From Amphiura filiformis (Eukaryota > Echinodermata > Ophiuroidea > Amphilepidida > Amphiuridae): a stretch of 64,000 nucleotides of DNA. The position numbers and the translations under genes are program-made. The notes beneath the pieces are model-generated. The model did no database searches. It was not told the origin of the DNA and was given only the letters and a program-made list of their open reading frames with translations. This document shows, one piece after another, positions 1-64,000 of this stretch (positions within the stretch are counted from its first letter, which is position 1; the number at the start of each line of letters is the position of its first letter). The stretch lies in contig NC_092644.1 of assembly GCF_039555335.1 (NCBI RefSeq), positions 47,470,428 to 47,534,427 on the forward strand. Reading direction: 5' to 3'.

Positions 1-1140
1 TGAGGAAAAGTACCTCAACATCAAGCAATAATAAATATATGAATGACGGAATAATAGATCTTACGATCAGTCTGGCTATGTATTCAGAATACTAGAGGAC
101 AACCCCTTGTTCTCCCATGCTTATAGTTGAAAATAATATAAGAATGATAAAAGGGAATAAACATGGATAAGGCGGGATTTTACTATCGTCATTTCCTGCA
201 GAGTAAATAGTTATGTAAAACTATATAATCACTTTGTCCCCTACCGTATGCACACACGCACCCATCAATTCTCCCAAAGGCCACATAAGACTGTTAATAT
301 AAATAATTTAGCTCCGTCCCAGAACTTGGTAAGAGTAGAGCAGAGATAACTAATGCAGAATCAATTTATTATGATTAATGATATAAATTATGGAAGTAAC
401 AAGCCATGGTAACAATACATAGATTTTGTTTTTTGTTTTGAATTGAAAGTAATGCCAACGGTATCTGTCGCGAATGTACTACTTTGTTCTATTTATACAT
501 AGATTTATCAAAAGCATTGAGATATTTGAAAGCGACTCGACATTATACATTTACAATAGCGATATCCGTCTATTTGTGTGGGAACAAAGCTATGCCTTTA
601 CTACTACACATTTTTTGACATTTTAAAGTTTGATAATTTGTTCACATTTTATCATAAGCACAATTATTGCACGACTTGTGAGAAAAGATAAATACATAGA
701 TATCTGTATTTTATCATGTTGATCATCGTTGGAAAAGCTTCGTTTTGCCAATTAAACTGTTGCGGATGGGAGCAATTATATTCCCTATCTCAAAATGATG
801 AAAAAATAGCTTCTGTTGATAGCTTCTTATTCTTATTTCAGATTGAATGAAGACAGCTGACAGCTACAGTAAAAATTAGCCTCATTTGTGAATAAAATTT
901 TGTTGGAACAACAAATGTGAGAATTGCACATGTTTGCGAATATCATTGAGATAGTGCTGTATGAGAATGATGCATTTGGGACAATTGAACCACTCTGCAT
1001 GCGACCGATGGTTTCCGCAACAATGCTGACTTTTGCTGATACTTTAATTTGAATCGTGTTTGACAATATTACACTTATCCACATTTTATCGGGCCTTTAG
1101 GAATTGACGTTATTGTTGTCTGCATCCATCAGCGTATTAT
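1..1140. repeat. Copy 1 (left part) of the large tandem unit
   Basis: This block realigns almost base for base with 15018-16146 (copy 2) and 28816-29945 (copy 3), with scattered substitutions and small indels. It is the left part of a multi-kb unit that occurs three times head to tail in the window. The start of the unit lies before base 1; the equivalent extra bases in copies 2 and 3 are about 14725-15017 and 28525-28815. Short ORFs here are not conserved as protein and I see no gene. The block stops where a 6.2-kb element has inserted and resumes at 7339. Confidence 0.9.
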
Positions 1141-1280
1141 CCCCAGACAGAAATAAAACAACACGATAACAACCATTTGCGACTCATGTCGACATTAGAA
1201 AAAGATCAGTGAATTTATTTACCAAATGTTTTTAACAAAGAAAACTGGAATCAGCCATTACACAAGCAGCCCAAAATTGG

Positions 1281-1475
1281 ACAAGCGATTGCTGGTACTA
1301 TACTTTTCTGGTGGATACCTAAAAGTAGCAAAAGGGCAAAGCAAGCAAGAGACAACTAAGTTGACTCATAAAAAGCAAAAAATTGAACAAGGCGATTGCC
1401 GGTGCTATACTTTTGTGGTGGTTACCTAGAAGTAGCAAAAAAGGGCAAAGCAAGCAAGAGACAACTTTGTTGATG
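1281..1475. repeat. Tandem duplication, period about 109 bp
   Basis: Two adjacent units share a core such as gggcaaagcaagcaagag at 1334 and 1443. A decayed third piece follows near 1516. It lies in the 3' end of the Ngaro-like element as read on the minus strand, where this group often has repeated termini; that link is inference. Confidence 0.75.
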
Positions 1476-2138
1476 TGAATATACCTCATGACGAACTCCG
1501 CCGGGACATCCTGGAGTCCATGTAAGTTGACTCATAAAAAGCCCAGATAAATATTAAGGAGACAACTTTACCCTGTATGAAAATACGTGGTGAGCTCCAT
1601 TCGTGATTACCTATAGAGCCGGTTGCTCACTAAAATGCCGCGGTCTTTGCAAAAATGAGGCCTTCAAATATAAAGATAATTGATCAAAGCATGATCTCAA
1701 TAAAAAGCAAACATTGACTGGCTGAAACCTTCGTTTTCCATATAAATACATAGCATGCTCCACTAGACTACTGAAGCCATAATTGCTCTTCAGGAAGATT
1801 ACCTGACAGAAAATAATGATTGTTTTGAAATAACTGGTTAAGTTAATGTAATAACTACACTATTACATTAAATATCAAAATTTCGGACAGAAAAACTGCC
1901 AAACAAGTTTTTTGTCATTTATGCAAAAAAATTGCCAAACACCCCCCCCCCCGCCCCCCCGAGTTTACTGATCCGGATTTTTTAATTATTGGCTCATCCG
2001 GGAGGGTATGAAAATGCACGAGGGTTGGCATTGAAAAGGTCTATCGCATTCGCGTACTGCCAGAGACCAAATTCTGATGGTTGCACAGTCATAATCAAAT
2101 ATAGGCAGGCCTGTTGTCTACCTTGCGTAATTGCCGAT

Positions 2139-2560
2139 TTAAAATGGCAAAATGCGTGACCACGTGAGTGTTCTCCCCAATGACTTTGTGAGCATATATC
2201 TACTTATATTCCTTGCACCTTTTCCCATTTCATCCGCGTAGCCCACCAAGATCAATCTTGTGAATGGCAATAGCGCTCTAAGCCCTTCCAAGCACTCCTT
2301 CACCTTGTTCCTGATTTCCCATGTAGGGCGCTTTAAAATATCATTTGTCCCTGTGTGCATTGTGCAATATTACCGTTGCGGGAAAGTGGTTCTTATACAT
2401 TGTACATTAGGCGAGCTACTCTGTCCACTATATCTCCATGTCTTGAGCCTTTTAATTTATCCCTGGTAGTCTCATTCTACATCGCCTCCGCCGTGGAGTT
2501 GTGTTTGGCTCTTCCCTGCCTGTCTCACGATACTGTCCCCTACCACACACATTCTCATGT
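2139..2560 (-). pseudogene. SGNH-hydrolase-like domain remnant of the Ngaro-like element
   Basis: On the minus strand the sequence encodes a block-I-like stretch VVGDSIVRQAGKSQTQ near 2495-2545. After a frameshift, the block-III-like stretch HTGTNDILKRPTWEIRNKV follows near 2300-2355. GDS and GTND are the conserved blocks of SGNH/GDSL hydrolases. An in-frame stop and at least one frameshift separate them, and an apparent small insertion interrupts the strand leading into GTND, so this is not functional. Lying after YR, it matches the extra ORF reported for Ngaro elements, whose role is unknown. Some CR1-type LINEs also carry an SGNH esterase, but the RT, RH and YR remnants upstream on the same strand favour Ngaro. 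Confidence 0.6.
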
Positions 2561-3049
2561 TAAGACTCTGTAATTAAGCAAAACAGAACAACAAGCAGCA
2601 AATTGTTTCTACCAAAAGCTAATAATTAATACTACAAAGGTTCCTTCTCCAGCTGATGAGTTATGTCTACCTGATAGGCGGAAACAGAAAAGGAGCTAAT
2701 GAAATTATGAGACAACTTGACTCCTATGCCGCCGTCTGACATTCCCAATTTGCTGTGTCTGGATACTACACCAAGGATCTATGTGGGATAATAAAGTTTT
2801 GCTATTAAATGCTTCAGTACAATCGTAATACTTATTACGATAAATTATTTTCTTCTGGGCAGGCGATTACCGACAGCCTGCTAGCGAATAGATGCTAGGG
2901 AGCAAAAAAAAAAAAAAGATTAATATATAAATTCATAACAATTAATTGCTGCTTTCAATAGTCTATATTGGACTTTACAATGGACTAACAATCTGTGTGA
3001 GTTCCTGTCTGATTACTACAAGATCTGCACAGGAGAGACTACCTGAAAC

Positions 3050-4016
3050 ATACATACAATTATGGATTACACAGGTTGACTAGCCTAATATATAATCGAA
3101 AGGCTGAGGATTTCCACTTTCCCTATTAATATTTCGTCACTGATGCCCCCATAGCTGCCGCCGTCGCGTCACCTATTCTACAGCTATGATGACTAAAATG
3201 ACCTGGTTCCAATTTCCAAGCCTATTAGTTTGATTCCTTGCTTTAAGATATGTGAGAATTGAAACAGTGTTAGATGGTCACCACCAAAATGAATAAATAA
3301 AGGACCTGGTCGTACCAGTCTGGATTTCAATAATTCTAGCATTGTCCTAACAGGACATAATGACTGATATGATGAACTCTCTATCCTTAACTTGACCCCT
3401 GACCCTCTCTGATCAGCTTTTGAAAACTTAATTGCTACTTCCAGCACTTTTGGATTTGTATCTAGTACTCTTATGTCCTGTTTTCATATCAATCTCGAAA
3501 TATCACTCCCTTGTTTCCTCTGTCATGTCAATTCGCCGACCCTTGAAAACCGGAAAAAGGCTAGCAAAAAGCTGCCTTAAATAAAAGCTGCCTTAATCAA
3601 TTTACTCAAGATTGTTGGAGTAATAGGTAACATACACGTTTTGTTTTGTTTTTTGATAAAAAGGAACCTGTCTGATCTAACCAACCATTTATATTGTGTA
3701 CGAAAGCTATCGCCGAAATATTTGAATTTATTGATGAGGTGCCCCCTTTTGACGATAGGAAGGAACTGAACGCCACTATGTGCGATTGATTCGCTGGCCA
3801 TGACGATCCTAAATTAATAAATTTCTCCCAAAAATCCCTACAATTCTCTATACCTTTACGGTATGACATCCATGTACTTGAAGCTACTGATGCACGTACC
3901 AATTGATGCGACTCCTCCTTTAAAGCTTCCATAAAAACTGGGGCACCGTTATAGACACTGGTTTTGCTCGTGGTGCCTCCTCCTAAACTGTTCCATCTGG
4001 AAGCGGGAAAAGGCAT
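3050..4016 (-). pseudogene. Tyrosine recombinase (YR) of the Ngaro/DIRS-like element
   Basis: The N-terminal part (4016 down to about 3606) is open and resembles the SAM-like core-binding domain of phage-integrase-type recombinases, with SYRKGIENCRDFW and SHIVAFSSFLSSKGG. The catalytic domain is spread over several frames but its signature residues are still visible: the first arginine in FSRVGEL (about 3529-3549), HxxR as HSCRIG (about 3172-3187), and the tyrosine in SAFRLYIRL (about 3085-3105). Such enzymes integrate the circular DNA form of DIRS-group elements instead of a DDE integrase. Frameshifts near 3190 and 3450-3600 and several stops make it a pseudogene. The ORF start overlaps the end of the RNase H in another frame. 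Confidence 0.7.
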
Positions 4017-4896
4017 CAGCTATACTATAAAGTTTGCCTGGAATATGCTTAGCACAAAATGTTAGCTTCCATTTTGAACATTGCAACACGAAGAACCGCA
4101 CTAGCCTCATGATTTTGGCACACTTTGAAGATTGTCTATTGATGATAGATACTGGCAAATTATATATCTGACCTGATGATGACCCTCTTCCTTTAAATTA
4201 ATCTCCCCATAACACTACTGCGCCACAACCGGGAAAAAATTCTAACCACGCAATTGAATGACGAGGCAGTTTCATTTGGCTATCCTTGAAACCACTTACC
4301 TCCAAAAATCCCCCGAATCCTATCTCACCGCTAGCATCCGTTAACATGGTTAATAGCTGCAAATCGCTTTCATCCGACCACGTTACTTCCGGTATAATGG
4401 CTGCCCCATTAAAATGACCTAAGAACACCCGCCGCATTTCTAAGTTGCTTTGTGCTCCCGCTGACCATCTAATTTTGTACCATGGTTTCTTGCACACGCA
4501 CGTCAATTGAGCGACGTAGAAAGCCCTTCCTGGATTAACGGCTTTACATACCAAAATTTAACGAACCTATTATCGATTGCCGATCCCTTAGCATTATTTT
4601 TGTCAGCTTAAGCGCATTCTTGATTTTACCTCTAATATTGATCAATTTGCAATCTGCAATCTCAAATAAACGATCTTAGTTGTTGGGCCTACTGACGTAT
4701 CTGGGGATAATGGTACGCCTAATTTCTCACAAATTAATGCTGCAAGTTTTAGCCCTGTTTCCAAATTGCTGGCGCATTCCCCTGAGTATGATACCCTCGT
4801 GGTTGCACGAAAGGAACAAAAATTGTAGTTCCTGTTCCCTGCTGTCACCGGTGCAACACCTGAGTGCATGTACATAAAGGGCCCGCAATTTCTCAT
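4010..4896 (-). pseudogene. Reverse transcriptase C-terminus and RNase H of the Ngaro/DIRS-like element
   Basis: Reading down the minus strand, 4896-4642 gives a C-terminal RT thumb-like segment with CEKLGVPLSPDTSVGPTTKI, the usual 'LGVPL..KT.GPT..I.FLG' region. The RNase H starts at 4420-4200 with LTDASGEIGFGGFLE and WLEFFPGCGAVVLWG, and ends at 4158-4010 with KHIPGKLYSIADAFSRFQ, the motif closing RNase H in this group. The TDASG aspartate and the IADAFSRFQ aspartate are retained. Fingers, palm and the catalytic YxDD box are missing, replaced by a LINE fragment just upstream. Frameshifts split the remainder into three ORFs. Confidence 0.7.
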
Positions 4897-4931
4897 CTAA
4901 TATCGCCCACGTTTGTTTGTTTGTTTGTTTT

Positions 4932-5510
4932 TGATAGAATCAAGTTCAAGATTTGTATGTATGTCTATAAACGTTTCCAAGGTAATGCTCCTCAATATTT
5001 ATGTGTTTTACTCTCTCATAGAGAAATACCTTCAACTGGTTGTAGGACAAGATCTTCCAAAGACACCACATTACTAAAAGCTCGTGTTGGTAAAAAGTGC
5101 ATCGGTGACAAATCGTTTTGTGTTGCGGCACCTTCATTATGTAACAGCCTCCCACGTGACATCAGGGAGGCTTCATCACTTCACTCTTTCAAAAAAATGC
5201 TTAAATGACATTTGTATCCAGAATGTTGATATGTTTTGCTTATTTTTGTTTTCTTTTTTGTGTGCGCTCTGATCGCTCTGTAAGAAGCGCCTTATAATTT
5301 ATTTTATTTATTTTTATTTTTATTTTATTTTTTTTAATTTTATTTATTTATTTATTTATTTTTATTTATTTTTTTTATATTTATTTATTTTATTTTTATT
5401 TTTATTTTTTTTTGCATTGTGTATGTATTGACTTTTTATCTTCTATTGATGTTGATGTTGCCTAATAGCCTCAAAGTGTAATAAATACCGTACATAAATA
5501 AATAAAATCA
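4932..5510 (+). mobile_element. LINE 3' end (CR1/L2-like RT C-terminus plus 3' UTR)
   Basis: From 4932 to 5208 one frame is open and ends in a stop. It encodes the typical extreme C-terminus of CR1/L2/Jockey-type LINE proteins: RIKFKICMYVYKRFQGNAPQ, then GDKSFCVAAPSLCNSLPRDI, then SLHSFKKMLK. A short 3' UTR with gaagcgccttataatttat follows, then a T/A-rich tail to about 5510. A (gttt)n run at 4910-4932 marks the 5' border. It is a 5'-truncated insertion in opposite orientation inside the RT of the Ngaro-like element, and therefore younger than it. Confidence 0.75.
5290..5415. repeat. (TTTA)n low-complexity tail
   Basis: A degenerate run of ttta/tttta units directly follows the LINE 3' UTR, probably its expanded 3' tail. 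Confidence 0.85.
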
Positions 5511-5575
5511 TTGCAAATGGTTGCTGTATTCACGACCACATGAAATGGCCAAGTATTGACTAAATTCTCCCACCC

Positions 5576-6385
5576 CTATTCATGAGTGCCCCATTTGAAT
5601 TCATTTGTTGTGACTACCAGGTACCATGTGTGTATTAATTGGCGAGGCTCTCGTATTATTACTGGATAATTGCATGAAGCAGCACTTACATTACTATTGT
5701 TGGCTAACCTGTTGATTGAAAATGTATTGTTATTATTATATTTATTCAATAAACCCCAGCGAAACGAAAGTTGCTGAGTAAGCGCTATCCGAACCATAAA
5801 CACATGCATGATCAGACAACGAGAGTTCAATTTCCCCACAGCTTCCCACGTTGTACACACGTCAGTCGAATTTGGCGGTAGCATCGTTCACTAATGGGTC
5901 TCATAATAACATAACGATCGCTGTGATATCATTTCAAGATGTTTCTTTCCCAATTAAGCCAAACAGCCTATGAGGAGGAAATTTATGCATGAGCAATTAC
6001 ATCAATGACGTAGTAATGAATACCCTCTATTGGTCACCCTATTGATTGACAAGGCCCTTGCATTATTGTTGTTAACCTATTGATTGGAGTACATGCATTA
6101 TTGGTATTATTTGCCTGATTGACGATTGACAATGGATTCACCATGCTGTACTAACATTTGTAACTTTATTATCAAGAGATTGAGCATTGTTAAATATACG
6201 GTTATATACCTGTTATAAGCCTGTCTGCCATACTTGCATACTGTTGTACAAGTTGTATCTGTTGTATGACTGGTATGACTGGTATTGGTACTTCACGTAC
6301 TTGTTGCTGTTCTACCGGCACTTGTTGAACTTGATGTTGCTGTTTTGCTATGGTTGCTATGGTTTGTTTTGTTGCACCTGTCTAT
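5576..6385 (-). pseudogene. Possible gag-region remnant of the Ngaro-like element
   Basis: On the minus strand about 6385-6195 reads without a stop as a Gln/Val/Pro-rich segment including KQQHQVQQVPVEQQQVREVP and QLVQQYASMADRLITGI. A separate 102-residue open stretch, 5884-5576, contains TWEAVGKLNSRCLIMHVF. Both lie upstream of RT on the same strand, where gag would be. I see no zinc knuckle and no family signature. The gag assignment rests on position and composition alone. Confidence 0.3.
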
Positions 6386-6768
6386 CAAGTTGCATTTTAT
6401 CAACATGCACGCTCTACTTGTTGGTTAGAGTTCGGCGACGGTGGCTGTATTTATTGCTCAACGCCATTTTTCGCCCGATTTCACTCTTGTTCTTCCCTTC
6501 CTCGGTCTCCTGGTGTACTACGAGCCCCTGACTGAGCTTGAGTTCCAGTTCTTTGAATATCGAACTATTCAATTTAAGCGCTGATTTCTGTTGGTTGATT
6601 TTCTTCTCCCCATAATTTCTAGTAAGCTTACGCTGATACTATCTGTATTACCTGTCTTCCGGTAGTGGCAAAGTCCCAATAAATCTTGACAAATTAATTA
6701 GTTTACGCTGCTATTGTACATGTGTATATGGTACATGTACGTCCGCTAGTGGCAAAGTCAGGTACATT

Positions 6769-7085
6769 TAGTCCATAAAATCTTGACGATCTCGACAATG
6801 TTTACGGCGAAATTTCACACTCCAGAAAAGAATTTTCTGCTCCAAACGAAAATATAGCTGGTATTTCATACTGTCTTTGTAAAGTAAAGTGCATATGAAA
6901 TGCACAAAGTACGGCACGAAAATCTTTAGTCCATTAAAATCCTGACGATCTCGACAATGTTTACGGCAAAATTCACACTGAATTATCTGCTCCAAACGAA
7001 AATATAGCTGGTATTTATACTGTCTTTGTAAAGTAAAGTAAAATAAAGTGCATATGAAATGCACAAAGTACGGCACGAAAATCTT
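6769..7085. repeat. Tandem duplication of about 157 bp
   Basis: Two adjacent units (about 6769-6925 and 6926-7085) share cgatctcgacaatgtttacg, gctccaaacgaaaatatagc and aaatgcacaaagtacggcac, with small indels. They lie in the 5' region of the Ngaro-like element as read on the minus strand and may belong to its repeated terminus. Confidence 0.85.
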
Positions 7086-9832
7086 TAAGCTTAAGAAAAT
7101 TTTTCACCGATCTTCCTCCAATGCTTATCGACAGAGAATGACATTCTCGCTCACAAGCATGGCGTCGAGCACGCAATACCGACACCCGTGATTGGACCCT
7201 ACAAACGCACCAACGAATCACGCCATTGGCCAAAGCTAGTTACCCGGGAAAAACCTGACCTTTGACCCGGCCTGAAACTTTCTTTCTGCAGGTGATAAAT
7301 TGAGTTTCACCGCGATATACGCAATGAAACTGTATTATTATATTGATTGTAATAATTTACAAATACTTCTATTTGAAATGATATTGGTGCTACCTATTGG
7401 GCCACAACTGAATTGAACCATGGGAATGAAAACACAAAAGGCTAACTAGATTTAATTTGAAAAGATATATAAAAAAGTAACAAACAATGAAAGCAATCTC
7501 CCATTTGGGAAGTAAATCGTAATGGAAATGAAAATGAAGATAAAATACACATCAATAAAATCTTTTTATTGCTTAAATGAGATGCCCTTTTTATATTTAT
7601 TTAAGTTCTATGCACACATGTACAATACATTATTGGTGTCGGCAAGAGCGTATTTTGTTTCCTTCACTTTATTTACATTATCATTCCCAAATTAGGACAC
7701 CCTTTTAGTAGTAGTTTCAATCTGTGTTAATTCCCAAACCGAACAAGTGGAATTGTATTTTCTGTGAAGTTAGAAAAGCAAGTGTGAATTGAAAGAGACA
7801 CTTTGATACGCGCTAAATTGCAGAAAATGCTTAAGATATCACACTCCTTTGATCTTCTTTACACTCTGTGTACGACAGGAAATTTACAAACCCACGCTTA
7901 CCATAATTAACTTGGAATATTGAAACTCAAGAAAAGGTTGATTAGAGGAAATAAATTAGCTGATAAACTGATGTTGCTGAAACTATTTCATTGGTTTCTA
8001 CAACAGGTCATTAGTTACCCCTAGTGATGACACAACAAGGACAAAGATACTGTCTTGTAAATTTTATGAACCTCATTAAAAACTCTTTTCAATCATCTTA
8101 TTTTATAAGTTATTTGAGATTTTATGACAGCGAATTCCTCTCAAGTGGTGCTGAACTTATTTTCTCATCATATTTACACTGTTCCCTTTCTTCAGATTCA
8201 GATTCTTGTCATATTGTTCCCTCTCTTACACTGTTCCTTCTCTTATATATGCATTGTTACCTCTCTTGCAAACATAATATTACATGTCGTTCCAATCGTT
8301 TATCGTTCAGAATAAAACACACGACCCCTAAATTGGAATGGCTCAAGCTTGCTGCTATTATTTCACCTCAAGTATATATATTGCTCATTAGAATGACATG
8401 AATCCGTCCGTGCAACTAAAAACCCAAATGGTTATCTATGGGAATATTGACTATCAGATCACTTTCATGTTAGCTGTTAGAGTTTGCCAGCATTACCGGA
8501 GGTTGTGTGAAAAAAGACTAGATATATTGGAATAACAATGAAGAAAAACTGCATAAAACATGCTGAGCTTATGATGTGCATCTGACAAGATTCAATAAGA
8601 AAATCCACATTTTCGGTGGAAACAGAAGTACTTAAAGATATACGCGACCCACTAAAACACACTCTATGGGCCATTTAACCAAAACCGGACATGAAACCGC
8701 GAAATTAAAATTTCCGGCATCTATCTCGTTGCTGATGCACCTTTCAGTCCCAAATGATTTAAGAGTTTAACCGGATCACGTTTGCTCCATTTTAATTACA
8801 TGTGCCAGGATACATTGTTTCATAAAAAAGAATAAAGTACTAATATGCCTATTACTTATCCAGCGTTAGACTACTTTATTGTCACTTTGATCATCAAGTT
8901 ACCCGCGGAAAATAATATGCATCCCAGCTGCGCAGTTCATATCGAAATAAGTAGCCTAGTCCAAATATTGGGTGTGAATCCCAGTTGAAAGGTTTTTTTC
9001 CCTCCAATTTTGTCTTTGATAGCTTTGGAGCTAACATAAGATAAACCCTATAAAAACGTTATATAAGACTAGACTAGTGTGTATTGCTCATAAGGTTACG
9101 AAGCTGTGAAGCAAGGGATACGAATCACACATATAGAGTACTAAGAGTCATTTCCTACCATTAAATAAAGGCAGATGATACCAAGATGCTATTTGCGGAA
9201 ATACAATAGGGAATGTTTGGCAAGGACGTGTATGGAAAGGAAAATGACTCTTACCTATTGTTTATAACAGTCCCGAATTCTACAAACTTGGTGGACAGTT
9301 GCACTTTGGCTAAAAGTTAAAAGGAGAATAATGTTAAAACAAAGTTATTATACATGTTATACGACTCGTATTATATTTAAACTGTAACTATTTCGGCGTT
9401 CAACAGCAATATTATGTCAACAAATAGTCCTGTGTTTAAGTGTAAACCAAATTGGTTTTTCTATTCAATTTTGTCTTTGATAGCTTTGGGCTAACTTAAG
9501 GTAAACCCATAACGTTATACAAGACTAAGCTTGTGTATTAATTGCTCATAAGGTTACCAGGCTGTGAAGCAAGGGATACGAATCACACATAGAGAGCACC
9601 AAGAGTCATTGCCTACCATTAATGATAATAAACACAGATGATACCAAGATGCTATGTCCCGAAATACAATAGGGAAGGTTTGGCAAGGACGTGTATGGAA
9701 AATAAAATGACTCTAGCGTAGTGTTTATAATAGTCCTTACATTTTGAATTCTACAAACTTGGGGAACAGTTGACCTTTGGCTAAAAGGTAAAAGAAGAAT
9801 AATATTAATAAAGTTATATACGACTCGTATTA

Positions 9833-10076
9833 CCGTAAAACCTCGTCTACAAGCATATATAGTTTTTTTTTTGATGACAGCTAATTTAATACGTGGCAGC
9901 CGTAAGTATGCCAATGCAATAGATTGGTCTTTCAATATTACTTGTTTGTATACGCTTGTATCGGTAATTTATTTGCTCAAGCTTCATAATGTTATAATTT
10001 TTGTGGGTGAAGGGAGCCTCGATTAATTTAGCTTTCATCAAAAATACTCTATATGCTTGTAGACGAGGTTTTACGG
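9833..10076. mobile_element. Tc1/mariner-type MITE (TA target)
   Basis: 244 bp with terminal inverted repeats starting CCGTAAAACCTCGTCTACAA. The arms match for about 40 bases with few mismatches. TA flanks both sides (9831-9832, 10077-10078). Copies 2 (27434) and 3 (32637) have the empty site with a single TA, confirming insertion and TSD. No coding capacity. Confidence 0.9.
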
Positions 10077-10658
10077 TATATTAAAAACTGTAACTATTTT
10101 AGGCGTTCAACAGCAATACTATGTCAACAAATACACTAATTTAAAAAGCCAATGATAAAAGTTTCTTTAGTTTTAAACTACCCCAACTTAAATATTTGCA
10201 AACAAGCTAACATGCTTAATTCTGGTTCCGTGTTTGAGTATGAAACCCAAATAAAAGTTTCTTTTAATATTGATTTGGATCCATTTCATCTGTACGCTGG
10301 CTCTGAAAAAGGGCAGAGACTTTTGTTAGATTTAAGATTAAATGAATGCATATTAATTGCTTAAAGGTAATCAGAACATCAATGAAGGGAATGAATCACA
10401 CACACATAGCGCTAAGAGTCATTGCCTACCATTAATGTCATGAATTTTATTATAATAAATGTAAATTCGACAGATATTACCAAGATGGTATTTACCGAAA
10501 GGCAATAGGGAATGTTTGGTAAGGACGTGTATGGAAAGTCTAATATCTCTAATGTATTCTTTATATTCCTCACTTTTGGTACTCTACAATATTGTTCAAT
10601 ATTGGATTGAAGTAGGTTTAAAGTTGTACAAAATAAAATAAATAGTTCACTATCTTTA

Positions 10659-10919
10659 GGGACCGTTCACAAACACTTGTAAGGGGGGGGGCTGATGCAA
10701 AAAGGGGGCCCTGAAAATTATTGACCCTCCTAAGGGGGGCCCTGAAAAAAATGACCACGATTTTTGCTGGGGAAATTGAGTTTATATGCTTTTCTATGGG
10801 GTTGTCCGATAATTTTCATGTCGAAAAAGGGGGGCCCTGAAATTTTCGAGGTCTGTAAAGGGGGGGCCGAAAAATTTTCGCGATACAATTTTTTGCATCA
10901 GTGTTTTGTGAACGGTCCC
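10659..10919. mobile_element. PIF/Harbinger-like MITE (TTA target)
   Basis: 261 bp, termini GGGACCGTTCACAAACACTT and its complement at the right end, rich in G-runs inside. TTA is duplicated at 10656-10658 and 10920-10922. Copy 3 (about 33205) has the uninterrupted site with one TTA. Three-base TWA duplications and GGG ends fit PIF/Harbinger-derived MITEs. Confidence 0.85.
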
Positions 10920-12510
10920 TTAGGGATACAGCGTACAGCCTAGTGGCGAACAGCAGTGTAATAACCGGAAACCATACGTACTGTGGTGCTCTTCTGTAGC
11001 ATTTTGCACACGTCACCTGTCAGACAGGGAATTTGGCCACGCCTTGTGAAATACCAAAGGACTCGCGATAATTTGAGGACCACCCTTTACTCTCATTTTG
11101 AAGAGAAAGGTCAGATATGTAGTATACATAATATTTCGTGTGAAACTTGAGGGTTAAAATTGGGATAGAGTCAGAGGTTGAAGGGTTAGCGGTATTGAAT
11201 AACGAATTTTCGTTGGCATTACAAGTGTCAGAATTAAGTGTCAATTAATCAGAAACATCATAATAATTTGAATTAAAGTTTTAAATTCAACACTACACTA
11301 CAGTTAAAACTTTAATTCATTTTTATCTACTGCTACGTATGAATATCCACTCGTATAACATAATAATTACACGAATATTTAATATTTAAGATTTATTTAA
11401 GATTTTTATCATTATAAAACACAAATAAATAACGGGTTTAACTAAATGGCGTCATGAATCCTGTATATCTATCGCTATTACGGATCTGGTTTTAAACCCA
11501 TTAGAAACAAACCTTAGTTATGAAATTCATAGTCATAGGTCATATGATGGAGTCTGTCTCTTAATTTGGATTATAAAAGCTAAGAAAATGAACTTCAATA
11601 AACCTTGGCGCGTTTTTCGTATTAGTGATTGTAGTGAAATGTTTTGAACTAAATCTTGTGAATATTATTTCGTCCTAGTTTCAATACATATTTAACCGTT
11701 TTTGCAATGTAGTTTAATACGATATTTTGTTTCTTTACATTGTTTTACATCGCAACAAAAATTGTGTGTGCAATAAATAACCTTATTGAGACTGTAAAAA
11801 TAGAAAAAAAAACTTACCATCGATATTAATGAAGCGAACATGATATTTACTGGGCCCATTATGATATAGAATTACTTTTATATTATCATACCCCAAATAT
11901 CCTTACATATAGGTTGAAGCTAATATTAAGTTCTCTCAAGTACCTGCAACTGCATATCATGTTTAGGAATCTCATGAATGTGAGTCAAATTGGTGTTGTT
12001 AAAGAGTCTTATCATGTCAAAGACGATGACAAAGTGTGACAAAACATATCATATGTCTTGACAATAATGCTCCAATAACTCGTTCTATTACATTCTCTAA
12101 ATATCGCACTCAATAGATAACGATAAAATAGTATTGTATTATTGAAAACAAGTACACTATAAAATTACATGAAATACCATGAAGTATCGCCTGATGTACG
12201 ATTCCAACTGTTTCAATTGTTCCAATTATTGTTTCAATGGTGGTCATCCGTTAAATATGAATAAGTAAATCACAGCTATCACCACGCAGAAAAGGCACTG
12301 CAAACAAATACCAAATAATAGGGCCTACTAAACAAACATGTCAACAAACGAATCTGTGTAATGAAATGAACGAGGTACCTCGAAGTACACATTTAATTAT
12401 CCCAGGACAAGGCATTAACATTAAGTTATATATTGCTGGGTAGTGCTGACAAAATAGCGGTTTAACTCCCGTTCGAAGTTGTGCGTATTCTCGTTAGGAT
12501 GGCACATCCA

Positions 12511-12600
12511 TGTTGTTCCAGATGCAACGTAGCAAAGTTGCAAAAAATAGGTTCAAGTAGTGTTTATTTCGAAAACTCTGTTTACAACTACAAGATGACC
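12511..12600 (+). mobile_element. Penelope-like 5' region fragment
   Basis: ttccagatgcaacgtagcaa, then agttgcaaaaaatagg and a further stretch, match the sequence downstream of the hammerhead stem II at 39783-39830 and the fragment at 34757. Only the 3' half of the ribozyme-like fold is kept. Confidence 0.5.
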
Positions 12601-13250
12601 AAGAAGATTCACTCAAAACTTTGACTCTATTATATAGTTCACTATAGAGGATATTTTGCTGCACACGAAACGTCGCAAGAAACAAATATATGACATATAC
12701 AAGGCTGCAAAATAAAATAACAAAAATGAACCTAAATACTTCATAAAAGTCTACAAAATATAGCAAATTATGTAATACAATAACTCACCGAGAGTTTTTC
12801 TCCTACTGGAAATGTCTCCTTTGAAACAAACCAGCTGCAGAGGTCCCTGTGCTTCATGTTTATGGGCATTAAAGACAAAAATGTATGTACATTTTAAAGA
12901 ATTAAACACTATAGCCCCGGTTCAAAGGATATTGTGGATCCTGAGATATGTGACAGAATCTGTGAAATAATACTTTTGACAATATTTAGGTTGACTCCAA
13001 AATCCAGTGTGCCAAAAACAATTTTAGCCATTGCCATTGTTTGAAGTTTGTGTTGTCGAATATGTACCAATATTGTTAATTGGTGAAAAATTACATTTTA
13101 AATTGGGAAAGTATTTAAAAGTTGTCTGTTAGGACCACAATAAAGAACTGTTGCTATTATTGTTCTAACATTTTTAATCCTTTGAGCATGTACGAGTATG
13201 CAGATGTCATTTACTAAAATGCTATCTACTGATCACTCAATCATTCACCT

Positions 13251-13361
<111 letters not shown>

Positions 13362-13952
13362 GCCGTTGACTGGCATTGTTGATTAAGATTTGTGGATAGT
13401 TCGAGACGTTCTGGATTTACATTCATGATCATTTATTGACAAAATAATGCATACAATTACAGTATTTTAAATATTGTCTTTTACGGGACCCGGTTACATG
13501 ATGAGTCAAAAAGTGCAATAAGGCAAATATGCCATAATTAGTATAGAACCAAGTTGAAATGTTCAGTCGTAGAAATTTTATGTGAATGCTATGTTCAATA
13601 GTCATTATGTGTGAAAAAATTAAGTGATTGTTACCTTGTTACCTCGACACTCACTTTCAACGTTTTTCGACGAGGCATCTACATTTGGAATGAGAACACA
13701 CACTAAACGTAATTCAAATCTGATTTTTTTGCTTTCTTTTACATCATGTTTATATTCAAATAAAGAGTCTCATAATACTTCATATCCCTCAAAAATAATT
13801 CAGTTTCAGATTCTCTATGCCCTAGCTAATTTACTGAAATTACTAGCTAACTCCATTTCAATTCAACACCAAAATCAAAAGTAGAAATTTTAACGATTTA
13901 ATTGTGCCTGTTATATTGTGTGCTTTATTGATTGGCCCGTGGTGCTTGTGTG

Positions 13953-13958
13953 TATATA
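13953..13958 (+). promoter_or_regulatory. TATA-box candidate
   Basis: TATATA in the context tgtatatagacgaatccaac, about 118 bases before the first-exon ATG. The box and the following gacgaatccaacgagccaag are kept in copy 3 (35543-35570), while sequence further upstream is not recognisably shared. Confidence 0.4.
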
Positions 13959-14075
13959 GACGAATCCAACGAGCCAAGTGATGGTCAGAATTCAGACGGC
14001 CATTACTGGGTCCCGTCTGCACCAAACTGGTGTTGTTGCTGACTAATTGGGTGGATTAAATCCGCTTAAAAATCG

Positions 14076-14187
14076 ATGTTGAATTGTATTATGTTGTTAA
14101 CTTTCATCATTCTTTTGTCTACGTGTAACACGGGTGATGGAATGCAGTTTAATATCCCCGCCAAGGCCACATCACTTCAAATTTTAG
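14076..14187 (+). CDS. Possible first exon of a secreted peptide, with signal peptide
   Basis: The open frame begins MLNCIMLLTFIILLSTCNTG, a convincing signal peptide with a hydrophobic core and a small-residue end. About 17 further residues (DGMQFNIPAKATSLQIL) follow to a splice-donor-like AG|GTGGGA at 14188. Copy 3 has the better donor AG|GTGAGA at the same place. The frame stays open past the donor to 14360, so a single-exon 94-residue product is an alternative. A TATA-like motif lies about 118 bases upstream. I do not recognise the family and see no later exons. Copy 3 has a stop in codon 8, and copy 2 lacks the region, so this is the only intact version here. Evidence is structural only; it may be a fossil. 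Confidence 0.4.
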
Positions 14188-16892
14188 GTGGGACAGACCT
14201 AAGGGGGGACCCATCTATGGCTGCCATTGAGGTGAATGAATGCGTAAAAATGGATTCGTCTATGCACAACAATGTGGTATCATTGAAACTCGTTAAAATT
14301 ACAACCTTTGATTTTGTGGTTCAATTCTTGTTCGATTTTCACGAACAGGCTGTCAAATGAGAAAGCAAAGTCCAATTAACAAAATATATATTTCAGAATA
14401 ATTCAAAATTATCAGGTTGCTGAACAGCAAGGATGTCTATAACTGACGAGTTTCTTTTTGTGCCTGGTGTAGTCTTTATCTATATTGTATACTGTGTGTT
14501 TTAATTCATAATGCAGGCCCCTCGTGGACAAAAACTGAAAGTGAGTGTCGCAGTATAAATACTCATATAAATAAAATGGTAGAGCTGATCCACTTAATTT
14601 TTTCACAAAATATGGCTTCTTTGCTTCATTGCACTTTTTTGACTGACCCTTTATCAACATTTTGATTCCTAAAAAGCCGATCTTTAAAAATGTTTAAAAG
14701 TCTTTAATTCCGTAATGTGCGGAAGTCATAAAACGAGGTTACTTGTGAAAGTGATAGAAGACACTTGAGGGCATCGCAGGCTTTTCAGGGTATCTTAACA
14801 CATTTAATTCCTGTTTGTGTTGTTTATGTGTCAAATATGCGGTATCATGGTTATAAAAGTTAAGATCCAACATGCCTATGTCTATGACAAGCTTGATCCG
14901 ATTATAATCATTCTGGCGAATGAATTGGGTTGTATTTGGGGGTTCAGGAAGCAACGATCCATTTCATTGGTCAGTAATTAACAGCTCATCGCCAGTTTCT
15001 GAATTATGAAGTCAGTTTGAGGAAAAGAACCTCAACATTAAGCAATAATAAAAATATGAATGTAACTTTGCCCTACATTTCAAAGGTATGTAATGAATGT
15101 AATTTAAAAGAGACGGAATAATAGATCTTACGATCAGTCTGGCTATGTATTCAGAATACTAGAGCACAACCCCTTGTTCTCCAATAAATATAGTTGAAAG
15201 AATGATAAAAGGGAATAAACATGGATAAGGCGCGATTTTACTATAGTCATTTCCTGCAGAGTAAATAGTTATGCAAAACTATATAATCACTTAGTCCCCT
15301 ACCGTATGCACACACGCACCCATCAATTCTCCCAAAGGCCACATACGACTGTTAATATAAATAATTTAGCTCCGTCCCAGAACTTGGTAAGAGATAACTA
15401 ATGCAGAATCAATTTATTATGATTAATGGTATAAATTATGGAAGTAACAAGCCATGGTAACAATACATAGATTTTGTTTTTTGTTTTGAATTGAAAGTAA
15501 TGCCAACGGTATCTGTCGCGAATGTAGTACATTGTTCCATTTATACATAGATTTATCAAAAGCATTAAGATATTTGAAAGCAACTCGACATTATACATTT
15601 ACAATAGCGATATCCGTCTATTTGTGTGGGAACAAAGCTATGCCTTCACTACTACACGTTTTTTGAAATTTTAAAGTTTGATAATTTGCTCACATTTTAT
15701 CTTAAGCACACGACTTGTGAGAAAAGATAAATACATAGATATCTGTATTTTATCATGTTGATCACCGTTGGAAAAGCTTCGTTTTGCCAATTAAACTGTT
15801 GCGGATGGGAGCAATTATATTCCCCTATCTCAAAATGATGAAAAAATAGCTTCTGTTGATAGCTTCTTATTCTTATTTTAGATTGAATGAAGACAGCTGA
15901 CAGCTACAGTAAAAATTAGCCTCATTTGTGAATATAATTTAGTTGGAACAACAAATGTGAGAATTGCACATGTTTGCGAATATCATTGAGAGAGCGCTGT
16001 ATGAGAATGACGCATTTGGGACAATGGAACCACTTTGCACGCGACCAATGGTTTCCGCAACAATGCTGACTTTTGCTGATACTTGAATTACACTTATCCA
16101 TATTTCATCTGGCCTTTAGGAATTGACGTTATTGTTGCCTGCATCCATCAGCGTATTATTATATTGATTGTAATAATTTACAAATACTTCTATTTGAAAT
16201 GATATTGGCGCTACCTGTTGGGCCACAACTGAATTGAACCATGGGAATGAAAACACAAAAGGCTAACTAGATTTAATTTGAAAAGATATATAACAAAGTA
16301 ACAAACAATAAAAGAAATCTCCCATTTGAGAAGTAAACCGTAATGGAAATAAAAATGAAGATAAAATACGCACAATAAAATCTTTTTATTGGTTAAATTT
16401 ATATTTATTTAAGTTCTATGTACACATGTACAATACATTCTTGGTGTCGGCAAGAGCGTATTTTGTTTCCTTCACTTTATTTACATTAGCATTCCCAAAT
16501 TAGGACACCCTTTTAGTAGTAGTTTCAATCGGTTTTAATTCCCAAACCGAATATATTTTCTGTGAAGTTAGAAAAGCAAGTGTGAATTGAAAGAGACACT
16601 TTGATACGCGCTAAATTGCAGAAAATGCTTAAGATATCACACTCCTTTGATCTTCTTTACACTCGGTGTACGACAGGAAATTTACACACCCACGCTTACC
16701 ATAATTAACTTGGAATATTGAAAATCAAGAAAATGGTGATTAGAGGAAATAAATTAGCTGATAAACTGATGTTGCTGAAATTATTTCACTGGTTTCTACA
16801 GCAGGTCATTAGTTACCCCTTGTGATGACGCAACAAGGACAAAGATGCTGTCTTGTAAATATCATGGAACTCATTAGAAACTCGTGATTACA

Positions 16893-17317
16893 GGGAGGGC
16901 GAGTTAGCGCAGCGGTAGTTCCCTCGCTTTGCACCACTGAGGTCCCGGGTTCAAGTCCCGGCGCGGCCAAAGGACTCATGTGCACTTGGTTTATCCCGAT
17001 TACATGCTTGCTCTCGCAGGTTTTCTCCGGGATCTCCGGTTTCCTCCTGCTTTCAAAAAATCGGTGATTAGTTGTTTGGTTATCAAAAACTTCCTTCACC
17101 CAATGGAATTTGGGGAGCTGCACAGATAAATGGTGGATGTTACAATCTAAGTGCTGATAGGTTTGCGCTATTCTGGCTGCACAATGCCTAGTTGATCCGA
17201 TCTGATTGTGATTATTCACCATGGCAGCGAAATTACAGCGCTTTGAACACTCCGTGATCTGTGGTAAGGCGCTATACAAAATATACTGAAGTTTATTTTA
17301 TTTTATTTTATTTTTTA
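16893..17317 (+). mobile_element. tRNA-derived SINE
   Basis: Begins with a tRNA-like head. An A box TAGCGCAGCGG (about 16905) and a B box GGTTCAAGTCC (about 16948) both fit the pol III consensus, and the head ends in a T-arm-like cccgggttcaagtcccgg. A body of about 300 bases ends in gtaaggcgctatacaaaata and a (TTTTA)n tail. Copies 1 (about 8085) and 3 (about 30690) lack it, so the insertion is specific to copy 2. A target duplication is not obvious. The 3' end resembles the LINE tails at 5280 and 45755. The long minus-strand ORF across it is a shadow. Confidence 0.85.
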
Positions 17318-19317
17318 TAATCATCTTATTTTATAAGTTATTTCAGATTTTATGACAGCGAATTCCTCTGTTCCCTTTCTTGTCATATTGTTCCCTCTCT
17401 TACATTGTTCCCTTCTCTTATATATGCACTGTTTTCTCTCTTGCAAACATATATTACATGTCGTTCCAATCATTTATCGTTCAGAATAAAACACACGACC
17501 CCTAAATTGGAATGGCTCAAGCTTGCTGCTATTATTTCACTTCAAGTATATATATTGCTCATTAGCATGACAGGAATCCGTCCGTGCAACTAAAAACCCA
17601 AATGATTATCTATGGGAATATTGACTATCAGATCACTTTCATGTTAGCTGTTAGAGTTTGCCAGCATTACCGAAGGTAGTGTGAAAAAAGACTAAATACA
17701 TTGGAATAACAATGAAGAAAAACTGCATAAAACATGCTGTGCTTATGAGGTGCATCTGACAAGATTCAATAAGAAAATCCACATTTTCGGTGGAAACAGA
17801 AGTACTTAAAGATATACGCGACCCACTAAAACACACTCTATTGGCCATTTAACCAAAACCGGACATGAAACCGCAAAATTAAAATTACCGGCATCTATCT
17901 CGTTGACTCTTGCTGATGCACCTTTCAGTCCCAAATGAATTAATGGTTTTTAAATAAGCGAAGTCGAAATAAAAACCAAATTGTCAATGGGGAGAAAATT
18001 TTTTGGCCAGGCGTATAAATGGGTTTTTTACCCTTGTGTATAATATGGGTTAGGCCGTTCACCCACTTGGAGTTATGCACATCAGTGATTTCAGATATGC
18101 GTTCACCCATGTTAAAACAGGTGCATGGACAATGCAAGCATAATGGTTTTGTTAAAGGTCTTTGTTGTTGCTATGATACAACCAATCACTTGGCATAATG
18201 TAGCTGGTCAAATGCAAATGGGCTTTTGACTCACATCATGTTTTATCATCGAGAGATCAACGTCTACTGAAAAAGGTTAAAGCATCTATGGTTAAATAGC
18301 TGCATGTCAATATAAAACAGTGACATGTTAATGCTTGCATTCGCTCTATGGCAATGTATAGCAATCTACCAACAGGATAAACAAAATGGCAACAGTAAAA
18401 CAATCAGGGTGTGATTGTAACATAGATTGTGATTGTGCAGGACGGTGCGTCATCATGGTGGAATCTTTGTCTTTCGGCGGTATGGAAGGGACAATGTACT
18501 TGAGTAGGCAAGTTATGATTAATCTGTTAATTATACGATGAAATAATAATGATAATAATAATTAACAGAAATAGCACTAACGAGGATCAATATGAAGGAC
18601 AGCGATTAATTAATTTAATACATGTAGCGAAAAGATTGCGCAACTATACGTTAAATGTAAATGTAAGCCTACATGCATAGGCCTACACATATAACATCTA
18701 TAAGCCCCGCTATAAGCAGTGCCAAGAAATGAGTGTGTAAGGCATAAGATAAGGTGTGGTTTAAAAACATTAAATAGTGCCAGCGTGGGCATTTCAGTGA
18801 TCGAATAATTATGAACAATGCAGTTAAATAGATTAAGTTCAAACATGCTAAATACACATGAGCACAGTCATGGTAAGGTAAGGCGGAGGGCAAGTAGTAT
18901 GACCTATGGTACCTTTCGAAGTACTGTGGGATCCAAATTATTATACAAATGCACGTACGTAAAACCAAAATCCCACAAGTTCGAATTAATAGCTATTAAT
19001 GACGCTTCAGTTTGACATGGTTTCTTCAAAAAATCATAGGCCTAAACATGAATATTACAGGATCTAATAGTAGTAGGCTAGTAATTATGGTAGGCAATAA
19101 GTACAAGGATAACCAGCGGGGAACAATATTAATTAAGCAACAAATGGTAGGGTCAAGGAGGTGACACTAAATTCATGGTTCTATTACTAATGAAAAACAG
19201 AATAAGGAGAAAGAAAAACTATTGTTTATCAAGAGAGATAGACCAGCTCTATATAATGGCAGAGTCTGGATCTTATCAAGTAAATGAAGGGAAAACAATC
19301 TGGCAAATAGGGACGGT

Positions 19318-19700
19318 CACTTAAGTCACAAATAAGGAAAATGGAAGTATAAGTAATAGGCCTAGTATAAATATAAAAAATAATAAGCAGATACAGTAAT
19401 AGCAAAATGAAACCCCAATTGTAAGGGTAATGATAGATATAATATAGATATGCAGTAAAATATAAAAACGGGAAGTAAAGAAGGCCAACAAGAAAAAATA
19501 TCTTATTTTCTGGAGGTAAACAAATAGGGATGGTCACTTAGGTCACAAATAAGGAAATGAAGTATAAGTATTACTGTATAAATATAAAATTAATATGCAT
19601 ACCAGATACAGTAATAGCATCTAGTAGATTAAAATGAAACACATTTTGTAAGGGTAATGATAGATATAATATAGATATGCAGTAAAATATATCAATAGTC
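19318..19700. repeat. Tandem duplication of about 185-200 bp
   Basis: Two adjacent units share ggtcacttaggtcacaaata (first unit with one change) and aagggtaatgatagatataa, with indels. Inside the interior of element 1. Confidence 0.8.
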
Positions 19701-19959
19701 CTTCAAAAACATAAATTAGTAACAAGGTAGAAATGACCGATTAGTGGATCTGCATTATACAATTTAATATAACTATATCAAAGAATACATACAGGTAATA
19801 TAGTGCAAGAAAAAAAAAAAATAAAAAATAAAAAAAAAAAATAAAATGGAATTGAGTATATTAGGCCTTAGGCCTAATATCAAAAAATTATAAATTACAT
19901 GCGTTTAAGAGTAGACGAGGTATTGTTGGTCGAAGCAACCTAAAAATCGATTCTCATTA

Positions 19960-20260
19960 TCTAGATCAATATATTATTGAAAATTAACACCTTGATGTCT
20001 TGCAAAAGTTCATTCTACAAATCGTATACTTTGCAAACTTGCTTAATTTATTGTTGTTTAATGAGTTATGTACGTTTTACAAAAGTGTTGTTGTTTCAGC
20101 CCTCTTTACAACATAACTCAAGAGCCGCAGCACCTATAAAAGTATATCTGTGATATTTTTGTTCGTCTACACGCTCGCTATGAATTGAGCAACGCAGTTT
20201 TTGCTAAAGCTCACTACCATTCGTAAGATGCTGTGAACTACCAAATCACAACAGTTTAAA
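19960..20260. repeat. Diverged module, first copy (second at 21565-21880)
   Basis: The module recurs at 21565-21880 with about three quarters identity by eye. Shared features are tacaaaagtgttgttgtttcagc (21710: tacaaaagtgttgtttcagc), ttacaacataa, ctgtgatatt and gtgaactaccaaatc. A splice-acceptor-like pyrimidine tract plus CAG is kept in both. No protein is conserved; the second copy is open over 21658-21933, the first is not. Confidence 0.6.
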
Positions 20261-20279
20261 AAAAAAAAATTAATAACCT

Positions 20280-20790
20280 TAAAGAGATTCTTTTGGGTGG
20301 TTGTCAATTAATACGAGTTATATTATTGAATTCGTGCATTCGCACAACTCCACCGTTGGTTTAGGACGTTTGTAGTGCAAGTATCGGGTAAAGCGCGAGA
20401 GGCTTGGTTAAAAAGAATGATAAAAACAAAAATTGTCTGGTACAATTGTAAAATTTGAGAACCCTTAAATGATCATTACAGTGTGTAGCAAATACCCTGG
20501 CTGATAATATGGAACGTAAGCATATCAAAATATTGTAGTGGGCATGTATTGAAAGAAATTCTTTCCGGTGGTTGTCAATTTAATACCAGTTATACTCCAT
20601 CGATGGTTAGGACGTTTGGAGTGCAAGAACGAGAGGCCTAGTTAAAAGAATGGAAAAAAAAAAACGGACTTGTGCAAATGTAAAATCTTAGAACCCTTAT
20701 GCTTATTACAGGGTTAGCAAAAGCTAGCAAATACCTTAGGTACTGGCTAATAGTGCGGAACATAGGCATATTCGTATATATTTTTGAGTA
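20280..20790. repeat. Tandem duplication of about 270 bp
   Basis: Units at about 20280-20540 and 20558-20790 share ggtggttgtcaatt, taggacgtttg, agtgcaag and agaacccttа-type stretches with many indels. They lie between the two diverged modules of element 1. Confidence 0.65.
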
Positions 20791-23598
20791 TAGGCCTACA
20801 CTAAAAAGCCGAACTATTATGTATATAGGCATTCATGTTTATAGGTGGTATTATAAAGTATGCGGACACATCAAATATGGTTAAGAGGTATATGTATGTA
20901 GGCAACGGGCAAGGAATACATGATTATACAAAGTAGAGGAGAAAGTAGGGGAGCAGTTATATGAGGAAGCCACTAATTGCATAGTGCGTTGTGATGTTAG
21001 CCACCACTTTCATTATAGTTAAACAACTAATGTAGTAAGAGAACAAAACAAGCCTAAGTTGAAAGGGCAAAGGTCACGTTTGCGAATTCACATGCATACA
21101 ATGAGCTACAATGTCAAACAATTTTATAACAAATAGGCGTTTTAAAAATAAAAACAAAGGAGTAGGCCTATAGTTACAATTTACAGACGTCTATAAAAGA
21201 AACATGGCAGAACAGACACCAACAGACAAATCATATCTGCATATCATAAAACAGTAGTATAAGACATACAGTGTATAGCATCAGTTGTCTCTTGCTGTGT
21301 ATTTTTGTTTCATTTCAGAAATTCATAGTGTTGAAGTTGTGGAATTAGCATAGGCCACTTGCGAACATTACGAACATGAACAATATCGTGTGGGGCATGG
21401 CAAAATGTGTAGCGGACATCATGCATGGTATAAAGTTCAGTCTACAACAAGCGACAATTGGCGGTACTTCACAAGGCGAAGTTCCTGAGCTCATGGAAAT
21501 TAAAAACAAATTCACGCAGGAACGTGTGGACATGCATGAACACCTGGATATATATCAATTCGTTATCTAAATCAATATATCATGGAAAAATAAAACGTTG
21601 ATGTTTTGCCAAGTTAATTCTACAAATCATATACCGTGAAAATGTCAGCTTGAAAACGTGTTGGATTATTGTATTGTTGTTAAGGAGTTGGTACCTCCAC
21701 ACGTCTTACAAAAGTGTTGTTTCAGCGTTCGTTACAACATAATTCAAGAACCACATGACCTATGTGCATCTGTGATATTTAAATTCTTCTACACACTTGC
21801 TATGAAAGAAAGAAGGCAATTTCGGCAAAAGCTCACCACCAATTGCAAGCTAGGTGCCGTGAACTACCAAATCGCAAGGACCGGATGTGCGAACGTTTCT
21901 CACATGTGCAGGAATTATTACGTGTTTAGGTGAACGATGTTGTAAACCAGAGAAAACCGTTAAAATCGATGCACAGTCGATTACAATATTAATAGTCGCA
22001 TCACCGCATCATCAACATATTTGTCAGGGGTGTGACAGCATGGAATTGGCATTTGATGAAAGCTCAGATGAAAACAAAAACCAATGCAAGTAGTTTGTAG
22101 TCACAAAACAAAGTCAAGCAAACTTTATTTGGAAACGGCATGATCATCACTAGAGTTAAACAATAAACAAAAAAGGACAATGAACTACAAGTATACAGTA
22201 CAGGATTAAGCAGTCTAAGATACATTTAATTTGGTTTCCTTGGGGACACAAATTGAAATTTAATTCCTGAAATGCATAATAAAGCAAGTAGGTAACATAA
22301 TTGATATAACACTCTGGCTATGAACCTCACAGTTGGCAAAGGCGAAATGATAAAACAAGTTCATAAAAGAAAAATTGTATATAGACCCGGTATGAAAATC
22401 CTTTGTAAATATTGAAACGATACACGCTGCAATTGGAAGGTTTTCCTGCTTTTATCCCACGAAGGTTTTGATTAGGTTTTTCTACGTTCCAATTGCATCT
22501 ATTCGGTATCAGTGACAGTATGAAATCCAAATGATTGATATGGGAATTTGTGTTTGATATGTATGATTCAAAATATGTGTTCATTTTATTCAACATTTAT
22601 TTGAAAACCGTTACATGTAAGAAATAAAATATACGGTAAAGCATTTAGCCACTTCAATGCTTAAAATCAGTTCTCGAGGTGCTAATCGCTTAACCCAAAA
22701 GTAATTTGTGTAATTACGTTGGCCAATCTTGTGCCACTCTAAAATCACAATCATCAACTCAAGCTCCACAAGTGAAATAATTCTTTATCCTATAAAGCCG
22801 AGTAGCGCCAGCTAACTTCATGCTACATGTTCCATGTTGCATCCAGGAGCATTGAATCATTGAAAATTGAAAAAAAAGGGGCGGGTGTTAAGCAAGTTCC
22901 TTTTGAAATGAAGGAACTTGTTTGGCAGTTATTTTTCGGCTTTCAATGATATTCTGCATTAATTATATGCATTTATGACAAATCATGGCAAATGACATGG
23001 TCATTATTTGAAATCGAATATATTTTCAATAGTAACTACATGTAACCTTTAATACATGTGTGTAAGTATGGAATTGGGTGTTATAAAATACACACGATAA
23101 GAATTCCAAATGGGATGGCCTTTCAATTTTTAAATTGAAATTAAAATGCGCGTGATTGTTTTGTCTGCGTTTTGGGATCTTTTTGGGCTCAATTACAGCG
23201 CTGATTATGTTTGTCACGGCTTATAGGCTTTTACTCCATAGGATATTGGTGCCAATTAGCGCAGATTATGTTCATGTTGCGTCAGGTTGGGTACTTTCCA
23301 TGGAGTGGGAAATATGGTGCCAAGTAGTGCGGATTATGTATGTGATACATTATGTAAGAATCAAATATTCTATATATGAATGATAATAACGTCATAAAGA
23401 AATAATGTGCCTTTAAATATGCGCAGATTATGGTATTGTCTGGTGTAGAGGCAGTTTTCTTTGGTATGAGATACTTAAGAAATCCCATAGAGGATATTCG
23501 TTATAAATAAACCAAATGATCTCTCGGTTGGTATAGAACATGACCACCACAAAATGTTGTTGTCTCCCATGTTTGTTTTTGAGTTCAATGACAATTAA

Positions 23599-25746
23599 TG
23601 GTTTTTAAATAAGCGAAGTCGAAATAAAACCAAATTGTCAATGGGGAGAAAATTTTTTGGCCAGGCGTATAAATGGGTTTTTTACCCTTGTGTATAATAT
23701 GGGTTAGGCCGTTCACCCACTTGGAGTTATGCACATCAGTGATTTCAGATATGCGTTCACCCATGTTAAAACAGGTGCATGGACAATGCAAGCATAATGG
23801 TTTTGTTAAAGGTCTTTGTTGTTGCTATGATACAACCAATCACTTGGCATAATGTAGCTGGTCAAATGCAAATGGGTTTTGACTCACATCATGTTTTATC
23901 ATCGAGAGATCAACGTCTACTGAAAAACCCACCCTCCACGCCCAATAAATGTATATGTTAAGTGAAAGTAAAGTAACAGTGAGTCATGTATAAGTTTACA
24001 TGTTTTAGCGGAAAGTAAGTAAGAATAATCAATTGGTTTTAAGTTTTACGTAACTTTGAAAACATGTTTAATGCTAAATTATGCGGTCAAATTAACACGA
24101 GCATTAAATGTTTTATCAGAGCGTTAAACGTTTTCAAGGTAATCATTTGAAACAGGAATATCATAATAAATGTCAAATGTTCACTTCGAATTCATGCATA
24201 ACAATATAAGAATTGAAGTAAATATAATCAAGCCTTGCAGGCTTAATTGAAGTTCATTTAATGGCTTAACATGATTAATAAAACAGGTTTATCATAACAA
24301 GTGGGGACACGGATAAGATAATAACTCGCAAGTCAGCAAGTGATTATAATTGTGAATTCAAGTTTAAGTCTAAAAGCTTTCATTTGTATATACAGAAATA
24401 TCACAATAAATGTCAAAATGTTCACAATATGAGGTAACTTCGAATTCATGCATAACATAAGAATTGAAGTAAATATTATCAAGCCTTTGCAGGCTTAATT
24501 GAAATCATTTAAATGGCTTATGTTTAATAAAACATGTTTATCATAACAAGTGGGGACACAGATAAGATAATAAATCGCAAGTCAGCAAGTGATTATAATT
24601 TTGTATTCAAGTTCAAGTCTAAAAGCTTTCAATTGTATATACTTGAGCCTTAAACACTGCATAGAGCAGTTGTGTTAAACTAAGATGTCTCCCAGCGCAA
24701 AACACTGGAGAAAAATGGTTCACAAGGGAAATGAGAACCAGCTGTATAGAAATAAAGTAATAAGTCAACAAGTTCAAAATAAGTTTGATATGACTTTGAA
24801 TTCATAGCAAATTCTGAAGTCTGAAAATATGTAAGCTAAATAATTCCACAAAAAAGAATGTTTCTGTCGGCGTCAAGTAGGCACTTTATCATAAAATCAA
24901 AAAGTAGCCAAAGTTAAAGAAAAAGCACTTTACCACTGTTTACCATGTTTACGGCATAATCAAAAAACAAAACAAGTCAAAAATGGTTGTTGAAGTTAAA
25001 GACATAAGCCTGGTACATGTATGTCAACAGTTTCCTAGTCATTGTGGTAAATAAATACATGAAAAGACGCATACGTGCAGTTATTTTTCGGCTTTCAATG
25101 ATATTCTGCATTAATTATATGCATTTATGACAAATCATGGCAAATGACATGGTCATTATTTGAAATCGAATATATTTTCAATAGTAACTACATGTAACCT
25201 TTAATACATGTGTGTAAGTATGGAATTGGGTGTTATAAAATACACACGATAAGAATTCCAAATGGGATGGCCTTTCAATTTTTAAATTGAAATTAAAATG
25301 CGCGTGATTGTTTTGTCTGCGTTTTGGGATCTTTTTGGGCTCAATTACATCGCGGATTATGTTTGTCACGGCTTATAGGCTTTTACTCCATAGGATATTG
25401 GTGCCAATTAGCGCAGATTATGTTCATGTTGCGTCAGGTTGGGTACTTTCCATGGAGTGGGAAATATGGTGCCAAGTAGTGCGGATTATGTATGTGATAC
25501 ATTATGTAAGAATCAAATATTCTATATATGAATGATAATAACGTCATAAAGAAATAATGTGCCTTTAAATATGCGCAGATTATGGTATTGTCTGGTGTAG
25601 AGGCAGTTTTCTTTGGTATGAGATACTTAAGAAATCCCATAGAGGATATTCGTTATAAATAAACCAAATGATCTCTCGGTTGGTATAGAACATGACCACC
25701 ACAAAATGTTGTTGTCTCCCATGTTTGTTTTTTGAGTTCAATGACA
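23599..25746. mobile_element. Element 2 of the tandem pair with shared ends (2.15 kb)
   Basis: Its first about 329 bases match the start of element 1 with one or two single-base indels. Its last 670 (25077-25746) match the end of element 1 with two substitutions and a one-base indel. The interior (about 23928-25076) is unrelated to that of element 1 and has a 243-bp tandem duplication but no protein domain. ATTAA flanks both sides. Near-identity at both ends with different middles points to two recently moved members of one non-autonomous family, or replacement of an interior after tandem duplication. Confidence 0.7.
24150..24640. repeat. Tandem duplication of about 243 bp
   Basis: Two units share cttcgaattcatgcataaca, caggcttaattgaa, ttatcataacaagtggggac and agtctaaaagctttca. 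Only small differences separate them, so the duplication is fairly recent. Confidence 0.85.
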
Positions 25747-26072
25747 ATTAAGAGTTTAACCGGATCACGTTTGCTCCATTTTAATTACATGTGCCAGGAT
25801 ACGTTTTTTCATCAAAAAGAATTAAGTACTAATATGCCTATTACTGATCCAGCGTTAGACTACTTTATTGTTACTTTGATCATCAAGTTACCTGCGGAAA
25901 ATAATATGCATCCCAGCTGCGCAGTTGATATCGAAATAAGTAGCCTAGTCCAAATATTGGGTGTGAATCCCAGTTGAAACGGTTTTTTTCCTCCAATTTT
26001 GTCTTTGATAGCTTTGGAGCTAACATAAGGTAAACCCTATAAAACGTTATATAAGATTAAACTAGTGTGTAT

Positions 26073-26702
26073 CAATTGAATACATGAATACAAAAGCCAC
26101 CTAAGTCCATGGGAAGTGATTTTGAGAGAAAAACCTGTGTATCATTTTAATTCCTTCAGTTAGATTTACCTGGTCAATATGGTAAGTTTTACGTGCAAAT
26201 GAGTGGATTAACCTGTATTAGGTATGACGATTAGCATTTCAGGGACTTCGTGGGGTTCATTTTAAATTTTGGACTTAGGTGGTTGTTTGAATCATATACA
26301 AAGACAACAATGTTAGAATGAGATTACCACTAGTAAGATAATACAAAATAAAAGCGCACAGGTATGTATAATGTTGATAAGTATTCTGCCATGTAATATA
26401 AACGACACACTTTCCTTTATTAAACCCATTTTTTTTCAAAAGTCACTCTCTAGCAATGAATGTGTTACAAGTGGACTTTTATACATACTGGATTTTAATC
26501 AATGTGTTACAAGACTCAAATCATGGAATTGGGTGATTCTTTCATACATGCTATTTTTCACATGCTCAATAGACACAGAGGATGAATTTGAGTTGTTCTT
26601 TCATACATATGAGAGGCCTATGTAAAGGAACACTTTCCCATGCTTAACTCAATTTGGTTTAAGTATGGACTTAGGTGGTTTTTGTATTCATATATTCAAT
26701 TG
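26073..26702. mobile_element. TIR element of about 630 bp
   Basis: Ends are inverted repeats of about 38 bases: left CAATTGAATACATGAATACA followed by aaagccacctaagtccat, right its complement with two or three differences. Copies 1 (9080) and 3 (31658) show the uninterrupted site. A further internal copy of ggacttaggtgg occurs at 26270. An 84-residue ORF (26371-26625) has no recognisable domain. Non-autonomous DNA transposon; superfamily unclear. Confidence 0.75.
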
Positions 26703-27737
26703 CTCATAAGGTTACGAAGCTGTGAAGCAAGGGATACGAATCACACATATAGAGTACTAAGAGTTATTGCCTACCATTAAATAAAGGCAGATGATACCAT
26801 GATGGTATTTACCGAAATACAATAGGGAATGTTTGGCAAGGACGTGTATGGAAAGGAAAATGACTCTTACGTATTGATTATAACAGTCCCGAATTCTACA
26901 AACTTGGTGAACAGTTGAACTTTGGCTAAAAGTTAACAGGAGAATAATGTTAACAAAGTTATTATACGACTCGTATTATATTTAAAACTGTAACTATTTT
27001 CGGCGTTCAACAGCAATATTATGTCAACAAATAGTCATGTGTTTAAGTGTAAACCAAATTGGTTTTTCTATTCAATTTTGTCGTTGATAGCTTTGGGCTA
27101 ACTTAAGGTAAACCCATAACGTTATACAAGACTAAGCTTGTGTATTAATTGCTCATAAGGTTACCAGGATGTGAAGCAAGGGATACGAATCACACATAGA
27201 GAGCACCAAGAGTCATTGCCTACCATTAATGATAATAAACACAGATGATACCAAGATGCTATTTCCCGAAATACAATAGGGAAGGTTTGGCAAGGACGTG
27301 TATGGAAAGGAAAATGACTGTAGCGTATTGTTTATAATCATAATAATAGTCCTTACATTTTGAATTCTACAAACTTGGTGAACAGGTGAACTTTGGCTAA
27401 AAGGTAAAAGAAGAATAATATTAATAAAGTTATATACGACTCATATTATATTAAAAACTGTAGCTATTTTAGGCGTTCAACAGCAATACTTTGTCAACAA
27501 ATAAATATATACACTAATTTAAAAAAGCCAATGATAAAAGTTTCTTTAGTTTTAAACTACCTCACGTAAATCTTTGCAAACACAAACGTAGCATTTACCA
27601 TGCTAACATGCCTAATTCTGGTTCAGTGTTTGAATATGAAGCCTAGATATGGATCCATTTCATCTGTACACTGGCTCTGACAAAGGGTAGAGTCTATATG
27701 ACTTTTCGTTAGATTTAAGGTTAAATTAATGTATATT

Positions 27738-28290
27738 CTTATTCAATGGGTGCGTCTTGTAAAGAATTCACGTAATTTGATTGGTTTTCTGGTGTATAAT
27801 ATCTCACAATAGTTGATAGTGATATTAGTCAGGGCGCGCGCCGCCACGCAACGGCGGCACGCTTGTTGCTCCTCAATGATCGTGCGATAATGCATTCGCG
27901 TAATACACGCATTTTTTCTCGCAAAAATTACATTAAAGGGGCATTTCGTGATCCACAGCCTCATCCCCCCACTTTTCCCAAACAAAGTTGAGATTTTTAC
28001 ACCACTGGATACCTCTGGCTACATAATGTTTATGTACCAAATATTTCTTGCAGATTAATTCGTTTAGCAAAAATATCGCCAAATTTGAATTTCGTTCTTG
28101 TGCACCAGAACGAAATTACAACACATTGTCTATGGAGTAGTGTAATACACATAATCATGCATATCTCGCAAACGCAAAATCGGAATCAACTGAAATTTTG
28201 GAAATAAGCTTTTTTCGTGGATATCTACTGAAAAATGTCATAAAAAGAGGATGCTAGGATCACGAAATCCTCCTTTAAAACTGAATAAGA
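27738..28290. mobile_element. Outer TIR-like element containing a nested MITE
   Basis: Short inverted ends CTTATTCA (27738) and TGAATAAG (28281-28288) enclose a 193-base left part with GC-rich palindromic ccgccacgcaacggcgg and then a complete second MITE. Copies 1 and 3 lack the whole block. The eight-base ends are weak, so the outer boundary is tentative. Confidence 0.45.
27937..28274. mobile_element. MITE with TTAA target
   Basis: 338 bp, flanked by TTAA on both sides (27933-27936, 28275-28278). Ends AGGGGCATTTCGTGATCC and, inverted, AGGAGGATTTCGTGATCC. Interior has no coding capacity. TTAA duplication fits piggyBac-type mobilisation, but the ends are not classical piggyBac, so the superfamily is open. 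Confidence 0.75.
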
Positions 28291-28291
28291 A

Positions 28292-28478
28292 TGAGAATAA
28301 AACATAGGATTTTGTCTTTTGCCTATCAAATATCGTGTCATAATGGATGGGCTGGCCAATATTTTTATCGTAGTGGATACCGCCTGCGCCGGCATCCACT
28401 ACTCAAAATATTGGCCAGCCCATCCATTATGACACGATATTTGATAGGCAAAAGACAAAATCCTATCATTTATTCTCT
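28292..28478. mobile_element. Near-perfect foldback element
   Basis: Two arms of about 85 bases, from gagaataaaacataggattt to its complement ending at 28478, pair with only a few mismatches. The centre is near 28385, with an additional small atccacta / tagtggat stem around gcctgcgccggc. It would form a long hairpin. Present only in copy 2. Confidence 0.8.
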
Positions 28479-31400
28479 AATTAATTGCTTAAAGTTGATC
28501 AGGCCACCAATGAAGGGAATGAAGTCATAAACGAGGTTACTTGTGAAAGTGATAGAAGACACTTTAGGGTATCGCAGGCTTTTCAGGGTATCTTCACACA
28601 TTTAATTCCTGTTTGTGTTGTTTATGTGTCAAATATGCGTTATCATGGTTATAAAAGATAAGGTCCAACCTGCCTATGTCTATGACACGCTTGATCCGAT
28701 CATAATCATTCTGGCGAATGAATTGGGTTGTAATTGGGGGTTCAGGAAGCAACGATTCATTTCATTGGTCAGTAATTAACAGCTCATCGCCAGTTTCTGA
28801 ATTATGAAGTCAGTTTGAGGAAAAGTACCTCAACATTAAGCAATAATAAATATATGAATGTAACTTTGCCCTACATTTCAAAGGTATGTAATGAATGTAA
28901 TTTACAAGAGACGGAATAATAGATCTTACGATCAGTCTGGCTATGTATTCAGAATACTAGAGCACAACCCCTTGTTCTCCAATAAATATAGTTGAAAGAA
29001 TGATAAAAGGGAATAAACATGGATAAGGCGGGATTTTACTATCGTCATTTCCTGCAGAGTAAATAGTTATGTAAAACTATATTATCACTTAGTCCCCTAC
29101 TGTATGCACACACGCACCCATCAATTCTCCCAAAGGCCACATAAGACTGTTAATATAAATAATTTAGTTCCGTCCCAGAACTTGGTAAGAGAAGAGCAGA
29201 GAGTAACAAGCCAGGGTAACAATACATAGATTTTGTTTTTTTGTTTTGAATTGAAAGTAATCCCAACGGTATCTGTCGCGAATGTAGTACTTTGTTCTAT
29301 TTATACATATATAAATTTATCAAAAGCATTAAGATATTTAAAAGCAACTCGACATTATACATTTACAATAGCGATATCCGTCTATTTGTGTGGGAACAAA
29401 GCTATGCCTTTACTACTACACGTTTTTTTAAAATTTTTAAGTTTGATAATTTGTTCACATTTTATCATAAGCACAATTATTGCACGACTTGTGCGAAAAG
29501 ATAAATACATAGATATCTGTATTTTATCATGTTGATCACCGTTGGAAAAGCTTCGTTTTGCCAATTAAAATGTTGCGGATGGGAGCAATTATATTCCCCT
29601 ATCTCAGAATGATGAAAAAATAGCTTCTCTTGATGGTTTCTTATTCTTATTTTAGATTGAACGAAGACAGCTGACAGCTACAGTAAAATTAGCCTCATTT
29701 GTGAATAAAATTTAGTTGGAACAACAAATGTGTTTGCGAATATCATTGAGAGAGTGCTGTATGAGAATGACGCATTTGGGACAATTGAACCACTCTGCAT
29801 GCGACCAATGGTTTCCACAACAATGCTGACTTTTGTTGATACTTTAATTTGAATGAACATTAATATCGTGTTTGACAATATTACACTTATCCACATTTCA
29901 TCGGGCCTTAAGGAATTGACGTTATTGTTGCCTGCATCCACATCGTATTATTATATTGATTGTAATAATTTACAAATACTTCTATTTGAAATGATATTGG
30001 TGCTACCTGTTGGGCCACAACTGAATTGAACCATGGGAATGAAAACACAAAAGGCTAACTCGATTTAATTTAAAAAGATATATAACAAAGTAACAAACAA
30101 TGAAAGAAATCTCCCATTTGGGAAGTAAATCGTAATGGAAATGAAAATGAAGATAAAATACACATCAATAAAAATCTTTTTATTGGTTAAATGATATGCC
30201 CTTATTATATTTATTTAAGTTCTATGTACACATGTACAATACATTCTTGGTGTCGGCAAGAGCGTATTTTGTTTCCTTCACTTTATTTACATTATCATTC
30301 CCAAATTAGGACACCCTTTTAGTAGTAGTTTCAATCGGTGTTAATTCCCAAACCGAATGTATTTTCTGTGAAGTTAGAAAGGCAAGTGTGAATTGACAGA
30401 GACACTTTGATACGCGCTAAATTGCAGAAAATGCTTAAGATATCACACTCCTTTGATCTTCTTTACACTCTGTGTACGACAGGAAATTTACACACCCACG
30501 CTTACCATAATTAACTTGGAATATTGAAAATCAAGAAAATGGTGATTAGAAGAAATAAATTTGCTGATAAACTGATGTTGCTGAAATTATTTCATTGGTT
30601 TCTACAACAGGTCATTAGTTATCCCTTGTGATGACGCAACAAGGACAAAGTTGCTGTCTTGAAAATTTCATGGAACTCATTAAAAACTCGTTTTAATCAT
30701 CTTATTTTATAAGTTATTTGAGATTTTATGACAGCGAATTCCTCTCAAATGGTGCTGAACTTATTTTGTCATCATATTTACACTGTTCCCTTTCTTGTCA
30801 TATTGTTCCCTCTCTTACATTGTTTCCTTCTCTTATATATGCACTGTTACCTCTCTTGCAAACATATATTACATGTCGTTCCAATCATTTATCGTTCAGA
30901 ATAAAACACACGACCCCTAAATTGGAATGGCACAAGCTTGCTGCTATTATTTCACTTCACAAGTATATATATTGCTCATTAGAATGACAGGAATCCGTCC
31001 GTGCAACTAAAAACCCAAATGGTTATCTATGGGAATATTTACTATCAGATCACTTTCATGTTAGCTGTTAGAGTTTGCCAGCATTACCGGAGGTAGTGTG
31101 AAAAAAGACTAGATACATTGGAATAACAATGAAGAAAAAATACATAAAACATGCTGAGCTTATGATGTGCATCTGACAAGATTCAATAAGAAAATCCACA
31201 TTTTCGGTGGAAACATAAGTACTTAAAGATATACGCGACCCACTAAAACACACTCTATGGGCCATTTAACCAAAACCGGACATGAAACCGGCATCTATCT
31301 CGTTGCTGATGCACCTTTCAGTCCCAAATGAATTAAGAGTTTAACCGGATCACGTTTGCTCCATTTTAATTACATGTGCCAGGATACATTGTTTCATAAA

Positions 31401-32001
31401 AAAGAATAAAGTACTAATATGCCTATTACTTATCCAGCGTTAGACTACTTTATTGTCACTTTGATCATCAAGTTACCCGCGGAAAATAATATGCATCCCA
31501 GCTGCGCAGTTGATATCGAAATAAGTAGCCTAGTCCAAATATTGGGTGTGAATCCCAGTTGAAAGGTTTTTTTTTTTCCAATTTTTTCTTTGATAGCTTT
31601 GGAGCTAACATAAGATAAACCCTATAAAAACGTTATATAAGACTAGACTAGTGTGTATTGCTCATAAGGTTACGAAGCTTTGAAGCAAGGGATACGAATC
31701 ACACATATAGAGTACTAAGAGTCATTGCCTACCATTAAATAATGGCAGATGATACTAAGACCCTATTTACCGAAATACAATAGGGAATGTTTGGTAAGGA
31801 CGTGCATGGAAAGGAAAATGACTCTTGAAGTATTGTTTATAACAGTCCTGAATTCTACAAACTTGGTGAACAGTTGAACTTTGGCTAAAAGTTACAAGGA
31901 GAATAATGTTAAAACAAAGTTATTATACATGCTATACGACTCGTATTATATTTAAAACTGTAACTATTTCGGCGTTCAACAGCAATATTATGTCAACAAA
32001 T

Positions 32002-32257
32002 GAAGAGCTTTGTTTAAAACCCCTTACATCCACTTGCCCAATTTTGAGAACACATTAATAATCATAAAAAAAAGATCACTGATAAGGGGATTTTCAACGA
32101 AAGAAGTTCTTGGCGGGATGCTTGGGTAGAATGAGTATCCCGCCAAAAACTGCTTTTGTTGTAAACCCCCATATATCAGTGATTTTTTTGATGGTTTATT
32201 GATGTGTTCTCAAAATTGGGCAAGTGGACGTAAGGGTTTTTTGAAACAAAGCTCTTC
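32002..32257. mobile_element. Foldback MITE (256 bp)
   Basis: Long inverted arms beginning GAAGAGCTTTGTTT pair over about 85 bases, around a gcgggat-containing centre with a second short inverted repeat. AAAT stands on both sides (31998-32001, 32258-32261). Copies 1 (9415) and 2 (27035) have the empty site with one AAAT, so the target duplication is 4 bp, or 5 if the shared C counts. Confidence 0.88.
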
Positions 32258-34749
32258 AAATAGTCCTGTGTTTAAGTGTTCAATTTTGTCTTTGATAGCT
32301 TTGGGCTAACTTAAGGTAAACCCCATAACGTTATACAAGACTAAGCTTGTGTATTAATTGCTCATAAGGTTACCAGGATGTGAAGCAAGGGATACGAATC
32401 ACACATAGAGAGCACCAAGAGTCATTGCCTACCATTAATGATAATAAACACAGATGATACCAAGATGCTATTTCCCGAAATACAATAGGGAAGGTTTGGC
32501 AAGGACGTGTATGGAAAATAAAATGACTCTAGCGTAGTGTTTATAATAGTCCTTACATTCTGAATTCTACAAACTTGGTGAACAGTTGAACTTTGGCTAA
32601 AAGGTAAAAGAAGAATAATAATAAAGTTATATACGACTCGTATTATATTAAAAACTGTAGCTATTATAGGCGTTCAACAGCAATACTATGTCAACAAATA
32701 AATATATACACTAATTTAAAAGCCAATGATAAAAGTTTCTTTAGTTTTAAACTGCCCTAACTTAAATATTTGCAAACAAGCTAACATGCTTAATTCTGCA
32801 TGGTTCCGTGTTTGAGTATGAAACCCAAATAAAAGGTTCTTTTAATATTGATTTGGATCCATTTCATCTGTACGCTGGCTCTGAAAAAGGGTAGAGTCTA
32901 TTTTAGATTTTAGATTAAATGAATGTATATTAATTGCTTAAATGTAACCAGAACATCAATAAAGGGAAAGAGTCATTGCCTACCATTAATGTCATGAATT
33001 TTATTATGATAATAAATGTAAATTCGACAGATGTTACTAAGATGGTATTTACCGAAAGGCAATAGGGAATGTTTGGCAAGGACGTGTATGGAAAGTCTAA
33101 TGACTCTAATGTATTCTTTATATTCCTCACTCTTGGCACTCTACAATATTGTTTAATATTGGAATGAAGTAGTTTTAAAGTTGTACAAAATAAAATAAAT
33201 AGTTCACTATCTTTAGGGATACAGCGTACCGCCGAGTGCCGAACAGCAGTGTAATAACCGGAAACCATGCGTACTGTGGTGCTCTTCTGTTGCACACGAT
33301 ACCTGTCTGACAGTAAATTGGGCCACACCTTGTGAGATACCAAATGGCTTGCGATAATAACTACCCTTTACTCTCATTTTGAAGCAAAAGGTCAGATATG
33401 TAGTTGACATAATATTTCTTGTTGAAACTTTTGTGAGGGTTAAAATTGGGATAGAGTCAGAGGTTGGAGGGTTAGCGGTATTGAATAGCGAATTTTCGTT
33501 GACACTACATGTATCAGATTAATCAGAAACAACCGAATAATTACACGAATATTTAATATTTATTTAAGATTTTTATTATTATAAAACACAATAACGGGTT
33601 TAACTAAATGGCGTCATGAATCCTGTATATCTATCGCTATTACGGATCTCGTTTTAAACCCATTAGAAACAAACCTTAGTTATGAAATTCATAATTATAG
33701 GTCATATGATTGACTCTGTCTCTTAATTTGGATTATATAAAGCTAAGAAAATTAACTTCAATAAACCTTGGCGCGTTTTTCGTATTAGTGATTGTAGTGA
33801 AATGTTTTTGAACTAAATCTTTTGAATATTATTTCGTCCTAGTTTCAATACATATTTAACCGTTTTTGCAATGTAGTTTAATACGATATTTTGTTTCTTT
33901 ACATTGTCTTGTTTTATAATGCAAATAATAAACCATTGTTCTTATGAACAAAAAGTATCGCAACAAAAATTGTTTGTGCCATAAATAACCTGATTGAGAC
34001 TGTAGAAATAGAAAAAAAACTTACCGTCGATATCAATGAAGCGAACATGATATTTACTGGGCCTATTATGATATAGAATTACTTTTATATTATCCTACCC
34101 CAAATATCCTTACATATAGGTTGAAGCTATATAAAGTTCTCTCAAGTACCTGCAACTGCATATCATGTTTAGGAATCTCATGAATGTGAGTCAAATTGGT
34201 TTTGTTAAAGAGTCTTATCATGTCAAAGACGATGACAAAGTGTGACAAAACATATCATATATCTTGACAATAATGCATCAATAACTCGCTTTATTGCATT
34301 CTCTAAATATCGCACTCAATAGATAACGATAAAATATTATTGCATTATTGAAAACAAGTACACTATAAAATTACATAAAATACCATGAAGTATCCCCTGA
34401 TGTACGATTCCAACTGTTTCAATTGTTATTGTTTCAATGGTGGTCATCCTTTAAATATGAATAAGTAAATCACAGCTATCACCAGACAGAAAAGGCACTG
34501 CATACAAATACCAAATAATAGGGCCTACTAACAAACATGTCAACAAACGAATCTGTGTAATGAAATGAACGAGGTACCTCGAAGTACACATTTAATTATG
34601 CCAGGCCTGATCAAGGCATTAACATTAAGTAATATATTGCTGGGTAGTGCTGATAAAATAGCGGTTTACCTCTCGTTCGAAGTTGTGCGTATCCTCGTTA
34701 GGATGACACATCCATGTTGTTGTTTGGAATATTTCCCCGGGCATAAAAA

Positions 34750-34845
34750 TGGTGATTCCAGACGCAACGTAGCAAAGTTGCAAAAAGTAAGTTCCAGTAG
34801 TGTTTATTTCGAAAAACTGTTTACAACTACTAGATGACAAAGAAG
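34750..34845 (+). mobile_element. Penelope-like 5' region fragment
   Basis: ggtgattccagacgcaacgt, then agcaaagttgcaaaaagtaa, matches 39779-39815. It keeps the 3' half of the hammerhead-like fold (GCAAC...GTTGC) but lacks the CTGATGA half. It corresponds to the copy-1 fragment at 12511. Confidence 0.5.
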
Positions 34846-35152
34846 ATTCCTCAAACCTTTGACTTTATTATATATTTCACTATAGAGGGTATTTTGCTGC
34901 ACACGAAACGTCTTAAGAAACAAATATGTTACATACATACAAAAAGATAAGGCTAAAAAATGAGAAAAAAAATGAACCTAATACTTCATAAAGTCTACAA
35001 AATATAGCAAATTGTGTAATCTGATAACTCACCGAGAGTTTTTATCGTACTAGAAATTTCTCCTTTGAAACAAACCAGCTTATGCAGAAGTCCCTGTGCT
35101 GCATGTATAGAGATTATGGGCATTAAAGAAATAAATGATCACTCAATCATTA

Positions 35153-35176
35153 AATCAATCAATCAATCAATCATTA

Positions 35177-35210
<34 letters not shown>
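35153..35210. repeat. (AATC)n microsatellite, interrupted
   Basis: Shorter counterpart of the copy-1 array at 13251, with two attaaatc interruptions. Confidence 0.95.
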
Positions 35211-35211
<1 letters not shown>

Positions 35212-35542
35212 CAAGGAAACAAACAAACAATCAATTAATTCTTGAGATTTGAACATGAAATAAATTCCTTAGACATGAAATGTATGATATCAATTCATTT
35301 TCAAAGAATGTTACTGCTTATGTCATTTCAAAGAGATTATGTTTGACAAGTTTTCTTATAATTATGTGTTAAAGCAGCTTGATCCGGATTGTTTATCTTT
35401 GTATATACACGTCTTCTGTAAGTTCACACATTTTCGTTAAGATGTCACAATGTTTATCTTTACTTATTTGCCCAACTGCAGAGATCTGTCTGTGAATCTA
35501 TGCAATGCCACTTTGTATCTAAATCAATGCGTATCACGCTGG

Positions 35543-35549
35543 ATATATA
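35543..35549 (+). promoter_or_regulatory. TATA-box candidate (copy 3)
   Basis: ATATATA followed by gacgaatccaacgagccaag as in copy 1, about 136 bases before the paralogous ATG. Confidence 0.35.
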
Positions 35550-35678
35550 GACGAATCCAACGAGCCAAGTAATGGTCAGGATTTGGTCGGCCATTACTGG
35601 ATCACCGTCGCACCAAGCTTGTTGTTGTGACTGCCCAATTGACTGCCCAATTGGGTGGATTAAAGCCGCTTAAAATCA

Positions 35679-35790
35679 ATGTTATATTGTATTGTGTTGT
35701 AAACGTTCATCATTCTTTTGTCTACGTGTAACACGGGTGATGGGATGCAGTTTAAAATGCCCGCCAAGGACGCATCATTTCACATTTCAG
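35679..35790 (+). pseudogene. Broken copy of the signal-peptide first exon
   Basis: Counterpart of 14076-14187. The reading frame is aligned throughout, but codon 8 is TAA (35700-35702), inside the signal peptide, through a local change of ttaact to taaacg. The remainder still reads TFIILLSTCNTGDGMQFKMP in frame. A consensus donor CAG|GTGAGA follows at 35791. The stop makes this copy non-functional as read; sequence error or an alternative start cannot be excluded. Confidence 0.5.
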
Positions 35791-35845
35791 GTGAGATATA
35801 CACAACGGGGACCCAGCAATGGCTGCCATTGAGGTGTAGGAATGC

Positions 35846-36486
35846 GTGAACATAAATGCGGAAATTTTCAGATCTTAAAACATTACTAAGGTTGGCAAAT
35901 TAACAAATGGCAATACAATTGTGATTTTCATACATTTTGATCTTTTTTAGATAACAATTTGATCCTATGTCTCATTATTTCATTGGAAAGTAAATGGTTT
36001 TCTGGAACAAAGTAAATTATAATCTTTATAAACACTTGCTAAGGCTTTTTGTCTTGCACCTTCAGCCAACAGCCAGTTTCATTGGTTTCATATGAAGTCT
36101 TTTCTTAATGCATATCAAAATTAAATTATGGGCGCTTCAAGTGCGTCTAGCCTCGCTCGCATTTCATTTTAAAATGTTAAGTACTATTAAATTTACATCA
36201 ATCATGTATCCCGTTCAAATAAACATGTAGCGAAAGATATAATGATGTATATTCATATTAATGATGTCATCTACACCTTTAATGTCTTTCGAGGTACACT
36301 AGCAACAACAATCTTCAGAGCAATAACATCCGCTGAAGACGCCGTTTTAGCCAGCGAAACCAAATTTTAGAAGTGTATTGGTTTAATTTGTATTCTATGT
36401 AATGTATTGAGCCTAAATGTTGTCAATATTTTGACAGTATTTTTAATGAAGCAGTTAACAGAACAGAACTTGTTTGCAATGACGTT
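35846..36486. other. No feature recognised
   Basis: AT-rich sequence past the end of the tandem unit. No ORF of interest and no repeat structure seen. Confidence 0.5.
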
Positions 36487-36490
36487 TTAA

Positions 36491-36850
36491 GGTAGTACTA
36501 CACCCCTAGATAAATTTGTGACTATTTTTGTATTTTTCTCAACAAATAATAATACACTGGTACCAAAGTTATGTATATTTATAGGGGCAAGGAATCCAGT
36601 TGCTACACTGGAATTTCAGTGACTCAAGACAAGCGGTACGTTATTTATGATAAGAAAAGAGGTACTGCTAGAATGTACCTCATTTCTTAACATATATATT
36701 GAACCACTTGTCTTGAATCACTGAAATTTCAGTGAAGTAATTGGATTCCTTGCCCCTATTATATACATAGCTTTTGTTACCAGTGTGCAGTTATTTTTGG
36801 AGAAAAATGCAAAGTTAGTCACAAAATTTATCAGGGGGTGTAGTACCACG
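36491..36850. mobile_element. Foldback MITE with TTAA target (360 bp)
   Basis: TTAA at 36487-36490 and 36851-36854. Ends GGTAGTACTACACCCC and, inverted, CGTGGTACTACACCCCC. The arms pair, with indels, almost to the centre; ggggcaaggaatcca and ctgaaatttcagtga appear in both. No coding capacity. Confidence 0.85.
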
Positions 36851-37260
36851 TTAACAGAACGAATCAAGAGTTGTTCAAGCATTGTATGAACATCACCAGT
36901 TGTGTTTCTAACTTTACTATTTTATCTAATCATTTGCCCAAGCCTTACATTACACCAAATTGGCCAGGATTTCAAAATGAGTATAATTACTCAAACTGGA
37001 ATTGACACATCACTTCCTCTGACGTGTCATTGATCTTACAGCTACAACAATGTAGTTGCCTTTACACAACGGAATGACATGACAAGAATTGACTTCAAGG
37101 TTAGTACACGTTATTTGAAATATTGATTTTATGATTCCAGCTATATATACCCTCAATGTATTTGTTTCATTACTTTATGTGTTAATAAATAAAGTAATGC
37201 TGTTAAATCAGTATTGTCTTCAATCAAGACCAAAAGTTGATGATTACTTTAGTCAGCAAT

Positions 37261-37430
37261 GGGCTTATACTGTTGAAATTCATACACCCTATGGAAGACA
37301 TGACCTTAATCTTACACACAGGGGGCGTCGATTTTAAATAAAGTCACCGATTTTAAATTCACACTCCTTGTGAGTAAGGTTAGGTTATTTCTTCCATAAG
37401 GGTGTATGGATTTCAACTGGAATAGTCCAA
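37261..37430. repeat. Inverted repeat (MITE-like)
   Basis: Left gttgaaattcatacacccta and right, inverted, gttgaaatccatacaccctt, each followed by tggaaga-type sequence. Arms of about 60 bases around gggggcgtcgatttt. Probably a small foldback element; no clear target duplication. Confidence 0.65.
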
Positions 37431-37929
37431 TTAATCAGCCGATCCAAAACTGTAATTTTCATGTGAGCAAGCAAAACGAGTCAGATGTCGGGAATATTGA
37501 TTTTGAGATATAGCCAATAATAGTATTCAACTGGCATCTTGTATTCTATAAATTGTATATTTGTGTGCAAATTGAGGGCGCTATTTACATAGAGGCAAAT
37601 GATGTAAATAATTCCTGACGTTTTATGATAAAAAGGTTTTTTTTTAATTTCGTTGCTATTTCTTTACTCTTTTTCTGATGTTTTAATGCCATTATACCAA
37701 TGCCTAACCCTTGTAAAGATGAAAACACGATTTAAGATAAATAGCGCCTTCATTGTTCAACTTTTCTTTAAAATGACGTAGTTTTGCATGCTATCAAACA
37801 ACCATGGATAACCGTTAATCAATGACCAATCAGTATATGATCAATATTTAATTGGATTCTGAAAAAAAATGATCACGGACTGTTCAAAAGTGCAGGGGTG
37901 TATAGCATGTTGACGCTCGCAATTGCTAA

Positions 37930-38560
37930 ATACGTTTACCCCTAAAGAAGACATGGATGTGCCGTTAATGTCTGAAATAGCCCAATAAGTGATAATAGCA
38001 CCAAAACGCATTTTGCTTAAATCACGCTGCTTGTTTATTTGTATTATGGTTTTACAAACTGCTTCAAATCATATAAGAGGCTTGTCACAAACACTTCAGA
38101 CACTTCCCTTGCGGCTATCTATTCAGCGACAGTTATATTTTACATATTACTATTATTGATATTCCTGGTACATCTTTGCTTTACTAAATCTGAGAAATAT
38201 TCATAGAACAAGGTTTATACAAATATCAAAGCGGTCGATCATGTAATACAAACATCATATCCTTTCATCAACTGCCAATTATTATTCAAACCAATTGAAG
38301 TAGGTATTCGATTATTTGATGTTTAAATTTTCAAACTAATTCTAGGAGTTTGTTATTAAAAGTTTAAGCATCAGTTTCAGAAACACGTGTAAAAACATAC
38401 ATGTATGCCTAAATGATGTAACACTTATTTCAGGATATTAAGCTTTCACTGTAAAAATTACAGAAAAGCTTTAAAGGGTCACCCTTAATGGCTTAGGATA
38501 TGGATTGTCTTTAAACTTACATACAATGTCAAATATCCACCCCTTTATATATCTATGTGA
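37930..38560. repeat. Diverged block D1 (counterpart at 48110-48690)
   Basis: Stretches such as tttacaaactgct, gtacatctttg, aatatcaaagcg, aacacgtgtaaa and cacttatttcagga recur in the same order at 48270-48690. Overall similarity looks about 70 percent with many indels. No protein is conserved. It could be an old repeat or paralogous intron sequence. Confidence 0.55.
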
Positions 38561-38605
38561 AAAATCGAGAACATATTCAGCGTAAACAGTATGCTTCGAT
38601 TATAT

Positions 38606-38737
38606 TTATAAAAAAGCACGTTTCCATCTCCGCGCTGCCATAACAGCTTGTAGACAGTAAGTCTCAAAGTGACCTTCTACATAGCGGGTGGTCTTCCTGT
38701 ACTCTTGAATGCAACGGTGGTAAACAACGCGAGACTG
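38606..38737 (-). CDS. Possible terminal exon, unknown product
   Basis: On the minus strand an acceptor-like ttttgctgcacag is followed by an open 43-residue stretch, SRVVYHRCIQEYRKTTRYVE then GHFETYCLQAVMAARRWKRA FL, and a stop. Composition is protein-like (basic, aromatic, no low complexity), unlike most frames in this window. I know no matching family. No upstream exon is visible and no clear AATAAA follows. Could be chance. Confidence 0.25.
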   Translation of the reverse strand, partial: QSRVVYHRCIQEYRKTTRYVEGHFETYCLQAVMAARRWKRAFL

Positions 38738-39719
38738 TGCAGCAAAATTGTCTATTTTGTTCAACTTTGTGATTATAATTATTGTAAACGTTTTGTCGAT
38801 AAATATTTCAGAATCCCCCACCATGTCATATGAATTTGCTATCAATTTTATTTGAATAGCAAACTTATGTAACGGTCATAATATTTCATGTTTTTGTCTT
38901 TTGTCCTGTCTATACCCAAATTGTGCTACCCTTGCAAGTTTGACCTGGTAACCATGGCAATCACATCCCATAATATGTACCTTTCCATTTGGGTTGAACA
39001 TGTGCTCCTCACTCCATCTCTGACTTCCAACCAGTCAGCACCTCCACCTTTGTCTGTGTGTCATCATTGTACTAAGTACTACATGTGATTATATTATCTC
39101 GTTTGTGAATAAAACCATTTAAAAAGGAACACTGTGATTCTGCTATTGATACTTTATAGTCAAGTTCAAGTGTATTTTATACCCACGAGCCCCCACGGCC
39201 ACATGGTCAACAACAACTTCCCCTTCTCAACAACGGACTTTTCTCTTCTGTCACACTTATTACACATAGGATAATTTTGATGATATTTATCTAAATCAGC
39301 CCTTTAAGTATATCTTTATTTTTTGTGTATATCGTGCACATTTCACATTTTGTAATGATTTTTCTCTTTTTATTACACCAACGCTAAATTAAATCATGTT
39401 CTCAATTTAGTACCAAACATTGGAAGACACGTACAACACCAACAAAGCATACAATAACTTTATTGTTCTTTATCCATTTGTAGTTTTTGTATTCCTCGCA
39501 CCTATCCATACTAAACTAATCCATACTTATTTTTCAATACTTCTTTATTTTTGCAATCCAGATCATGCGATTAAATGTAATGTAATGGCATAGGAGAGGC
39601 ATAAAAGAAGCCTTTTGGGAGCAACCATCACGGAACAAGAAAGGGGAACTCCGCTTTAACTTATCTTATGCATGGGACCGGGCCATCGGGACGATACCTA
39701 GCTGTCTATCACGTGACCA
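38738..39719. other. No gene recognised
   Basis: AT-rich. A 66-residue plus-strand ORF (38888-39088) has no recognisable domain; gtgaataaaacc near 39105 contains an isolated AATAAA. The last about 130 bases may belong to the Penelope-like element. Confidence 0.4.
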
Positions 39720-39759
39720 GTCCACTGGGTCAGTTGCCTGATGAAGTCCACTGGGCCAG

Positions 39760-39809
39760 TTGCCTGATGAAGTCTGGTGGTTCCAGACGCAACGTCACAA
39801 TAGTTGCAA
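39760..39809 (+). ncRNA. Hammerhead ribozyme-like fold, one core change
   Basis: Stem I is TTGC (39760-39763) with GCAA (39806-39809). CTGATGA follows at 39764-39770. Stem II is GTCTGG/CCAGAC (39772-39777, 39783-39788) with a five-base loop. The core then reads GCAA (39789-39792) where the consensus is GAAA. A very short stem III is AC/GT (39792-39793, 39803-39804), with T at the cleavage position 39805. Topology is type I with a minimal stem III, as expected for Penelope hammerheads. The A-to-C core change should abolish cleavage. Confidence 0.6.
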
Positions 39810-39860
39810 AAAGTAAGTTCCCGTATTTGATTTAATTCCAAAACTATATACTTTGATAGA

Positions 39861-39890
39861 GTTTCATGCTGCTACGCAGCACTTCATCAG
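39861..39890 (-). ncRNA. Hammerhead-like core, minus strand
   Basis: On the minus strand CTGATGA (39890-39884) is followed by stem II TGCTGC-GTA-GCAGCA and then GAAAC (39865-39861), the full catalytic consensus. A downstream hairpin, AACT..TAT with ATA..AGTT, could serve as stem III, but stem I is not evident. It is inverted relative to the RT; inverted terminal pieces are common in Penelope-like insertions. Confidence 0.5.
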
Positions 39891-40028
39891 ACTGACAACC
39901 TTGCTTCTTCTTCTTTCCTGCAGTTGCTGCCGTTGGCGGTGCTAGAAGCTAATCAAAAACTATTGAAATAGTTCAACAACTCTAATGACTTAGATGATGA
40001 CCTTACATGAGTATTAATCGAAGAAGAG

Positions 40029-40235
40029 GAGGAATTTATCTCACATGATGTGGACTCGCTCTTTTCTAATTCTCTGATTGATATGGCACTGGACATAACA
40101 AAAGACCGCCAAGATCCTACTCTACATAAGCGTACCTCACTTAGTGTCTAGGATGTTATGGAACTTTTGAAATTTGTCCTGACATATTTCGGCTTCCGTG
40201 ACACAATTTACCAAGAAGAGGTTGGATTGTATGTT
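40029..40235 (+). pseudogene. Penelope-like reverse transcriptase fragment
   Basis: The frame reads EEFISHDVDSLFSNSLIDMA, then LDITKDRQDPTLHKRTSLSV, a TAG stop, and DVMELLKFVLTYFGFRDTIY followed by QEEVG. This matches the RT region of Penelope-like elements: the 'SFDV.SLFTN.P...AL' box with the first catalytic aspartate, then 'RTSLS..DIM.LL..CL...YF.F...FYQQ..G'. The second half of the palm with the catalytic DD is absent. One in-frame stop at about 40149-40151. Identified by motif; a database search would confirm it. Confidence 0.65.
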
Positions 40236-40533
40236 TTTAGGTTTGAAACTTTCGACTTCTTCTTCTATATCTATTTTCTTGCATTTCAAGTGTCACAATT
40301 GTTCAAATTCAGTGCCTTATTTCTGTATCGATAAGTGTATAATAGTCCCGACTCACTTACGTGGAATAGCAGCTTAACTTCCCTTTTCCCGGACTCTTTT
40401 GATTCATTTGCCTATGGCCCATTTATAGCTTACCCATGCCCTCTTAAAATTGTCATCAGAGTGTTCTACAACAACTCAAGTATAGTGTTGCCGGAGTGGA
40501 ACCAGTAGTCTGAGTTATGACCCATCCATGCAA

Positions 40534-40775
40534 CGAAGAAGATATTTACCCAGAATATTGAATGACCATGGCGTTGCTGATGACATTGATCTGTTGGAGT
40601 GTTCATACCACGAGCCACGTCGCAGCTGTCTAGCAGCAGCGGATCGAGCGAGGTCTATCGTCAATGCTGACAAGAGTGTGACTGCAATGTAATCCGCATC
40701 CGGCATATGAAGTTTATGGCAGTACCATCAACCATGTATCGGATTTCAAATACTTGGGATCTATGATAGGATCTT
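40534..40775 (+). pseudogene. LINE reverse transcriptase fragment (RTE-like)
   Basis: One frame reads RRRYLPRILNDHGVADDIDL followed by LECSY, with VADDIDLL in place of the FADDIALL box (RT catalytic Asp-Asp). VNADKSVTAM follows, corresponding to the INADKTEYMT region. After a frameshift, AYEVYGSTINHVSDFKYLGS gives the FKYLGS signature at 40705-40765. This order is typical of RTE/craniate-type LINE RTs and differs from the CR1/L2-like fragments elsewhere in the window. It is truncated at both ends and lies about 300 bases after the Penelope RT piece. Confidence 0.65.
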
Positions 40776-41245
40776 AAGGTTTCAAAACACCCAAAATGAA
40801 TTTAAAAAAAATTGTTTTCAAATGGTTTCTATGACGGGCTGATGTCATTGGACATAATTCTCCTTGTTTAAAGAACTCCTCCAAAACCAAAAGTAAAAAA
40901 TTCAAGAAAGTTGAAAACAATCTTCAACATTTTACAGTACATCAACTCAGAACATACCGATGACCATTGACCGCTTGCAATTACACGCCAGACAGACACA
41001 TGTAGTGCCATAAATATCAAAGATTAGTGTTAGTGTAACATCTCGTTGCTGGGATCGTCGTTCTCATCTCAACTTTCATTTTTGATTGAAATTGAGAGGT
41101 TTACTTCTTTGTCAGTTAATGTGATATGCTACGTTTTTTGCTTTTAGTAAGAAGTCTAGGTTCCTACCCGTTATACGAAAGGGACGTTATTCCGAATTAA
41201 GCAACAGGGTCGTTATTCTGAATTTTTTTGTGCAAAGCACTAAAA
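40776..41245. other. No gene recognised
   Basis: AT-rich. The last 80 bases (cgttattccgaattaagcaa, cgttattctgaattttt) look like degenerate relatives of the neighbouring 42-bp minisatellite unit. Confidence 0.4.
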
Positions 41246-41270
41246 CTAACCCTTACCCTAAACCTAACCC
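41246..41270. repeat. Short telomere-like stretch
   Basis: actaacccttaccctaaacc followed by taaccc: three to four degenerate CCCTAA-type units at the edge of the minisatellite. Too short to be telomeric; probably a simple-repeat edge. Confidence 0.4.
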
Positions 41271-41284
41271 GTAAAACAACCCAA

Positions 41285-42610
41285 CTTTTCGGAGTAACAC
41301 CCCTTCGACGAGAAAACGCCCGTCCTGCTCAGTCAATTCGGAGTAACACCCCTTCGAGATAACGCCCGTTCTTCTCAATTCGGAGTAATACCCATTCGAG
41401 ATAACGCCCGTTCTTCTCAATTCGGAGTAACACCGCTTCGAGATAAAGCCCGTTCTTCTCAATTCGGAGTAACACCCATTCGAGATAAAGCCCGTACTTC
41501 TCAATTCGGAGTAACACCACTTTGAGATAACGCCCGTTCTTCTTAATTCGGAGTAACACCCCTTCGAGATAACGCCGTTCTTCTCAATTCGGAGTAACAC
41601 CACTTTGAGATAACGCCCGTACTTCTCAATTCGGAGTAACACCCTTCGAGATAACACCAAATACTTCTCAATTCGGAGTAACACCACTTCGAGATAACGC
41701 CCGTTCTTCTCAATTCGGAGTAACACCGCTTCGAGATAAAGCCCGTTCTTCTCAATTCGGAGTAACACCCATTCGAGATAAAGCCCGTACTTCTCAATTC
41801 GGAGTAACACCACTTTGAGATAACGCCCGTTCTTCTCAATTCGGAGTAACACCCCTTCGAGATAACGCCCGTTCTTCTCAATTCGGAGTAACACCACTTT
41901 AAGATAACGCCCGTACTTCTCAATTCGGAGTAACACCCCTTCGAGATAACGCCCGTTCTTCTCAATTCGGAGTAACACCACTTTGAGATAACGCCCGTTC
42001 TTCTCAATTCGGAGTAACACCCTTCTAGATAACGCCCGTTCTTCTCAATTCGGAGTAACACCACTTTGAGATAACGCCCGTTCTTCTCAATTCGGAGTAA
42101 CGCCCATTCGAGATAACGCCTGTCCTTCTCATTTTGGAGTAACATCCCTTCGAGATAACGCTAATACTTCTCAATTCGGAGTAACACCACTTCGAGATAA
42201 CGCCCGTACTTCTCAATTCGGAGTAACACCCATTCGAGATAACGCCTGTCCTTCTCATTTTGGAGTAACATCCCTTCGAGATAACGCTAATACTTCTCAA
42301 TTCGGAGTAACACCACTTCGAGATAACGCCCGTACTTCTCAATTCGGAGTAACACCCATTCGAGATAAAGCCCGTACCTCTCAATTCGGAGTAACACCCC
42401 TTCGAGATAACGCCCGTTGTTCTCAATTCGGAGTAACACCACTTCGAGATAACGCCCGTACTTCTCAATTCGGTGTAAAACGCCCGTCCTTCTCAATTCG
42501 GTGTAACATCCCTTCGAGATAACGCTCGTCCTTCTCAATTTCTAGTGTAACACCACTTCGAGATAACGCCCGTCCTTCGATGTAACATAACGCCCGTACT
42601 TCTCATTTCG
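41285..42610. repeat. 42-bp minisatellite, about 30 units
   Basis: The unit is ttctcaattcggagtaacac followed by mccttcgagataacgcccgt and two more bases; the period is 42 (ggagtaa at 41341 and 41383). Variants (cccttcgag, cacttcgag, cactttgag, cattcgag; ttctt/tactt) alternate in blocks, pointing to higher-order duplications; for example, 41383-41640 resembles 41715-41900. Because 42 is divisible by three and the unit lacks stops in some frames, long minus-strand ORFs arise with a 14-residue period. Occasional single-base deletions switch frame, which argues against coding. The last units at 42470-42610 are degraded. Confidence 0.95.
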
Positions 42611-42950
42611 GAATAAACAGCTCCGGAATTTTGAGCTAGTGGGTCTTTGGGCTGATCGTGTACAGGTAAAATGAGGTGTATTAGAGCTGCAAACAGGTAA
42701 GAGGGTGTTCTTGTTGAAAATCGCCTAAAGACCAGGATTCTGAGGAATGAGCAATTTATATTGAAATTACCAAATTCAAGGCCTTTCAGAGCTCTGTTTT
42801 TGTCAAATTCAGGGGTCATTCGGAGCTGCGTGGTCCAAAAATAGTGTTCTTCTCGGAGGAGCTTACCCGTATGGTAATTTGTGCTGAGTGCTGCCCGCCC
42901 TGTTAAAGGTATTGTAAAGAAATGAAATGTTCTTTACGCTTTCGTGTGGT

Positions 42951-44530
42951 TTATCATGCTTATATCCCAAGCAAACATATACTGTGATACTGTGAAGGGT
43001 TTATAAATTACGTATTATGATTTTTTACACTTATACATCACGAGGTAAACAAATTCTAGTAAATGTGTTCCATTTACCCCATAATCTATATGTTATAAAT
43101 AATGTTGTTGTTATATTGAATCGCTTCAACCTGAAACTTATGTTATTCCTGTTCTTTACTATTTTTGTATTTTGCTCCACTTTCGACTTTGTCATTAACT
43201 TCCATATTGCTTCTGACGACTCCTCTTTTCTTTGATATCTGTCTTTCATTGATCTTTCTGTCGTCCTTGCTCCTAAATATAGCTCCAAAAGCATCAATTC
43301 ACACGTAAGGAATATTATTGATACAATAAAATGGGTGAACCTTTGTCATGTTCATTTGCAGTGGTAACTCATTCGTGCTGCCATCGAATTACGTGAGTCA
43401 TTCCTCGTTGAAAATCAATTTTTAATTTTGGATATAATTTCATGTCCATCTTTAAGGCTTATTATGTCTATGGAAAGACACCGTCAAATTGAAGAGGTGA
43501 TTCTTAATATATGATGAAGCATGAGTACATTTTAGAGATAAAACATTGCAACAAATTATTTTGACAATTAGTTTTATTTATGTTATCTAGTTGCGTCATG
43601 ACGTAACATAATAGCAGGTGCCAGATACCTATTCTATGTTTCAGTTTCTACAAGGCACATTAGATGTTTGAGCAACATCAATAAATCATCTATAGTCCGT
43701 CTAGCAACATTATAACCACGTTTCAAATTGCTAGAAATGCAGCATAAATTCACGTTCTGACGCTCAATGGGGCGTTGCAAATGGAATTCATAATAACGCT
43801 TCGATTGGGTCACCACACGTAATGGTCAAGTGTAGGTAGAATAGTTACTTAGGTCATTGATACGAGTAATATCGTAATTCTATAGAGAAGAAAAAACAGA
43901 ATATCAACGCACTTCTTTATTTGTCCCGTTCTTATATGGGGAAAGACAGAGATCATTCAATGAGAAACAATGGCACATGAATGTTTGAAAAACATTACTA
44001 GCACAGGTAAAACGAGGAGGTCCCACGGGAAAACCTGTTAACTGTTATGTTGATATTTCTCTCCCATAATGCATTTTAACTTTCCATGACTTTTTGTCGC
44101 TGTTTTTTCTTCAAATAATGGGTAACACTAGACAACCCTAAATCACTCTAAATAACAGTAGACAACCCTAATTAGTTAAGTACTTGAAATTTATACAATT
44201 AGCAACAATGGATGAATACAAAGGAAAAGTATTTAAAGTCTCGCGATGTTATGCTGTTTCAATTTACCACAGACGGCTTTATCACCGATGCATTGTGGGA
44301 TTGATGTTTGATAGCTATTGTAACTTTAAAGTGGATGAAAACTTTACTGGAAAGTTCACGTCGCAATGATGAGCAACTAGAGCGTTGCAAATGGAATGGG
44401 GAATAGTACAGCCATGATTAAGTTATTAGACGTGGTGGTTTCAGCATTCAGACCAATAACTTTATTGTTTCAAGTCTAGCGGGTTTGGCAAAAGATTCCG
44501 CTAATATCGATAGCATCGCTGTGCGTATGA
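42951..44530. repeat. Block R1 of a thrice-repeated region
   Basis: Aligns with 55239-56580 (R2) at about 90 percent in the best parts, and discontinuously with 57780-62290 (R3) at lower identity. All three share ttcatttgcagtggtaa-type acceptor-like sequence (43358 here), the ctagaaatgcag segment, and a 3' part with gagcgttgcaaatggaatgg. No ORF is maintained across the copies. It may be an old repeat family or duplicated intron/exon sequence of an unknown gene. Confidence 0.75.
43621..43763. other. Highly conserved island within R1
   Basis: These 143 bases match 55918-56060 with only two differences by my reading, while neighbouring parts of R1 and R2 differ by roughly a tenth plus indels. 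On the minus strand the segment is open and ends SNLKRGYNVARRTIDDLLML, then LKHLMCLVETET and a stop. Both differences would change amino acids, so coding constraint is not shown. On the plus strand an acceptor-like ctatgtttcag lies inside. Function unknown; recent gene conversion is an alternative to constraint. Confidence 0.5.
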
Positions 44531-44825
44531 TTTTAAATCACGAGTGCAAATATTTTACACTTTTGTAGTATACTGTTACTTTATTTTACAGAAACGTGCT
44601 TTTTTATATATATATATTGTTATGTGCCCCAAAATATTCCATAATGTTTATAAAAAGGTATATAGTTTGTCATCAGACATTAGTTTTCACTTGTTCTGAT
44701 ATTTATCTCCATTTGTTTGTACATGGAATATTCTAGCAATTCAATCGAAAATACATATCAGTAAAGTGAATAAGAAATTCATATTTAGTTATAATGTAGA
44801 AATTTCTGGAAGATTAGGTGGTGGC

Positions 44826-45802
44826 GCTATGGTGGCAACTATACACCAGTTTTGACCCTACAAGTTCCACATCAATCCAGTCTGCCCTCTCCACACTTAC
44901 TTTTGTGAAATACGATCTTGGATGACGGGCAATATGCTAAAACTGAACAATGAGAAAACAGAACTTTTTGTTGCCATTTCTCCTCATAATAAAGTTTATA
45001 TGCCTCCAGTCACAATTCAAGTTGGTCCTGATATTATTCAACCTTCTGAATCCGTTCGCAATCTTGGCATCATTTTTGACACACATATGTCCATGTCAAA
45101 TCATATATCATCTCTCTGTGCTAGTGTGACTTATCATCTAAGAAACATCTCACGTATCCGCCGTTATCTGGACTTTAATACATGCAATCATGCCGTCCGA
45201 TCATTAGTGCTTTCAAGATTAGACTACGGAAACGCCCTTCTCATGGGAACAAATGTCACAGACATTGCCAGACTTCAACGCCTTCAGAATTGGTCAGCTA
45301 AGTTGATATTCTGTGCTAACAAGTATGATCACGCAACTCCTTTCCTGAACGAACTTCACTGGTTGCCGGTTAAGGAACGTATCACATTTAAGATCCTCCT
45401 TTACGTGTTCAAATGCATCAATGGAATTGCACCGGCATATCTTTCATCTTGCCTAGCCTTATACTGCCCAGTCCGGAGAGGGTTACGCTCATCTTCTGAT
45501 ATAACTCGCTTGGTTGAACATAGAATCCAGAATAGGACACTGAAATCTGCCGTCATTGTGGAATAAGTTACCCATTGCCATTCGCACTGCCAACTCACTT
45601 CCATCATTCAAGAAGGCTTTAAAATCACATTTGTATCATTAATCATGTTATTATGATCTCATGCATTTTGCTATCTTTATTGTATATATTTTGTTTCACA
45701 TTTGCATTATTGTATTTTTCATTGTTGCTTGTTGCGCCGTGGTCTATATGAAATGGCGCATTATAAATGCCTAATGTATGTATATGTATATGTATGTATG
45801 GC
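44826..45802 (+). mobile_element. CR1/L2-like LINE, 5'-truncated 3' end
   Basis: The LINE protein C-terminus is followed by a 3' UTR with gaaatggcgcattataaatg and a tail of atgtat/gtatat short repeats (about 45773-45802), characteristic of the CR1/L2 group. Upstream, 44869-44925 reads SSTSIQSALSTLTFVKYDLG in another frame, so the insertion starts near 44826 with a frameshift before the main ORF. Confidence 0.8.
44922..45642 (+). pseudogene. LINE reverse transcriptase C-terminal half
   Basis: 214 open residues to 45566, beginning NMLKLNNEKTELFVAISPHN, with SVRNLGIIFDTHMSMSNHIS, YHLRNISRIRRYLDFNTCNH, SLVLSRLDYGNALLMG, HATPFLNELHWLPVKERITF and KILLYVFKCINGIAPAYLSS. This is the thumb and C-terminal region of CR1/L2-like LINE RT; the catalytic palm is missing upstream. 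Near 45555 a frameshift moves the expected end into another frame, where WNKLPIAIRTANSLPSFKKA followed by LKSHLYH and a stop (45642) completes the family-typical C-terminus. Better preserved than the other retroelement pieces, but with at least two frameshifts it cannot be active. Confidence 0.85.
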
Positions 45803-47785
45803 GCTATTACAGTAACCATCTATACAGATTGATGATTCTGATTGGCTTGTGGTGATGTAATGAGCTATATTTAGAAATGATGTAATGTGATGTAATATAC
45901 TCAGTATAAGGCCTGGAGAATAATTAAACAAGAGCAGCAGTGTAGAGGTATAAAACGGAAGTATTTGAAACTTATCTTAGCCAGTGGTGGTACAAAAGTT
46001 ACCATATTTGTGTTGAGTCTTCAAACTTCGATTCGCGGTTAGTGTATGTTTGGAGAGAATAAAATACGCCAAAGGCGGTAGAGAAAGCCAATAGTGCTTG
46101 GTTGTTTTGTCCACTCCAATCAGCGACAGACTGAAATCAACGAACTGTTGTATTTAGCTGGACTAACATAGTGTTTTATCCGACTGTCAAGTGGAGCAGA
46201 TAGCTAGCTTGCTAAAGAAATCTCCGACAGAAGAGCTTACGGTCAACATAGAAGACCATTTGGAAAGCACTAGCATAGCAGCTAGGATTGTGAAAACATA
46301 GTCTTTAGGACTTGGGCTGAGACTGTGGTAGACCAGGGGTTTTCCTTGGATAGACAGGATCTTGGACATTGCCGTATCTTGGATCAAGAACTGTGACCAT
46401 CAAATGAATCTCATCAGAAAGTCAACCAATCAGGACCCCCCCCCTGTTGAGAAGTCTTGCCTGGCCGCCCTGATATGTAGGATTTTTAGCCCTTTTTGTT
46501 TTACTTTTTAGCCCATTTTTTACCATTTACGTTAAAGTTTGTCCCCCTTAAAAGTTGGCTTCTTATAACATAAAGATAAACTAAACTTGGCCATTTTGTT
46601 GATACCGCAATAGGAAAGAATATAACCAACTTCTGATCCTGCGCAATTTCTGTGAATTATATCCATTGTTCCATGACTGTAATGAACCTGGTTTCTTTTC
46701 TCCTTGAAACATTGGATATAGAATGTATATACCATATAAGTCTAACTTAAATTTAGAGTACGTTATTGAGACCTAATTTCATATCCGCTTTTCTTTATTT
46801 CTTGTATTATGAATAACAGATGACTTGCGTCGTTAGGAAAACATTAATTACGAATTGACTTAAGATTTCATAAATGTCATCTTATCAATTATGTGATAAA
46901 TGTCATCTTATCATCTTATCAAAGTCAAGCTGATCAATAAATCTTATTTTCCAATATATTTCTTATTTTTGATTCATAACATGAATTGACATATATGAAA
47001 ATACAACAATGACGACCCTAATATTAACAAATCAGTTTCATCTATATCGCCAACGCGTCATATATACATTAGTCCATTAAGATTGTAAACCGGAAATAAG
47101 TCAGCCTCAAGGCGTAAAAATTCTCATCAGTGAATCAAAGAATATGAAGTATCATCAACAATGGAATCATCTATATTTCATGTAATATAACATTGACACA
47201 TAATCCGGTCTTACCAATTTTATATTATTTGTGTTGTTCATGGTAGTCTATATGTTAATATTGTTTTTATTATCTCAGTATTGTAAAATAGAGACTACTT
47301 TTGCTTTCAAAAGGTAAATGTGGGGTATTAACTAGCCTATATGTAATAAATAACTAGTAACTAGTAATAACTTCGGAAATGTGATTTATGTAAGTCTAGC
47401 TACGTTTTAACATGTAGAAAATAGCCAAATGATACGGACAGAGATCCTTTTTAGCACCAAACGTCGGAAGTTTTATTATTTCCTGTTAAAATGGTCCCCT
47501 AAGGTCCAATTGAAGAAGCCAATATCTTAAAATACAGTCAACTTAACAAAAGGATAACATTTCTGGCCTCTATAAATCTGATCAAATGTCTGCAATATTA
47601 CATTGATTCATGTTTCGAATATAGTTTACCATTTAGTCCATTTGCATAGGCCAATTACCTACCCCCATTACAGAGTTTGTTTCAAATCTCATATTTCATT
47701 GTTTCGTCCGTGACTAACAACATGGCTTCGATATTTTGTCCTCGAAAACAATGTTCCGTAAGGCTTCGAAGAGGCTATTAGGTAT
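45803..47785. other. No gene recognised
   Basis: Nearly 2 kb of mostly AT-rich sequence. A 400-base stretch around 46000-46430 is less AT-rich but has no open frame of interest. There is a C-run at 46436-46444 and small tandem repeats of taaatgtcatcttatca at 46874-46920. No repeat partner seen in the window. Confidence 0.4.
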
Positions 47786-47981
47786 ATGAAAACATTCTGG
47801 ATTGTTGCCCTGGGTATTGGCTACTCCCTGGCTACTACACACGGATTCGAAGCTGTCATTAAAAGTAACAAGTTACAACGCAAGCACATGCACAATATTG
47901 CTATGGATCGCAACGCCCAAAGGCTAAAACACATTTTTACACAAATTCATTTCAGGATGCACAACAAAACACACTGTTTGT
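47786..47981 (+). CDS. Possible first exon of a secreted protein, with signal peptide
   Basis: Begins MKTFWIVALGIGYSLATTHG, a good signal peptide with cleavage plausible after THG or near FEA. A basic, His/Lys-rich segment follows, including KSNKLQRKHMHNIAMDRNAQ and RLKHIFTQIHFRMHNKTHC, with an N-glycosylation motif NKT. A consensus splice donor GTAAGT starts at 47982, so the exon would end in the codon after THCL. Without splicing the ORF runs to 48025 (79 residues). No downstream exon or TATA was identified. Family unknown. The diverged block D2 starts about 130 bases downstream. Confidence 0.4.
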
Positions 47982-48109
47982 GTAAGTTAACAAAATTTGA
48001 ATCTTTAGTGAAACGTATAGTATGATTGAACAATATATTCTTGCATATGAGACGGGGTTCCTATCTTTCATGAAATCGCTTCGCTTTTAACAGCAAACAA
48101 AGATTAAAT

Positions 48110-48690
48110 TATATTACTCAAATCACAACATCTTCATGGAAAAAACGAACAGCTTTAATATATCTGCCTTTTAAAATACTATGACAAACTGACACTTTGC
48201 ACTCAGAAAGCATATCGCTCGCATCAAAACGCTCTTTAAAAGTTTAAACAAGCTGTTTCAGTAGAATATTCGCAAATAAAAGCTGATTGTTTATTTATAT
48301 TACGATTTTACAAACTGCTGCTTCACATTATGTTTGTTATTTCAGACACTTCTCGTCTATTTAACGACTTTATATTGTCTTTATAGTGTTAGTACATCTT
48401 TGTTTCACAAAATCTAGATAATATTCATGAAGTTTAAAAATATCAAAGCGATCGCTCATAACATAAAAAAAAATCGTCAACGGCGAAATAATAAGTAGCT
48501 TAGTACAATTTAAAAAAGGTAGTTATGTGGCCTTGCTTATTGAAAACCTTCGGAAACACGTGTAAAGGCATGATTTACACTTATTTCAGGAAATAAAGTT
48601 TTTTTCTTTCGAAGCAACGTCCAGTCGATTACAGAAAAAACTTTAGGATGCGTTTTGTGTATAAAAAAAACCATAGCTCACATAGGTATT
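48110..48690. repeat. Diverged block D2 (counterpart of 37930-38560)
   Basis: Shares with D1, in order, gtttattt-attac-attttacaaactgct, gtacatctttg, aatatcaaagcg, cggaaacacgtgtaaa and cacttatttcagga. About 70 percent similar by eye. No coding sequence. Confidence 0.55.
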
Positions 48691-49799
48691 AGATTTTTAT
48701 TAAAAATAATGTTTTACAATTTGTAATCTGGGATCGGTATCATAAACAATTTTATATGTTACACAGCCAAGATCTACAACGGTAATACTGTTAATAATGT
48801 TACAAATGCAAAACAATATCATCTGCTAAAATTACTATTGTAAGCATGGTAAATGCAAAAGTTACAATTCCAGAATTACTGCTGCTAAGTTTTATCTAGC
48901 TACATTTTGATACCTACTTTTGACATGGTAAAAATGTCAATGACTTTCGCAATCATGATCTTGAGGGGTTTTTGAGGTTTTTGGTTCTTAAACTGTTTTC
49001 TTTTGGAATTTATTTTGGGCTGTTATTATTCACATTTCGGATATACTACGAATACTATTCCTTGATCATTCCACAACTTATTGATTGAATAGGCATACGT
49101 CATTGTTTTACCTGATTTAGATATACATGTATATTGGAAAACAAGTTTAAAATATAAAAGTGGTTGATCATGTAATGTACTTGTGCTATTCTCACGTAGT
49201 TTTCAATGTTAGTTAATCGAGCGGAAATATATGAAGTAGGGCTTTCTGGTACTCATGTACCTAATTTTAAAGTGCGATTACTACAGGAATAAGTACTTGC
49301 AGTATAGTATTTGAGGTTTGCTATTTTGAGATTTGTAAACAAAAGTACAGATTAGTACTTATTTAAAATGTCATATTTCCAGGAAAGCATGATATACTAG
49401 TATTCATTAGCTTGAGATGACTGCATCTAACATGAGATGAAACAAACGAACTCCAATTTGAGCTACGAAGGTCATTGTTATATTAATTATACATTGATCC
49501 TAAATCTGCAAGTTCAAACACGACATTTTGATTATTTCAGCAAAAGTATTTTCATAAAAGTGATTTTTTTCTTCTTTATGATACCATAAAAAAGATACTC
49601 AAATATCGCAGAATTTCTTCATTGTCTTGTTTTTTCTCTGTGTTTTAATCAAGCGTGTAGCAAACACAAATGTTGCACTCTTTCAGTGGCAGACCCTCCC
49701 AAATTAATATCGGCATAGAAGATGTTTACTTGATAATTATTTAAATGACGTATTTGGGGCTCGAGCAAACTGACATATGAAAATGTTGAGAGATAAAAA
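48691..49799. other. No gene recognised
   Basis: AT-rich, no extended ORF. 49100-49400 may hold a third, very diverged piece of the D1/D2 family (gttgatcatgtaat, tgaagtagg), but the match is weak. Confidence 0.35.
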
Positions 49800-49866
49800 G
49801 TCCGGACGCAGCGGGGATTGAAACCCGGTCGCTGGATTACCGGTCCAGACTCTAACCACTGGTAAT
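49800..49866 (-). pseudogene. tRNA-like fragment
   Basis: On the minus strand ccagtggttagagtctggac, then cggtaatccagcgaccgggt and ttcaatccccgctg resemble a tRNA from the D-arm onward. An anticodon stem CTGGA/TCCAG encloses loop CCGGTAA (GGT in anticodon position), followed by a T-arm-like CCGGG/CCCCG. The 5' acceptor strand is missing, the T-loop is irregular, and a T-run follows. Probably a tRNA pseudogene or the head of a truncated SINE. Confidence 0.5.
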
Positions 49867-50717
49867 TATTTATATAGATAATTTATGCAAAATCAGAGCC
49901 TACGCCAGGAGAAATGAACAGGTATTTGAATAAAAGTTTTAAGTTGGGTTGATGGTCACATGATGTAGATTTTTAATGACCAGGTCTTGAGTTCAGTGTT
50001 CTAAAAGGAAATTCATGTAAATGTCAATAACTGCTGAATCTGAAAGAGTCAAGTTGATTCAAGGACCCTTCAATAAAAAGACGGAGCTCTATGGTTAAGA
50101 ACCGCGTCTACACTAATGAAGGTATTTTATGCAATATTTACCTTTTCTCTTTTTTTTTCAAGTATTTCCTTCCTAAATGAATAAATTAATAAGAAAATAC
50201 GCTTGTTAAGTGACACTTAAAACAAGTTTATTGACACATATATTTCTTCAACAGGTTTCGTATGACGTTTTACGATGCCTCAATGTCAAATATCGCAATG
50301 ATCACGATCGCGACGTAATCTTTATTTTTTGTTGTTTTTGTTTACCCTTCTGTGGTTTTATGTTTCACTTTGGAAGAATGGTAAATTCAAGGATGATTAC
50401 TAATTTCGTGTTGTCGTATTTGTACATTTCTGTACAAAATTGCAGAAGCGAGGTGCGATTCTTAGTTGGGTATGGGAACACCGGATCTGATTCAAATGAC
50501 CACCAATTACCAGTCGTTTAAAAAACAATTCTTACTTAAGATAATTTGATGCGTGCTTGTGCTCCCGTACCCAATGACGATGACCCACTGCTGCGGGTAA
50601 AGACATATTGTATCTTAAGATTATTGCAGAATTCTAACAAACAAGCAAACAAACGTATAATGATTGCACTTACGTCAACCTATGAGATGAAAATATGCAA
50701 GCGCTGTAATGCGAAAC
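49867..50717. other. No gene recognised
   Basis: Contains a 103-residue plus-strand ORF (50210-50521) with a Phe/Cys-rich hydrophobic stretch, but no domain I know and no supporting signals. Confidence 0.4.
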
Positions 50718-51070
50718 AGTGGCGTACCGTGGCCGCCCCAACCCGGGGCTGAAGAAAATTCAATTTCGCCGCCCCTTCCTCAACAGCCCGAAAAGGTTGA
50801 CCCAATTGTTTTCTCGGTCGTTTGAAAAAGTGAAGAGCAAAAAAAAAAAAAAAAAAAAAAGGGTTTCAGGCGCTAGCGCCTAAAAGCAGCACATTTTGAT
50901 GTATAGTACCATTTTTTCAAAATTTTTATGCTTTATCAAATTTTTCCGCCCTTTTTTATTTACTAATTCTTTTTTGCCGCCCCCTTCGTTTTTGCCGCCC
51001 CTTCTTCTTCCGCCGCCCCTTCATTTTGGCCGCCCCTGCTTTTACCACGGGGGGCTGGCGCCCCCAAAGC
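50718..51070. repeat. GC-rich hAT-like MITE fragment
   Basis: Starts cagtggcgtaccgtggccgc, the kind of end seen on hAT-type elements, then a 22-base A-run (50840-50861) and repeated gccgcccctt units. It finishes in ggggggctggcgcccccaaa. The matching right terminus is not visible, so it is truncated or a different family. Composition is sharply unlike its surroundings. Confidence 0.4.
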
Positions 51071-52139
51071 CCCCTCCCCAAAAAAATACGCGCATGCGAA
51101 ATGTCTTGGGGAAATTTGGATATCTAAAACCTAACATTTGGTCTCTCTAAAATCTAAATTAGAAACGAAGCAAAATTCAAGACAGTTTAAAACTCAAGTA
51201 CATTACGAATATGGCCGTTTGCAATTACACGTAAGACAGACATACATTTGTAGCTCCATAAAACCAAGAATTAAAGTTAGTCTAAACTTTCGTAGCTGGG
51301 ACAAATCTCAACTTTCATTTTGATTGAAATTAGGAAATTCACATCTTTGTTAATTAATGTGATGCTGTGTGGTTTAATTTTGAAGAAGTGTAAACATGCA
51401 AGTGATAAAACTAATACGAATATTAATTTAGTCAACGTCGGCGGTCGCTGTCCGTAGACAGCCCTACTCCAAACTCTAGTGTCATTGGGTATGACTTTTT
51501 TTTAAAGTGGGTCATCGGGTATATTCGACAAAGGGGCATATTGACAGGCCCATACCGTCAGTTCTAAAGTTGAGTGCCCCCGGACATTAATTATACGTTA
51601 TGGGATAAAACGAAATATGGTAGATATTGGTGTAGGTTAACCTCAATAATAGTGGTAGCAAGTTAGTTTCTTTTATATGCAAGCAAACGTGAAAGGCATA
51701 CCTTGAGAGAAATCAAAAGCCACCGAGATTAATAAAGAGTACTTTATCAATCTAATAAAAAACAAACAAACAAAAAACAAACAAACTATTGATCCCTCAA
51801 TTTGCATTTATTTATTTTTAAAAAAGTATTGAAATTTGTTCAGTTCGGCTTCATATTTATAGATGACACACGCAGCAACCACTCAAATTAGTGAAATACC
51901 TTTAGCTAGGCAATTCCACATCGCGTCTGTTTGAATTTACAACTTTTCAAATCGCACCGAGTCAATTCCATTAATCATTTCTTGATTATTCCCATTTCTT
52001 TTTACGCACGTGCGGTATCATACTTAAACTTATGACAACTAAAACAAGTGCGGACATTAATTTTGTGAGGTATTTATCATGTTTATTAAACGGTTGGTTT
52101 CTGTATTAATCATAAGCAGAGTATTAGAAAGATAACTAG
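51071..52139. other. No gene recognised
   Basis: AT-rich, with an aaacaaacaaac run at 51757-51785. No conserved frame. Confidence 0.4.
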
Positions 52140-53095
52140 TGGCAAATGGTGGTCATAGACCACAAACCTAGCTGGGGCATGTTGGTGTTGTGGAGGTATC
52201 TGACCCCTACAAAATGTTCCAAAAATGCTCCCCTGGTCAAGAGGTTTGTTTTCACCAAGTTTGAGTCCCGTACTCCTAACAGATGTCCAAAAAATTCAAT
52301 TCTAAGATTTGACCCCAGATGACCTTTGACCTGACCTATGCATGATGTTCCATAATGTTCCCCTGGTCTTGAGGTTTGTTGTCACCATGTTTAAGTCCCA
52401 TACCTCTTACAGATATCCAGAAAATGAAATTCTACGATTTGACCCCAGATGACCCTTGACATGACCCTTGCACAGTGTTCCAAAATGTTCCCCAGGTCAG
52501 TAAGTTTGTTGTTGTGGAGTTTGAGCCCCGTACCCCTAACAGATGTCCAGAAAATGCATTTAGAAAATTTGACCTCTACATGACCTTTGACCTGACCCCT
52601 GCAAAATGTTCCCCTGGTCATGAGATTTGTTGTCACTGAGTTTTAGCCCCATACCCCTTGCAGATATCCAGAAAATGAAGTTATAAAGATTTTACCCCAG
52701 ATAACCTTTGACCTGACCCCTGCAAAGTGTTCCAACATGTTCCCCTGATCATTAAGTTTGTTGTCACCAAGTTTGAGCCCCGTACCCCTTACAGATGTCC
52801 AGGAAATGCGTTTCTAAAATTTGACCTCTGCATGACCTTTGACCTGACCCCCGCAAAATGTTCCCTTGGTCATGAGATTTATTGTATTGAGTTTGAGCCC
52901 CATACCCCTTACAGATGTCCAGATAATGCAATTGTAAGATTTTACCCCTTAATGACCTTTGACCCCAATTCTGTGTGCAAGGTATGGGCACTGGTAAAGC
53001 CGATGCACATGTGTAAGTGACGACATTGTGCTATGTAATATGTGGCAGAAGAAGCATTTTGAAGATATTTGGTTATATACCGAAAATGCCCTTTA
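52140..53095. repeat. Repeat array, first subfamily (about 120-130 bp units)
   Basis: About six units share gttccccnggtcatgaggtttgtt-type and ccccttacagatgtccagaaaatg-type stretches (mismatches between units), each ending in tgacctttgacctgacc or a near form. Exact TGACCTTTGACC occurs at about 52320, 52581, 52833 and 52953. The left border carries a near-palindrome gtggtcatagaccac (52149) and cctagctgggg (52168); related motifs recur at 53251 and in the hairpin at 55153. Confidence 0.85.
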
Positions 53096-55085
53096 ATGAC
53101 ATTTGATCCCAATTCTGTTTGCACCCTATGGGCACTGGATATAGCCGATACATGTGTGCAAGTTACGTAATTGTAGGGTGTAATATGTAGGAGGAGAAGC
53201 ATTTTGAAGTTTTGTTGCCAGAAGAAGAAAGAAAGAACTAGACTTAGCTGTGGTCTAAGACCACGAACACAGCCGTGTTTTGACGCCTTAATGACCTTTG
53301 ACCTCAAAATATATAAAACGCCCATAGACATTGGCTAATGTCAATGTATGGGTGCAAGTGGCACCACTTTGCTATGTTATTTGTGGCAGAAAGGGGCATT
53401 TTGAAGGTTTTTCGTCTCAGACCGGAAGTGACCCCTTAATGACCTTTGACCCCAAATGAAAAAATACCACATGTACAATAGGTAAACACAATTTACGTGT
53501 GAATATACCATCACCCTCCAATGTTTTTCTTAGCAAATAAAAAATTTTGAAGGTTTTTCGTTTTATACCGGAAGTGACCCCTTAATGACCTTTGATTCCA
53601 AATTTGTGAGGACCCCATAGACACTGGGTAATAACAATGCATGTGTGCAAGTGGCGTCACTTTCATACGTAATTTGTGGAAGAAGAAGCATTTTAAAGGA
53701 ATTTCGTTTTATACCGGAAGTAGCCCCTTAATGACCTTTGACCCTAAATGAAAAAATACCACAAATGCACAGAGTAACTACAATTTATTTGTGAACATAC
53801 CGTTACTGTCCTATGTTTTTCTTAGCAAATAAAAATTTTTGAAGGTTTTTCGTTTTATACCGGAAGTGACCCCTTAATGACCTTTGACCCCAAATCTGTG
53901 AGGACCCCATAGACACTGGCTAATAACAATGCATGTGTGCAAGTGGTGTCACTCTCCTACGTAATCTGTGAGAGAAGAAGCATTTTGAGTTGAAATCACG
54001 TTTTTGACCCCTATGACCCCTGTTTGACCTTTGACCCCACGAGTTTCATATGACATGTAGGGGCATGGTCAATGATCATTAATGACCAAGTTAGGCCAAA
54101 ATCGGTGCAAGCATGTAAGTGCTAGAGCAAATGTAGTGGTCGGCAGAAGAAAGAAGAAGAAGAACTAGACTTAGCTGTGGTCTAACCCACGAACACAGCC
54201 GTGGTGTGACCCCTAATAACCTTTGACCCCAAAATATATGAAAACGCCCATAGACATTGGCTAATGTCAATGCATGGGTGCATGTGGCACCACTTTGCTA
54301 TGTTATTTGTGGCAGAAGGGGCATTTTGAAGGTTTTTCATCTCAGACCGGAAGTGACCGCTTAATGACCTTTAACCCCAAATAAAAAAATACCACATATG
54401 AATTGGGTAACCACAATTCATGTGTGAACATACCGTTAATGTCCTATGTTTTTCTTAGCAAATAAAAAATTTTGAAGGTTTTTCGTTTTATACAGGAAGT
54501 GACCCCTTAATGACCTTTGACCCAAAATATGTGAGGACCCCATAGACACTGGGTAATAACAATGCATGTGTGCAAGTGCTGTCACTCTCCTACGTAATTT
54601 GTGGAAGAAGAAACATTTTAAAGGTATTTTGTTTTATACCGGAAGTGGCCCCTTAATGACCTTTGACCCTAAATAAAAAAATACCACATATACACAGGGT
54701 AACTACAATTTATGTGTTAACATACCGTTACTGTCCTATGTTTTTCTTAGCAAATAAAAAATTTTGAAGGTTTTTCGTTTTATACCGGAAGTGACCCCTT
54801 AATGACCTTTGACGCCAAATCTGTGAGGACCACATAGACACTGGGTAATAGCAATGCATGTGTGCAAGTGGTGTCACTGTCCTACGTAATCTGTGAGAGA
54901 AGAAGCATTTTGAGTTGAAATCACGTTTTTGACCCCTATGACCCCTGCGTGACCTTTGACCCCACGAGTTTCATATGACATGTAGGGGCATGGTCAATGA
55001 TGGTTGTGACCAAGTTAGGTCAAAATCGGTGTAAGCATGTAAGTGCTAGAGCAAATGTAGTGGTCGGCAGAAGAAGAAAGAAAGA
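53096..55085. repeat. Repeat array, second subfamily (146-bp units in a 926-bp duplication)
   Basis: Units of about 146 bp contain accggaagtgaccccttaat followed by gacctttgacccc. Two unit types alternate: one continues aaatgaaaaaataccaca, the other ctgtgaggaccccatagaca. A higher-order tandem duplication of about 926 bp puts cta-gacttagctgtggtcta at 53239 and 54165. TGACC starts fall at 53292, 53440, 53586, 53732, 53878, 54025 and, in the second copy, 54217, 54365, 54511, 54657, 54803, 54950. No coding sequence. Confidence 0.9.
53420..54965. promoter_or_regulatory. Phased ETS-type and DR1 nuclear-receptor-type motifs
   Basis: Most units carry ACCGGAAGTG, an ETS-family consensus, about 15-20 bases before TGACCTTTGACC, the complement of GGTCAAAGGTCA, a DR1 element of the kind bound by RXR heterodimers, HNF4 and COUP-TF. 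The motifs are plainly present. Binding or enhancer activity is inference: they may simply be part of the repeat sequence. Confidence 0.3.
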
Positions 55086-55101
55086 ACCTGTAAGAAAAAA
55101 G

Positions 55102-55187
55102 ACACAGCCGTGACTAACGTCACGGCTGTGTAAGAATCGGAGAGCATTACAGTACCTAGCTGGGGGTGTAAACCCCCCAGCTAGGTA
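55102..55187. other. Two perfect hairpins at the array's right end
   Basis: First: a 13-bp stem ACACAGCCGTGAC with its complement (55102-55114, 55119-55131), loop TAAC. Second: a 14-bp stem TACCTAGCTGGGGG with its complement (55153-55166, 55174-55187), loop of seven. The first stem reuses the acacagccgtg of the repeat units (53268, 54194), and the second reuses the cctagctgggg of the left border. They look like terminal structures of the element that carried the array. Confidence 0.7.
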
Positions 55188-55238
55188 AATAGAATAGGAA
55201 TTTGGGTTGGTGTTGAAATGAAATGACTAGAGCTAAAG

Positions 55239-56580
55239 TAATCATGCTTATAGCCCACGCAAACATAATACTGTGTTGGGCTTAAAAGTTAATGTGATTT
55301 TCACACACATTCATTCCCTTATACAAAAAAAAAAAAAAATGTCTACAAAATATGTTCTATTTACCACATAGGCTATATTTAATACTACACCATCTTTTTG
55401 TTTGAATCGCTTCAGCAAAAACGTGAAACTTATGTTATTCCTGTTCTTTCTTATTTTTGTATTTTGCTCCACATTCGACTTTGTCATTGACTTCCATATT
55501 GCTTCTGACTTCCCTTTTCTTTGATATCTGACTTTCATCTGTCTTTCATTGATCTTTCTGTCGCCCTTGCTTCTAAATATAGTTCCAAAAGCATCAAATC
55601 ACACCAAAGGAACATTATTGACACAATAAAACGGGTGAACATTTGTCATGTTCATTTGCAGTGGTAACTCATATGTGCTCGATCGAATCACGTGACTCAC
55701 GTGAATCAATTTCTCGTCCATCTTTAAGGGTTTATATTTATGGAAAGACACCATCAAAATAGAGCAGGTGAATCGTAATATATGATGAAGCTATAGTAAA
55801 TGATAAAATAATACATTATAGAAGAAATTGTGACAATTATTTAATTTATCTGGATGTCATATTTCAGCAAAGGTGTCCCTCTTCTATTTTGCATCATGAC
55901 GTAACGCATAGCAGGTGCCAGATACCTATTCTATGTTTCAGTTTCTACAAGGCACATTAGATGTTTGAGCAACATCAATAAATCATCTATAGTCCGTCTA
56001 GCAACATTACAACCACGTTTCAAATTGCTAGAAATGCAGCATAAATTCACGTTCTGATGCGCGATAACTGGAGCGTTACAAATGGATTTTATGATAACGA
56101 TTTGATTGGGCAACCATACGTAATTACATCTATCAGTCTATACGAGGTGCTATGGTCAAAGATAGGTAAAATAGTTAGTTCTTTAATTATCGTAAGTACA
56201 TAAGAAAAAAGGCAGATTGTAGGCTCAATAAAGAAATGCAAATAGGCGACCATCTTGTAAACCTAACCACAACTCCAACCAATACCGTAATCCTAAATTT
56301 AACCCTTAACTACATGGTAACCCTAACCCGTAAGTGCCACTTAAACTTGACAGCAGTGGATAAATAGAAAAGAAAACTATTTTAAGCCGTGAGATGTTTT
56401 TAAACCGGCAGCTTTAATGCATTAAGGGAATAAGGTTTGATGATTCGCTATTGTAAATAGATAATGATAAACGATAATGAAAACGTTACTTTTGACGGCG
56501 CAATGATTATCACTTTGAGCGTTGCGATTGGAATGAAATATAGTACAGGCATGGCAAGTTACTAGACTTGGAGGCAGTAG
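55239..56580. repeat. Block R2 of the thrice-repeated region
   Basis: Counterpart of R1. It is colinear to about 56180, then more diverged through 56340-56580 (gagcgttgcgattggaatga). It contains the second copy of the conserved island at 55918-56060. No maintained ORF apart from the island's minus-strand frame. Confidence 0.75.
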
Positions 56581-56940
56581 CGTAGAGAGCGGGAGAGGAC
56601 GTGGGGGTCAAAGCCCCCCGACTAAAAAATAGATAGGGTACAGTCAAACAGAGCTAAAATCAATGTCAATATCATTGCATAGTAATTGTATCCTGTGAAA
56701 AAATCTACATTGAAGTGAGGTATGTATGACTGTGACGTTGGTAAACGAGCAAATGTTTTGTCTGACAGATATCTAATCTTTCAGGTACCTTATTAGCTGA
56801 ATTATTCAACATTTGTATTAGCGTCAATCCGTCTTAAAATGTACGTGTGGGGGACAATCTGGCGGAAAAGAATAAAATAATGAGTCATTTTACCGAAAGG
56901 TAGGGACATGTCCCCATGCCCCCGATTGACGTCCCATGAT
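56574..56940. repeat. Possible hAT-like repeat remnant
   Basis: cagtagcgtagagagcggga, with gtgggggtcaaagcccccc nearby, recalls ends of hAT-type MITEs, and atgtccccatgcccccgatt at 56908 looks like the opposite arm. The pairing is imperfect and no target duplication was found. Confidence 0.3.
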
Positions 56941-57166
56941 TGAACGCGAAGGAGCATTGTAATGAAACTTAATATTTTTCAACCATTTGTTTCATGACTG
57001 TATTTAACGTTGATCAAGAATAGGTTTAGTCACTTTTACTCATTTAATATTTTTTACTCTCAATAGCACCGAGATGATGTCAAAAGGACCATAGCCAAGA
57101 GAAATATTATGGTGCTTCACTGCAACGAGTTTTTTCTTACTTTTCTTTTCTTACTTTTCATTTTCT

Positions 57167-57462
57167 CCTCTCCTCTTCTCTTCTCTTCTCTTCTCTTCTC
57201 TTCTCTTCTCTTCTCTTCTCTTCTCTTCTCTTCTCTTCTTCTCTTCTCTTCTCTTCTCTTCTCTTCTCTTCTCTTCTCTTCTCTTCTCTTCTCTTCTCTT
57301 CTCTTCTCTTCTCTTCTCTTCTCTTCTCTTCTCTTCTCTTCTCATCTCTTCTCTTCTCTTCTCATCTCTTCTCTTCTCTTCTCTTCTCTTCTCTCTCTTC
57401 TCTTCTCTTCTCTTCTCTTCTCTTCTCTCTTCTCTTCTCTTCTCTTCTCTTCTCTTCTCTTC
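57167..57462. repeat. (TTCTC)n microsatellite
   Basis: About 290 bases of ttctc units with a few interruptions (57239, 57343, 57363, 57392, 57427). The LLFSS-repeat ORF on one strand and the Arg/Glu-repeat ORF on the other are products of the period. Confidence 0.98.
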
Positions 57463-58744
57463 CTCGTTATTTTTCGCCGTAGGAGTAGTGATGTAGCAGC
57501 ATTAATTGCCATAACAATGGGCTTACACTATTTGTGAATGCATTGCCTTGCACTAGACGTTCCGCCGTTATGCTGATCACTCGCACCTGTAACATTAGTG
57601 TCTTTTAAAAGAGCGGTATTTAATCAATCTATAATTGCACACATACACCGGTGATGAGTACATCCTGCTTATATAGCCGGCGATACATTCCAATATTGTG
57701 TGCACTAATTGCTATGGTATTATTGTATACTTCATAATTATTATAATGAATAATAACAAGTCAATATTGTTGTTTCAGGTTCTGCGACAAACCCAGGTTC
57801 TTACTTCTGACTTTGTTTATCTGCCCTGTATTGATCTTTCTCTTGCCCTTGCTCCTAAATACAACTCCTATGCACCAATTCACACTTTAGTTACATTACT
57901 GATTCTGTAAAATGGGAGAAACTTTGTTATGTTCATTTGCAGTGGTAAATCATTTATGCTACGATCGAATCACGTGGTTCGTTCCACGTTGAAAATATAT
58001 TTTGTAAACACAGCTAAATTAAAAAGTCGCCACTAGTTCCATCCCCATTTAATCAGAGTCTGATGAGGTTATGGCAAAATAACTTATATAATAATTTACT
58101 TTACACTTTCCTTCGAAGGTTGATACCAAATTTGATATCAAAAGTTTAATCATCGTGAGCATAGGAACCGTTGTTTGGAAATTCGTGCCACAAATAATAC
58201 ATTACAGGAGAATTAGACATTAGAAAATTATTTTATTTAACTACATATCTAGAAACATTATAGACACGTTCTAAATTACTAGAAATGCAGCTTTAAATTC
58301 TCATTCTGATGCTTGAGAACTGGAGTGTTGCGTGTTAATATTAATGATTACCACAGACCCTAGAAAAAGAGTGTCTGTGGTATTACACACTCATTCAACA
58401 ACTCTTCCTATACTTTTGTATAGGACCCAACCGTTGTTAATCCATGATGAATCCACACTTTTACAGTAAGCGTATGCGCGAACGCCAGCGCACATCCGCG
58501 TTACGCGTGAGCGGGTAAAATTCGTCATGTCTGGAATCTGTGTGCGTATCACGCTTACAAGTTGAATTCAGTATTTTGGAAGTATCGGATAAAGATTGCC
58601 GTTTTATTCAGTTTTATTGCTGATATCAACAGAAATCGCCGATCTTTTTGTAAGGCTGACTGTCAATGATTAACTTACATTCCTCATGTTCCTCATGATT
58701 ACCATGTGAATTATACGATCTTTAGCTTGTTTTCGTTGTTGAAA

Positions 58745-58902
58745 GGGATTCAATCATGTTTCACCGTTGTTCATCACCGATTAACAACTCGCGTCACTTC
58801 GCTCGGGCAGCTAAAGCTGCCCTCGCGAAGTAAACCACGCAGACGACGCGGACGCATCGTTGTTAATCGGTGATGAACAACGGTGAAACATGATTGAATC
58901 CC
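58745..58902. mobile_element. Perfect 44-bp inverted repeat element (158 bp)
   Basis: Arms 58745-58788 and 58859-58902 are exact complements, beginning GGGATTCAATCATGTTTCAC. The centre contains a second inverted repeat, ACTTCGC..GGGCAGCT with AGCTGCCC..GCGAAGT. A degenerate relative of the inner arm (ccgttgttaatccatgatga) lies at 58431. Perfect arms imply recent insertion or active correction. No clear target duplication. Confidence 0.85.
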
Positions 58903-58999
58903 TAAAGGTATTATGGTCAAAGGAGTTAATAGAATAGATACTTAGATCATTAATACGTGTTTACAACCATTGTTATAATTCTATAATTTTATTCTAAAA

Positions 59000-59799
59000 T
59001 TCATATATATATACGAGCTATATAACAGCATGGCATGCGTGATTGGTCAATAGCCGAAGATAAACAACATTAATGGTCACTTTTCCGGTAGTAATAAGCC
59101 GCGCTAGAACCCATGGACGCTCGCGAGTCCAATGTACATATCACATAATCACATAATATGCTTACGCGCTATTTACTCAAAGCGCGAGAGATGTACGTGA
59201 TGTTCACGCGCATCCAAACAAGATGGACTGAGCACGTAAACATTTTTCTTTCAATTGGTGATGGAAAAACTTTCAAAAAAGGATAAGGAACTGGTAATTT
59301 GTTTAGTCTAAAATTATTGTATTTTTAGTTTTGGAGGGCATTAACATCGCGTAGAATGTTGCGTATGTATGACCAGGGTTCATTATTTACATATTTTCAT
59401 GACTAATCGGTTGGTCCTGAAAATATATGAATGGACCACAAATTTAAAGAATGCACAAAAACACAACTTTACTGCATAAATGCAACATAAATCCTATTCA
59501 TATAATACATTATTTGTAATGAACACAATTAACATGAACTAGGCGCGATTCCTTATGAAGTTATCTGTATACAGAAGCGTGATCATGGTTACGGGGAATG
59601 GGTCACTTGCATAAATTAGATGCGTTATTGGCGTAAGCCTATATTGTTTAAACAAAAGCGTTTACTTTCGTCTGTTTCTCTCTCCCCTACCCCTTTCCTT
59701 CTATTTTCTTTATTTCCTGCATTTTGTTCAAAGAATGAAATCAAAGTAGAGAGACATGTGTTAAAACGATAAGCCGGAGCAACATCCATATACTACTTT
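59000..59799. other. No gene recognised
   Basis: 59000-59260 is comparatively CpG-rich (gctcgcgagtcc, ttacgcgctatttac, aagcgcgagag) and may be another degenerate element; the rest is AT-rich. A pyrimidine tract and ttctttcag at 59810-59818 resembles a splice acceptor. Confidence 0.35.
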
Positions 59800-60446
59800 A
59801 TTCTCCCGATTCTTTCAGGTGAAATACAGCAATCATTCAGAAAGAACGACACATGAATGTTTGACAAACATTTCTATCTCAGGTAAATCAATGAGGTCCC
59901 AGGAGTATACATGGCAAGGAAAGAATTGAAGGGAGGTAGTTGTTATGTGGATTATATGAGCTCGACTCATGGGAAGTCTCCCAGAATGCAGTGTAACCTT
60001 TCTATACGATGTTTTATATTATTACGATATGTCGCTGCCTCAGTATATACCAAATAGCACATATTGGTTTATTGTCAATCCTATTTCGTTCAAATATTTA
60101 CAAAAAGGCCGATAGTGAAAATGCATTGATAGTTGACATTGTCTTGTTTGCCTGTTTTTCATCTACCTCGATATGTTGCACTTGCCAAGGTGCTCTCAAA
60201 ACTGTATGCTCAAGTGACATTTGAAGGCTCTTTGTTCATTTATGGAGTATAGATTTATGGATAAAGATAGTTTGGAATGCCTGAAAACAAAACAATACGA
60301 CCAGTTTTTGTTGTTCACGGAGTGAACATTTATCCCCCACTTGAACCCACATCTCATATGCACAGTTTATCCCTTACATACACTGTGTCTTGAATAGCTA
60401 ATATAGCCCATCAACCCTGATTAAGAAGCTAGGAAATAATTCCTAA

Positions 60447-61321
60447 TGTCTCATACCATGGAAGAAAGAGATAAGAAGGAACCACAACGAACGCATTCAC
60501 TTTGTACACTCCCTTTACCGACATTTAGTTGACATTGTTATTCATGAGGATTTACTTTGATCAATACCCCGCGTTAAATAGGTGATTGGTATTGTATTCC
60601 ATGTATTTGCATGTCTTCTGGAGCGTGTGTGAAGGATGATTTGAACTAATGACCTTCCGTGCAAGCACCCTATAGGATTTTCTTTGGTGACGTGATCATC
60701 GGTCATTGATGGCCTACATCTTTTTCTTCCATTTTGCCCAATTTTTCCGAACTTTGATGACTTTTTTCTCAGAGTTGGCAGTCTTTGGCACTGAAACGAG
60801 TTAGCTAGTTACGATTATACACATATAAACTATCAAATTAAACAGGTTTTATGTACCGGACTCAACCGGAACATTGTGCATTATTTAAGAACATTTTACA
60901 TCTATTTTTCATCGAAAAGACACCAAAATCTTACCTTATTTGCTAAAGATGAAACTCAGCAAAAAACGGCCGATTTTGATTACCTTTTCGCTGTTTTATA
61001 GGACATTTTCTACACAACACGATCAAGAAAACAGTTTGACTGTAGATCCCAAAACAAAGCTACTATACATGTTCAGAGCATCAGTGAAATTCCATAATCT
61101 TACTTCTGGGTAGCGTTTGTTTGTTCGTGGATGGGTTTGTTATAAATTTTTTCCAGTAATGATTTTGCCAAGCATCGATCGCGGTAAATGGATCATACAT
61201 GAAAGTAAGTACCATTGATAGCTTTTCTTTTCATGCGTCAATAGATAAGCGGATTAAAACTTGGTCGATCGAAGTCGTTGTGGTTCCTTCTCATCTCTTT
61301 CTTCCATGCTCATACCCAGGT
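60447..61321. mobile_element. Non-autonomous element with about 40-bp TIRs (875 bp)
   Basis: Left ggaagaaagagataagaagg followed by aaccacaacga (60460-60490) is the complement of 61275-61310, with two or three differences, and flanking catacca/gctcatac extend the arms. The interior is AT-rich with no transposase. A target duplication was not identified. Confidence 0.7.
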
Positions 61322-62070
61322 TTGTATCTAATCCTGCCCCACATGACAAGGACTTTTTAGCACATCTTATTTTTTATTGAAACAATGGCAGCCAGGACTT
61401 TTTTTTTTGCCTTTTTCTAAGCATGTTTACTATTGGATTGAGGCATCACATGATTATAACATGCTTTACTGATTGGTGGGTTAAGGTCAATGCTATTGTT
61501 TATTTTGTGATAAGGCTGTGCATATTACTGCATATATGAAAAATACACTGCATATTTTGATACAGGTGATATACTCAATTGCTTCCAACTGACAGAAATT
61601 TAGTTCCTGTTATCTACCCAGTAATGTTTGATTATCTTAATTGAAACCCTTATCATTATTGGGCCACGGTTATTATCTGAATGATATAATTGAATTTCAA
61701 TAGGCATATGATAGTGTATTGATTTGAAAGTGTGTATTTCAATGAATCGTTTCTTGCTGGAGAGTTACATAAGCCAGAGTCAGAATGTAGGTATCAGTTA
61801 TGCCTCAAATCACTAACTTATTGTAAGATCAGTGCAGAATAGGTTTGATATGAAAATGGAAAGTTGGAACAAATTACTATACACCTGATCCGTGAACTGT
61901 GTCTTTTTGAAAGACTCTTCTTGTTTTATCTATCTTTATTAACCTATAGTCATGATGATGATGATAGACAACAACATTAACAGCAGCATCAGAGAGCATA
62001 GTGAACATATCGTAATTCAATACGCGTTCACCATGTGGTTTGGGATAATTAAAACAACCGCTACTTCAGT
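61322..62070. other. No gene recognised
   Basis: AT-rich. An atgatgatgatg run at 61951 starts an 80-residue ORF that runs into the R3 segment and is unlikely to be real. Confidence 0.4.
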
Positions 62071-62466
62071 TTACCCCAAGAACTTATTTACGTTGCATTT
62101 TGGGAATGAGTTTGAAGATTTGATGAAAACGTTACTGGTAAGTTTACGTTGCAATCATGAGCAAGTAGAGCGTTGCAAATGGAATGGGGAATAGTAGGAC
62201 CATGATTAGTGTATTAGACGTGGTGGTTTTCAGTATTGAACAAATAACTTTATTGTTTCAAGCCTACAGCATTTGGCAAAAAATTCCTGCTAGTATCAAA
62301 TGCATTATTATTATTATTATATTATTTACTACATAGTGTACATATTTCTAACGTTTACCGTATACAATTTCATGTGCACAAACCACATCTATTCACAGTA
62401 CTGCTGCTTTTATTTTGATGGGAGTTCATACTATCAAATTCTCTTTTGGTGACATATCTTGTTACA

Positions 62467-62496
62467 GTTTCATGCTGCTACACAGCAATTCATCAG
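62467..62496 (-). ncRNA. Hammerhead-like core, minus strand
   Basis: On the minus strand CTGATGA, a stem II TGCTG/CAGCA, then GAAAC. Both catalytic boxes are consensus. Stems I and III are not convincingly paired in cis. Confidence 0.45.
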
Positions 62497-62704
62497 ACTG
62501 GCAACCTTGCTTGCTGCCATTGGCGGCGGCAGAAGATGGTCGAAAATATTCGGTAAGAAATAGTTCCCCTCATCTCTATTCATGGTGTTTTGTTCTCGTC
62601 GTCTGATCCAAATTGCCTCTCTAATCTGTCTTTGTGTTCCTGTTGGTCTCCCTTGATCTGATATTAGCGTCATTAGAGAGCCAATTTGGATCAAGGTTGC
62701 CAGT

Positions 62705-62733
62705 CTGATGATTGCTGCGTAGCAACATAAAAC
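62705..62733 (+). ncRNA. Degenerate hammerhead-like core
   Basis: CTGATGA (62705-62711), stem TTGCTgcgtAGCAA, then TAAAAC where GAAAC is expected. Probably inactive. Confidence 0.35.
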
Positions 62734-62990
62734 TGTAAAAAGATGTGTAACCAAACATGGATATTATAGTATGAATTCCCATCAAAAGTACTGAGAAAAT
62801 GTGAGGATTGCGCGCAAGAAAGTACTAGCAATGGCAGCAATCGAAAAAGAGGAAATTCGGATCACACGACGAGGGCAAAACACCGTGAATAGAGATGAGG
62901 GGAACTATTTCTTACCGAATATTTTCGGCCAGCTTCTGGCGCCGTCAACGGAAGTAACTTTATGAAAGAAGAAGAAGCAAGGTTGCCAGT

Positions 62991-63020
62991 CTGATGAATT
63001 GCTGCGTAGCAGTATGGAAC
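62991..63020 (+). ncRNA. Degenerate hammerhead-like core
   Basis: CTGATGA (62991-62997), stem GCTGCgtaGCAGt, then GGAAC where GAAAC is expected. Probably inactive. Confidence 0.35.
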
Positions 63021-63024
63021 TGTG

Positions 63025-63454
63025 ACATGGTATGTGTGATGTGCCCTGAGTAATTTAATTTGATTATTTGTCTTTGTTTACAAAATTAGAGTTATTTCAT
63101 GAGTGATGACATGTCTGGGAATCCCCCCTCTGCATCAACTTGATCGAAAACAAATTGAATCATATCTAACTTTGGATCATATGGGAATCCCCTCTGTAAG
63201 TGATGTCATGTGAAAAGTTAATGTTATAATTTAGGCTTGGGGATTTCCAAGATTACATCATGTGTTGTAAAATAGTATTTGGCTATTAAAATAATGGGAT
63301 TTCCCAGTGTTTGGTATAATTATAAGAAAATGTAAACATAATTCTTCACGGTTGAATGTTGTTCTGGGCTAGCTAATTTGCGTACAGTCCAATTCCTTCA
63401 AAGAAAGGACATTGCGAACCAGAAATATTTTATGTATAGTCAATGTACTACTAC
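63025..63454. other. No gene recognised
   Basis: AT-rich flank. A short near-repeat gggaatcccc occurs at 63118 and 63183. If the exon at 63455-63599 is real, this is its downstream intron on the minus strand. Confidence 0.35.
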
Positions 63455-63599
63455 CTGCCAAGCTCTGCCAGTGTTGTCGGAGAAGATCTAGTTTACGTTT
63501 ATATTCTTCTGTCGACTTGCTGATGTCTGGTTTATATGAAACAACACATCTGTCAATATAAGTGCAAACAGGAGGACAACTGTAACGCAGTCTTGTTTG
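63455..63599 (-). CDS. Possible internal exon, unknown product
   Basis: On the minus strand a good acceptor (ttttcacctttcacacaatttcttcag, pyrimidine-rich) precedes a 145-base open segment starting QTRLRYSCPPVCTYIDRCVV, then SYKPDISKSTEEYKRKLDLL and RQHWQSLA. A donor-like CAG|GTAGTA follows at 63454. Phase runs from 0 to 1. The residue mix is protein-like (cysteines, charged helix, no low complexity). I do not recognise the family, and no neighbouring exon lies within the window on this strand. Confidence 0.4.
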
Positions 63600-64000
63600 C
63601 TGAAGAAATTGTGTGAAAGGTGAAAATAGTACCATTATGGAGATAGAGAACGGCGCAAGGAGTTTTAGTGTTTGGAGAACTGTGTAGGGAGTTAAGCAGC
63701 ACCATTTCTGAGCGAGGATTTTATACGCAAAGGATTTTATGCACAGGATTATAACTACAAGTCTTCAGTGGACTTCGCTGAACAGTGATCTTCGCAGGAC
63801 ATGTGAATCAGGATATACATCAAGAACGTTGAGAACAAGAACAAATCAAGTACAAGATGAAGGCTCACGGATAAGTAACTTTGCTAAATCTGTGTATCTG
63901 TATAATTAATTGTATGTGTTTATGTTGACTCACTAAAGTATATTGTTAAATCATACTTTTCTTTTGATTAAAAGACTTAATTAATCAGTGTGTTTTTATG
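63600..64000. other. No gene recognised
   Basis: The less AT-rich part around 63650-63870 has no long ORF. It would be upstream intron or 5' sequence if the minus-strand exon is real. Confidence 0.35.

Follow-up and report, generated by a model that had tools for sequence, protein, structure and literature searches.

The window analysed here (the whole 64-kb stretch of DNA) carries on its minus strand a HINE-like element, X, whose outer ends were placed at 52145..55190, with approximate limits, from its subTIRs, 5′ hairpin and 3′ palindrome. A sequence-only reading had drawn attention to an array at 53096..55085; its coordinates hold, although the feature as a whole extends further (~52145-55190). 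The 5′ end of X is at the high coordinate, and a 12-bp subTIR is common to both ends. At the 5′ end, the subTIR and its complementary arm make a perfect hairpin with 14-bp arms and a 7-nt loop (55153..55187, minus strand). At the 3′ end, an exact 12-bp copy stands in inverted order (52166..52177, minus strand), and exact matches to this subTIR occur only there and in the two arms of the X hairpin. The palindrome GTGGTCATAGACCAC lies 2 bp outside the 3′ subTIR (52149..52163, minus strand).

A second HINE-like element, Y, recognized by its own end structures and including a duplicated block, is nested in X (53250..55131, minus strand). It starts 21 bp after the X 5′ hairpin with another perfect hairpin, of 13-bp arms and a 4-nt loop, made of its 5′ subTIR and complementary arm (55102..55131, minus strand). 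The 11-bp 3′ subTIR of the first block is at 53267..53277 (minus strand) and a further exact copy at 54193-54203; the only exact copies are those at 53267 and 54193 and the arms at 55102 and 55121. A palindrome pattern search found the Y 3′ palindrome, GTGGTCTAAGACCAC, at 53250..53264 (minus strand), and a decayed form of it was read by eye at 54177-54190. The pattern, GTGGTCNNNGACCAC, occurs only twice, at 52149 and 53250, each time beside the far subTIR copies (0.06 occurrences expected). A TTC/TTTC microsatellite, read in the sequence, adjoins the Y 5′ hairpin (55066..55087, minus strand), and similar runs are found near 54141-54165 and 53218-53237.

The order along the minus strand is subTIR, loop, complementary arm, TTC-type microsatellite, tandem repeats, inverted subTIR, and palindrome. 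X owns the outer ends and an array of 130-bp repeats; Y owns the duplicated blocks of 146-bp repeats. The X and Y subTIRs differ from each other, and each is identical in all its own copies, i.e., they have changed in step. TT precedes both 5′ ends, and a T-run follows the X palindrome. Both elements have the features by which HINEs are recognized: a subTIR of at least 11 bp, a complementary arm 1 to 12 nt apart, a 3′ palindrome, and a microsatellite with repeats. In 30 shuffled windows, no hairpin had an arm with a copy up to 6 kb away, and the arms of the three other hairpins of the window with arms of at least 10 bp are without copies. The element ends rest on internal structure because the window holds no other copy; neither an empty site nor an autonomous partner was seen. 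In the search for a target-site duplication, only the subTIR exceeds 8 bp among the 15 matches listed around X. A 10-bp direct repeat, GTTGGTGTTG, lies just inside one X end (52181-52190) and ~20 bp outside the other (55206-55215), which may be chance.

Canonical Helitrons have a 3′ hairpin with CTRR close behind. This canonical signature is lacking here, as we saw no CTRR by eye on the plus strand in the 18 bases after either hairpin. Rfam gave no family at gathering score in the window, the one match in 52000-55400 (E 1.9) being far below its gathering score, and Pfam gave no match up to an E value of 0.01 in 10 of the 31 listed open reading frames, two of them inside the element. A tRNA origin of the element ends was considered and rejected, the sole tRNA found in the window being located elsewhere. 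Judged from these structures, X and Y are very probably HINEs, i.e., non-autonomous Helentrons, or their close kin. The motif array therein looks like the central tandem repeat of an apparent mobile element and not like a demonstrated enhancer. The two 5′ hairpins are neighbors at one end, with three 3′-type ends after them, an arrangement that copying past a 3′ terminator could have produced.

Outside the elements, the window contains a ~42-bp minisatellite (41288-42578; 28 copies, 88% matches, with end variants of 28, 44, and 70 bp) and a TCTTC pentamer run (57164-57462; 60 copies). It also has an open frame (44856-45563) that we take to resemble the tail of a LINE reverse transcriptase; a Pfam search of this frame was without match.

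Tandem arrays and the 12-bp box

The ~130-bp central tandem repeats lie at 52212..52964 (minus strand) and the ~146-bp ones, 14 units delimited by repeat analysis, at 52945..55085 (minus strand). Both share a 12-bp box. Its plus-strand form, TGACCTTTGACC, has 12 exact copies within 52140-55190, one further exact copy in the rest of the window (at 7256), and none in 500 dinucleotide shuffles of the 3-kb stretch 52140-55190. On the element strand the box reads GGTCAAAGGTCA, as in the copy at 53440..53451 (minus strand). The motif search placed its further copies, all on the minus strand, at 53292, 53586, 53732, 53878, 54025, 54217, 54365, 54511, 54657, 54803, 54950, 52953, and 53097, and, in the 130-bp array, at 52320, 52450, 52581, 52702, and 52833. 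The box is present in each of the six units of the latter array, inexactly in two of them. Among the paper titles listed in a literature search, none concerns the TGACCTTTGACC motif in tandem repeats.

The intervals of 146, 146, 146, and 147 bp described in the sequence-only reading are present in two runs (box starts 53440-53586-53732-53878-54025 and 54365-54511-54657-54803-54950). These runs are not independent since they are one ~925-bp block duplicated at 92.4% identity. The 14 units are 144, 195, 148, 146, 146, 146, 147, 192, 148, 146, 146, 146, 147, and 192 bp long (the end of the last was set by hand), a range of 144-195 bp, and in the adjoining array the box steps by 130, 131, 121, 131, and 120 bp. 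Since an array with the same box steps by 120-131 bp, 146 bp is no general phase.

The box sits inside a 23-25-bp core common to unlike unit bodies. This core is a run of TGACC half-sites, of which 52140-55190 has 53 on the plus strand versus 8 on the minus strand. Within the core, the DR1 half-sites of the box are exact and always one base apart, and the distances of the neighboring half-sites vary. Outside the shared core, the bodies of the 130-bp and 146-bp families appear barely alike or unlike, with z below 3 in 67 of 70 comparisons and a maximum of 4.0. The C-type unit beside the microsatellite (54025..54158, minus strand; second copy at 54950-55082) also stands apart in its body, which has z below 2 against six of the seven other units of its run and z 24.6 against the one whose tail it shares. 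The only switch between unit families that could be located sharply (52942-52964) falls inside the core.

The ETS-like site

The ETS-like site ACCGGAAGTG, e.g., at 53421..53430 (plus strand), was found by motif search in 8 of the 14 units of the 146-bp array, in six exactly and in two with one mismatch; the other starts are 53567, 53713, 53859, 54346, 54492, 54638, and 54784 (plus strand). It had been described as preceding the box by 15-20 bases in most units, and in these eight it always starts 19 bp before the box start. A two-mismatch form at 53079 precedes the box in one more unit. The 130-bp array has no match at up to two mismatches, and the sequence evidence does not support a pairing with ETS sites as a general feature of the box. 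When all 14 units are compared, the ETS columns fall below the average (0.578, rank 99 of 138), and within the eight units that carry the site they are unexceptional (rank 10 of 138, P 0.54 with permuted columns). Elsewhere in the window, ETS-like near-matches at 8495-8693, 17782-17867, and 31086-31284 share mutual spacings of 113 and 76 bp, which suggests a dispersed repeat family with no relation to the array.

Conservation of the box before and after the block duplication

Across all 14 units, the box is the most conserved window, with a mean pairwise identity of 0.919 versus 0.627 for the rest and a permuted-column P of 0.0005 as best window; units were cut at the box, which favours its conservation, and no array unit was dropped. 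The state before the block duplication can be approached by comparing only columns where both block copies agree. In this comparison of six units the box is invariant (1.0 versus 0.657, P 0.00025). On the motif and how well it is conserved, the earlier reading is right in part. The proposed check, per-column conservation against the unit background, gives a split answer. It is positive across the 14 units, but the box does not stand out among the eight ETS-bearing units (rank 20 of 136, P 0.67) or in the 130-bp family (rank 2 of 120, P 0.61; rank 7 of 120, P 0.94, without its last, hybrid unit). Within pre-duplication units u3-u6 P is 0.53, the values being 1.0 and 0.985, of which the lower one has missing columns filled with the mean.

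Since the duplication, the two block copies have come to differ at 5 of 72 box positions, a small sample, versus 56 of 850 outside. The values are 12 of 149 versus 49 of 773 for the 25-bp core and 2 of 40 versus 59 of 882 for the ETS-like site, and they give no sign of constraint on this copy, nor does the sequence evidence support a regulatory function for it. Constant before the duplication, the box has had no visible protection since then, with few positions to judge by. It seems to have been kept while the rest of the repeats diverged, this copy now decaying like its surroundings.

Related arrays in other contigs

Genome and viral contigs were scanned for pairs of motifs spaced by 118-148 bp, which yielded 13 loci in the former and 3 in the latter. 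Two of them, L003 and L004, have box-bearing units of ~147-150 bp with other bodies. They are filed under one bacterial bin and are apparently eukaryotic, probably animal, putative contaminants; all 11 exact motifs of that genome record are on these two contigs. They are 87% alike over the query and are counted as one witness because they may be two copies of one locus. Over their 10 units, the box is again the best-conserved window (0.983 versus 0.803, rank 1 of 136). Between them it has changed at 1 of 78 aligned positions versus 76 of 1,205 (one-sided p 0.043), which hints at constraint there. The ETS-like site is not above chance in L004.

Two L004 units, one of them beside the microsatellite of that locus and thus in the same place as the C-type unit, resemble the latter in three of four pairings, with z values of 10.3, 7.1, and 3.5; the remaining pairing was not below p 0.05. 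At the 5′ end of L003/L004 there are a GTCC-like run and a hairpin whose folding (z -2.2) was equalled by 1 of 200 shuffles. We looked for a 3′ subTIR at these loci and found none.

The remaining candidates were discarded on their inspected surroundings (L001, L002, L005, L006, L008, L009, L010, L013, L015, and L016), on motif spacing (L007, L011, L012, and L014), or as single motifs without repeats, taken as chance matches (L017 and L018). Several bacterial contigs, including L001, L006, and L010, carry arrays of TTTGACC-type heptamers, and others have ~22-bp units with the same 12-mer. Exact cores had no match in the viral or genome contigs, and BLAST found none in phages for the window stretch and none in plasmids for L004. 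Among published primers of the sea cucumber Holothuria leucospilota, 2 of the 82 entries in the portion of the source available contain the exact motif, and one of these two is identical to window positions 52312-52331 (20 of 20 bases); none of the other primers among the six compared matched exactly (PMC7161275). This gives a lead, though short of proof, towards an echinoderm origin of the window. An Apostichopus primer with an 11-mer belongs to a gene-based marker and was given no weight.

DISCUSSION

We lean towards regarding the array as the central repeats of two nested HINE-type elements on the minus strand, in what is probably an animal genome. The box would have been maintained while the element was mobile and would no longer be so in this copy. 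It would most likely have served the element, as a joint for recombination or template switching, at which unlike units were exchanged and amplified, or as a site used by the replication proteins of the element; in that case, its likeness to a nuclear-receptor site would be accidental or a by-product. That the box was kept as such a joint or element-protein site has, in our estimate, close to an even chance. The family switch inside the core (52942-52964) is as expected if unlike units exchange at a common sequence, although the joint is thinly supported, just one type switch having been located sharply.

Alternatively, the box could be a nuclear-receptor site (GGGTCAAAGGTCA, a DR1 on the element strand) serving element expression or opening, assisted by ETS in one subfamily. 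The exact half-sites with their fixed one-base spacer among variable neighboring distances and the conservation of the box across unlike bodies agree with this, as do precedents in Alu and B1 repeats in the parts of these studies available (PMC1785376 and PMC10709309). Yet the box has had no visible protection since the duplication, and the putative helper is limited to 8 of the 14 units and is at chance level in L004. The same 12-mer also arises in bacterial repeats, and the presence of the string in bacterial heptamer arrays means that it can arise without receptors; altogether, we find a receptor site rather unlikely. These heptamer and 22-bp arrays argue instead that the box is the relic of a short simple repeat, made of TTTGACC heptamers or TGACC units, out of which the present repeats grew, and that chance, conversion, or mutational bias preserved it; the strand bias of the half-sites (53 versus 8) argues likewise. 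However, both in the window and in L003/L004 the invariant part is the box and not the neighboring half-sites, and we hold such a relic to be improbable too. That the box was kept for a reason other than a joint or element protein, receptor binding, or a simple-repeat relic is less probable still.

Whether the array belongs to a mobile element at all must also be considered. An ordinary local satellite with coincidental end structures would be consistent with a window without other copies and, among the matches listed, without any target-site duplication of more than 8 bp other than the subTIR. HINEs, though, make no target-site duplication according to the part of the oyster study consulted (PMC7492417), and coincidence would have to account for two nested end sets in HINE order, with different co-changed subTIRs, when 0 of 30 shuffles had a comparable hairpin and copied arm, making such a satellite very unlikely. 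As for the nucleosome-phased regulatory array suggested by the runs of 146-147-bp units, the same box recurs at 120-131, 144-148, and 192-195 bp, and phasing at nucleosome length is scarcely credible.

We read X and Y as nested HINE-like elements, of an element type already known, whose central repeats contain a conserved box. An array that looks regulatory and has a period close to nucleosome length can turn out to be part of the anatomy of a transposon, and a simple comparison of old conservation with recent decay separates the two types of array. One could speculate further that, in several marine animals, the central repeats of Helentrons have long kept TGACCTTTGACC as a box because a host nuclear receptor, or the element's Rep or RPA, binds it while the element is active; from the sequences at hand this is a doubtful extension. 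If true, DR1 sites would have been scattered ~147 bp apart through invertebrate genomes, and a box common to Helentrons of several phyla would give an entry to the building of central repeats and to the spread of receptor sites.

Comparison with known systems

Among the closest known systems is Cg_HINE of the Pacific oyster. In the available part of its description, oyster HINEs consist of subTIR, complementary arm, microsatellite, short central array, second subTIR, and palindrome; most of their monomers measure 140-180 bp and include 146-bp and 138-bp classes, and unlike monomers of one group share two motifs (PMC7492417). X and Y have the same end order, repeat size, and fixed repeat orientation, whereas the sequences are others and the complementary arms are longer (13-14 bp versus 7-12 bp in the oyster). 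Unlike Cg_HINE as described there, X and Y are two nested elements with a duplicated block. The 5′ hairpin and GTCC-like run of L003/L004 are also as in these oyster elements (PMC7492417).

DINE-1 of flies and mite HINEs, to the extent covered by the accessible text of PMC4067079, have the same order of parts and resemble X and Y in having subTIRs (12-15 bp there), a 3′ stem loop, a microsatellite, and central repeats. They have a TT preference, and here TT precedes both 5′ ends. They differ in the matter of an autonomous partner, of which none was seen for X and Y, the ends of the latter having been set from internal structure. The tandem products in the portion of PMC8268682 considered lack 3′ ends, whereas X/Y has three 3′-type ends instead. 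In nematode satellites, as far as PMC3694981 was available, conserved motifs at monomer junctions despite low identity were proposed to be a rearrangement joint; these are classical satellites of another host with a CENP-B box-like motif, unlike the box here. Finally, the DR2 sites of Alu and the NR5A2 sites of B1 show in the parts of the reports consulted how mobile repeats can spread receptor sites (PMC1785376 and PMC10709309), with a binding that was measured in those systems and would be putative in ours.
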